Part shown: positions 1 to 38,277 of the stretch, one piece after another
How the letters are laid out: each line of letters opens with the position of its first letter
Numbering within the stretch: position 1 is the first letter of the stretch
Source: a virus
IMG/VR virus record: IMGVR_UViG_3300045966_000260
Span: 1-38,277 of that record
Length of the DNA stretch: 38,277 nucleotides
Reading direction: 5' to 3' (one strand)
Program-made: the position numbers and the translations under genes
The notes under the pieces: model-generated
What the model was told of the DNA's origin: nothing
Database searches by the model: none
The model's input: only the letters and a program-made list of their open reading frames with translations

Positions 1-96
1 AGGAGTACGGCGCGGCATACGGGCGCGCCCTGGGACAGAATGAACTGCGCTATGGCCGGGCGCTGACGGCCAATCAGGATCAGTACAACCGCGCCT
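1..96. repeat. Terminal direct repeat, left copy
   Basis: Bases 1-96 are identical to 38182-38277. The reading frame continues across the join without change, so this is best read as the assembly overlap of a circular molecule or circularly permuted population rather than a biological terminal repeat. Confidence 0.95.
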
Positions 97-431
97 TGCA
101 ACAGTGGCAGCTCGGGCAGGGGCTGCGGGAGACGCAGTACAACCGCCTGGCCGGACTCTCGGGGACGGGGCAGACGACGAGCCAGTACCTGGGCGGTCTG
201 GGGGCGAACTATGCGGCCAATGCCGGGGAACTGGCCCTGCAACGGGGCAACGTACTGGCCGCCGGGCAGATCGGCAGCGCCAATGCCTGGGGGAATTTTG
301 CCAACACGACGGCGAATACCCTGGGGAGCCTGGCGGGGATGTACATGCATCGGCCAGCCCCGCCGCCGGGGCAGGTGGGCTATGGCTACAATCCCACCAG
401 TGTGCCGTACGATCCGTGGGAATTTGCCTGA
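1..431 (+). CDS. DNA transfer/ejection protein, C-terminal part (joins 37734-38277)
   Basis: This is the end of a gene that starts at 37734 and crosses the contig join; codons run in phase from base 3 to the TGA at 429-431. Joined, it is 879 nt and 292 aa. The C-terminal part is rich in Gln, Asn, Gly and Ala, with Tyr-Asn-Arg-Leu and Gly-Gln stretches. That is typical of the P22 gp7-like proteins (often annotated DNA transfer protein) carried in the head and ejected with the DNA. The next gene starts at 455. The function is inferred from composition and position; no catalytic motif is seen. Confidence 0.75.
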   Translation, partial: EYGAAYGRALGQNELRYGRALTANQDQYNRALQQWQLGQGLRETQYNRLAGLSGTGQTTSQYLGGLGANYAANAGELALQRGNVLAAGQIGSANAWGNFANTTANTLGSLAGMYMHRPAPPPGQVGYGYNPTSVPYDPWEFA

Positions 432-454
432 TAACAGGGCGAAAGGGTGAAGCA

Positions 455-1750
455 ATGCCACTGGACCCCCGCCTGAGCTTCTTTGCCGGCCAGGGTGTCA
501 CGCCCGTCGATCCGCTGGCCTTCCAGAAGGGCCAGCAGGTGGCGCTCCAGCTCCAGGCCGCCCAGCGCCAGGGCCAGGTGGAGCAGATGCAGCTCGCCGA
601 GGCGCAGCGCCAGGAACAGGAACGGGGCACGCTGGCGCGGGCCTTCCGCGGCGCCGTGGTGACCGATCCCGCGACCGGGCAGGCGACGGTGGACGTGCCA
701 CGCGCCTTCACCGAGGCGTACCGCACCACCAGCGATCCGCTCACGGTCTTCAAGGCGCAGCAGAGCTACGAGAAGACGCAAGCGGCGAGTGCCAAAGATG
801 CCCTGGCGGCGCAAAAAGACCTGCTCGAGAACCGGCTGAAGTCCCTGGAATTTGGCGGCCAGATTGCCCGTGCCGTCGAACAGCAGTGGGACGCCGGAGG
901 CGATCCGCAGCAGGCGTGGAACTGGGGCATCGAGCAGATGCGTGCGGCCGGGTTTCCCATTCAGGGCGTGCCGCCCACCCCCGATCGGAGCTTTCTGGCG
1001 CGCTGGCAGGCGGCCGGGCTGGCGCAGAAGGACGCGCTCACGGCACAGCAGAAGGTTGTCGACCAGCAGTTGCGGGAACGGGAACTCGCCGAGACGCAGA
1101 AGCGCACGGACGTGATGGCGCAGGATGTGACGGACCGCCGGGCGGAGCGCCAGCAGACGCGGGAGAGCACGCAGACCCAGCGCGCGGGCGAGCGTGAAGA
1201 GGGGTTGCGCAAAGAGTTTACCGGTCTGACCAAAGACTATCGGACGGTGGCGGACGCCTATAGTCGCATCCAGAGTGCCCAGGAAACCGGCCCGGGCGAC
1301 ATCAGTCTGATCTTTAGCTATATGAAGCTCCTCGATCCGGGCTCGACGGTCCGCGAGGGCGAATTTGCCACGGCGCAGAATGCCGGGGGCGTGCCCGAGC
1401 GGGTCATTGCGCAGTATAACCGGCTGATCAGTGGCGAACGCCTCGCCCCGGAGACCCGCAAGCAGTTTCTGGCGCAAGCGCAGGGTTTGTATGACCAGGC
1501 GACGAAGGATTATGACCGCACCCGGGGCCAGTACCAGGAGCTGGCGCGGCGGGCTGGAGTCGATCCGGCCAACGTGACGCTGGAGTTTGGCTCCACGGCG
1601 GCACCGAAGCCGGGGACCAGCGGGACGGGGGGGCAGGCGGGCGGGAAGCGCGCCAGCCGGGCCGAGATCCAGGACAAACTGAAACCTGGCTGGACGCTCG
1701 ATCAAGCCATCGAGTGGTATCGTAGCCAGGGGTGGGAGGTGACCAACTGA
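455..1750 (+). CDS. Putative internal virion/ejection protein
   Basis: A 431-aa protein starting at ATG 455, preceded by a GGGTGA site and 23 bases after the previous stop. It is very rich in Gln, Glu, Arg and Ala, with long heptad-like stretches at about residues 20-60, 90-130 and 190-260, so mostly alpha-helical or coiled coil. The C-terminus has a Gly/Thr/Pro linker and then a short helical end with Trp and Tyr. It lies between two ejection-type proteins and overlaps the next gene by one base (TGATG), the arrangement of P22 gp7-gp20-gp16. No enzyme motif is visible. I infer a second ejected core protein. Confidence 0.6.
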   Translation: MPLDPRLSFFAGQGVTPVDPLAFQKGQQVALQLQAAQRQGQVEQMQLAEAQRQEQERGTLARAFRGAVVTDPATGQATVDVPRAFTEAYRTTSDPLTVFKAQQSYEKTQAASAKDALAAQKDLLENRLKSLEFGGQIARAVEQQWDAGGDPQQAWNWGIEQMRAAGFPIQGVPPTPDRSFLARWQAAGLAQKDALTAQQKVVDQQLRERELAETQKRTDVMAQDVTDRRAERQQTRESTQTQRAGEREEGLRKEFTGLTKDYRTVADAYSRIQSAQETGPGDISLIFSYMKLLDPGSTVREGEFATAQNAGGVPERVIAQYNRLISGERLAPETRKQFLAQAQGLYDQATKDYDRTRGQYQELARRAGVDPANVTLEFGSTAAPKPGTSGTGGQAGGKRASRAEIQDKLKPGWTLDQAIEWYRSQGWEVTN

Positions 1751-4700
1751 TGGAGTACACCACCCGGCAGATCCAGGATATGATTCGCCAGGAAGCCCGA
1801 AGGCAAGGCGTCGATCCGGCGCTGGCCCTGGCCGTGGCGCAGACGGAGTCGGCCTTCGAGTGGTGGCAGATCGGCGATAAGGGCCAGGCCGTTGGGGTGT
1901 ATCAGCTCCATCCCGCGGCGGCTCAGGAAGTGGGATTATCGCCCCAGGATCGCTACGACGTGCCTCGGAACATCCGGGGGGGCATTGCCTACCTGAAGAA
2001 CCGCATCGCCCGCGAAGGCAACGAAGATCGGGGCATTTCCGCCTATAACCAGGGCGTTGGGCTCCGGGATGGGCAACTCTCGAACCCGACGTATGTGCGC
2101 ATGGTCCGGCAGTACCAGCGGCAACACCAGCAGCACCCCGCGCTGTTTTCCCGCGTGGCGCGGGCGGTGAGTCCAGGTCGCGCGGAAGCCGCCGACCTGC
2201 CCACGCTCCCACCGGGCGCCGCGCGGACACCGCTCCCGGATCTCCCCGACCGGCCCCCGGCAGCCCTGGCTCCGGCGCCGCAGACGCCCACGCTCCTGCA
2301 CCGCCTGGGCCAGGCGGCCGAAACCGCCCTGGAGCAGGTCCCGATTGCCGGGCCCGTCTATGGCCTGGTCAAGCCGGTGCTCCAGGCGCAGTATGGCCCG
2401 CAGTTCGAGGCGTTGCCCCGCGCCGGGGCCGCAGCCGGGATCAGTGCCGGGGGGACTGCCACCGGGGCCCGGATTGGCGGACTCCTGGGGACGCCGTTTG
2501 GCCCGCCCGGTGTGGCCATTGGCACCGGCCTCGGGGCCATCGCCGGTTCGTATGCCAGTCGCCGCGCCAACGTCGGCATGGGACTGGAAGACCCGGGCAT
2601 GTTTGGCGACGTGGCCAGCATCGTCTTGCCGGCCGGGCAGGCGCTCTATGGGGGGCTCAAAGGAGTGGACCGCTCCATGGTCGGGACGTCGCGGCCGGCG
2701 GTGGCAGTTCCGGAGCGGGACATCCTGGGCCGGCGTGGGGGCATTTTGACCAGCGAGAGGGGAAGCATTCAGGGGCCAGCGGCGCTGCCGTGGCGCCCGT
2801 TTGCGTCCCGGGACGCGGCGCCACTGCAGCCGGTGATCGATGCCCGGGCCGCGTCGCCCACCATGCGCATGGCCGGCTACACGCCAGACCTGCAGCTCCG
2901 GGTTCGGCTCGCTCCAGGCCGGGAGAACACGCAGCTGCTGCGCGTTGAGTATCAGTCCGAGCGCTCCCGGGCGCCCCTGATCTGGGCCAATTTTTCGCGC
3001 GAGGGCGCCTTGCTCGCCACCGCGCCCGAGATGGCCCCGGAAGAACTGCAGACCTTTACGGCGTTGGCGCAGGAGGCGGCGGCCCGCCTGCAGCAGACGC
3101 CGGACTGGATGCGTCCGCTGCTCGGCCAGGCGCTCTATGTGCGGTTTGGGAGCCTGCCCCGTGGGGGCGCCTCGCAGGATTTTGCGCGGGGACAGCGCTT
3201 ACGGGGGGTCTCGGTCTATCCGGCCCGGGCCGATCCGCTGGAACACGTCCTGCGGTTCGATGAAGCGCATCCCCATACCGGGGAACACGCCTTCACGATT
3301 GGCACGATCCTGGATCGTCCCGCCTGGCTGGTGACCGGCAAGGAAGTGGGGATAGGCCCCGATAATGAACCGCTCCTGGACGCCGTGACCCCGCTGGTTC
3401 GGATCCAGTATCAGCCGCAGGCCGGCGGATTTCTCCCGAAGAGCGGCGTGGGGACGCGGGCGCGGCGGCGCCTGCAGGAGATCCTCACCAACGAACGTGG
3501 CGGCATCAGCCTGGACCGGTTGAGTCCCCGACTGGCCGCGGCCGCCTCCATGCGCGAACCGGTCGCGAGCGCGGTGACCCCGGCCCGTGCGGAGGCTGCT
3601 GACCTGCCCCTGCTGGCGCCTGGCGCCGCCCGCATGGCCCTCCCGGATCTCCCCGACCGGCCCCCGGCAGCCCTGGCTCCGGCGGCGGCGCCGGACCTGC
3701 CGGATTCCCCGCCGCAGAGCGCCTATGAGGTGGACGTGCAGGTCCTTGGTCCCCCTGGCACGGCGGCGGCGCAGGGGCTCATGCCGGCGCCAGAGCCCAC
3801 GGCACCCATGCCATGGGGCCAGATCGCCCGCAGTGCGGTGCGGACTGCCAGCCGTGGGGTGCTTGGCGGCCTGCCAGAGCTTGCCATCCCTGCGGTAGAG
3901 CGGATGACGGACCCCACCCAGGTCCCCCAGACGGCGGCAGGTGTGGGAGAGATGATCGGCCAGAGCGCGGGCAGTGCGGTGCTCCCAGGACCGGGAACGG
4001 CCATCGGCGGCACCGTCGGGGCGGTGACCGGCTTGACCGCCGGGACGCTCGCCACGGAAGGGCGGTGGCCGACCTGGAAGGAAATTGGCCGGGAAGCCGT
4101 GTGGTCGGCGGTGCCCGAAATCGCTGAAAGTACGGTGCGCGGGATCGTCAGACACATTGGCCGGGGCACCCAGGGTGGGCGCTTGATCCGGCTCGATGAG
4201 GCGGCGCGGCGGGCGCGGGATCTCCCCGGGGTGTTCCAGGCGCCGCCCCGGCAGCAGGTGGGGCAGCAGTTTGACGCCGTGCGGGCCAGTGGGCTCCAGC
4301 TTGATACCGGGATCATGCAGCAGGAAATTCAAGGGCTCCGTCAGGGCAAGTATGAGGATTTGCTGGCTGAGGTGCGGCGCATTGATCGGGGGCATAAAAC
4401 CGGCCGACGCTATGAACAGCTGGTCGAGAATCTGCGGAATCCCGGGCCGGGCGTGCGCGTGGCGGGCTGGCCGGTGGGGGATTTACAACAGCTCCGCAGT
4501 GCCGTGCGCGCGCGGGCCGAAGAACTCACCTCGCACGAAGCGCGGCAACTGCTCGAGGATTTTCAAGGGGCGGTCGATGACGCGATTGATGCGGGGATTG
4601 CGCGGGGACGGGTGCCGACGGGCATGACCGTGGCGGATTTACAGGAAGCCCGGCGGCAGTGGGCGCGAGTACGCGCCCACGAAGACCTGAGCACCCTGGT

Positions 4701-5160
4701 GGAGCGCACGATTGATGTCACCCCCGACCTCACGATGTCGTCGTTCAAACTGAAGCAATTGGCTAATAGCCTGCGGCGCAATGAGGGCCCCCTGGCGCAG
4801 CGCATCAATCGGGCGCTGGACCAGACGGGGACACGGGGGGCGTTTCAGCGCGACATCGAGGAGGTGTCGCAGCTCTATCAGACGGTGGAACTCCCGCTGG
4901 CGGATGTCTTTGGCATCTGGCGTGCGCCGGGCTTTGCGGTGGTGCGCCAGATGATTTCTGGCGTGCTGGCGTCCCCGACCGGGCGCCAGATCTTCCGTGA
5001 CGCCATTATCGAGGGTCGCGGACGCCTCTCTTTGAACGGCTTCGCCGCGGCGGTGAACGCGGCCCGGCGGGAGTCAGGGCTTGTCTTCCCCGCGATTCCC
5101 GGTCTGGAGGCGGAGCGCGCAGGCGCCACTGCACCCACCACTCCAGGACCAGGAGGCTAA
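1750..5160 (+). CDS. Ejection protein with N-terminal lytic transglycosylase domain
   Basis: A 1136-aa protein starting at ATG 1750, with a GGGAGGTGA site just upstream. Residues 1-120 form an SLT-type lysozyme-like domain: the likely catalytic Glu33 lies in A-Q-T-E-S-A-F, followed by G-V-Y-Q-L and a late A-Y-N-Q-G. The remainder has Pro/Ala linkers, Gly/Ala-rich hydrophobic segments (about residues 230-280 and 740-780) that could insert in membranes, and a helical C-terminal third. A Pro-rich linker of nearly 40 residues occurs twice (about 138-178 and 610-646). The protein probably opens peptidoglycan and extends the ejection channel, as P22 gp16 and T7 gp16 do. The fusion is larger than P22 gp16. 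Confidence 0.8.
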   Translation: MEYTTRQIQDMIRQEARRQGVDPALALAVAQTESAFEWWQIGDKGQAVGVYQLHPAAAQEVGLSPQDRYDVPRNIRGGIAYLKNRIAREGNEDRGISAYNQGVGLRDGQLSNPTYVRMVRQYQRQHQQHPALFSRVARAVSPGRAEAADLPTLPPGAARTPLPDLPDRPPAALAPAPQTPTLLHRLGQAAETALEQVPIAGPVYGLVKPVLQAQYGPQFEALPRAGAAAGISAGGTATGARIGGLLGTPFGPPGVAIGTGLGAIAGSYASRRANVGMGLEDPGMFGDVASIVLPAGQALYGGLKGVDRSMVGTSRPAVAVPERDILGRRGGILTSERGSIQGPAALPWRPFASRDAAPLQPVIDARAASPTMRMAGYTPDLQLRVRLAPGRENTQLLRVEYQSERSRAPLIWANFSREGALLATAPEMAPEELQTFTALAQEAAARLQQTPDWMRPLLGQALYVRFGSLPRGGASQDFARGQRLRGVSVYPARADPLEHVLRFDEAHPHTGEHAFTIGTILDRPAWLVTGKEVGIGPDNEPLLDAVTPLVRIQYQPQAGGFLPKSGVGTRARRRLQEILTNERGGISLDRLSPRLAAAASMREPVASAVTPARAEAADLPLLAPGAARMALPDLPDRPPAALAPAAAPDLPDSPPQSAYEVDVQVLGPPGTAAAQGLMPAPEPTAPMPWGQIARSAVRTASRGVLGGLPELAIPAVERMTDPTQVPQTAAGVGEMIGQSAGSAVLPGPGTAIGGTVGAVTGLTAGTLATEGRWPTWKEIGREAVWSAVPEIAESTVRGIVRHIGRGTQGGRLIRLDEAARRARDLPGVFQAPPRQQVGQQFDAVRASGLQLDTGIMQQEIQGLRQGKYEDLLAEVRRIDRGHKTGRRYEQLVENLRNPGPGVRVAGWPVGDLQQLRSAVRARAEELTSHEARQLLEDFQGAVDDAIDAGIARGRVPTGMTVADLQEARRQWARVRAHEDLSTLVERTIDVTPDLTMSSFKLKQLANSLRRNEGPLAQRINRALDQTGTRGAFQRDIEEVSQLYQTVELPLADVFGIWRAPGFAVVRQMISGVLASPTGRQIFRDAIIEGRGRLSLNGFAAAVNAARRESGLVFPAIPGLEAERAGATAPTTPGPGG
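2233..2277 (+). repeat. 45-bp exact repeat in Pro-rich linker, copy 1
   Basis: Identical to 3640-3684. It encodes L-P-D-L-P-D-R-P-P-A-A-L-A-P-A inside the transglycosylase/ejection gene. The flanks are also similar (A-E-A-A-D-L-P upstream of both), which indicates an internal duplication of a flexible linker. Confidence 0.9.
3640..3684 (+). repeat. 45-bp exact repeat in Pro-rich linker, copy 2
   Basis: Second copy of the 2233-2277 repeat, in the same frame and encoding the same 15 residues. The two copies bracket a central domain of unknown fold, about residues 180-610. Confidence 0.9.
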
Positions 5161-5417
5161 GGTTGCACGCGAGGGAGAGGAGGAATGCGTCCACACGGCT
5201 TCTCCAGGGGGGGCAACTCGGCCAGACGCGCCAATGTGGCGATCTCCAGCAGCGCCTCGTGCAGGGCCTCGGCGGCGCGCTGCTCCGCCTCCCGCGTCAG
5301 CGCGCGCTGGCGAGACTCCTGACGCTGGAAATAGCGCTGATAAGGAGGCCAGTAGGCCAGGAAGACGTTGACCATCACGAGGGGCCCGCCCAGCGACAGG
5401 ACAAGGGGCCAGAACAT
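5157..5417 (-). CDS. Small membrane-anchored coiled-coil protein
   Basis: An 86-aa protein starting at ATG 5417, chosen over longer readings because AAAGGAG lies just upstream. Residues 2-24 form one membrane segment (F-W-P-L-V-L-S-L-G-G-P-L-V-M-V-N-V). A charged helix rich in Arg, Glu, Gln and Ala follows, and the tail is Pro-rich. The gene converges with the transglycosylase gene and their stop codons overlap. It is the last gene of a four-gene minus-strand cluster. A short anchored helix is compatible with a spanin or holin accessory, but nothing proves it; I do not recognise a family. Confidence 0.6.
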   Translation of the reverse strand: MFWPLVLSLGGPLVMVNVFLAYWPPYQRYFQRQESRQRALTREAEQRAAEALHEALLEIATLARLAELPPLEKPCGRIPPLPRVQP

Positions 5418-5427
5418 GAGGACTCCT

Positions 5428-5685
5428 TTACAGCAGGATTTGGCGCCACAGGACGGTGAGCACGCCGCCCAGGGTGAGCACCAGCAGGGAAAAGCCAACG
5501 CCAAACATCCACGTGACTTTACTGTCCAGCGCGGTGAGGCGGGTATCGAGCCGATCGACCTTCGCCTCGATACTGATGAGGCGGTTTTCGTACCCCGCAA
5601 TCGCGGTGGCGGCACTGCGGGCTTTGGCGTCCGAGGCCCCGGCTTCGAGCAGGGCATCATAGACTTCGGACAGCAGTAAGGGCAT
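5428..5685 (-). CDS. Coiled-coil protein with C-terminal membrane segment
   Basis: An 85-aa protein starting at ATG 5685, with AAGGAG 8 bases upstream. Residues 1-30 are a helical Ala/Ser-rich stretch. Residues 31-58 form a coiled coil (E-N-R-L-I-S-I-E-A-K-V-D-R-L-D). Residues 60-80 are a hydrophobic membrane segment. This layout, a coiled coil followed by a tail anchor, is common in small phage-borne proteins of unknown role. The gene ends 11 bases before the next gene of the cluster. A link to lysis or to membrane exclusion is possible but unproven. Confidence 0.65.
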   Translation of the reverse strand: MPLLLSEVYDALLEAGASDAKARSAATAIAGYENRLISIEAKVDRLDTRLTALDSKVTWMFGVGFSLLVLTLGGVLTVLWRQILL

Positions 5686-5696
5686 GAACAGACTCC

Positions 5697-6005
5697 TTAG
5701 CGCCGCGGCACGAGGTAGCCGGCCTCGAAGGGCGACAGCGGCGGCGCCGGCAGCACGACATACGGATACGTCGGCAGCGGCGTATACGGCTGCAGCGGCT
5801 GGTGCGTGCCGTACTGCCCGGTGTACGGGTTGACATTGCCCCGGGTGCTCCAGTTATCGAGCGTGGAGCCGTTGGGGCTGGAGCGATAGTGCGGCGCCAC
5901 GTAGGTGCCATCACGGCGCCAGTAGCCATGGACAGGGACTTGTGCCGTGGCAGCGCTGGCCAGGGCGGTGAGAACGAGGGCAGAGAGGACGAATAGACGG
6001 ATCAC
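5697..6005 (-). CDS. Small secreted protein with signal peptide
   Basis: A 102-aa protein with a GTG start at 6005, chosen because AAAGGAG sits 6 bases upstream and a clean signal peptide follows (M-I-R-L-F-V-L-S-A-L, cleavage likely after A-T-A-Q). The mature part contains G-Y-W-R-R-D-G-T-Y-V-A-P-H-Y-R-S and G-N-V-N-P-Y-T-G, a pattern I associate with short periplasmic or extracellular proteins found in bacteria and prophages. The C-terminus is Pro/Tyr-rich. The start overlaps the upstream RHH gene by four bases. Its role is unknown; expression from a prophage would put it in the periplasm. Confidence 0.7.
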   Translation of the reverse strand: MIRLFVLSALVLTALASAATAQVPVHGYWRRDGTYVAPHYRSSPNGSTLDNWSTRGNVNPYTGQYGTHQPLQPYTPLPTYPYVVLPAPPLSPFEAGYLVPRR

Positions 6006-6166
6006 GAGGAACTCCTTTCGCGGTCGGCAGTCTGAAGGAGTTCCCATTCCCTGGTGAGCAGACGGCGTAAGACCTGCAGTTGTTGTTCGCCGGTTGTGGC
6101 CGCAATCAACCGCAGGATGCGCCACAGATCCGACGGGATTTTGAGATTCTTGCGGCTGATGTCCAT
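6002..6166 (-). CDS. Ribbon-helix-helix-type regulator
   Basis: A 54-aa protein starting at ATG 6166 with AAGGAG upstream. The short beta strand (N-L-K-I-P) followed by two helices (D-L-W-R-I-L-R-L-I-A and Q-Q-L-Q-V-L-R-R-L-L) fits the Arc/CopG ribbon-helix-helix fold, which binds DNA as a dimer. It is first in the minus-strand cluster, directly behind a good sigma70-like promoter, so it may autoregulate the operon. The fold is assigned from pattern only. Confidence 0.65.
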   Translation of the reverse strand: MDISRKNLKIPSDLWRILRLIAATTGEQQLQVLRRLLTREWELLQTADRERSSS

Positions 6167-6184
6167 ATCAGACTCCTTGAGAGT

Positions 6185-6213
6185 ATTGTACCCCATGGGA
6201 GTCTTATCGGCAA
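6185..6213 (-). promoter_or_regulatory. Sigma70-like promoter of the 6166-5157 cluster
   Basis: On the minus strand TTGCCG (6213-6208) and TACAAT (6190-6185) are separated by 17 bases, 18 bases before the first gene. It reads away from the divergent tail fibre gene, so the small cluster can be transcribed independently of the late genes, as expected of prophage-expressed accessory genes. Confidence 0.7.
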
Positions 6214-6243
6214 GTCTGCGACAACCTTGAGGACTTTTTTACG

Positions 6244-8142
6244 ATGGGCCAGTTAGCCACCTACCCCCTCTTTCGCGCCTTCGACAGGGACGGCGAGCCA
6301 TTAGCGGGCGGCAAGGTCTACTCCTACCTGTCCGGGACGTCCACGCCCCATGCTCTGTTCGCGGACGCGGATCTCACGACCCCGCTGGAGAACCCGGTCA
6401 TCCTGGACAGTAGCGGGGAAGCCGAGTTTTACTACAACGGCTCGCTCTACAAGCTGCTCCTGACCGACAAGGACGATGTGGAGCAGTGGCTGCTCGATCC
6501 CGTCAGCGGCGCCGGCAGCACCGGCCTGCCCGGCCTGGGGATGGGGACCAACACCGTGCTCATACGGCCCAGCGCCGGCGTGGCCGCGGTGAGCGCTGCG
6601 GCCTTCCCCGCCGACGTGCTGGGAATCGCCCTCACCGTCAAGATCACCGAAAGCTTTGGCACCAGTCAGGGGCTTGAGGCGATGGGCGTCGGCAGTCCCA
6701 GCGCCCCGGATCTGTGGGGCGTGCTGACCACGCTCACGGCTGCCGAGGCCAGTACGGCCGGAGACTTCCTGGTCTATAGCGGGCAGCCGCAGCCGCAGCC
6801 CGGCCCGGTCACGCTCACGGCCTACGGCGGGCTCTTTGATGGCACGGGGGCGCTCTACGTGACGGCCTATTTCTTCTCCTTCGCCGCCCCCACCACTCCC
6901 GGCATGAGCTACCTGCCCGGCGCCGCCGGGGATCCCCTCCCGCCCACGCCGCAGCCCCCGGCGAGCGAGACCACCATGGGGATTGCCGAGATTGCCACCA
7001 CGGCGGAAACCACCACCGGGACCGATAACAGCCGCATCATCTCGCCCTTGCGCCTCAAAGAACAACTCGACCCGGTGCGCGCCGACGTGACGGCGCTGGA
7101 GGCGAAACTGCCCGCCGGCACGGCGCTCAGCGTGGCGCGCTACGCGACGAGCGGCACGGCGCTGGAGAGCGCGCCGGGGCTCGCGACGACGTCCACCGCC
7201 GGGCAGCTCGTGCTCGGGGCGGCGGCGCCGACTCCGGACACGCTCAATCTCCTGCTCGTGCAGCAAAATGGCGGGGCGGGCGTGCGCATCGCCAGCGCCG
7301 CCGGCGCCCCGGGCCTCTCCACCATGCTGGCTGGCACCAGCCTGGAGGCCCCCAGCGCCCTGCCGACCAATACCCTGATGAGCTATGTGGGGGCGGCCGG
7401 CTACGATGGCACGGCCTATAGCCCCAATCAGGCCACCATCCAGGTGTGGACCGAAGAGGCCTGGACGGCCACGACGCGCGGCACCTCGATTCGCCTCGCC
7501 ACGACCACGCTCGGGACCATTACCCGCACGGAACGCCTGCGCCTCGATGCGCAGGGCAATCTGCGCACCAGCGGCACCTCAACCCAGGTGGCGATCCCGG
7601 GCACCGGGGCCGTCGGCGTGCTGGCGCTCAAGGAAGGCGTGGCGCCGACGGGCAGCCACCCGGCGGATGCGGTCCAACTCTGGACCGCGAACCGCGGGGC
7701 CGTGGCCGGCAAGGGCAGCCTGCACCTGCGCACTGAGGACGGCACGCAGCACGTGTTGGGCGATCTCAGCGGCCACGGGACCCTGTGTGACGCCACCCTG
7801 GGCAGTGGCGCCAGCTATCAGACGCTGACCATCAAGGGCTCCCTGCTCACGGTGGGGCAATCGAGTACCCAGGAGCGCGCGCAAGGGCTCGTGAGTAGTA
7901 GCTGGGTGGTGGCGACCGACGCCACCCGGACGGCGCGCCTGACCGTGAGCGCCTACGATGCCACGGCGGCCCGCGAGGGGATGCGCCTGGAGGCCGATGG
8001 CGCGGCGGCACGGATTGGATTCCTGGGGGCGGCCGCGGTAGTCCGGCAGACCCTCCCGGTGGCCGCGACGGACTCTGCGACCACGCAGTCCTTAGCCAAC
8101 AGTCTCCGCACCGCACTCCTGAACCTTGGGCTCGCCGCCTAG
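6244..8142 (+). CDS. Tail fibre/appendage protein
   Basis: A 632-aa protein. The N-terminus (M-G-Q-L-A-T-Y-P-L-F-R-A-F-D, then G-G-K-V-Y-S-Y and a V-I-L-D-S-S-G-E-A stretch) is the usual virion-attachment start of podophage fibres and spikes. A middle segment (G-I-A-E-I-A-T-T-A-E then T-D-N-S-R-I-I-S-P-L-R-L) is a common tail-fibre repeat. The rest is low-complexity, Ala/Thr/Gly-rich and beta-prone, and the C-terminus ends in L-A-N-S-L-R-T-A-L-L-N-L. Poly-T sequence precedes the ATG, with only GAGGA as a weak ribosome site. It probably binds the host surface. Confidence 0.8.
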   Translation: MGQLATYPLFRAFDRDGEPLAGGKVYSYLSGTSTPHALFADADLTTPLENPVILDSSGEAEFYYNGSLYKLLLTDKDDVEQWLLDPVSGAGSTGLPGLGMGTNTVLIRPSAGVAAVSAAAFPADVLGIALTVKITESFGTSQGLEAMGVGSPSAPDLWGVLTTLTAAEASTAGDFLVYSGQPQPQPGPVTLTAYGGLFDGTGALYVTAYFFSFAAPTTPGMSYLPGAAGDPLPPTPQPPASETTMGIAEIATTAETTTGTDNSRIISPLRLKEQLDPVRADVTALEAKLPAGTALSVARYATSGTALESAPGLATTSTAGQLVLGAAAPTPDTLNLLLVQQNGGAGVRIASAAGAPGLSTMLAGTSLEAPSALPTNTLMSYVGAAGYDGTAYSPNQATIQVWTEEAWTATTRGTSIRLATTTLGTITRTERLRLDAQGNLRTSGTSTQVAIPGTGAVGVLALKEGVAPTGSHPADAVQLWTANRGAVAGKGSLHLRTEDGTQHVLGDLSGHGTLCDATLGSGASYQTLTIKGSLLTVGQSSTQERAQGLVSSSWVVATDATRTARLTVSAYDATAAREGMRLEADGAAARIGFLGAAAVVRQTLPVAATDSATTQSLANSLRTALLNLGLAA

Positions 8143-8152
8143 GAGGGATACC

Positions 8153-8410
8153 ATGGCCAATAACCAGGATTTCATCAGCAAGTATCGCCAGGCCACCACC
8201 GCCTGGCTGACGGCCCTCAATACCCTGCTGGCCTATCGTGCGCAATGGGATGCCCTGGACTATTCCAACACCCTGACGGAGGAGGACTTTGCCGGGGCCA
8301 ATAGCGACATCGACCTGGCCGCAATGCAAGCGGCGGTGGCGAGCGTCGAAGCCATCGAAACGTTCGTGGCGAGCGGGCATGCGACGAATCTCTACCGGCT
8401 GGTGGTCTAG
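8153..8410 (+). CDS. Small helical protein downstream of tail fibre
   Basis: An 85-aa protein starting at ATG 8153 with AGGAGGG upstream, 10 bases after the fibre gene. It is alpha-helical, acidic and has no signal sequence. Its position directly after a tail fibre suggests a fibre assembly chaperone or a small virion protein, but no family is recognised. Its start and spacing make it a confident gene of unknown function. Confidence 0.7.
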   Translation: MANNQDFISKYRQATTAWLTALNTLLAYRAQWDALDYSNTLTEEDFAGANSDIDLAAMQAAVASVEAIETFVASGHATNLYRLVV

Positions 8411-8419
8411 GGGACGCCG

Positions 8420-8806
8420 ATGCGTACCGTGCTGGCCGTGCTCTGTCTGCCGGTGGCGCTGGCCCTGTGGGGCGCCAGCCTGTGGTGGGGCCTGCCCTGG
8501 AGTCTGCAGCTGCGTCTGGAACCGCGCCCCCCGCCGCCGCCGGCACAGGCGCGGCGCATCGTCTACGCCGAAGTGATCCAGCCGTTTGTCCCCCCGGTGG
8601 AGGGGCTGGCGCTGGGGGATAGGGTCCAGTTTGATCGCTATGGGATGCTGGCGCCAGCCCTGGGCACCCGCCATTGCGCGGTGCTGCAGCCTTCTGGCGG
8701 CCAGGTCGAGGTGAGTCCTGTGGGAGGAGCACATCATGCCGGGAGGGTGCGTTTGGTGGTGCAGTCTACTGCTGCTGGGTGCCCTGATCCAGCCAGCCTG
8801 GAGTAA
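8420..8806 (+). CDS. Hypothetical protein with N-terminal membrane/signal segment
   Basis: A 128-aa protein starting at ATG 8420, with a weak GGGGA site. Residues 3-30 are hydrophobic (L-A-V-L-C-L-P-V-A-L-A-L-W-G-A-S-L-W-W) and are followed by a Pro-rich linker and a small beta-rich domain with one conserved-looking Cys pair. Its last 71 bases overlap the next gene, so either the overlap is real or the protein ends earlier than read here. It is probably exported or membrane-bound. No family is recognised. Confidence 0.55.
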   Translation: MRTVLAVLCLPVALALWGASLWWGLPWSLQLRLEPRPPPPPAQARRIVYAEVIQPFVPPVEGLALGDRVQFDRYGMLAPALGTRHCAVLQPSGGQVEVSPVGGAHHAGRVRLVVQSTAAGCPDPASLE

Positions 8807-10949
8807 ATCGTTTCCGGCCACGCCGGATGCCACGCTGGCAGCGCAGCAGCGCCTGGGCGCGGTGCAGACGGGCTTTGTCAGTAGCGGGTGCTGGCACAGC
8901 CCCAGTGCCACGACCACGGTGAGCCTGCCGGCGTGCCGCGCCCAGGCCCTGGACACCACGTCTGGCCCGCCGCGCCTGAGCGGCTTTGAGGAAGAGACGC
9001 CGCGGGCCCTGACCTTTGCGGGGGGCGATGGCAGCTACTGGCTCGCCGGGCGCCTCAGCCCGGCCCTGCAGCCGGCGGCCTGGACCTGCCTGGCGGGGAC
9101 GCATTACTGCTGGATCAAACAGCCGACGCGCCCTGCCGTGCCGCCGGGCCTGGTGCTGCTCAGCCGCACGGAGGTTGCCGCCGGAGCGGCCAGCGTGGTG
9201 GCTGATGTGGCTATCCGACGGCTGACGGGCGAGGAACTCCTGAGTACGCCGCGCACGGTGGATGCCTCGGCGGTGTGGTATGTCGAGCCCGGAGCCCAGA
9301 TCCGGGTGGCGGCGGGCGTCACCTTTCTCTTTGGGGGGCAGCTCGTGGCCGGGCGCTATGCCCTGTTTGCCGGGGCCCTGGAGGGCGGCTTCGTGTTTGC
9401 GCCGGGGGCGATCGTCTACCCGGAGTGGTGGGGGGCCGTGGCCGATGGCGTGACCCCGAGCGCCAGTGCGCTCCAGGCGGCGCTCCGGGCGACGTCGACG
9501 GGGCCCGGGACGGGCACGGGGCTGCGGGTGGAGCTTGACTGTGGCGTCTACCTCGTGGACCAGGTGGTGCGCTTTCCGCTCACCAACGGGACGCAGGCGC
9601 TGGAGACGGGGATTACCGTGCAGGGCTGCGGCGCCTTCAACGCGACGGTGCTGCGCCGTGCCCCGGGCTATGCCGGGGTGCTGGTGGAGATCGGCGCCAG
9701 CGGCGGTCCGGCGGTGTCGTGGGTGACCCTCCAGGACATGCAACTTGACTGTCTCGATAAGGCGGCGGGCACGGTGGGGCTGCAGACCTGGAGCACGGCC
9801 AACGATCTCTTGCACCGCCTGCGCCTGACCCACTGTGAGCGGGGGCTGTACACCCGCGGGCTGCTCGTCTCGCTGCGCTTTGAAGATGTGGACATCGAGG
9901 ACAATACCCACGGCTGGCATCACGATGGGCGGCTGGCCACCGGGGGGGCGATCAGCGTGGTGCAGATCACCCGCGGCTTCTGGCGCAACAATACGGCGAA
10001 CAGCCTGTGGCTCCAGAGCGAGACGGCGGCGGTGCCGCCGCTGATGCGGACCTTCCAGGTGAGCGGCACGGTGTTTACCGGCAATGGCGTGACGACCGGC
10101 GGCAACGTGGGCCTGCGGCTGGAAAACGTGGTGAATTTCCAGTGCCACGGGTGCCATTTCGAGGGCCATGATCCGCATGTGCTGATCAGTTCGGCGACCG
10201 GCATCAGCACCAATGCCTCGGGCTATATTACCTTCGAGCAGTGCAATTTTGGCCAGCTCAATGCCGCCGCGGCCGGGACGGATGCGCTGCGCTGGCTCGA
10301 CAACGGCACCACCGCCCAGGCGTTCAATTCGGGGTTGGTGCGCAGCCGGATTACCGCCGGGGTGGTCAATATCGCCTACACGCAGGGCGCGCTGTTTCGG
10401 ATTCTCGACACGGTCCCGGATGGGACGGCGTCGTTCGTGGGGCGCTATTATGCCGTGCGGGGCACGCAAGGCGGCATCCCGGAACTCCTCGTGCGGGGGG
10501 ATACGGACAATCGCGGCTGGGTGATCCAGTCGGTTGAGAAAATCGAGTCGGCGCTGCAAACGACCCATTTTCAGACGCGGTACGCCTCGATCGTGACCAC
10601 GGATGCCGATCCCACCCCGCTCGATCTGTGGACCGATGAGGGCGCGCTCCCGACCGATGGCGCGGTGTATATCCAGGCCTATGTCACGGCCAAACAGGCG
10701 GACAATAGCGATCAGGCCCTGTATGCCCTGGCGGGGGCCTTTATCAGCAGTGGCGGCACGGCGGTGCAAATCGGCACGACAGAATCCCTCCATAGCGCGA
10801 TTGAGAGCAACGCGGGGCTCAATGCGACGCTCGATACGAATCTTGATCGGGTGCGCCTCGTGGTGACGGGCCTGGCCGAGGCGTCGCCGATTTACTGGTT
10901 CGGCCGCGTGGAGGTGATCCGGCTGTTAGCCACGGCGCCGGCGCCATAG
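8736..10949 (+). CDS. Beta-helix (pectin-lyase-like) tailspike with signal peptide
   Basis: A 737-aa protein starting at ATG 8736 with GGGAGGAG upstream. Residues 1-24 look like a Sec signal peptide (hydrophobic L-L-L-L-G-A-L-I, then A-W-S), which is unusual for a virion protein. At about residues 225-245, W-W-G-A-V-A-D-G-V with A-L-Q-A-A-L is the classic entry to the right-handed beta-helix of pectate-lyase-like tailspikes. Asn/Gly-rich coils continue to about residue 560, and the C-terminal part is a beta domain. It probably binds or cuts a surface polysaccharide. It could instead be a secreted enzyme made by the lysogen. Confidence 0.75.
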   Translation: MPGGCVWWCSLLLLGALIQPAWSKSFPATPDATLAAQQRLGAVQTGFVSSGCWHSPSATTTVSLPACRAQALDTTSGPPRLSGFEEETPRALTFAGGDGSYWLAGRLSPALQPAAWTCLAGTHYCWIKQPTRPAVPPGLVLLSRTEVAAGAASVVADVAIRRLTGEELLSTPRTVDASAVWYVEPGAQIRVAAGVTFLFGGQLVAGRYALFAGALEGGFVFAPGAIVYPEWWGAVADGVTPSASALQAALRATSTGPGTGTGLRVELDCGVYLVDQVVRFPLTNGTQALETGITVQGCGAFNATVLRRAPGYAGVLVEIGASGGPAVSWVTLQDMQLDCLDKAAGTVGLQTWSTANDLLHRLRLTHCERGLYTRGLLVSLRFEDVDIEDNTHGWHHDGRLATGGAISVVQITRGFWRNNTANSLWLQSETAAVPPLMRTFQVSGTVFTGNGVTTGGNVGLRLENVVNFQCHGCHFEGHDPHVLISSATGISTNASGYITFEQCNFGQLNAAAAGTDALRWLDNGTTAQAFNSGLVRSRITAGVVNIAYTQGALFRILDTVPDGTASFVGRYYAVRGTQGGIPELLVRGDTDNRGWVIQSVEKIESALQTTHFQTRYASIVTTDADPTPLDLWTDEGALPTDGAVYIQAYVTAKQADNSDQALYALAGAFISSGGTAVQIGTTESLHSAIESNAGLNATLDTNLDRVRLVVTGLAEASPIYWFGRVEVIRLLATAPAP

Positions 10950-10958
10950 AGACGTGCC

Positions 10959-11201
10959 ATGGCGCAGCAGGGCGGGCCACGGGGCTGGCTGGAGATGGCG
11001 CTGGGGGTGGTACGCGAAGGCGGGCCCATTACCCTGCTGTTGACCATTGTGCTGGGTGGGGTGGTCATCTACGGGCTGGTTGGCGAGGTCAGGCGCGTGC
11101 ATGAGGTGAACCTGCTCCTGTGGGACAAACTGCTCCAGGCGCAACAGGCCCAGATCGATCTGGCCTTGCGTTGCGACTGCGCCGGGAAGGACTCGCGCTG
11201 A
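10959..11201 (+). CDS. Small membrane protein (holin or Rz candidate)
   Basis: An 80-aa protein with one strong membrane segment (residues 24-43, I-T-L-L-L-T-I-V-L-G-G-V-V-I-Y-G) and then an amphipathic helix of charged and Gln-rich residues ending in C-D-C. It starts 9 bases after the tailspike gene and overlaps the next gene by one base (TGATG). One membrane segment plus a charged helix fits class III holins and i-spanins, but no family motif decides it. Confidence 0.6.
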   Translation: MAQQGGPRGWLEMALGVVREGGPITLLLTIVLGGVVIYGLVGEVRRVHEVNLLLWDKLLQAQQAQIDLALRCDCAGKDSR

Positions 11202-11416
11202 TGGACGCTACCGTGCGCTTCCTGATGCACCGGCTCTACGAGGAGCTGATCTGGCTCAGGCAGCTCGACGGCACCATGACGCTCGACGATGCCATGGCCT
11301 ACCTGCGGGATCAATGTGGGTTCATTGGCCCCGACTGCCGCTATGCGCTCTCGGAGTATTGCGTGCTGGATTGTCCCTTCCGCCCCGCCCAAGGAGTCCC
11401 GCCATGCGACGGCTGA
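11201..11416 (+). CDS. Small cysteine-containing hypothetical protein
   Basis: A 71-aa protein starting at ATG 11201, coupled by a one-base overlap to the preceding membrane protein gene. It is helical at the start (F-L-M-H-R-L-Y-E-E-L-I-W-L). Cys residues near the end (C-G-F, D-C-R, Y-C-V-L-D-C) may bind metal or form disulfides. Its stop overlaps the start of the following lipoprotein gene by 13 bases. No family is recognised. Confidence 0.6.
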   Translation: MDATVRFLMHRLYEELIWLRQLDGTMTLDDAMAYLRDQCGFIGPDCRYALSEYCVLDCPFRPAQGVPPCDG

Positions 11417-12951
11417 TCCACGGGCTGCGCCCGAGTCCTGTGTCCTGTGTCCTGTGTCCCTGGTCCCTGGTCCCTTGCACAGGCCTGCTCCTGCTGCTGC
11501 TGGCCTCCTGCGTGCATCCCACGCCGCAGACGAGCGCGCCACCGCCCTTTTGTGCCGCCAGACTGGGGGACTTTGCCGTGCACGCCACGAACGCGCCGCG
11601 CTTTGGCACGCCGCTGGTCAGCGGCCCGGAGGGCGCGGCGTATGCCTGTTACATCACGCCCAGTCTCCAGACCGTGGTGACGCGCTACGAGCCCACCACC
11701 GGGCAGTGGAGTGCCCCTACCGTGCTCGCCGCCACGACCCAGGCCGACAAATTCCATAATCAATGCTCCCTGGGGCTCGACCCGCAGGGCTCCCTGCACG
11801 CCGCCGCCAATATGCACGACACCCCCTGGCAGTACTGGGTCAGTGCGCAGCCCCACAGCGTCCAGACGATGGTCTTCAAAGGGCAGGACGCCGGCACCCG
11901 TCCCGGCGCCTCGAGTCCTGCCGACGGCGGCTGTACGGGGACGTGTGCGGAGCAGTGGACCATCAACGAGCCCGGCATTGCCGCCCTGCCCGGCAACCAG
12001 ATTACTTACCCGCACTTTGCGACCACGCAGGACGGCACGCTGTTTGTCGCGTACCGCGAGTGCCTCCTCTGTGATGCGTCGTTCCATGACCGCCAGTGGT
12101 CGGCCGGGCTGGCGCGCTATAGCGTGGCCACCGGGACGTGGACGCGGGTGGCGGGGATTCGCCCCTGGGCCACCGAGCCGGGCAAGCTCCCCATTGGCCT
12201 GCGCCTGGCGGGCGATCCGCAGAACCGCTTGCATGCCGCCTGGGTCTGGTGCAACCAGTACACCAAGGACGAGGGCGGGCAGGCCTGCTTTGCGCATCCC
12301 AACGCCGTCACCTACGCGGTCTCCGCCGATCACGGCACCAGCTGGCAGACCAGCACCGGGTCACCGCTGACCCTGCCGCTGGGGGTGCAGGAATCCGAGG
12401 GGGCGAGTGGCCCACAGTGGTTCGAGCAGGCCGGCGCGGTGGGCTATTATGACGGCCATGTGGCGCTGACGGTGGACACGCAGCAGCAACCCACCGTCGT
12501 CGTGTTCCCCAATACGTCGGACAGCTCCAGGGGGATCAAGCGCGGCTACATCACCACCACGAGCGACGCCCGTGGTGCTGCTGAGTCCTTTGTCCCTGGT
12601 CCCTTGTCCCTTGCAAAGGACGAAGGACAAAGAACCATGGACCCCACCGGCGTGAGCCGGTGGACGCACCCGCCAAGGGTGTTAGACTATTCGCCGTCGC
12701 TGGTGTATCGGGACTGGCGCGGGCGCTGGATCGCGGTGTCATCGGGGCTGCGCATCCACGTCTCGACCGATGGCGGCGCGACCTGGACGCTGTGGCCGCT
12801 GGCCCTGGAGGACGGGCCGTATGACGTGGCGTGGGACCGGGCCTGGCTCCGCGATACCCATCAGTTGCGCCTCTATGCGCACGGCAACGAGACGGGACGG
12901 CTGACCATCTGGTCGCTGACCTTCCCCGAGTCGGGACGGTGCGGGCCATGA
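11404..12951 (+). CDS. BNR-repeat-like lipoprotein (putative exo-glycan-binding or sialidase-like)
   Basis: A 515-aa protein starting at ATG 11404, with AAGGAG upstream. The N-terminus has a long hydrophobic run and a lipobox (L-A-S-C, Cys near residue 36), so the product is probably lipidated. The body carries beta-propeller features: repeated S-x-D-x-G-x-T-W boxes (S-A-D-H-G-T-S-W, S-T-D-G-G-A-T-W) and H-A-A-W-V-W-type strands, as in BNR/sialidase-like proteins. Heptamer repeats supply part of the signal sequence and an internal insertion near residues 394-420, yet the frame stays open. It is likely a surface lipoprotein of lysogens or a glycan-targeting factor. No catalytic residues can be assigned. 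Confidence 0.65.
   Translation: MRRLIHGLRPSPVSCVLCPWSLVPCTGLLLLLLASCVHPTPQTSAPPPFCAARLGDFAVHATNAPRFGTPLVSGPEGAAYACYITPSLQTVVTRYEPTTGQWSAPTVLAATTQADKFHNQCSLGLDPQGSLHAAANMHDTPWQYWVSAQPHSVQTMVFKGQDAGTRPGASSPADGGCTGTCAEQWTINEPGIAALPGNQITYPHFATTQDGTLFVAYRECLLCDASFHDRQWSAGLARYSVATGTWTRVAGIRPWATEPGKLPIGLRLAGDPQNRLHAAWVWCNQYTKDEGGQACFAHPNAVTYAVSADHGTSWQTSTGSPLTLPLGVQESEGASGPQWFEQAGAVGYYDGHVALTVDTQQQPTVVVFPNTSDSSRGIKRGYITTTSDARGAAESFVPGPLSLAKDEGQRTMDPTGVSRWTHPPRVLDYSPSLVYRDWRGRWIAVSSGLRIHVSTDGGATWTLWPLALEDGPYDVAWDRAWLRDTHQLRLYAHGNETGRLTIWSLTFPESGRCGP
11436..11483 (+). repeat. Heptamer array A (inside lipoprotein signal region)
   Basis: Six heptamers in a row: TCCTGTG three times, TCCCTGG twice, TCCCTTG once, then CACAGG, which can pair back with CCTGTG. 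It encodes the residues before the hydrophobic core of the lipoprotein leader. It belongs to the family at 12586, 13268 and 36416. Confidence 0.85.
12586..12663 (+). repeat. Heptamer array B plus CCACCGGC palindrome, inside a coding sequence
   Basis: Four heptamers (TCCTTTG, TCCCTGG, TCCCTTG twice) meet inverted copies (CAAAGGAC, GAAGGAC, AAAGAAC) at a TTGCAA centre. An 8-bp hairpin CCACCGGC/GCCGGTGG with a 4-base loop (12644-12663) follows. The element lies in frame inside the BNR-like lipoprotein gene. Confidence 0.85.
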
Positions 12952-13169
12952 TGCCCGAGCTACCCGAGCAGTTTTGCTGCGACCGCTGCCATGGCATGCA
13001 GTATGTCGACCTGGTGTGCTGGGAGACCCGCAGCCGGACCACGCTGCTGTGCCTGCACTGCTGCGCCTGTCCGACGCATGGCGCGGACGATCCCGGCGGC
13101 CGCGTCGTCTGGGATACGCACGGCTGGCGCGGGCTGGGCTCCGAGCACCAGGCCCGTCGCCATACCTGA
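12948..13169 (+). CDS. Small zinc-ribbon-like protein
   Basis: A 73-aa protein starting at ATG 12948 (a second ATG at 12951 is equally possible), overlapping the end of the lipoprotein gene. It contains C-C-D-R-C and, about 25 residues later, C-L-H-C-C-A-C, so four or more Cys could hold a zinc ion in a ribbon or rubredoxin-type knuckle. It is the last plus-strand gene before the convergent early operon. The function is unknown. Confidence 0.6.
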   Translation: MMPELPEQFCCDRCHGMQYVDLVCWETRSRTTLLCLHCCACPTHGADDPGGRVVWDTHGWRGLGSEHQARRHT

Positions 13170-13267
13170 ATGGCTCGCCCCCACCGCCTCAGCTCGTGGC
13201 TGCAGCGGTGTCCGAGCGCCCTGGGGGTCTGCATGACGTACCCCGGAGCGCGGGGCGGGCACTGTTG

Positions 13268-13350
13268 TCCTTTGTCCTTTGTCCTTCGTCCCCCGTATCG
13301 GAGTACGGGGCAGGCCTTGCAAAGGACCAATGACGAATGACCAGGGACAC
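13268..13350 (+). repeat. Heptamer array C with nested palindrome
   Basis: TCCTTTG twice and TCCTTCG are followed by a palindromic core (13291-13310, CCCCGTA/TACGGGG around a 6-base loop) and CAGGCC. Then TTGCAAAGGAC, CAATGAC, GAATGAC and CAGGGAC return in the opposite sense. It fills much of the non-coding stretch 13170-13455 between convergent operons. Confidence 0.85.
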
Positions 13351-13417
13351 ACTCTGTGCTAGACTGCGGGCTGGAGGGTGGGAGGTAGTAGCCCATCCCC
13401 ATGCCTCAAGCGAGAGT

Positions 13418-13465
13418 GGAGAAGCCGCCCTGGTGGCCCCCCGCTGCCGGGGCGGCTACTTCTCC
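13418..13465. terminator. Possible bidirectional terminator hairpin
   Basis: GGAGAAG pairs with CTTCTCC and CCGCC with GGCGG (3-base bulge) around a GC-rich loop. The stop codon of the minus-strand split gene lies in the stem. It sits between convergent operons. There is no clear U-run, so intrinsic termination is uncertain. Confidence 0.35.
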
Positions 13466-14039
13466 AGCGTGAATGCCTTGACGACGAAGCGCCCGCAGCC
13501 CATCTTGCGGCTGGCGCCGACGCCAATGCGCTGGCCGGCGTAGGCGAGAAAATCGGGCAGCTCATCCGGATTGCGGATCTCGTCCGGGAAATACCCCAGC
13601 GTCCCCACCGCCTCGAAATCCGCGATGAAATCATTCATCCTGAGCGCCCGCTGATTGCTCAAGGGCTGGCCGGTGCCCGACTTGGGCATGACGAGGCGCT
13701 TGTAGGTCCCGTCCGCCTGCGTCTTGCCGGTCGCAAAATCGCTCACCCGCAGCAGATGCCGCAGGTTGTTGGGCTCGCAGGGGCGCTGTGAGGCGGTGCT
13801 ATTGCGTGCCGCCTCGATCAGGCAGCCGTACATCTGATGGCTACTGATGATGATGGCTCCGGCGGCATCGGTATAAAAGGGCCGCCGCGCCAGGCGCTCG
13901 AGTTCGGCGTACTGCTCCAGCGTGTAGCCGTTGCGGCGCAGATATTCTTTGAGGGCGTCCTCGCGCTTCTGTTCGGAGCGGGCGCGGTTCATGCCGCTGT
14001 TTTTCTGGATGTTGATCAGCTCTTCGCGCTCGGGGAAAT
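13456..14039 (-). CDS. Intron-split phage protein, exon 2 (213-aa product with 14786-14843)
   Basis: Joined to the 58-nt exon at 14843-14786, this gives 642 nt, an exact 214 codons, and a 213-aa protein beginning M-Q-R-T-A-H-I-T-L-Y-F-G-E-R. Exon 2 alone could be called from the internal ATG at 13992, but the frame is open back to the predicted 3' splice site at 14039, and the extra residues (Y-F-P-E-R-E-E-L-I-N-I-Q) look like protein. The C-terminus (Q-R-I-G-V-G-A-S, then M-G-C-G-R-F) resembles the G-x-G-R-F end of an uncharacterised phage protein family that I know only as conserved hypothetical. It is last in the replication-side operon. Function unknown. Confidence 0.75.
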
Positions 14040-14563
14040 CATGCTGTTACTTTACTGACTTGATGGACCGGATACCGCGTATCATTCAGCAGCCGGATTT
14101 CTTCCAACCAGGCACGCCGTCTTGCCATAGACGTATCAGAAATCATATATCGCCGGACTCTGCGTTTTCCCGTGGTATAGAACGCATCCTGGGATGGTCC
14201 AAGCTCTTTGTAGCGTTCTCGGGTGATTTCTTCATGGACGGCGATAAGTATTTCTGCCTGCCGCCGTTTCAAACACAAAAACGGCAGCAGGGCGTGACAG
14301 ACAGCAACCGCTTTGGCCCCAGACAATTTCAGCCCATAGAGAGGCTTGCCACGGGTGGCCGAGGGGGGTTGGATATGGACCTTCCCCCCAAAACGGCGCG
14401 CAAGTTTGTCGATAGCTTCACATTGCACTTGTTTGATGGCGATAAAGATCTCGATAGCGAAGCGTCCGCGATTGCGCCCTGGATAATGAAACAGCGAAAA
14501 ACATCCATCGGCGTCCATCAGTCCAGCCAGATAGGCAAGCTCGATATCGTCATCTGTCCACAT
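14039..14563 (-). CDS. LAGLIDADG homing endonuclease (intron-encoded)
   Basis: A 174-aa protein starting at ATG 14563 behind GATGGAGA. Residues 11-19 (Y-L-A-G-L-M-D-A-D-G) form one LAGLIDADG motif with the catalytic Asp. A-I-K-Q, then L-P-F-L-C-L-K-R-R-Q-A-E, matches single-motif enzymes of the I-CreI type, which act as homodimers and cut the intronless allele. The gene lies downstream of the P9 stems of a group I intron. Its TGA stop (14041-14039) straddles the predicted 3' splice site. Its codons contain more A and T than those of neighbouring genes, suggesting recent arrival. Confidence 0.9.
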   Translation of the reverse strand: MWTDDDIELAYLAGLMDADGCFSLFHYPGRNRGRFAIEIFIAIKQVQCEAIDKLARRFGGKVHIQPPSATRGKPLYGLKLSGAKAVAVCHALLPFLCLKRRQAEILIAVHEEITRERYKELGPSQDAFYTTGKRRVRRYMISDTSMARRRAWLEEIRLLNDTRYPVHQVSKVTA

Positions 14564-14785
14564 GAAGCATGTTCTCCATCAAGCGGGCAGTCATTGCTGC
14601 TGCCTCTGCGTGTTGTCTTCCATCGCAGATCAGACTGTATCACCATCTCGACCAGGGCCGAGATGCCTCTTGTCAGTCGTTCGCGCCTTCCCCTGCCGGG
14701 GCTGTGCGTCGGGATAACCGTTGCAGGCTTCCCCCGATATTCGAGGTTTTCATGGAAAGTCACCTCTCCATGCCGCATCGTGTTT
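14040..14785 (-). ncRNA. Group I intron, 746 nt
   Basis: Read on the minus strand from 14785. P1: exon end CCGU (U at 14786) pairs with intron UGCGG, giving the expected U-G wobble at the splice site. P2: CAUGGA/UCCAUG. P3: CCUC/GAGG. P4: UCGGG/CCCGA. P5: GCC/GGU. P6: CGC/GCG with a CCCC/GGGG extension. P7: GACUG (14678-14674)/CAGUC (14637-14633). P8: CAUCUCG/CGAGAUG. J8/7 holds GAUA next to CAGUC, close to the GAUAUAGUC consensus. P9: UCUGCG/CGCAGA. P9.1: GGCAG/CUGCC. The last base is G (14040). Splicing restores one 214-codon frame. Confidence 0.9.
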
Positions 14786-14843
14786 ACGGATCCGCGATGT
14801 ACCTCTCGCCGAAATACAGGGTGATGTGGGCGGTGCGTTGCAT
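14786..14843 (-). CDS. Intron-split phage protein, exon 1
   Basis: ATG at 14843 with GGAGG 8 bases upstream; 19 codons plus one base. Without splicing, translation stops at TAA six bases after the last full exon codon's region begins to read intron, giving only a 19-aa peptide. The exon ends in CCGT, which pairs with the intron guide. The leftover T joins AT of exon 2 to make Tyr20. Confidence 0.8.
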
Positions 14844-14865
14844 AGTGGTATCCTCCGTGTGTGTC

Positions 14866-15519
14866 GTTGCGTCGCCGTGGCCGTCGCCGAAGCCGGAGCC
14901 GTCGCCGCTGCCGCAGCCGTGGGCGATGCCGTCGCGCCGTCGTAGTCGATGACCATGCGGCGCCCGGGTCGTTGCGTCGCCGTGGCCGTCGCCGTCGCCG
15001 CTGCCGAAGCCGGAGCCGTAGTCGTCGCCGTGGCCGTCGCCGACGCCGTGGCCGTCGCCGTAGCCGCAGCCGTGGCCGTCGCCGACGCCGTGGCCGTCGC
15101 CGTAGCCGCAGCCGTGGCCGTCGCCGACGCCGTGGCCGTCGCCGTGGCCGTAGCCGAAGCCGAAGCCGATGCCGAAGCCGATGCCGTGGCCGTCGCCGTA
15201 GCCGTAGCCGAAGCCGAAGCCGTAGTCGATGCCGGAGCCGTAGTCGTCGCCGTGGCCGTCGCCGAGGCCGGTGCCGATGCCGTCGCCGATGCCGTCGCCG
15301 AGGCCGGTGCCGGTGCCGGAGCCGCAGCCGGTGCCGGAGCCGTTGCCGTCGCCGTCGCCGCTGCCGCTGCCGTCGCCGCTGCCGCTGCCGTAGCCGGTGC
15401 CGTTGCCGGTGCCGAAGCCGTAGCCGGAGCCGGTGCCGAAGCCGGTGCCGTCGCCGGAGCCGGTGCCGTTGCCGTAGCCGCAGCCGCTGCCGAAGCCGAT
15501 GCCGTCGCCGCCGCCAAAG
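14866..15519. repeat. GCCGNN hexanucleotide array 1
   Basis: About 650 bases made almost only of GCCGNN units (GCCGTC, GCCGTG, GCCGTA, GCCGAA, GCCGGA, GCCGCT, GCCGGT and others). All frames read as dipeptide repeats: on the minus strand GGC-NNC gives (Gly-X)n and can never contain a stop. I call no gene in 14861-15703. The remainder, 15520-15703, is a more AT-rich leader that probably holds the promoter of the 15704 gene. Confidence 0.9.
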
Positions 15520-15703
15520 CCCGCAGAACGCCTTAACCCCCTCGCGCCCGCCGCCCTCCACCCTTTCCTAGCATTTCCTCGCTCTTGACGGTCACGACCG
15601 CGTCGGTGGCCGACAAGAATAAACTATCACAATAACCATCATTTCCTCGTATTCTCGGCATCCCGTCCGCAACGTATCGTCCCCCCCCGAGGAGGACATC
15701 ACC

Positions 15704-16060
15704 ATGATGCGTGTCTACATCGACATCCGTGAGCATCTCTGGACCTGCCTGTGCGACCTGGCGTATGAGAGCTACCGACATCCACGCCAGCATGCTGCGT
15801 GCCTGCTGGCAGAGGCCATCGAGCGGGCCGTGAGAGAGCGCGACCAGGCCCGTGACCGCGATCTGGACGCCTACCTGGCCGAGGAGCCCGCCCATGCGCC
15901 GGCGCCGTTGCCGTCGCCGTCGCCGAAGCCGCAGCCGTCGCCGTGGGCGATGCCGGTGCCGGAGCCGCAGCCGGTGCCGTTGCCGCTGCCGTCGCCTAAG
16001 CCGGTGCCGTCGCCTAAGCCGGTGCCGTCGCCGGAGCCGGTGCCGTTGCCGCTGCCGTAG
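15704..16060 (+). CDS. RHH-like DNA-binding protein with Pro-X repeat tail
   Basis: A 118-aa protein with ATG 15704 behind GAGGAGG. Residues 1-50 (R-V-Y-I-D-I strand, then helices L-W-T-C-L-C-D-L-A-Y and R-Q-H-A-A-C-L-L-A-E-A-I-E-R-A) fit a ribbon-helix-helix domain. Residues 65-118 are a Pro-x-Pro-x tail (x = S, K, V, L, E, Q) encoded by the start of hexamer array 2, ended by a GCCGTAGCC unit read as CCG-TAG. It is the only plus-strand gene in this part of the minus-strand operon, so it must have its own promoter. Tail length should vary with repeat copy number. Its role is unknown. Confidence 0.65.
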   Translation: MMRVYIDIREHLWTCLCDLAYESYRHPRQHAACLLAEAIERAVRERDQARDRDLDAYLAEEPAHAPAPLPSPSPKPQPSPWAMPVPEPQPVPLPLPSPKPVPSPKPVPSPEPVPLPLP

Positions 16061-16343
16061 CCGCTGCCGCTGCCGGAGCCGTTGCCGGCGCCGCTGCCGT
16101 CGCCGGCGCCGCAGCCGAAGCCGAAGCCGCCGCCGTCGCCGTAGCCGAAGCCGCCGCCGTGGGCGCTGCCGAAGCCGGAGCCGCAGCCGGTGCCGGAGCC
16201 GTTGCCGTCGCCGTCGCCGCTGCCGCTGCCGTCGCCGCTGCCGCTGCCGTAGCCGGTGCCGTTGCCGTCGCCGTCGCCGAAGCCGCAGCCGTCGCCGTGG
16301 GCGATGCCGGTGCCGGAGCCGCAGCCGGTGCCGGTGCCGTGGC
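15897..16343. repeat. GCCGNN hexanucleotide array 2
   Basis: About 445 bases of the same hexamer family. It shares a 94-base exact block with array 1 (16174-16267 = 15315-15408) and contains an internal exact 76-base duplication (15904-15979 = 16258-16333). The first part encodes the Pro-X tail of the 15704 gene. The part after 16060 is non-coding in that frame. It ends just after the stop of the minus-strand gene at 16355. Confidence 0.9.
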
Positions 16344-16354
16344 AGGAGTTGCCG

Positions 16355-16654
16355 CTAGCGCTGCCCGTCGGTCCCGATCTCTGCCGCACACCGCGCGGCC
16401 ACGTCCGCAATGGCCTGCGGCAGGCGGGCGAACGGCACGCAGTACGCCTCGTGGGCAGGCAGGACGGCGCCGGGACAGAGCGCCATGACGTCCCAGAGCC
16501 CGCCCTGGACCTGATCCAGGGTGCCGTACCGGTGCGGCACCAGGGCGATCTGCCAGCGCTCGATGAGCGGCGCCACCGTGGCCCACGAGGGGGGGACGGG
16601 GCGGGTGTGCGGGGGCTGGCCGGGTTGTTGGGTAGTCAGGGTGGCGTCAGGCAT
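16355..16654 (-). CDS. Hypothetical early-operon protein
   Basis: A 99-aa protein starting at ATG 16654 with AGAGGAG upstream. The N-terminal 20 residues are Gln/Pro/Thr-rich and disordered; then comes a compact helical domain (W-A-T-V-A-P-L-I-E-R-W-Q-I-A-L-V-P-H, A-A-R-C-A-A-E-I). No family is recognised. It ends where hexamer array 2 starts, so its 3' end may have been remodelled by the repeat. Confidence 0.65.
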   Translation of the reverse strand: MPDATLTTQQPGQPPHTRPVPPSWATVAPLIERWQIALVPHRYGTLDQVQGGLWDVMALCPGAVLPAHEAYCVPFARLPQAIADVAARCAAEIGTDGQR

Positions 16655-16658
16655 AGAT

Positions 16659-16868
16659 TTATCTCCTCTTGCGTGTCGGTGTTGTCTCCGCCCACGGCCG
16701 CGGCGCTTCGAGCAGCCGGGGCTGCGGCGCCTGGCGCTCCACCGCCGGACAGTCCCAGCACTGCTTCGGGTGATCGGCGGCCCACCGCGGCGCCCAGCGA
16801 TGCCGGCCCGGCGGGCAATAGCGGACGGGTGCGTCACTTATTGCGTTTTTTGCGTCGAGGATGGCCAT
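16659..16868 (-). CDS. Small zinc-finger-like protein
   Basis: A 69-aa protein starting at ATG 16868 behind AAGGGGGAT; a longer start at 16925 is possible but would overlap the upstream gene. It has C-P-P-G-R-H and, about 20 residues on, C-W-D-C, a likely C-x-H/C-x2-C zinc site. The tail is basic. It lies four bases before the next gene. Function unknown. Confidence 0.6.
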   Translation of the reverse strand: MAILDAKNAISDAPVRYCPPGRHRWAPRWAADHPKQCWDCPAVERQAPQPRLLEAPRPWAETTPTRKRR

Positions 16869-16921
16869 GGCTGGATCCCCCTTGTCATGATACTCCCTGG
16901 CCTCCACAAAGCCCTCCACGG

Positions 16922-17380
16922 TCACGCCAGGCGCCGTAAAACCCCCAGGGTGTAGCGCTCCTGGCGCAGCAGATCATGGATACGCCGCGAGTCGCCCCGG
17001 CTCTGCTGCGCGAGCAGCTCGTAGCCCTCGACCTGCCACAGCAGCGCCTCATCGTGATAGCCCAGGACGGGCAGCGGTCCCGGCTGTCCGGGCGGGGTGA
17101 ACAGCCCCAGCACCCGATCCAGCGCCGCTTTGAGGAGCGGGTGCGTGACGTGGGACGTGCACGGCCCGGCGAGCAGCCAGCGCCGCGCCATCTCCAGATC
17201 GATCAGCACATACTCATAGAGCCCGCCCAGCCCCAGCACCGCGGCGGGCAGCAGGTAGCGCGTGCCGTGGACGGTGGGGTAGCGCGGCGGCGGCGCGCTT
17301 GGCTCCTGGGCCCCAAGCCATTGGCCGCCGAAGGTGTGGTCGTATGGCTCCTGGTTAGTCGCGGGGCGTAAGCTCGTCAT
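16922..17380 (-). CDS. STIV B116-like (DUF1874) family protein
   Basis: A 152-aa protein starting at ATG 17380 with AAAGGA upstream. The core (R-Y-L-L-P-A-A-V-L, then Y-E-Y-V-L-I-D-L-E-M-A-R-R-W-L, H-P-L-L-K-A-A-L, and Y-H-D-E-A-L-L-W-Q-V) follows the pattern of the DUF1874/STIV B116-like family: an N-A-V-L strand, a helix, an S-x-x-x-H helix, and a final G-D-E-A-L strand. That family is found in archaeal viruses, phages and some bacteria. It lies in the early operon, where such proteins may modulate host defence or transcription. The extension at residues 1-40 is disordered. Confidence 0.6.
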   Translation of the reverse strand: MTSLRPATNQEPYDHTFGGQWLGAQEPSAPPPRYPTVHGTRYLLPAAVLGLGGLYEYVLIDLEMARRWLLAGPCTSHVTHPLLKAALDRVLGLFTPPGQPGPLPVLGYHDEALLWQVEGYELLAQQSRGDSRRIHDLLRQERYTLGVLRRLA

Positions 17381-17657
17381 CGTCTGGTCCTTTCGTGACG
17401 CTAAGCGCGTTCCTGGTGGCACGCCAGAGCGGTTCGGCAATGATCAACAATTCCAGCCGTGTCATGATCGCCATCCAGCTCTGTTGCCAACCCTCAGGTA
17501 ACTCCGTGGCCCACCGTGCTGTGCTGCGTAAGAGGCCGATGGCGCGCCGGACATCGGTTGACGCCAGGCAGGCCATGGCCTCGTTGACCGCCTGAACGGC
17601 CGCGTCGACACACGCCAGATTGTCTGAGGGATGGAGGGGCCTGTCGTCATCGTGCAT
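17355..17657 (-). CDS. Small helical hypothetical protein
   Basis: A 100-aa acidic protein starting at ATG 17657, one base into the previous stop (TAATG), so translationally coupled. It is helical with Trp-rich patches (R-W-A-T-E-L-P-E-G-W-Q-Q-S-W). Its last 26 bases overlap the DUF1874 gene. No family is recognised. Confidence 0.6.
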   Translation of the reverse strand: MHDDDRPLHPSDNLACVDAAVQAVNEAMACLASTDVRRAIGLLRSTARWATELPEGWQQSWMAIMTRLELLIIAEPLWRATRNALSVTKGPDDDELTPRD

Positions 17658-17962
17658 TACGCGTCCTCCTCGGGCACATGGTCACGGTGGGCCTCCGCGT
17701 TGGCGGCTTCCTTGGCGGCATAACGCGCCAGGAGCCAGAGGGTTTTGGCGGCTTCGAGCAGCGTAATGTCATGCCCGAAGTCGCTGCGGTTGTCGGGTAC
17801 CGGCTCATTCTGCGACCAGTTATGCATCCAGGTGACGTAGCCCAGGGCGCGGACGATATAGACCCGTGCCAGGAGATCCATGGCGTTTTTGCAGGCCTCG
17901 AGGGCATAGCCGGCGTTCTGCGCTTCGCGCGGAAAATCGTCGCGGTCATAGATTATGTGCAT
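17657..17962 (-). CDS. Small helical hypothetical protein
   Basis: A 101-aa protein starting at ATG 17962 within the end of the helicase-loader-like gene (17-base overlap). It is helical, with A-C-K-N-A-M-D-L-L-A-R-V and L-L-E-A-A-K-T-L-W-L-L-A-R. The layout resembles the next gene, and the two may be distant paralogues. It is part of the coupled early operon. Function unknown. Confidence 0.6.
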   Translation of the reverse strand: MHIIYDRDDFPREAQNAGYALEACKNAMDLLARVYIVRALGYVTWMHNWSQNEPVPDNRSDFGHDITLLEAAKTLWLLARYAAKEAANAEAHRDHVPEEDA

Positions 17963-18554
17963 GGCCGTCCCCCCTCTGGAACAGGGCTCCCAACCGGGTC
18001 AGGGTGTCGACCTGATCGGCTGCCGCGCGTTCGGGCGCTCGCGGGAGTGGCCCCCCCTCCTGCCGTTTTTGCGCCAGGTGGGCCTCCCAGAAGGCGCGAT
18101 CGGCCGGGTACCGGGCGGCATAGGCGGCACACGCCGCCAGGTAGGCGGCTTCCTGGCCGGGCTTCGTGAGCCCGCGCTCGAAGATCTCGCGACAACAGCG
18201 CGAGATATCTCTGGCGTCGTGCGCCGGGGGGGCGGCCGCCAGCAACTCGGCCACGGTCAGGCCGCGCTCGCGGGCCATCGCCTGCTGCCAGGCCGGGACG
18301 GGCACGGCGGGCGGCGCCAGGGTGCGCAGAGCGTCGAGGACCTGGTGCAGGCTCGGAGCCTGGCGGCGATCCTGCAGCGACAGCTCGTTCAGGGCGTCAA
18401 GGAGGCGGTCAAGGGGGTAGGATTTGAGCTTGCGGTACCACAGCGGGAATTCCCGCCGCGTCAGGGGAGCGTGTGTCCACAGCCCGGGTGGCGTGCCGGG
18501 TTTCTCGATGCCGCCATAGTGCTGGAGGAAGAGGTCGAATTCTTCGGGCGTCAT
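17946..18554 (-). CDS. Putative helicase loader (lambda P / G39P-like role)
   Basis: A 202-aa protein; ATG 18554 overlaps the stop of the initiator gene (ATGA). Residues 25-75 (R-R-E-F-P-L-W-Y-R-K-L-K-S-Y-P, L-L-D-A-L-N-E-L, A-P-S-L-H-Q-V-L-D-A-L) match the general pattern of small phage helicase-loading proteins: an aromatic/charged helix, then a conserved pair of helices with a P-S/T turn. The C-terminal half is Ala/Arg-rich and helical. Its place directly behind an iteron-bearing initiator gene mirrors lambda O-P. There is no ATPase motif, so it is not a DnaC-type loader. Confidence 0.6.
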   Translation of the reverse strand: MTPEEFDLFLQHYGGIEKPGTPPGLWTHAPLTRREFPLWYRKLKSYPLDRLLDALNELSLQDRRQAPSLHQVLDALRTLAPPAVPVPAWQQAMARERGLTVAELLAAAPPAHDARDISRCCREIFERGLTKPGQEAAYLAACAAYAARYPADRAFWEAHLAQKRQEGGPLPRAPERAAADQVDTLTRLGALFQRGDGHAHNL

Positions 18555-19342
18555 AGCGTTTTCCTCCAGGCGTCATCCTCGTCGAGGATCTGTTTGAGTT
18601 CGTCCACGCTTTGGTATGGCTGCGTGGCCATTCTCCCGTTCTGCTGGTGTTGATACGGGGAGGTCAACCAGTTCTGGAAGGCGCTATACCAGTCAAGATA
18701 CTTATAACCATTGGCCAGCGCTTTACGGACAAAGGCATTCCATTGGGATTCAAGATCGCTATGCATCAGGGCGACGTCTTTGAGCCAGCTCTGGAAGGAA
18801 GGCCTCGAGATGATGGCCTGATACCACTCCTGTTGGATGGTTACTTCTTGCGGCATGAGGGTTTTGGTGCGTCGACCAGCCGCCTTGCGCTTACGCGTGT
18901 GCGCAGCTTTGGTTTTGGGATCTAACGAGATCTCTGGATCTACGAAAGCATTGGGATCTGGAAGAGGGGTTCCTGGGGAGGAGATCTCGTCTCCATTCCC
19001 TGCAAGGAGGCATGGTGCCTGTGGGGCACTCCATGGTGCCTGTGGGGCACTCCATGGTGCCTGTGGGGCACTCCATGGTGCCTGTGGGGCACTGGGCAGC
19101 ATGAGCTGATAGACACTGCGCTGTTGCGTCTGCTGTTTGGTCAGGAGACCTTCCGCCTTCAACACGAAAAGCGCACGGATGATCGAGCGACGGGAGAGGC
19201 TTATCATGGTGGCCATACGGTCAAGCGACACCTGCGCCTGCCCATGTGCATCAGCCTGGCTGGCCAGGCAGGTATAGACGGCGATACCGAATGGACCTAT
19301 ACGGGCACCATAAACCTCGATGAGGGAGTCTGGTATGTACAT
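18551..19342 (-). CDS. Replication initiator (lambda O-like, winged-helix)
   Basis: A 263-aa protein starting at ATG 19342 and coupled to the HNH gene by one base (TGATG). Residues 1-70 look like a winged-helix DNA-binding domain (V-Y-T-C-L-A-S-Q-A-D, M-A-T-M-I-S-L-S-R-R-S-I-I-R-A-L). Residues 84-110 are four copies of A-P-Q-A-P-W-S, encoded by 21-bp iterons. After a basic linker, residues 160-263 form a helical domain that may bind the loader. This is the lambda O arrangement: the N-terminal domain binds iterons inside its own gene, and the C-terminal domain recruits helicase loader. Confidence 0.75.
   Translation of the reverse strand: MYIPDSLIEVYGARIGPFGIAVYTCLASQADAHGQAQVSLDRMATMISLSRRSIIRALFVLKAEGLLTKQQTQQRSVYQLMLPSAPQAPWSAPQAPWSAPQAPWSAPQAPCLLAGNGDEISSPGTPLPDPNAFVDPEISLDPKTKAAHTRKRKAAGRRTKTLMPQEVTIQQEWYQAIISRPSFQSWLKDVALMHSDLESQWNAFVRKALANGYKYLDWYSAFQNWLTSPYQHQQNGRMATQPYQSVDELKQILDEDDAWRKTL
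19012..19093. repeat. Four 21-bp iterons, candidate replication origin
   Basis: Units start at 19012, 19033, 19054 and 19075; the first three are identical and the last diverges after 19 bases. Each holds GTGCC-TGTGG-GGCAC, a 5-bp inverted repeat like the imperfect palindromes of lambda ori. They lie inside the initiator gene. Towards the 3' end of that gene (18916-18962) is a more AT-rich stretch with several GATCT motifs, a possible unwinding region. Confidence 0.7.
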
Positions 19343-19941
19343 CAGGCACCCTCCTTTGGTTGATCAGGAACATTCCTGTATCCTTTGCGCTGCTGATGGT
19401 ATTTTAAGACCTCATGAATATCTTCCGGTTCAACGAATAAGCCCCCTTCTGTCTCTTCATACTCTGCCTCCGCCTCGTGCCAGTGCGCTTGCAGAATCTT
19501 GAAGCCTTTATCAGCAAACCATTGCAGAGCAATCCCGCGCTTGCGAATCGAAGCGCGCATATCGTCTTCAGACCAGTGCCATGGGAGATATTCAAAGCAA
19601 AGCGCGTCAAGAAAAGACGCCAGAGATTTTAAAGCCTGACTGTCCCATGGCCAGCAGAGCTTCTCGTCGATGCTGTACCGGATCACTTTGTCCTGGATCG
19701 TTTCCATCTCATGACAGTCGCAGCAGAGTGTCACCAGCTCATAGTTTGCAGATTCCCATGGCTCTCTGGCAGGGTGATAACACAGGTGATGGACGTTCAG
19801 TGTTTTTGTGGTCTCCCCGCACATCTGGCATGCCCACCCATCGCGTTTCATGATCTCCAGCCTTTTCCTCTGCCACCTGGGATCTTTGAGCTTCTCCAGG
19901 TACTTCTCCCGCCGACTTCGCGCTTGTCCATTGTCACTCAC
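19342..19941 (-). CDS. HNH nuclease-like protein
   Basis: A 199-aa protein with a GTG start at 19941, preferred because AGGAGG lies 8 bases upstream. Residues 20-85 hold an HNH module: W-Q-R-K-R-L-E-I-M-K-R-D, then C-Q-M-C-G, the L-N-V-H-H-L core, and C-C-D-C-H, so two CxxC pairs probably bind zinc around the HH active site. The C-terminal half is helical and Trp/Glu-rich with no recognised domain. Between regulators and the initiator gene, it could be a resolvase-like, host-DNA-cutting or free-standing homing enzyme. Confidence 0.75.
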   Translation of the reverse strand: MSDNGQARSRREKYLEKLKDPRWQRKRLEIMKRDGWACQMCGETTKTLNVHHLCYHPAREPWESANYELVTLCCDCHEMETIQDKVIRYSIDEKLCWPWDSQALKSLASFLDALCFEYLPWHWSEDDMRASIRKRGIALQWFADKGFKILQAHWHEAEAEYEETEGGLFVEPEDIHEVLKYHQQRKGYRNVPDQPKEGA

Positions 19942-20030
19942 TTTGCTATCCTCCTGCTGCACCGGCGCCACCTTCTTGCCGCCGGCGTGTCTTTCCGCAA
20001 GTATTGGTCCGTCTCTGTCGCCCCGGGGGG

Positions 20031-20273
20031 TTATCCCTTCCCCTCGGGGCGGTGCGGCGCCTGCCGCTCCTCGCGCACCAATTCCTCCATCGCCACCCCC
20101 AGCACCTGGGCCAGTTTCGCCAGCGTCTGCGGGTAGACGTACAGCCGCTTGCCGCACTCCAGCGCGCTGACGTACTGCTGCGCCCAGTCCATGGACGCAC
20201 CCAGCTCGCGTTGGGTGAGCTGCAGCCGGTGGCGCAGCCGGCGCACCAGCGACCCATCAAGCACCGTGCGCAT
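20031..20273 (-). CDS. XRE-family HTH regulator
   Basis: An 80-aa protein starting at ATG 20273 with GAGGGA upstream (a TTG 18 bases earlier is less likely). It is a full XRE helix-turn-helix: V-R-R-L-R-H-R-L-Q-L-T-Q-R-E-L-G, then Q-Y-V-S-A-L-E-C-G-K-R, then L-A-K-L-A-Q-V-L-G-V. It is one of four XRE proteins in this phage. Its position third in the leftward early operon suggests a CII- or Cro-type role at early or late-early promoters. Confidence 0.8.
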   Translation of the reverse strand: MRTVLDGSLVRRLRHRLQLTQRELGASMDWAQQYVSALECGKRLYVYPQTLAKLAQVLGVAMEELVREERQAPHRPEGKG

Positions 20274-20319
20274 GCGTCCCTCGCTTGACAATCAGTTGGT
20301 TGTGCACCCGGTACTCCCT

Positions 20320-20586
20320 TCAGGGCCCCAGCCCCTTCCCCTCCACCACCCGCAGCGGTGGGACGTCGGACGTCGTGCGGCGGCGGCGGGAGGCGTCCCA
20401 GGCGAGCACATCCCCGCCGTGATAGCGCACCAGCTCGCCGTACTTGCGAAACGGCGGCCCGCCGCCCCGGTGGCGCCAGCTTTGCAGCGTGCGCACCGCG
20501 ACCCGCAGGTAGGCCGCGATCTCGCTCGGGAGGTAGATCAGGTTGGGGTCGAGAGGTCCTGGGGGTGCCTGCGGCTCAGGCATCAT
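20320..20586 (-). CDS. Excisionase/MerR-type HTH protein
   Basis: An 88-aa protein with two ATGs (20586, 20583) behind GGAGCG; it overlaps the end of the Cro-like gene. Residues 18-55 (Y-L-P-S-E-I-A-A-Y-L-R-V-A-V-R-T-L-Q-S-W-R, then G-G-P-P-F-R-K-Y-G) match the helix-turn-helix-17/excisionase pattern, in which the first helix and the W-R turn contact DNA and G-P-P-F-x-K-x-G forms the wing. The likely job is directing integrase towards excision, or regulation. Confidence 0.75.
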   Translation of the reverse strand: MMPEPQAPPGPLDPNLIYLPSEIAAYLRVAVRTLQSWRHRGGGPPFRKYGELVRYHGGDVLAWDASRRRRTTSDVPPLRVVEGKGLGP

Positions 20587-20785
20587 CCGCACGCTCCTCC
20601 TCGTCATACAAGGCCTCGACCGAGACCTCGAGGGCCTTCGCCAGGTCATAGAGCACGAGACTGGAGACCCCGACCGTGCCAGCCTCATACTCCGCAATCA
20701 GGGAGCGGGATTTGCCGAGTTTGTCTGCCAGCACTTGTTGTGTCATCCCACGCGACTTGCGCCACTGTTTGATTGCGAGCTTCAT
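20576..20785 (-). CDS. Cro-like XRE regulator
   Basis: A 69-aa protein starting at ATG 20785 with GGAGGA upstream. It is an XRE helix-turn-helix (W-R-K-S-R-G-M-T-Q-Q-V-L-A, then S-R-S-L-I-A-E-Y-E-A-G) with a short acidic tail. It is first in the long leftward operon and faces the repressor gene across the operator region, so it is the natural Cro counterpart of a lambda-type switch. Confidence 0.8.
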   Translation of the reverse strand: MKLAIKQWRKSRGMTQQVLADKLGKSRSLIAEYEAGTVGVSSLVLYDLAKALEVSVEALYDEEERADDA

Positions 20786-20810
20786 GGAGTCCTCCGTGCG
20801 TCGGTAATGC

Positions 20811-20842
20811 CGACATTCTAGCATATATGTCGCTCATGGCAA
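20811..20842 (-). promoter_or_regulatory. Early leftward promoter with operator
   Basis: Minus strand TTGCCA (20842-20837), a 16-base spacer, and TAGAAT (20820-20815). An inverted repeat CGACAT/ATGTCG (20811-20832, 10-base spacer) covers the -10 region. The same half-site occurs in the operator at 20891-20909, so repressor and Cro-like protein probably compete here. Confidence 0.6.
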
Positions 20843-20886
20843 CCTTTTTTCTTCATTTCCCAGCGTGAGGCTGCCTCCTCTTGAGG

Positions 20887-20909
20887 TATAATGTCGATAA
20901 CATCGACAT
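20887..20909 (+). promoter_or_regulatory. Repressor promoter -10 with perfect operator palindrome
   Basis: TATAAT at 20887-20892 is followed by ATGTCGAT-AAC-ATCGACAT (20891-20909), a perfect 8-bp inverted repeat. No good -35 is seen, which fits a promoter that needs activation or is autoregulated. It lies 27 bases before the repressor start. Confidence 0.6.
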
Positions 20910-20935
20910 ATAGGGTAGTCGGGAAAGGCGACACA

Positions 20936-21304
20936 ATGAGTACAGCTATGATGGTGAATAGCGAGCTTGTAGGACAGGTGTTTGGGAAATCGGTGCGGCA
21001 CGTGCGCAAATCCCAAGGCATGAAACAGGAAGTGCTCGCTGAGGCCGTTGGCTATTCCCGCACGCGCCTGAGTGAGATTGAAAATGGCGATTTACCCACG
21101 TTCGATAAAGCCATCAGTATCGCCAACGAGCTTGGGGTCCCCCTGGATCGCTTACTGTATCCCCTGCTCAGCACGCCGGCGATGGAGACGACGCCACACT
21201 TCCTGCACCAGCTGATACAGTTGCCGTCCCAGGAGCAACGGCGCATTGTGGAGCTGTTTCAGGTGCTCCTGGAGGAGATCAAGCTGGTGGTCGTCTCGGC
21301 CTAG
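20936..21304 (+). CDS. CI-like XRE repressor
   Basis: A 122-aa protein starting at ATG 20936 with GGAAAGG upstream. Residues 17-70 form an XRE helix-turn-helix (H-V-R-K-S-Q-G-M-K-Q-E-V-L-A, then S-R-T-R-L-S-E-I-E-N-G-D), followed by a helical C-terminal part, with no LexA/S24 peptidase domain. Induction must therefore work without RecA-stimulated self-cleavage, for example through an antirepressor. It stands alone on the plus strand, upstream of integrase. Confidence 0.8.
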   Translation: MSTAMMVNSELVGQVFGKSVRHVRKSQGMKQEVLAEAVGYSRTRLSEIENGDLPTFDKAISIANELGVPLDRLLYPLLSTPAMETTPHFLHQLIQLPSQEQRRIVELFQVLLEEIKLVVVSA

Positions 21305-21570
21305 AGAGCTGCTTCCCCCTCGCTTCCCCGCTCCTGCCTCCTGCGGGATCCTCCCCGGTCGTGCTGGCCATCAGGCTTCCCTTGCGCTGAGAAAACATCG
21401 TTCCATGTGCTCCATCCTGCATGACTCTCCACCGCGCCACGAGACGCTACACGGCGCTATGACTGGTGTTGCACGACGTAACACCGGGAGGCATGACGAC
21501 ATCCATGACGCTGTAAAACGCTCCGTGACTATTTCGCTGCTTCCCCCCTGCTTCCCAAGGAGGATAGGCC
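21305..21570. other. Non-coding repressor-integrase gap, candidate attP region
   Basis: No gene in 266 bases. It holds repeated GCTGCTTCCCCC motifs near both ends (about 21308 and 21537), CGCTTCCCC, and an inverted repeat GTGTT...AACAC near 21468-21486. Direct repeats flanking an inverted core beside integrase would suit integrase arm and core sites. No tRNA-like sequence was found, so this is inference. Confidence 0.35.
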
Positions 21571-22767
21571 ATGCCACGACTCACCAAAGCACTCCTCGAT
21601 GGGCTCACCCCAGGCGCGAAAGATGCCACCGTCTGGGATAGCTTGCTTCCCGGCTTCGGCGTTCGCTTGCGTCCAGGCAGTCCGCACAAAACGTTTTACG
21701 TCCAGTACCGCCTCACCCCCGGCCAGCAACGCCGCCGCAAGCTGGGCGCCTATGGCGTCCTCACGGTCGAGGAAGCCCGCACGCAGGCGCGCCTCTGGCT
21801 TGCCCAGGTGGCGCAGGGGATTGATCCCGTGATGGTGGCCTCTGCCCGCCATACCATGGCGGATCTGGCGGCGCGCTTTGTCGTCGAGTATAGCCAGCGG
21901 CATACCAAACCCACTACGCAACGGGGGACCCGCAGTCTCCTGCGGCTCCATATCCTTCCCGTCCTGGGGGCGCACCGCGTGCAGGAGGTGACGCACGCCG
22001 AGGTGCTGGCGCTCCACGCCGCCCTGCACGCGACGCCCTATCAAGCCAACCGCATGCTCGCCCTGCTGTCGCGCATGTTTCGGCTCGCGGAACGCTGGGG
22101 GTGGCGGACCCTGGGCAGCAATCCGGCCCGGGGCCTCCAGACCTATCGCGAGCACGCCCGCGAGCGCTATCTCACCCCAGAAGAATGTGGGATCCTCTGG
22201 AAGGCGCTGGCGCAGGCTGACCAGGCGCGCGCGCAGCATTGGCGCTTTACGGCGGGGATACGGCTTCTCCTCCTTACCGGCGCCCGGACAGGGGAAATGC
22301 TGGGCTTGCAATGGCGGTGGATCGATTGGCAGCACGGGCAGGCACGGTTGCCGGAGTCGAAGACCGGTCCCAAATCGCTCTATTTTGCGCCGGAGGCGCT
22401 GGACGTCCTCCGACACCTCCCCAGGGTGCTCGACAATCCCTACGTCCTGCCAGGCGCCAGAACGGGGCGGCCCTACACCGGGTTGCGCAATACCTGGGAG
22501 CATTTCCGGCGGACAGTGGGCTTAGACGATGTGCGGCTGCATGATCTGCGGCACACGTATGCCGCCTATGCGGCGGGCGCCGGTGTGACCCTGCCGCAGA
22601 TTGGCGCGCTCCTGGGGCATAAACACCCGCAAGCCACGGCCCGCTACGCACACATTGCGCCCGCCGTGGCCCACGCCGCCGCGGCGCAAACTGGCGCGGC
22701 GCTGGCGCGGGTGCTGCGGGGGGAGAGGGAGGCGGCGGCACCGGGGGATGCCGCCGGCGGGGGTTAG
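21571..22767 (+). CDS. int: Tyrosine recombinase / integrase
   Basis: A 398-aa protein with AAGGAGG upstream. The N-terminal part (to about residue 80) has the DUF4102-type arm-binding layout (G-F-G-V-R-L, Y-V-Q-Y-R, L-G-A-Y, L-T-V-E-E-A-R). The core-binding domain is about residues 95-180. In the catalytic domain all key residues are present: Arg239 (T-G-A-R-T-G-E), Lys264, His324 and Arg327 (H-D-L-R-H-T-Y), His350 (L-L-G-H) and Tyr359 (A-R-Y-A-H). This is the P4/P22-type integrase class that often targets tRNA genes. It shows the phage is temperate. Confidence 0.95.
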   Translation: MPRLTKALLDGLTPGAKDATVWDSLLPGFGVRLRPGSPHKTFYVQYRLTPGQQRRRKLGAYGVLTVEEARTQARLWLAQVAQGIDPVMVASARHTMADLAARFVVEYSQRHTKPTTQRGTRSLLRLHILPVLGAHRVQEVTHAEVLALHAALHATPYQANRMLALLSRMFRLAERWGWRTLGSNPARGLQTYREHARERYLTPEECGILWKALAQADQARAQHWRFTAGIRLLLLTGARTGEMLGLQWRWIDWQHGQARLPESKTGPKSLYFAPEALDVLRHLPRVLDNPYVLPGARTGRPYTGLRNTWEHFRRTVGLDDVRLHDLRHTYAAYAAGAGVTLPQIGALLGHKHPQATARYAHIAPAVAHAAAAQTGAALARVLRGEREAAAPGDAAGGG

Positions 22768-22801
22768 CGTCCGTGCGTACAGCGCCAGCGCCAGCGCAGC
22801 C

Positions 22802-22993
22802 CTAAGACCCCTTGCACTCTTTTATATGGCCGCGGATACACAAATCCCAGAGGAGATGCATGACCGCGGTCATGCCGCCAAACAGCAGGCCGGCGTACAG
22901 CCCGGCATGGCCAAGCATAAAGAGGCCCGTACCGATCAGGATATAGGTGCACGGGTGCACCCTGGGATGATGGGGACACCGGGGTTTCAGCAT
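22802..22993 (-). CDS. Small membrane protein
   Basis: A 63-aa protein starting at ATG 22993 with AAAGGAG upstream. Two hydrophobic stretches (residues 17-35 and 38-52: Y-I-L-I-G-T-G-L-F-M-L-G-H-A-G-L-Y-A-G and G-M-T-A-V-M-H-L-L-W-D-L) suggest one or two membrane passes. It is the last gene of the 25547-22802 operon, convergent with integrase. No family is recognised. Confidence 0.6.
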   Translation of the reverse strand: MLKPRCPHHPRVHPCTYILIGTGLFMLGHAGLYAGLLFGGMTAVMHLLWDLCIRGHIKECKGS

Positions 22994-23004
22994 GCGTTGC
23001 TCCT

Positions 23005-23208
23005 TTACGCGCCCGCCAAGCGGCGCACCAGATCCTGTGTGTTGGTGATATCAATCCCCTGCTGGCGCAGCTGCAAAAAGATCGCCGCCTGCAGGCCATG
23101 GATGATGCGGATCTCTCTGATGACGTACGCCAGACATCCCCCAGTCCACGCCAGCGAGGCGATGGATAAGGCGGCAATGCTTCCCGTAATCAGATCATGA
23201 TCGGACAT
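23005..23208 (-). CDS. Small single-pass membrane protein
   Basis: A 67-aa protein. The second of two in-frame ATGs (23208) is chosen because GAGGAG is 6 bases from it and would touch the first. Residues 7-30 are a membrane segment (I-T-G-S-I-A-A-L-S-I-A-S-L-A-W-T-G-G) and a helix follows (L-Q-A-A-I-F-L-Q-L-R-Q-Q-G). It overlaps the upstream zinc-protein gene. Function unknown. Confidence 0.6.
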   Translation of the reverse strand: MSDHDLITGSIAALSIASLAWTGGCLAYVIREIRIIHGLQAAIFLQLRQQGIDITNTQDLVRRLAGA

Positions 23209-23404
23209 CGTCATCTCCTCGCTGGCGTGCCCCGTGGTACGCCTGCTTGCGCGCCTCTTTACAGGCGGTGCAGCACTTGCGCGCGGGGAAGCCCCGCGTG
23301 TGCCAGCCGAGGAGGGCCACGGTCGGCCGCTCCTCGGCCAGATACTGGATCGCCCACTCGGCGGGGGCTGCCCGGCAATCCTGGCAGCGGGGGAGGCGTT
23401 GCAT
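23195..23404 (-). CDS. Small zinc-binding protein
   Basis: A 69-aa protein starting at ATG 23404, with the same GAGGAG-ATGACG-ATG layout as its neighbour. C-Q-D-C near residue 7 and C-C-T-A-C near residue 45 give a probable CxxC...CxxC zinc knuckle. The remainder is basic. It belongs to the string of tiny early genes, typically host-takeover or anti-defence factors, but nothing in the sequence shows which. Confidence 0.6.
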   Translation of the reverse strand: MQRLPRCQDCRAAPAEWAIQYLAEERPTVALLGWHTRGFPARKCCTACKEARKQAYHGARQRGDDDVRS

Positions 23405-23406
23405 CG

Positions 23407-23673
23407 TCATCTCCTCTCTGGGGGCGCGTGGCCCCGCTCGTGTGAGGCGTCGGGTTGCTCCAGCGCCGCGACAATCTGTTGGACGACGGCCTCGTGGCCG
23501 CCCAGGGCATCCAGCATGGCAAAAAAGGCGCGCTGCGACAGGGCGCTATGCGCCTCCTGGAGCGCTGCACGCGCCACAGCGCGCGCCGCACTGGCACGCT
23601 CTATGCCCTGGACATACGCCAGGTTGGCGCGGGCGGTCGTGATGGCCTGCTGCAGAAATCGGGTCGTGTCCAT
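23407..23673 (-). CDS. Small helical hypothetical protein
   Basis: An 88-aa protein starting at ATG 23673 with AGAGGAG upstream. It is almost wholly alpha-helical and Ala/Gln-rich (F-L-Q-Q-A-I-T-T-A-R-A-N-L, A-L-Q-E-A-H-S-A-L) with a disordered basic tail. It is two bases from the next gene. No family is recognised. Confidence 0.6.
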   Translation of the reverse strand: MDTTRFLQQAITTARANLAYVQGIERASAARAVARAALQEAHSALSQRAFFAMLDALGGHEAVVQQIVAALEQPDASHERGHAPPERR

Positions 23674-23714
23674 CGTTGCTCTCCTCTGCGGGGCCCTCCG
23701 GCCCCCGTCGGTGG

Positions 23715-24086
23715 TTACGCGCCAGCCTTGCGGCGTTTGCCGCGGCACCAGCCCTCGCCGGGCACCTGATGTGACCACCAGGAGCCCCGATCGTTCGACT
23801 GCTTCGACATCGCCTTCTGATGGATCGGGCACCAATCCTCGCGCTCCTCCAGCGGTGGCGCCGGCACCGGCTGCGGCTTCGGCAGCTTCGCCTGCAGGCG
23901 CCTGATATAGTCCAGCACGCGCGGCAGGCGGCTGGCGACGTCGCTATCGTCGCCGCGGAGCGTCCAGGACAGGCTCACACCGTCCACGTCCAGGCGCAGA
24001 CACAGCGTCGAGAGCGGATACTCGCTCGCTGGCATGGCCGGCGCCGGCTGGGGGGGGGTCTCGGTGGTCAGGGTGACATCGGTCAT
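23715..24086 (-). CDS. Hypothetical protein with C-terminal zinc-finger-like motif
   Basis: A 123-aa protein starting at ATG 24086 with GAGGAG 10 bases upstream. Residues 24-65 may form a small domain (L-R-L-D-V-D-G-V-S-L-S-W-T-L-R-G then a helix). After a Pro linker the C-terminus has C-P-I-H-Q-K-A-M and, later, W-W-S-H with W-C-R-G-K, a C-x2-H...H...C zinc pattern seen in phage proteins that bind nucleic acid. Its start overlaps the upstream gene by four bases. Confidence 0.6.
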   Translation of the reverse strand: MTDVTLTTETPPQPAPAMPASEYPLSTLCLRLDVDGVSLSWTLRGDDSDVASRLPRVLDYIRRLQAKLPKPQPVPAPPLEEREDWCPIHQKAMSKQSNDRGSWWSHQVPGEGWCRGKRRKAGA

Positions 24087-24250
24087 GGGTGGTCATCTCC
24101 TCGCAGGATGCGCGCGATGCTCTCATGCGTGGCGCGGACTTCTCGCAAGAGGATCCAGAACCCCACGAAGGGGCTCAGGATCCCCACCACGGCCAGGCCG
24201 AGGCTCAGGGCCTCCAGCCGTACGATCAACAGTGCCAGGTGTGGATCCAT
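24083..24250 (-). CDS. Small membrane protein
   Basis: A 55-aa protein starting at ATG 24250 with AAGGAGGGA upstream. Residues 14-36 form one membrane segment (L-S-L-G-L-A-V-V-G-I-L-S-P-F-V-G-F-W-I-L-L) followed by a short charged helix ending in D-D-H-P. It is coupled to the next gene. No family is recognised. Confidence 0.6.
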   Translation of the reverse strand: MDPHLALLIVRLEALSLGLAVVGILSPFVGFWILLREVRATHESIARILRGDDHP

Positions 24251-24261
24251 CCGTCCCTCCT

Positions 24262-24849
24262 TTAGCCCTGCAGCCAGCGTTCCCACCGGCTGACCTCGCC
24301 ATACCAGGCCGTTTCGTGGCACGGGCGCTTGTCCCACAGCTCCAGGCTCAGGCTGTCCGTGTACCAGCCGGGGCGCTCCATGCGGGGCTCGAACCAGTAC
24401 GAGCCATCGGCCTGCGGAAACGCCCAGCCGCCGACCCCGTAGGCCCACTCCTCCAGACTGACCGCCGGATAGCACACCTCGCCCACCGGCGCCGGCACGT
24501 AGCCCTTGAGCGTCAGATTGACATGGGCCATGGCGGTGAGCACCGCCGCCAGGTAGTGTTTGCAGCCGCGCACTCCAGGGCGGGCGTCCGGCATCTGCTC
24601 GGCTCGCCGTCTGGCGTCGTAACAGTCACAGCCGGCGCGGGTGACCCGGTACACCACCTCGGGATCGCGCTCACTGGTGATGTGCGCCAGCGTCGGGCTC
24701 TCCAGGCTGACCGCGCCGTTCAAGGCCAGCACCAACCCGCGATCCGCCCGCTTGGCATCGGCGGTGGCGGGGAGCTGCGTGCGGGCGTCGCGCAGGGCGG
24801 CGTCGAAGGCCAGGGTGTGGTCAGCGGTGAAATGTGTTACAGTCTGCAT
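24262..24849 (-). CDS. SWIM zinc-finger-like protein
   Basis: A 195-aa protein starting at ATG 24849 (GGAG 8 bases upstream; the ATG at 24855 is too close). Residues 64-105 hold a SWIM-type motif: Y-R-V-T-R-A-G-C-D-C (Cys74, Cys76), then 19 residues, then C-K-H (Cys96, His98), matching CxCxnCxH. SWIM domains bind DNA or protein and are found in recombination and chromatin factors. The second half is Trp/Glu-rich and may form a separate domain. It is the largest product of this operon after the 25547 gene. Confidence 0.75.
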   Translation of the reverse strand: MQTVTHFTADHTLAFDAALRDARTQLPATADAKRADRGLVLALNGAVSLESPTLAHITSERDPEVVYRVTRAGCDCYDARRRAEQMPDARPGVRGCKHYLAAVLTAMAHVNLTLKGYVPAPVGEVCYPAVSLEEWAYGVGGWAFPQADGSYWFEPRMERPGWYTDSLSLELWDKRPCHETAWYGEVSRWERWLQG

Positions 24850-24863
24850 CGTCATTACTCCTA

Positions 24864-24924
24864 CCCACTAGTGGGGTGTGACAGATGCCCTACCGAGATA
24901 CTTTGGACGGTCCCTCGGTAGGGC
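24864..24924. promoter_or_regulatory. Palindrome and 11-bp hairpin in intergenic gap
   Basis: CCCACTAGTGGG (24864-24875) is a perfect 12-bp palindrome. Next to it GCCCTACCGAG (24887-24897) pairs with CTCGGTAGGGC (24914-24924) over a 16-base loop. They fill the only real gap in the operon and could be an attenuator, processing site or operator. No U-run follows on either strand. Confidence 0.5.
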
Positions 24925-24934
24925 GTTGCTGCGT

Positions 24935-25111
24935 CTAGTGGCCGTTGCCACGCTCCAACATATCCTTGATGGCCTGGAGCGTGATCTCCAGGCGCTCGAT
25001 CGCCGTCACCAGCCGGTCATTGAGCTGCGCTTGCTGCTCGTTGATCGCCTGCTGCCGGACGGCAAAGCCGCCCAGCGCCTGCAACAGCTGCTCCATCTCG
25101 TCCTGCGTCAT
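24935..25111 (-). CDS. Small coiled-coil protein
   Basis: A 58-aa protein starting at ATG 25111 with GAGGAC upstream. It is a continuous heptad-like helix (L-L-Q-A-L-G-G-F-A-V-R-Q-Q-A-I-N-E-Q-Q-A-Q-L and A-I-E-R-L-E-I-T-L), so probably a small coiled-coil oligomer. Its first 95 bases overlap the end of the upstream gene in another frame. Function unknown. Confidence 0.6.
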   Translation of the reverse strand: MTQDEMEQLLQALGGFAVRQQAINEQQAQLNDRLVTAIERLEITLQAIKDMLERGNGH

Positions 25112-25547
25112 CGTGGCGTCCTCTCTCGTGCGCGGGATACCGCTCCATCTCGGTCTCTCCGTCCAGCAGGGTGACTGGTATCGTCTTGCCATGGCGCATC
25201 ATCACATCCCAGACGGTCGCGTTATACAGCGTCACCGCGGTGTCCCGGTCGGCGCTGGCCGCCACCACCTGCCCGGCGACCGCGACACTGTATCGCTGGA
25301 CCGTGCAGGCCTGGTACGCCGGCGTCTCGGGCGTCTCTGGCGTCTCTGGCGTCTCAGTGGTCAGGGCCTCCGTGACCAACCTGGCGATCTCGCCCAGCTC
25401 GGCGGCCGTAAACGGGGTCGCGTCCTGGCCGCGTGCCGCCATCTGCTCCAGGCGGTCGATCTGATTCCAGGTCGTCATCGGGTTCGCCGGATCGTGGCGG
25501 CTGATAAACATTGCTACGGCTTGCTCGATGGTCGTGATCGCTTCCAT
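25017..25547 (-). CDS. First gene of second early operon, hypothetical
   Basis: A 176-aa protein starting at ATG 25547 with GGAGAGA upstream. Residues 1-65 are helical; then comes a T-P-E repeat linker (E-T-P-E-T-P-E-T-P) and a small domain to about residue 135 (Y-S-V-A-V-A-G-Q-V-V-A-A, L-L-D-G-E-T-E). The last 30 residues are read out of frame through the start of the next gene and look like frame-shifted sequence, so the original stop may have been lost. No family is recognised. Confidence 0.6.
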   Translation of the reverse strand: MEAITTIEQAVAMFISRHDPANPMTTWNQIDRLEQMAARGQDATPFTAAELGEIARLVTEALTTETPETPETPETPAYQACTVQRYSVAVAGQVVAASADRDTAVTLYNATVWDVMMRHGKTIPVTLLDGETEMERYPAHERGRHDDAGRDGAAVAGAGRLCRPAAGDQRAASAAQ

Positions 25548-25601
25548 GGTCGTCTCTCCTGCTCGGGGTGGTCTCGGTGGTCATCGCCGTGTCATGCGTA
25601 T

Positions 25602-25630
25602 AATATACCTCGTTCGAGGTAGGTTGTCAA
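25602..25630 (-). promoter_or_regulatory. Strong sigma70-like promoter with operator in the spacer
   Basis: Minus strand TTGACA (25630-25625), 17 bases, TATATT (25607-25602). The spacer contains TACCTCG-TT-CGAGGTA (25606-25621 on the plus strand), an inverted repeat. Further half-sites occur at 25651 (GAGGTA) and 25705 (TACCTC). It drives the operon from 25547 to 22802. Confidence 0.75.
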
Positions 25631-25678
25631 GAGTGGATAAAATAAAAAATGAGGTAATGTAATTTTTTTAGACCTTGC

Positions 25679-25710
25679 TATAATTACTCAGTATACAATA
25701 TATCTACCTC
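25679..25710 (+). promoter_or_regulatory. Promoter -10 and operator half-site of the 25727 regulator
   Basis: TATAAT at 25679-25684 in a very AT-rich stretch, without a convincing -35. TACCTC at 25705-25710 lies just before the gene and GAGGTA at 25651-25656 near the -35 position, as expected for autoregulation by the downstream XRE protein. Confidence 0.5.
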
Positions 25711-25726
25711 TATGGAGATATCAAAT

Positions 25727-26044
25727 ATGCCGCGAGCACCGCAGTCACAACCGACCACCCAGGATCAGCTCCTGGCGTCCAGGCTGGAAAATCTGTTGCA
25801 TCGGCGGGATCTGAGTCCGTTGCACGTGGCCCGCCTGGCCGATGTGCCCTTATCGGTGGTGCAACGGCTCCTCAATAGTCAATCCAGGCAGCCATCGTTG
25901 TGGACGCTGGTGCGTCTGGCTGATGTGCTGGCGGTCTCGGTGGATTACCTTGCGGGGAGAACGGACGACGAACACCCCCCACGCCGCATTCGAGGGCCGA
26001 AGCGCCGCCCGGCGCCCGCCGACGAGGACGGGGAAGCGGCTTGA
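25727..26044 (+). CDS. XRE-family regulator of the second early operon
   Basis: A 105-aa protein. ATG 25727 is preferred because GGAG lies 9 bases upstream; the ATG at 25712 has no ribosome site. Residues 18-75 form an XRE helix-turn-helix (L-H-R-R-D-L-S-P-L-H-V-A-R-L-A, then L-S-V-V-Q-R-L-L-N, then L-V-R-L-A-D-V-L-A-V-S-V-D-Y-L-A-G), and a basic, disordered tail ends in acidic residues. It is divergent from the operon behind 25602-25630 and probably represses it. Confidence 0.75.
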   Translation: MPRAPQSQPTTQDQLLASRLENLLHRRDLSPLHVARLADVPLSVVQRLLNSQSRQPSLWTLVRLADVLAVSVDYLAGRTDDEHPPRRIRGPKRRPAPADEDGEAA

Positions 26045-26070
26045 CGCCGCGCCGCCGGCGGTGCTAGGCT
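26041..26070 (+). promoter_or_regulatory. Possible late promoter before terminase
   Basis: GGC-TTGACG with 18 bases to TAGGCT. The -35 includes the stop codon of the XRE gene. The same GGCTTGAC(A/G) stands at 27694 and 30870. The -10 is weak. Confidence 0.35.
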
Positions 26071-26109
26071 GAGATAGCCAACAATAGCCATATTTGCCCA
26101 CGAGGCCGT

Positions 26110-26370
26110 ATGCCACGAGGCGGATCGAAACCGGGCGAACGCCGCGGCGGTCGCAAGCCCGGCAGCCGCAACAAAGCCACCGCCGGCATCCGCGAGATTG
26201 CCCGCAGCTTCGTCGATGACCCCGACTACCGGGCGGCGCTCAAGGTGCGCCTGGAAACGGGCACCGCCGGCAGTATGGAAGCCACGCTCTGGGCCTACGG
26301 CTATGGCCGCCCCGCGGTGGACGCCAGCGGCGAGGGACAGACCCCCACGGCCATCACCATTCACTTTTAG
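26110..26370 (+). CDS. Small terminase subunit-like protein
   Basis: An 86-aa protein with CGAGG upstream, 13 bases before the large terminase. The N-terminal G-G-R-K-P-G-S-R-N-K-A-T basic patch followed by a helix (I-R-E-I-A-R-S-F) and the end M-E-A-T-L-W-A-Y-G-Y-G-R-P is the pattern of short TerS-like proteins that precede TerL in P22-like phages. It recognises packaging sites in phage DNA. The short length lowers certainty. Confidence 0.7.
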   Translation: MPRGGSKPGERRGGRKPGSRNKATAGIREIARSFVDDPDYRAALKVRLETGTAGSMEATLWAYGYGRPAVDASGEGQTPTAITIHF

Positions 26371-26382
26371 CGAGGGCTCCCG

Positions 26383-27693
26383 ATGCCCGCTGCGAAGGTC
26401 CGCCGCCTCACGGTCCACTTCCCCCCGCTGCGTCCGGTGCAGCGCGAGCTGTTTGACGCCCGCAAGCGCTTCAACGTCTGGACCTGCCATCGCCGCATGG
26501 GCAAAACGACCCTCGCCCTGTATACCCTGATCCACGATGCCTACGCCTGTCCGCTGCCGGCCCCGCGCTATGCCTACATCGCGCCGCTCTTCCGCCAGGC
26601 CAAGTCGATTGCCTGGGATCTGCTGCGGCGGCTCCTGACCCCACTGCCTGGCGTGAAGTTCACCGAGGCGGAGTTGCGCGTGGACCTGCATACCGGTGCC
26701 CGCCTGCAGCTCTTTGGCGCGGATAGCCCGGACACGTTGCGCGGACTCTATTTTGATGGCGTCGTGCTCGACGAAGCCGCCCAGATGCGCCCGCGCCTGT
26801 GGCCGGAAATCGTCCGCCCCGCCCTGGCCGACCGGCAGGGCTGGGCCATCCACATCAGCACGCCGCTGGGGCACAATGCCTTCTACGATCTGTACCAGCA
26901 AGCGCTGACTGATCCCCTCTGGCATACCGCCCTGTACCGGGCGTCGGAGACGGGGATCGTTCCTGAGTCGGAACTGGCGTCCGCTCGTGCCGTCATGGCC
27001 CCGGAACAGTACGCCCAGGAATTCGAGGTGTCCTTCGAGAGCGCCCTGATCGGCTCCTACTACGGCAGCTATCTGGAGACCGCCACGAAGGAAGGCCGCC
27101 TTGGCCACGTGCCCTGGCAGTCCCACCTGCCGGTGCATACGGCGTGGGACTTAGGGGTGAGTGATGCGACGGCCATCTGGTTCATTCAGCCGGTGGGGAC
27201 GGCGCTGCACGTGATTGATTACCTCGAAGCCACCGATCACGGGATTGAGTGGTACGCCCGCGCCCTCAAGGAGAAACCGTATGTGTACGGGCGGCATTAC
27301 TTCCCGCACGACATTGCGGCGCGGGACTGGTCCCAGGACGGCCGCACGCGCTTACAGATTGCCGAGAGCCTGGGGCTCACGCCCGCCGTGGTCGTGCCGC
27401 AGGGTGCGGTGGCCAATGGGATTCAGGCCGTGCGGACGCTTCTGCCGCGCTGCTGGTTCGATACGGGGCGCTGTCACGAGGGCCTGGAAGCGCTCAAGGC
27501 GTACCGCCGCGAATGGGACGAACAGCACCACGCCTGGAAGAACCACCCCCTGCATGACTTTGCCTGCCACGCCGCGGACGCTCTGCGCACCTTCGCCATG
27601 GGCTATGCGGAGGAGCGGCAGCCGCTGCGCCAGACGGTGCAGGTGACGGCAGGGCGGGGGGGTGGGGGATGGCGCGAGACGTTTAGCGGCTAG
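26383..27693 (+). CDS. terL: Terminase large subunit
   Basis: A 436-aa protein. The ATPase half has Walker A C-H-R-R-M-G-K-T (residues 35-42) and Walker B V-V-L-D-E-A (Asp130, Glu131). The nuclease half has Asp256 (A-W-D-L-G) and Asp261, and the C-terminal H-D-F-A-C-H-A-A-D-A-L-R-T-F region that closes the RNase H-like active site. The enzyme powers DNA translocation into the prohead and cuts concatemers. The upstream TerS-like gene and the circular assembly fit headful packaging. Confidence 0.95.
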   Translation: MPAAKVRRLTVHFPPLRPVQRELFDARKRFNVWTCHRRMGKTTLALYTLIHDAYACPLPAPRYAYIAPLFRQAKSIAWDLLRRLLTPLPGVKFTEAELRVDLHTGARLQLFGADSPDTLRGLYFDGVVLDEAAQMRPRLWPEIVRPALADRQGWAIHISTPLGHNAFYDLYQQALTDPLWHTALYRASETGIVPESELASARAVMAPEQYAQEFEVSFESALIGSYYGSYLETATKEGRLGHVPWQSHLPVHTAWDLGVSDATAIWFIQPVGTALHVIDYLEATDHGIEWYARALKEKPYVYGRHYFPHDIAARDWSQDGRTRLQIAESLGLTPAVVVPQGAVANGIQAVRTLLPRCWFDTGRCHEGLEALKAYRREWDEQHHAWKNHPLHDFACHAADALRTFAMGYAEERQPLRQTVQVTAGRGGGGWRETFSG

Positions 27694-27695
27694 GC

Positions 27696-27724
27696 TTGAC
27701 ACCCCCCATGGCGCGTTGTACCCT
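27696..27724 (+). promoter_or_regulatory. Possible promoter after terL
   Basis: TTGACA (27696-27701), 17 bases, TACCCT (27719-27724). Preceded by GGC as at 26041 and 30872. It lies three bases after the terL stop and upstream of the 27746 palindrome. The -10 is poor. Confidence 0.4.
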
Positions 27725-27745
27725 CGCAGCAGCCGGGCGCTGAGA

Positions 27746-27770
27746 GCCTGCCCCGTACCGCGATACGGGG
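27746..27770 (-). repeat. Palindromic element, second copy (opposite strand)
   Basis: Read on the minus strand it matches 23 of 25 bases of 13291-13315 (differing only at two loop bases). Stem CCCCGTA/TACGGGG plus CAGGC. It lies between terL and the DUF3008-like gene. Confidence 0.8.
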
Positions 27771-27848
27771 CCATCCATGGTCAACCGCGGGGAAGAAGCG
27801 CAGTTCCTCCGAGTGTCCGGCATCCCCTGCCACCAGGAGGACCCTCCC

Positions 27849-28016
27849 ATGCCTGCTAAATCTCGGAAACAACAACAACTCATGGGCTCTGACCTGGCCC
27901 GGGCCCGCAAGGGCCAGAAAACGGTGACCGGCATGAGCGTGGATCAACTCGAAGACTATGCCGCGACGCCGCACAAAGGCTTGCCCACCCGGGTCAAGAA
28001 AGGGAAAAAAGCATGA
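27849..28016 (+). CDS. DUF3008-like small basic protein
   Basis: A 55-aa protein with AGGAGGA upstream. M-P-A-K-S-R-K-Q-Q-Q-L-M, G-M-S-V-D-Q-L-E-D-Y-A and H-K-G-L-P are the hallmarks of the DUF3008 family of tiny Lys-rich phage proteins found next to terminase and portal genes. The function is unknown. Its stop overlaps the next start (ATGA). Confidence 0.8.
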   Translation: MPAKSRKQQQLMGSDLARARKGQKTVTGMSVDQLEDYAATPHKGLPTRVKKGKKA

Positions 28017-28399
28017 ACGTCACCGAGACGCCTCCTGCCCCGTTGATCGTTGCCGATCCCGTGCTCATGGAGACGCTCGCCCAGCTCGATCAGGACGTGA
28101 GCGGTGAGGCGAAATTCTGCGCCCAGGCTGCCGACAGCTTGCGCGCCTTCCAGGCCCGCTGGACCAATGACCTTGCCGTCCAGGATGCGTATGGCCATGC
28201 CATCCTGGCGCTTGACACCATGGCGTCCGTGCTCAGCGGGCTGCTCACGCGCCAGACGCAGGCGCTCACGCAGGAGGCCGTCACCGCGGCCACGCAGGCG
28301 CACGCGGCGGCGGCTGCCGCGGGGGCCCGCACGCAGGCCATTGCCTGGGCGGAGACCCCCCCACCGCCACCGGCTGACCCGGTGGAGACTGGGGTGTAG
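28013..28399 (+). CDS. Hypothetical helical protein upstream of portal
   Basis: A 128-aa protein coupled to the DUF3008-like gene (ATGA overlap). It is a mostly helical, Ala/Gln-rich middle (F-C-A-Q-A-A-D-S-L-R-A-F-Q-A-R-W) with Pro-rich ends. It ends three bases before portal. Position suggests a minor virion or packaging accessory protein, with no motif to define it. Confidence 0.7.
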   Translation: MNVTETPPAPLIVADPVLMETLAQLDQDVSGEAKFCAQAADSLRAFQARWTNDLAVQDAYGHAILALDTMASVLSGLLTRQTQALTQEAVTAATQAHAAAAAAGARTQAIAWAETPPPPPADPVETGV

Positions 28400-28402
28400 T
28401 CC

Positions 28403-30439
28403 ATGGCCGAGCCCGACGCCCCTTCCGGCGCTGCGGCGGCGGACCGCCAGGCGCAAGCCCGCGACCGCGAGGCCCTGTTGCGCGTGGCCCGCGCCCGCTT
28501 TCGCACCGCAGAACAGGCCGACGCCACCTGGCGCGCCCAGGCGCGGGATGATTTCGCCTTCCTCGCTGGCCAGCAGTGGCCTGACGCCGTGGAAGCGCAG
28601 CGCACCGCCGATGGCCGGCCGTGCCTCACCATCAACCAGCTGCCACAGTTTGTCCGCCAGGTGGTCAACGAAGAGCGCCAGAACCGGCCCTCTATCACCG
28701 TGCAGCCGGTGGACGATCAGGCCGACGTCGCCACCGCGGAGGTGATCGAAGGCTTGATCCGCCAGATCCAGAACGCCTCCAACGCCGATATTGCCTACGA
28801 TACCGCCGCCGACTCCGTAGCCGCCTGTGGACTGGGCTACCTGCGGGTCAACGTCCGCTACGTGGCCCCCATGAGCTTTGATCAGGAACCCACCATTGAG
28901 CGCGTGCTCAACCCCTTAAGTGTCTACCTCGATCCCACCAGTACCGAGCCCACCGGCGCCGATGCCAACTGGGCGTTTCTCGTGCAGGTCCTGGCGAAAG
29001 ATGTCTACGAAGCGCAGTACGGCCGGTTGCCTGCCGAGGCCAGCGCCTGGGAAACCACCGGGGATGCGTGGATTACCCCGGACACGGTCCGGGTGGCGGA
29101 GTATTACTGGCGCGAGTGGGAGTCCGTTCGCCTGGCCTTGCTCGCCGATGGCACGGTGCAGCGCCTGGACCAGCTGCCGGAGGGCGCCCCCGTCGTGCAG
29201 ACCCGCACGGCGCAGATCCCCAGCGTGCACTGGGCCACCATCTGCGGCTATCAGGTGCTGGAGCAGACGCGCTGGCTGGGCTCGTCGCTGCCGCTGGTGC
29301 GGGTGACCGGCGAAGAACGCCTGACCGACGAGGGCCAGCTCGACTATACCGGGGTGGTGCGCCACGCCAAGGACTCGCAGTACGCGTATGATCTGTGGGC
29401 CTCAGCCGAAGCGGAAATGATCGCGCTGGCGCCCAAGGCGCCCTTCATTTTGGCCGAAGGGCAAATCGAGGGCTATGACCAGTGGTGGGACACGGCCAAC
29501 ACCCGCAATCATGCCTATCTGCCCTATAAACCGCTGACGATTGGCGGGGTGGCGGTGCCGCCGCCGCAGCGCCAGACCCTGGAACCCCCGGTGCAGGCGA
29601 TTGCCCAGGCACGGCTGCTGGCGGCGCAGGACCTCTCGACCACCACCGGGATCTATCAGCCGCAGCTCGGGCAGCAGGGCCCGCCGGGCGAAGCCGCCAG
29701 CACCGTCTATCAGCAACGCACCCAGGGACAGCTCGGGCAGTTTCACTATCTCGATAATTTGCGCCGGAGTGTGCGGCGTGTCGGGCAGATTCTGGTGGAG
29801 TTGATCCCGAAACTCTACGACGGGCAGCGGGCGCTGCGGATTATCGGCGCCGACGACACGCTGAAGCAGGTGATCGTTGGCGCAAGCTACGTCGATCCGG
29901 TGAGCGGGCTGCCGACGCTGTATGACCTCACCGTAGGCCGGTACGATGTGGTGGTGTCCGCCGGGCCAGGCTATGCCACGAAGCGCCAGGAAGCGGTGGG
30001 CGTGCTGATGCAGCTGACGCAGGCGCTGCCGCAGGTGATGCAGTATACGGCGGACGTGCTGATCAAAAACCTCGACATGCCGGGCGGGCAGGCGCTGGCG
30101 GAGCGCCTCCAGAAGCTGCTGCCGCCGGAGCTGCAAGAGGGCAAGGAGGGCCAGCCGTCGCAGGCGCAGCAGATCCAGCAGTTGCAACAGGCGGTGCAGC
30201 AGATGACCGGGCAACTGGAAGCGCTCAACGCCTACGCGAAGCAGGCCGAGGCCGCCATGCAGGAGCTCACGCAGCGCAACAACGAGCTCGAATTGCAGGT
30301 GAAGGACAAGACGGAAGCCAACGCGCTCAAGGCCCGCGAATTGGAGATCGAGCGCGAGTACAATGTGTGGCAGATCAGCGTCAAGGAGCAGGAGCTGGCG
30401 CTGAAAGCGCAGGACGCCCGCAACGGGCAGGAGGGCTAG
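28403..30439 (+). CDS. Portal protein (P22-like)
   Basis: A 678-aa protein. Residues 30-160 (F-R-T-A-E-Q-A-D-A-T-W-R-A-Q-A, F-L-A-G-Q-Q-W, L-P-Q-F-V-R-Q-V-V-N-E-E-R-Q-N-R-P, G-L-G-Y-L-R-V) follow the P22 portal family, and the long Gln/Glu-rich helix at residues 575-678 corresponds to the P22 portal barrel. It forms the dodecameric gate for DNA at one capsid vertex and docks the gp4-like protein. Confidence 0.9.
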   Translation: MAEPDAPSGAAAADRQAQARDREALLRVARARFRTAEQADATWRAQARDDFAFLAGQQWPDAVEAQRTADGRPCLTINQLPQFVRQVVNEERQNRPSITVQPVDDQADVATAEVIEGLIRQIQNASNADIAYDTAADSVAACGLGYLRVNVRYVAPMSFDQEPTIERVLNPLSVYLDPTSTEPTGADANWAFLVQVLAKDVYEAQYGRLPAEASAWETTGDAWITPDTVRVAEYYWREWESVRLALLADGTVQRLDQLPEGAPVVQTRTAQIPSVHWATICGYQVLEQTRWLGSSLPLVRVTGEERLTDEGQLDYTGVVRHAKDSQYAYDLWASAEAEMIALAPKAPFILAEGQIEGYDQWWDTANTRNHAYLPYKPLTIGGVAVPPPQRQTLEPPVQAIAQARLLAAQDLSTTTGIYQPQLGQQGPPGEAASTVYQQRTQGQLGQFHYLDNLRRSVRRVGQILVELIPKLYDGQRALRIIGADDTLKQVIVGASYVDPVSGLPTLYDLTVGRYDVVVSAGPGYATKRQEAVGVLMQLTQALPQVMQYTADVLIKNLDMPGGQALAERLQKLLPPELQEGKEGQPSQAQQIQQLQQAVQQMTGQLEALNAYAKQAEAAMQELTQRNNELELQVKDKTEANALKARELEIEREYNVWQISVKEQELALKAQDARNGQEG

Positions 30440-30442
30440 GGG

Positions 30443-30670
30443 ATGCTCCCTGGCGAATATCGCGAACAGATGGCCTACGATGTGCAGCATGGCTGCCTCA
30501 TCGCCAGTGCGACGTACTGGCCCGCCCCGGGGCGGCTGTGTCCTGCCTATCAGGCGCATGAGGTGTTGGCGGACTGGCAGGCCGACGATCCGGCGTACTG
30601 GGCGCAGGCGCTGGCACGATGCCGGGCGGCCCTGTGGGAGACGGTGGCGACGCAAGCCCTCCGCAACTGA
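30443..30670 (+). CDS. Small hypothetical protein
   Basis: A 75-aa protein three bases after portal. It is rich in Tyr, Trp and Ala (Y-R-E-Q-M-A-Y-D-V-Q, W-Q-A-D-D-P-A-Y-W-A-Q-A-L) and helical at the end. No family is recognised. It is probably co-translated with portal. Confidence 0.6.
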   Translation: MLPGEYREQMAYDVQHGCLIASATYWPAPGRLCPAYQAHEVLADWQADDPAYWAQALARCRAALWETVATQALRN

Positions 30671-30689
30671 GACGAGGGAGGAGGGCCGT

Positions 30690-30875
30690 ATGCTCCTGTG
30701 GCTGGGGGACTGGCTGGGGTGGCTGGGATGGTATGCCCTGGTGCTGGGCGGCTGGTGGGGCTGGTGGCGGGCGCATCAGCGGGCGACGCGGCTCGACCGC
30801 GAGCTGACGCGGATGGCGCACAGCCTGCGGTATCCCGACCGCAGCACGGGGCAGGCGGACCGGCCAAAGGCTTGA
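30690..30875 (+). CDS. Small Trp-rich membrane protein
   Basis: A 61-aa protein with GGAGGAGG upstream. Residues 2-28 form a Trp/Gly/Leu-rich membrane segment (L-G-D-W-L-G-W-L-G-W-Y-A-L-V-L-G-G-W-W-G-W), followed by a basic tail. It lies in the head-gene operon, and its stop codon lies inside the -35 box of the next promoter. It is a possible holin candidate, unproven. Confidence 0.6.
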   Translation: MLLWLGDWLGWLGWYALVLGGWWGWWRAHQRATRLDRELTRMAHSLRYPDRSTGQADRPKA

Positions 30876-30900
30876 CAAGTGGCGGAGGGTATTGTCTACT
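30872..30900 (+). promoter_or_regulatory. Sigma70-like promoter before structured RNA
   Basis: TTGACA (30872-30877), 17 bases, TCTACT (30895-30900). The TGA stop of the upstream gene is inside the -35 box. Start of transcription is expected near 30907. Confidence 0.65.
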
Positions 30901-30906
30901 TAGCCC

Positions 30907-31001
30907 CACAACTTTCTGTGCTCCCGACGCCTAGCTAGCGTGGGCTGAGCACACACCCTGCAAGGGCCAACGGTACCGGTACTGCCGTTGGCCCTTTTTT
31001 T
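30907..31001 (+). ncRNA. Candidate phage small RNA
   Basis: Between promoter and terminator lies a structured 95-nt unit. Its first hairpin is TGTGCTC/GAGCACA (30917-30923/30947-30953) with inner ACGC/GCGT and loop CTAGCTA; the second is the terminator. No ORF with a ribosome site fits inside. It could be a free small RNA or an attenuated leader of the scaffold-coat operon that starts at 31076. Confidence 0.55.
30962..31001 (+). terminator. Rho-independent terminator
   Basis: AAGGGCCAACGG (30962-30973) pairs with CCGTTGGCCCTT (30985-30996), 11-base loop, then a run of seven T. It separates the terminase-portal block from scaffold and coat. Confidence 0.9.
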
Positions 31002-31075
31002 GTGCTCGCAAGCGCAGAAGCCCGTCCGCCTGGCGGGTCATCCAGGCGGCCCACGCCTCGTAGGAGCGTTATCCT

Positions 31076-32059
31076 ATGCCGATCACCGTCACCGAACCCG
31101 GCCCCGATGGCACGCCGCAGATCGTGGCGGAGCCGTCCCCCGACCCGGCTGCGCCCCCTCCTGGTGAGGCGGGCTCGCCTGGCGCGTCAGCCCCGCCCGA
31201 TCCATCACCGGCTGCGCCTCCTCCTGGAGAGGAAGCACCTCCCGAGTCAGCCCCGGCCCGCCCTGGAGACCCATCCAGGGACGTCCCAACAGAATCCCCG
31301 GAGGACGAGGACGACGAGGCGCCTGGTATCCCGAAAGGGGTGCAACGCCGCATTGACCGCTTGACGCGCCAGCGCGAGGAAGCGCGGCGGGAGAGTGCGG
31401 CCATCAAGGCCCGCCTGGAGATGCTCGAACAGGGCTACCGCCGCCCACCGCAGGACCCGGCTCCCGTGCCCTTGCACCAGCAACCGGAACCCCGCGAAGA
31501 GGACTATCCCTCGCAGCAGGAGTGGTTCAAAGCTGTGCGGGACTGGGACAAAGCCCAGCTCAAGGCCGAACTGGCCCGCGAGCAGTACGAAGCCCGGCAG
31601 CGTCAGGCCCAGGAAGCGCAGCAGGCCCGCTTGGTGGAGCAAGCCACCGCGGCGCGCCAGAAGTACGCCGATTTCGACACGGTGCTCGACCGCTTGAGCA
31701 CGATCGCGACCGCCCCGGCGCTGGATGCCTGCGTGCACGAGAGTGACGTAGGGGCTGAACTCGCCTACTACCTGGCGCAGCACCCCGAGGAGATCACGCG
31801 CTTAAACGACGTGGCGCGCCATGGCCCGCGGGCCATGGCGCGCGAGATCGGCAAGCTCGAAGCGCGGCTCACCAGTCCGAGCAACGGCACCAGTCGTCCG
31901 ACCCCTCCGACCCCCAAACCTGCCCCCCCGACGCCCTTGAGTGGCGCCGGCAGTCCGGGCACGCGACTCCTGACGGACATGAGCGAGGAGGAAATCAGCG
32001 CCATGTCGCAGCGGGAATTTGAGGTGCTCTATAAGAGCCAGTTCCCGGGGTCGCGCTAG
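31076..32059 (+). CDS. Scaffolding protein
   Basis: A 327-aa protein with TAGGAG upstream, directly before the coat gene. The first 85 residues are a Pro/Ala/Glu-rich disordered stretch. Residues 86-210 are a charged coiled coil (R-R-I-D-R-L-T-R-Q-R-E-E-A-R, Q-Y-E-A-R-Q-R-Q-A-Q-E-A-Q-Q-A). The last 60 contain a Pro/Thr linker and a short helical end (M-S-E-E-E-I-S-A-M) that probably contacts coat. Composition, size and position match phage scaffolds, which guide prohead assembly and leave before packaging. Confidence 0.8.
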   Translation: MPITVTEPGPDGTPQIVAEPSPDPAAPPPGEAGSPGASAPPDPSPAAPPPGEEAPPESAPARPGDPSRDVPTESPEDEDDEAPGIPKGVQRRIDRLTRQREEARRESAAIKARLEMLEQGYRRPPQDPAPVPLHQQPEPREEDYPSQQEWFKAVRDWDKAQLKAELAREQYEARQRQAQEAQQARLVEQATAARQKYADFDTVLDRLSTIATAPALDACVHESDVGAELAYYLAQHPEEITRLNDVARHGPRAMAREIGKLEARLTSPSNGTSRPTPPTPKPAPPTPLSGAGSPGTRLLTDMSEEEISAMSQREFEVLYKSQFPGSR

Positions 32060-32080
32060 GAGGATGAGGAGAGTGTCACC

Positions 32081-33301
32081 ATGCCGAACACCTTACTGAC
32101 GATAAGCCTCGTGACCCGCCGGGCCCTCGCCATACTCCGCAACAATTTGAAGATGGCGAGCCAGGTCAACCGGCAGTATGACAGTCAATTCGCGCAGGCG
32201 GGCGGGAAGGTGGGAGCGACCATCAATATCCGCGTGCCAGCGCGCTTTACCGTCCAGAACGGCCCGAGCGTGACCCCGCAGGATTATATCGAGACCTCGA
32301 CGCCGCTCACTATCCAGTGGCAACCCGTGGTCCCGGTGCAATTCACCAGTGCCGAACGCGCCCTGTCCCTCGACGATTACAGCCAGCGGGTGCTGGAGCC
32401 GGCCATTGCGACGCTGGCCAACGACGTGGACCGGAAAGTGCTCGAACTCTATAGCAGCGTGTGGAACTCGGTGATGGTGGACACCACCAGTACGGACACG
32501 CTCTTTCAATCCTATATGAACGCCGGGGCGCTGCTCGATGAGAGCGCCGCGCCGCGCGATCGCTTCCGCTCGGTGGTGATTGGCCCGCGCCAGCAGGCCA
32601 GTGCCGTCAGCGCCTTTAAGGGCTTGTTCCAGTCGAGCGAGCAAATTGCTAACCAGTACGAGACCGGCACGATGGGGCTCATGGGCGGCTGGCGCTGGTC
32701 GATGGATCAGAACGTGGTCGCGCACACGACCGGCCCCTATGGCGGCACGCCGCAGGTGGACGGCGCCACCCAGACCGGCGCGACGCTCTTGACCAAGGGC
32801 TGGACCGCGGCCGCCGCGTTGCGGGTTAAAAAGGGCGACGTCTTCACCATCGCCGGCGTCTATAGCGTCAATCCGCAGAACAAGCAATCGACCGGCCAGT
32901 TGCAACAGTTCGTGGCCACGGCCAACGCGAGTTCGGGGGCGACGGGCCTGGCGTCCATTGCCATCCAGCCCTCCATCACCGTGACTGGACCGTACCAGAC
33001 GGTCTCCAATAGCCCGGCGGATAGCGCGCCGATTACCATGCTGGGGACGGCCAGCACGGCCTATGTGCAGGGGCTGGCGTTCCACCGCGATGCCTTTACG
33101 TTGGCCACGGTGGACCTGGATTTGCCGTCGCAGAGCGCGGAGGCCAGCCGCGCCACGGATGACCAGCTCGGGGTGAGTCTGCGCATCACGCGGCAGTGGG
33201 CGGCCTTAAGCGATCAGTGGATTACCCGCTGCGAACTCCTCCATGGGGAGAGCGCCTGCAGGCCTGAGTGGGCCGTGCGGATGTGGCAGGCCCTGGTGTA
33301 G
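32081..33301 (+). CDS. Major capsid protein (P22 coat-like)
   Basis: A 406-aa protein, 21 bases after the scaffold gene. The N-terminus (T-L-L-T-I-S-L-V-T-R-R-A-L-A-I-L-R-N-N-L, then Y-D-S-Q-F, K-V-G-A-T-I-N-I-R-V-P) and V-Q-F-T-S-A-E-R-A-L-S-L-D-D-Y-S are typical of the P22 gp5 coat family with HK97 fold. A central insertion region and a C-terminal W-I-T-R-C-E-L follow. It builds the icosahedral head. Confidence 0.9.
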   Translation: MPNTLLTISLVTRRALAILRNNLKMASQVNRQYDSQFAQAGGKVGATINIRVPARFTVQNGPSVTPQDYIETSTPLTIQWQPVVPVQFTSAERALSLDDYSQRVLEPAIATLANDVDRKVLELYSSVWNSVMVDTTSTDTLFQSYMNAGALLDESAAPRDRFRSVVIGPRQQASAVSAFKGLFQSSEQIANQYETGTMGLMGGWRWSMDQNVVAHTTGPYGGTPQVDGATQTGATLLTKGWTAAAALRVKKGDVFTIAGVYSVNPQNKQSTGQLQQFVATANASSGATGLASIAIQPSITVTGPYQTVSNSPADSAPITMLGTASTAYVQGLAFHRDAFTLATVDLDLPSQSAEASRATDDQLGVSLRITRQWAALSDQWITRCELLHGESACRPEWAVRMWQALV

Positions 33302-33346
33302 GGAGATCTGAGGCGGGAGGAGCGCTCCCGCCCATGGAGACGTCTC

Positions 33347-33646
33347 ATGCCCGACTATCCGTCGTCCTATCCGTCCTATCGTTTCTACGCCGATGGCCGC
33401 CAGGTCGTCGTCCAGAACCAGGCCGAGTGTGACGCCCTGGCGCCGGGGCATGCTGGGAGTCCCGCCGGTCCCTTCCCCGAGGCCGAGGACCTCTCCGAGG
33501 CGAGCGGGCTCCCCGCCGAGGCGCCGCAGGAGGAGACCCGCGCACAGGCCCGGGCGATGCGGGAGAGTGGCAGCACGCAGCGCGAGATTGCCGAGGCGCT
33601 GGGGGTGTCAACGACCACCGTGCGGCGCTTGCTGGGAGAGCCATGA
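33347..33646 (+). CDS. Small HTH-containing protein in head region
   Basis: A 99-aa protein. The N-terminal 40 residues are Tyr/Pro/Ser-rich; the middle is acidic and disordered. The C-terminal 30 (R-A-M-R-E-S-G-S-T-Q-R-E-I-A-E-A-L-G-V-S, then T-V-R-R-L-L) form a helix-turn-helix like those of resolvases and Fis-type proteins. DNA-binding domains are unusual between coat and tail genes. It may be a head completion protein or a late regulator. Confidence 0.65.
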   Translation: MPDYPSSYPSYRFYADGRQVVVQNQAECDALAPGHAGSPAGPFPEAEDLSEASGLPAEAPQEETRAQARAMRESGSTQREIAEALGVSTTTVRRLLGEP

Positions 33647-33647
33647 C

Positions 33648-34376
33648 ATGCCCACCACCGCCCGCGCCCTCATCGCGTCGACGTTGCGCCTGCTGGGCGT
33701 GCTGGCCTCGAACGAGCCGCCGACCGCCGAGGAAGCCTTCGATGCCTTGCAGACGCTCAATCAGCTCGTGGACTCGTGGAGCAATGAGCGGCTCACCATC
33801 TACGCCATCCAGCGCCTGGACGTGCCCTTGATCGTCGGGCAGGCGCTGTATACCTGGGGGGTGCCAGGCGGCATGATCGCCCAGCCGCGCCCGCTGCAGG
33901 TGGAGGGCGCCGTGCTCTCCCTCACCGGGCAGGACATGGAATGGCCGCTCACCGCATCCAGCCAGGCGGAGTATCAAGCGCTGGCGCAGAAGGGCCTGAG
34001 CAGCCTCTACCCGCAGCTCTGGCAGTACACCCCGACGTACCCGCTGGGGGAGTTGCGGGTGTGGCCGGTGCCGCAGGAGGCACACGTCCTGGGGCTATTC
34101 CCGTGGGTGCCTTTGAGGCGGTTTGCGTCACTCGATACGGAGCTGACGTTTCCGCCGGGGTATGAGCGAGCGTTACGCTTCGGCCTGGCGCTCGATCTCG
34201 CGGTGGAGTATGGCCGCGAGGCGTCCACCGCACTCGTCGGGGCGTTTGCGCAGGCGTTTTCCGCGATCAAGCGCACCAATACGGTCGTGCCGACCCTGGG
34301 CCTGGACCCGGCGCTGAGCGGCCGGCAGGCCGGGGAGTGGGACGCCAGCAGCGGCCAGTATGTGTGGAGGCGGTGA
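33648..34376 (+). CDS. P22 gp4-like head-tail adaptor
   Basis: A 242-aa protein starting at ATG 33648. The N-terminus (A-R-A-L-I-A-S-T-L-R-L-L-G-V-L, E-A-F-D-A-L-Q-T-L-N-Q-L-V-D-S-W) and F-P-P-G-Y-E-R-A-L-R-F-G-L-A-L-D-L-A fit the P22 tail accessory factor gp4 family, which binds under portal to close the head. The gene overlaps the next by one base (TGATG). Order coat-gp4-gp10 matches P22. Confidence 0.85.
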   Translation: MPTTARALIASTLRLLGVLASNEPPTAEEAFDALQTLNQLVDSWSNERLTIYAIQRLDVPLIVGQALYTWGVPGGMIAQPRPLQVEGAVLSLTGQDMEWPLTASSQAEYQALAQKGLSSLYPQLWQYTPTYPLGELRVWPVPQEAHVLGLFPWVPLRRFASLDTELTFPPGYERALRFGLALDLAVEYGREASTALVGAFAQAFSAIKRTNTVVPTLGLDPALSGRQAGEWDASSGQYVWRR

Positions 34377-35809
34377 TGGAGTTTCCTTTCTGCGGGCCAT
34401 CATATCGCTCACGAAGCCTGGACGTCAGTCCAGACAGAACCATCAATCTGTTCACCGAGGTCTGCGCCAGCGGCGTGAGTCCCCCGACGCTGGCCCTGTA
34501 CGGCATCCCGGGCTTGCGGCGGCGCGCGCCGGCGGCGGCGGGGCCGATTCGCGGCCTGTATACCTCGACCACCGGGCGCGTCTTCGTCGTGGCCGGGCCG
34601 ACCCTGTACGAACTGTTCAGCGCCGGGCCCCTGGTGGCGCGTGGCACGCTGCGCTCCAGCACCGGCATCGTCTCCCTGGCCGATAATGGCCTCCTGCTGG
34701 CCCTCGTCGATGGCACCCAGGGGTATGGCCTGACCCTGGCGACGAACGCCTTCAGCGCCACGGAAGACCCCGATTTTCGCCCCGGCCGCACCCTCGGCTT
34801 TTTGGACGGCCGCTTCGTCTGGGACGTGGCCGGCACCGGGCAGTACCAGTGGAGCGAGCTGTACAGTCCGAGTGTCGACAGTCTCGCGTTTGCCACCGCC
34901 GAAGCCCGCGCCGATCCGCTCGTCGGGCTGCTCGTCGATCACCGCGAGCTGTGGCTCTTTGGCACGCAGACGACCGAAGTGCTCTACTCGACCGGCGATC
35001 CCTTCACGCCCTTCCAGCGGCTGCCGGGCGGGCTGATCGAGGTGGGGAGTGTGGGGCCGTATGTGGCGCGCTCGCTCGATAACCAGGTGTTCTGGGTGAC
35101 GAGCAGTCCACGCGGGCACGGCGCCGTGGTGCAGGCGCGGGGCTATCAGCCGCAGCGCATCTCGACGCCGCCGGTGGAGTGGGTCTTGAGCCAGTCGAAA
35201 AAGCTCCACGAGGCCGTCGGCATGACCTATGTGCAGGAAGGCCACAGTTGGTACGGCCTGTACGTGCCCGACCTGGACACCTCGTGGTGGTATGATCTGA
35301 CCACGCAGCACTGGGCGGAACGGGGCACGCTGTTTGCCAACAGTCTCCGGCTCCCGGAGCCGGACCCGGTGTGGTATCCGTGGCGCCCATACCTGCACAC
35401 GTTTGCCTTTGGGCAGCATCTGGTGGGCAGTTGGGAGGACGGCACGCTGTACACCATGGACCCGACCTGCTACACGGACGACACGTATCCGCTGGTGCGC
35501 CAGCGCGTCATCCCGGTGCTGCGGCAGGAGCAGGAATGGCTGTTTGTCCAGCGGCTGCGCGTGCTCATGGAGACCGGGGTCGGCCTGGACGGCGGGGTGG
35601 TGCCAGGGAGTGACCCGCAGGTCATGCTGCGGCTCAGTCGAGACGCCGGCCACACCTGGGAGAATGCCCGCTGGGCGACGGCGCACCGCCAGGGCCAGTA
35701 TGGCCGGACGGTCGAGTGGCGGCGGCTGGGGAGGGCGCGGCAGCTCGTGGCGGAAGTGACCGTGAGTGATCCGGTGCCCGTGGCGTTTCTTGGCGCGTCG
35801 ATTGCGTAG
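34376..35809 (+). CDS. P22 gp10-like tail hub (packaged DNA stabilisation protein)
   Basis: A 477-aa protein starting at ATG 34376. The N-terminal Y-R-S-R-S-L-D-V-S-P-D-R-T-I-N-L-F is the signature of the P22 gp10 family, followed by a beta-propeller-like body with repeated strands (G-Y-G-L-T-L, L-W-L-F-G-T-Q-T-T-E-V) and a C-terminal domain. It extends the tail tube after gp4, holding the packaged DNA. Confidence 0.9.
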   Translation: MEFPFCGPSYRSRSLDVSPDRTINLFTEVCASGVSPPTLALYGIPGLRRRAPAAAGPIRGLYTSTTGRVFVVAGPTLYELFSAGPLVARGTLRSSTGIVSLADNGLLLALVDGTQGYGLTLATNAFSATEDPDFRPGRTLGFLDGRFVWDVAGTGQYQWSELYSPSVDSLAFATAEARADPLVGLLVDHRELWLFGTQTTEVLYSTGDPFTPFQRLPGGLIEVGSVGPYVARSLDNQVFWVTSSPRGHGAVVQARGYQPQRISTPPVEWVLSQSKKLHEAVGMTYVQEGHSWYGLYVPDLDTSWWYDLTTQHWAERGTLFANSLRLPEPDPVWYPWRPYLHTFAFGQHLVGSWEDGTLYTMDPTCYTDDTYPLVRQRVIPVLRQEQEWLFVQRLRVLMETGVGLDGGVVPGSDPQVMLRLSRDAGHTWENARWATAHRQGQYGRTVEWRRLGRARQLVAEVTVSDPVPVAFLGASIA

Positions 35810-35818
35810 GAGATCCTG

Positions 35819-36391
35819 ATGCCCACGACCTTAGCCCCGGTGCTCCTGCAAACCCCGGTGGTCGAGCGCGAGACCTTGCGCTTGACCCGTGGATGGCTCG
35901 CCTGGTTTCAACAGTCCTATGAACGGCAAGGGGGCCATGAATCCGCCACCAACACCGAGTTAGCGGGGGGCGTCCTGCTCAATGCCGGGCATATTACGCA
36001 GGTGGAAGACGATCTCGGCAGTACGAACACCACCGTGGCCGGGCTGGAAGCGGAACTCACGGCGCTCCAGGCGTCGTTCCTCCAGCTCGCCGCCGACGTC
36101 GAGGCCCTGACCGCGCGGGTGACGACGCTCGAAGGCCGGGTGGAGGCGTTGGAGACCAGCCAGAGCGACCAGGAGACCCGGCTTGAGGCGCTGGAGGCTT
36201 GGCGTGCGGCGGTGGTGGCCGGCTTGCCGGCGGTGGTCAGCGTGACCGCGCTGCCGACGTTGACGGATGCCCCGGCGAGTGCGGATGCCCTCCGGGACAA
36301 TCTCACCAGTGCCTGGGAAGGCGTGGTCGAGACGAATGATGCCGGGCTGGCCACGGCGGTCAATGCCGTGCGCGCGGCGTTGGCGGCCTAG
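35819..36391 (+). CDS. Coiled-coil tail protein, needle candidate
   Basis: A 190-aa protein starting at ATG 35819 with AGGAG upstream. After a helical start, residues 60-125 form a regular heptad coiled coil (L-E-A-E-L-T-A-L-Q-A-S-F-L-Q-L, V-T-T-L-E-G-R-V-E-A-L-E), and the C-terminal domain is Ala/Thr/Val-rich. In P22 the gp26 tail needle, a trimeric coiled coil, follows gp10, so I infer a needle or plug. It ends just before a hairpin and heptamer element. A short fibre is another possibility. Confidence 0.55.
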   Translation: MPTTLAPVLLQTPVVERETLRLTRGWLAWFQQSYERQGGHESATNTELAGGVLLNAGHITQVEDDLGSTNTTVAGLEAELTALQASFLQLAADVEALTARVTTLEGRVEALETSQSDQETRLEALEAWRAAVVAGLPAVVSVTALPTLTDAPASADALRDNLTSAWEGVVETNDAGLATAVNAVRAALAA

Positions 36392-36500
36392 CCCACCGGC
36401 TGGCGCCGGTGGGTGTCATTGGTCATTGGTCCCTTGTCCTTTGCAAGGGACAAAGGACGAAGGACAAAGGACAACCGGCGAAGCCGGTGGACAAAGGACC
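36392..36500 (+). repeat. Heptamer array D with two palindromes
   Basis: Starts with CCCACCGGC/GCCGGTGGG (9-bp hairpin, 36392-36413) right after the needle-candidate stop. Then TCATTGG twice, TCCCTTG and TCCTTTG meet inverted CAAGGGA, AAAGGAC and GAAGGAC units at a TTGCAA centre. A second hairpin ACCGGC/GCCGGT (36474-36488) follows, and ACAAAGGACC runs up to the ATG at 36501. The hairpins could act as a terminator. It replaces a normal intergenic region. Confidence 0.85.
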
Positions 36501-36752
36501 ATGGTGCACATCTGGCACTTGCTGGAGCAGGCTGGCGTGCGCTGGAGTCGGAACGAGCGCGAGCGGCGGTTGTTTCACGTGTGCGTGCAGGTCCAGGCGC
36601 GGCTGATCGAACGCTATCCAGACTATACCGTGCCGCAGGTGCATGTCGTGCCGGAAGCCCTGGTGGACGAGGTGAAGGAGATGCTGGATGAAGTACTTTT
36701 TGCAGTTGGCATCAGGCATTCACGTGCAGCCAGCGCTTTTATCCGTCTATAG
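36501..36752 (+). CDS. Small hypothetical protein starting at the repeat edge
   Basis: An 83-aa protein. ATG 36501 is the first base after the heptamer element; the AAAGGA two bases upstream is close for a ribosome site. It is mostly helical (R-N-E-R-E-R-R-L-F-H-V-C-V-Q-V-Q, then V-D-E-V-K-E-M-L-D-E-V-L). Its last 65 bases overlap the hydroxylase gene, so the true stop or the gene itself is uncertain. Function unknown. Confidence 0.5.
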   Translation: MVHIWHLLEQAGVRWSRNERERRLFHVCVQVQARLIERYPDYTVPQVHVVPEALVDEVKEMLDEVLFAVGIRHSRAASAFIRL

Positions 36753-37272
36753 ACAACCAGAGCTGTGGAATGCTTTGACCTTTCGCACCGCCACCCCAGG
36801 CAGCCCGCATGCGGCCGCTGAGGATATTATCCTGCGCCTCGAGGCCCTCGATGGCAGCCTGCCGGAGCGCCAGTGCGTCTGGTATGAGGCCGCCTGGAAG
36901 CTCCCGGAAGTCCGCCAGCTCGTCATGGCCCTGTGTGCGCAGGTGGGGTGTGAGCAACTCGGACGCGTGATCATCTCACGCCTCAAGCCGGGAGCCATCA
37001 TTCCCAGACATAGCGATGTGGGGACGCATCCCCTCCAGTATTGCCGCTTCCGCTTCTGGGGACGCTATCATCTCGTGCTCCAGACCGATCCGGCGGCGGT
37101 CTTTACCTGTGAGGACGAGGTCGTCCACATGGCGGCGGGGGAGGTGTGGTATTTCCGCAATGACCGGGAGCATAGCGTCGAGTGGTTCGGGGACGGCCAG
37201 ACCGAGCGCATCCATGTTATCTGCGACATTCACACCGCCAACGAACCCGATCGGGAGGAGGTCGCATGCTGA
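36688..37272 (+). CDS. Aspartyl/asparaginyl beta-hydroxylase-like 2OG-Fe(II) protein
   Basis: A 194-aa protein with GAAGGAG upstream. I-I-P-R-H-S-D (His108, Asp110), R-Y-H-L-V-L, M-A-A-G-E-V-W-Y-F, then H-S-V (His162) and R-I-H-V-I-C-D-I (Arg174) reproduce the double-stranded beta-helix pattern of the Asp/Asn beta-hydroxylase family: HxD...H for iron and Arg for 2-oxoglutarate. It probably hydroxylates a side chain of a phage or host protein. It lies in late genes with an acetyltransferase, between needle candidate and ejection proteins. Confidence 0.8.
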   Translation: MKYFLQLASGIHVQPALLSVYRQPELWNALTFRTATPGSPHAAAEDIILRLEALDGSLPERQCVWYEAAWKLPEVRQLVMALCAQVGCEQLGRVIISRLKPGAIIPRHSDVGTHPLQYCRFRFWGRYHLVLQTDPAAVFTCEDEVVHMAAGEVWYFRNDREHSVEWFGDGQTERIHVICDIHTANEPDREEVAC

Positions 37273-37730
37273 CTTTCCAGCAGGAAGCGTGGCCCGCCTT
37301 TGCGGCCGAAGCCCGCCCGCTGTGGGATCTGCACTGGCAAGAGATCGCGCTGGACCAGGACGTGATCCCGCTGGTGCCCGACCACGCCGCCTATACGGCG
37401 CTCGACCAGGCCGACGTGTTGCACGTCGTGACGGCCCGGGCCGAGGGGCAGCTCGTGGGCTATGTGGTGGGCATCCTCAAGCCGCACCTGCACTATGCCA
37501 CCACGCTGCATTACCACATGGACGTGCTCTGGCTGCATCCGCAATGGCGCCAGGGGCTGGCCGGCTACCGGCTGCTGCAGGCCGTGGAGCGCACCGTGCA
37601 GCAGCGCGTGGGGGGGATGGTCAAGATCCTGTTGGGGACGAAGCAGCATTATGATCTGAGCACGCTGTATGCCCGGCTGGGCTACACGGAGATCGAGCGC
37701 ACCTGGGCCAAGGTGCTCAAAGGAGACTAA
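37266..37730 (+). CDS. GNAT-family acetyltransferase
   Basis: A 154-aa protein with GAGGAGG upstream, overlapping the hydroxylase gene by seven bases. The GNAT core is visible: V-T-A-R-A-E-G-Q-L-V-G-Y-V (beta strands), M-D-V-L-W-L-H-P-Q-W-R-Q-G-L-A-G (acetyl-CoA loop, Q/R-x-x-G), L-L-Q-A-V-E-R-T-V, and a final L-Y-A-R-L-G-Y-T-E. Substrate unknown. Such enzymes occur just upstream of ejection protein genes in other podophages. Confidence 0.85.
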   Translation: MLTFQQEAWPAFAAEARPLWDLHWQEIALDQDVIPLVPDHAAYTALDQADVLHVVTARAEGQLVGYVVGILKPHLHYATTLHYHMDVLWLHPQWRQGLAGYRLLQAVERTVQQRVGGMVKILLGTKQHYDLSTLYARLGYTEIERTWAKVLKGD

Positions 37731-37733
37731 GCG

Positions 37734-38277
37734 ATGGTTGTGGCAGCGGCGGCAGTGGCAGCGGCGGCAACGATTGGCACCGCCGCGATCAGTTCCGCCA
37801 GTCAATCAAAAGCCTCCAGGGAGGCCTCGCAGACCCAGGCCGCCGCCTCGGACGCGGCGGTGCAACTCCAGCGCGAACAATTCGAGCAGACCCGCGCCGA
37901 CCTGGCGCCGTGGCGCGAAGCCGGGGCATGGGCCCTGCCGCGCTTGCAACAGATGATTCGGCAGGGGCCCGGGCAGCCGTTTCAGGCGCCGCGCGGGCTC
38001 GATCCCCGGCAGTACACCTTCGTGCCCCCGACCGCCGCGACGCTCCAACAGGACCCCGGCTTCCAGTTCCGGCTCCAGACGGGGATGCAAGCCCTGGAAG
38101 GCACCGCCGCGGCGCGCGGCGGGCTGCTCAGTGGCGGGGCCCTGCGCGGCGCGCTGGACCTCGGCCAGCAGATGGGCAGCCAGGAGTACGGCGCGGCATA
38201 CGGGCGCGCCCTGGGACAGAATGAACTGCGCTATGGCCGGGCGCTGACGGCCAATCAGGATCAGTACAACCGCGCCT
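37734..38277 (+). CDS. DNA transfer/ejection protein, N-terminal part (joins 1-431)
   Basis: The gene starts at ATG 37734 with AAAGGAG upstream and runs off the end of the contig, continuing at base 1. Residues 2-22 are a hydrophobic Ala/Val stretch that may cross or bind membrane. Then come a helix, F-E-Q-T-R-A-D-L-A-P-W-R-E-A-G, and a D-P-G-F-Q-F-R-L-Q-T-G motif with G-G-L-L-S-G-G-A-L-R-G, both diagnostic of P22 gp7-like DNA transfer proteins. The joined length is 292 aa. Confidence 0.85.
   Translation, partial: MVVAAAAVAAAATIGTAAISSASQSKASREASQTQAAASDAAVQLQREQFEQTRADLAPWREAGAWALPRLQQMIRQGPGQPFQAPRGLDPRQYTFVPPTAATLQQDPGFQFRLQTGMQALEGTAAARGGLLSGGALRGALDLGQQMGSQEYGAAYGRALGQNELRYGRALTANQDQYNRA
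38182..38277. repeat. Terminal direct repeat, right copy
   Basis: Identical to bases 1-96. See the left copy: the contig is circular as assembled, with about 38,181 unique bases. Confidence 0.95.

Follow-up and report, generated by a model that had tools for sequence, protein, structure and literature searches.

Analysis of the 38,277-base window, by which we mean the whole stretch of DNA analysed (an IMG/VR virus record), revealed a gene on the minus strand that is split by a 746-nt group I intron at positions 14040 to 14785, as indicated by an intronless homologue and by two covariance models, R1 and R2. Exon 1 (14786 to 14843, minus strand, 58 nt), defined by the spliced frame and by alignment with the homologue, starts with an ATG at 14843-14841 downstream of the sequence GGAGGA (14856-14851) and ends with the U at the 5' splice site. 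Exon 2 (13456 to 14039, minus strand, 584 nt), defined by the same alignment, encodes the remainder of a phage protein of 213 aa. Excision of 14785-14040 fuses 14843-14786 with 14039-13456 into 642 nt, that is 213 codons and a stop, and the exact gene of 214 codons proposed by the first-pass annotation was recovered, in agreement with the homologue. The GC content of the intron is 0.54 while that of the window is 0.67. Most of the intron is occupied by an ORF of 174 aa (14039 to 14563, minus strand) which was absent from the first-pass annotation.

The interrupted gene is the final gene of a leftward operon that also carries genes for an O-like replication protein and a Cro-like repressor, and the genome encodes in addition an integrase, a portal protein, a major head protein and a terminase. 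Since these four genes and the operon content are those of a temperate tailed phage, the virus was assigned to this type; the operon position and the O-like and Cro-like neighbours make it plausible that the interrupted gene is an early gene. A perfect 21-nt tandem repeat in four copies was identified within the O-like replication gene (19011 to 19093). The replication origin of lambda-like phages is located within the region of the O-like gene.

The interrupted gene and its intronless homologue

No significant match to the 213-aa protein was obtained in Pfam, PHROGs, NCBIfam, PADLOC or PDB, in line with the earlier description of the host gene as uncharacterised, and the AlphaFold model of the protein (pLDDT 45) was too poor for a structure search. 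Its glycine-rich C-terminus (GQRIGVGASRKMGCGRFVV, within the part encoded at 13456-13992) weakly resembles the C-terminal loop of Cas6; an identity as a Cas6/RAMP protein was not supported, given E values of 0.013-0.075 only, obtained mostly over the glycine-rich C-terminus, and no match for the homologue.

No relatives of the exon protein were detected in phages, plasmids and genome contigs, and a single one was recovered from viral contigs when the spliced protein served as query, encoded by the 66-kb contig IMGVR_UViG_3300005937_000016 (L002), which shares 65% identity over residues 3-207 and aligns gap-free. The residues across the junction, YIADP|YFP, are identical in both proteins, the nucleotide sequences being GATCCGT|ATTTCCCC in the window and GATCCCTATTTTCCC in L002. 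The start positions of both ORFs coincide, and each is preceded by a Shine-Dalgarno-like sequence. Judged from this alignment, the L002 junction sequence is an empty (intronless) site. Continuity across Pro19-Tyr20, which the first-pass annotation had named as one of the points on which its reading could fail, was thereby observed in the one homologue found. That the junction region is an important, conserved stretch is one of the weaker parts of the reading, as this suggestion is based on one intronless homologue.

Homology alone places the junction with an ambiguity of 1 nt. The last base of exon 1 is U, the last base of the intron is G and a U.G pair is present in P1, and the position given above was preferred over the 1-nt slide because of this U.G pair and the terminal G.

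Arrays of hexamers in which CGGC is constant and the other two bases vary were found at 14880-15510 and 15898-16340 of the window and at 4529-4979 of contig L007, with 86 of 105, 69 of 74 and 65 of 75 fitting units, respectively. Directly upstream of the exon gene a hexamer array is present in both phages. An array and exon gene module was rejected, since at least 120 viral-contig stretches carry such arrays and none of them has a relative of the exon gene.

Structure of the ribozyme

All structural elements listed by the first-pass annotation, from P1 to P9.1 together with J8/7 and the terminal G, were readable at the places given, both in the sequence and in the fold. P1 (14773 to 14789, minus strand, as are all elements below) pairs the exon sequence CCGU (14789-14786) with the guide GCGG (14776-14773), leaving the U.G pair at the splice site, and is followed by the P2 hairpin (14751 to 14772), which was deduced from the fold. 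The catalytic core (14632 to 14750) was located by the R1 and R2 matches, and its pairs were counted with the relatives; it consists of P3 (CCTC/GAGG, 14746-14743/14669-14666), P4 (TCGGG/CCCGA, 14737-14733/14713-14709), P5 (GCC/GGT, 14728-14726/14719-14717), P6 (CGC/GCG, 14708-14706/14686-14684) with P6a (CCCC/GGGG), P7 (GACTG/CAGTC, 14678-14674/14637-14633) and P8 (CATCTCG/CGAGATG, 14665-14659/14650-14644), with J8/7 being GTGATA. The P3-P8 core shows the pseudoknot order of P3 and P7, and all these pairs are standard in the window. Downstream of the core the fold gives P9 (14629-14624/14610-14605) and P9.1 (14604-14586), which together cover 14586 to 14629, while P10 is weak, with about 3 bp.

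The 5' part of the intron folds with a z of -4.1 relative to shuffled sequences. A bare helix descriptor gave three matches on both strands of the window and zero to two in each one-strand Markov control; the descriptor alone is only moderately specific and too weak as proof, and therefore the proof lies in the covariance models and the homologue, not in the spotting of helices.

The region containing P7.1 and P7.2 between P7 and P3 is typical of group IA introns. No such region was found in the window intron, and because just ACAA separates P7 from P3 the intron was not filed as IA and its subgroup was left open.

Covariance models and related introns

A pattern derived from the P7 and J8/7 of the window retrieved 26 viral stretches, and in most of them the same elements are present further upstream. 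R1 was built from 11 other phage introns, aligned with the window excluded, and matched the window once, at 14750-14632 of the minus strand with 71 bits (E=1.5e-15), a score that is partly circular since the relatives were fetched by the P7 and J8/7 motifs of the window and retained for the J3/4-P4 motif. Under the imposed group I structure, including the pseudoknot helix P3, 90% of the cells of the R1 relatives pair. Changes on both sides were observed in 15 of the 27 pairs, a value reached by none of 500 shuffles, and the signal was destroyed by sliding the partners. Compensatory changes among the relatives occur in P3, P4, P5, P6 and P8, with all four pairs of P3 changed on both sides.

For R2, twelve phage introns belonging to another type were used and the window was again left out; the sole R2 match in the window (25.8 bits, E=2e-4) falls on the same core location as that of R1. 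On the capsid intron of the mycobacteriophage LittleE, whose splicing was demonstrated experimentally (PMC3706429), R2 scored 55.8 bits; weak matches were obtained with R2 in the T4 td intron and with R1 in the T4 nrdB intron and in LittleE. The group I intron reading of the first-pass annotation is thus supported by both models, by the gap-free homologue and by the U.G pair with the terminal G.

When the ribozyme part was compared with phages and plasmids at the nucleotide level, the only matches were short and due to chance. The closest core among the introns compared is that of a ribonucleotide reductase intron from three viral contigs (L003, L004 and L005), in which GAACGACTGACAAG and GUGAUACAGUCUGA are identical to the window and P4, P6 and P9 are similar, while the gene that it interrupts encodes a reductase (RNR_Alpha 4.8e-5, just short of the curated cut-off) and no endonuclease ORF was seen in the intron.

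The Rfam model RF00028 gave no match in the window, neither at the gathering cut-off nor at E<=10. At the gathering score the same model missed the group IA introns annotated in td and nrdB within the 134-145 kb region of T4 and the spliced capsid intron of LittleE, while it does detect another intron, in contig L017. Since proven phage introns were missed too, the silence of RF00028 on the window is uninformative; of the first-pass statement that a lack of any model hit would speak against the intron, the lack holds for Rfam and not for the purpose-built R1 and R2, which match. Standard scans with Rfam thus overlook some of the group I introns of phages, among them proven ones, and introns in viromes have probably been undercounted.

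The intron ORF

The 174-aa ORF encodes a putative single-motif LAGLIDADG endonuclease of the I-CreI/I-CvuI type, as indicated by its match to phrog_5046 (3.4e-23; labelled HNH in PHROGs) and by alignments with PDB sequences. Pfam LAGLIDADG models matched below their cut-offs (LAGLIDADG_1, E=0.004), and the ORF aligned with I-CvuI, I-CreI and I-MsoI with E values of about 0.003-0.007. These three enzymes, which originate from rRNA introns of algal organelles, resemble the ORF in having a single LAGLIDADG motif (LAYLAGLMDADGCF in the ORF) and a similar length, while being distant in sequence. LPFLCLKRRQAE of the ORF aligns with QPFLKLKQKQAN of I-CreI. The catalytic Asp of DADG is kept together with a Lys aligned with Lys98 of I-CreI, and the position of Gln47 of I-CreI is Lys in the printed alignment. 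No relatives of the endonuclease were detected in viral and genome contigs searched by peptide patterns.

The TGA of the ORF (14041-14039) comprises the two final bases of the intron plus one base of exon 2, its first, and so straddles the 3' splice site; because it includes this exon base, the excised intron would lack a complete stop codon.

The enzymes usually found in phage introns are of the GIY-YIG, HNH, PD-(D/E)xK and EDxHD types (PMC3984707), and a LAGLIDADG enzyme in a phage intron has been described for LittleE (PMC3706429) and, in a single report, for Bastillevirinae (PMC11878797); in view of these cases the present combination is uncommon but not new. The major capsid intron of LittleE (PMC3706429) resembles that of the window: both are group I introns of phages, both carry a LAGLIDADG ORF related to I-CreI, and both have U and G as splice boundaries. 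The LittleE intron differs in its capsid host gene, in the location of its endonuclease gene on the opposite strand and in its core, which is only distantly similar. The group IA introns of T4 td and nrdB have the core helices in the same overall order, but they lie in different host genes, contain GIY-YIG or HNH enzymes and carry the IA-specific P7.1/P7.2, which is lacking in the window intron.

Interpretation of the locus

We regard it as nearly certain that the locus is a mobile group I intron inserted in a phage gene of uncharacterised function. Points that count against this reading are the short P10, the partly circular score of R1, the Lys at the Gln47 position of the endonuclease and the silence of RF00028, the last being a control that fails on proven introns as well. 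In the most likely course, a two-step splicing initiated by GTP, the ribozyme in the transcript would bind free guanosine at P7 and cleave at the U.G pair of P1, after U14786, and the exons would then be ligated after the terminal G14040, restoring the 213-aa frame in vivo. The I-CreI-like enzyme would be expected to cut an intronless allele such as that of L002, which would lead to homing. Because the stop codon extends by one base into exon 2, a complete endonuclease frame would be confined to unspliced RNA, so that each transcript could provide either the host protein or the full endonuclease frame.

An open frame in exon 2 alone, starting at the ATG at 13992, would also agree with an intron that has degenerated and lost its ability to splice, with a broken gene giving only a downstream product of 178 aa. 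However, every core helix is preserved, as are the U.G pair at the splice site and the G at the intron end; the endonuclease frame is uninterrupted, each exon is intact and shows conservation with L002, and no clear Shine-Dalgarno sequence precedes 13992. We consider this explanation highly improbable. That a freestanding LAGLIDADG gene was inserted between or into genes without a ribozyme has a negligible probability, since the junction is frame-perfect and backed by L002 and the 71-bit match of R1 lies just upstream of the ORF, even though the endonuclease relatives examined in phages, those of Faust and Lacusarx, are separate genes by annotation and gave no R1 match.

The mobile group I intron is of a known kind, real but ordinary, and it is its host gene that is unusual; the locus provides a further well-supported case of a mobile intron, here in a phage gene of uncharacterised function. 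If exon 2 alone were annotated, residues 1 to 35 of the host protein would be missing.

Introns in other viral contigs

With somewhat less than even confidence, we propose that the window intron represents a lineage of phage group I introns which is as yet undescribed and escapes Rfam, characterised by the linker ACAA and by CGAAUAWCGG at J3/4-P4. Its members would have spread into genes for reductases and polymerases and into orphan genes, together with endonucleases of several types, and also into template repeats of diversity-generating retroelements (DGR), where splicing would be needed for the mutagenic template.

Several group I core matches were also found close together in other contigs, with at least five on one strand within about 3.4 kb in L015 (2549 to 5961) and in L016 (4135 to 7547, minus strand) and three within 1.4 kb in L031 (7500 to 8893); the genes concerned look as if they are split by many introns.

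In contigs L029, L014 and L026 the template repeat of a DGR is split by a related group I intron of 187-193 nt that has no ORF. We consider these template-repeat introns more interesting than the copy in the window itself, and a literature search, the coverage of which was incomplete, found no report of introns in this location. In all three contigs the interrupted template repeat lies downstream of the variable repeat. In L029 (9630 to 10165) the variable repeat covers 9630-9739 and the template repeat 9855-9918 and 10112-10165, separated by the intron at about 9919-10111, and a reverse transcriptase gene follows (RVT_1 5e-15; ORF from about 10382). Alignment of the variable repeat with the spliced template revealed a match over 110 nt that is gap-free at the junction. 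Because of this gap-free match splicing of the template RNA before copying would be required, and the template RNA thus seems to be spliced before reverse transcription. Summed over the three contigs, of which L014 and L029 have an identical template repeat and hence are not fully independent, 47 of the 48 differences between variable and template repeats are located at template adenines.
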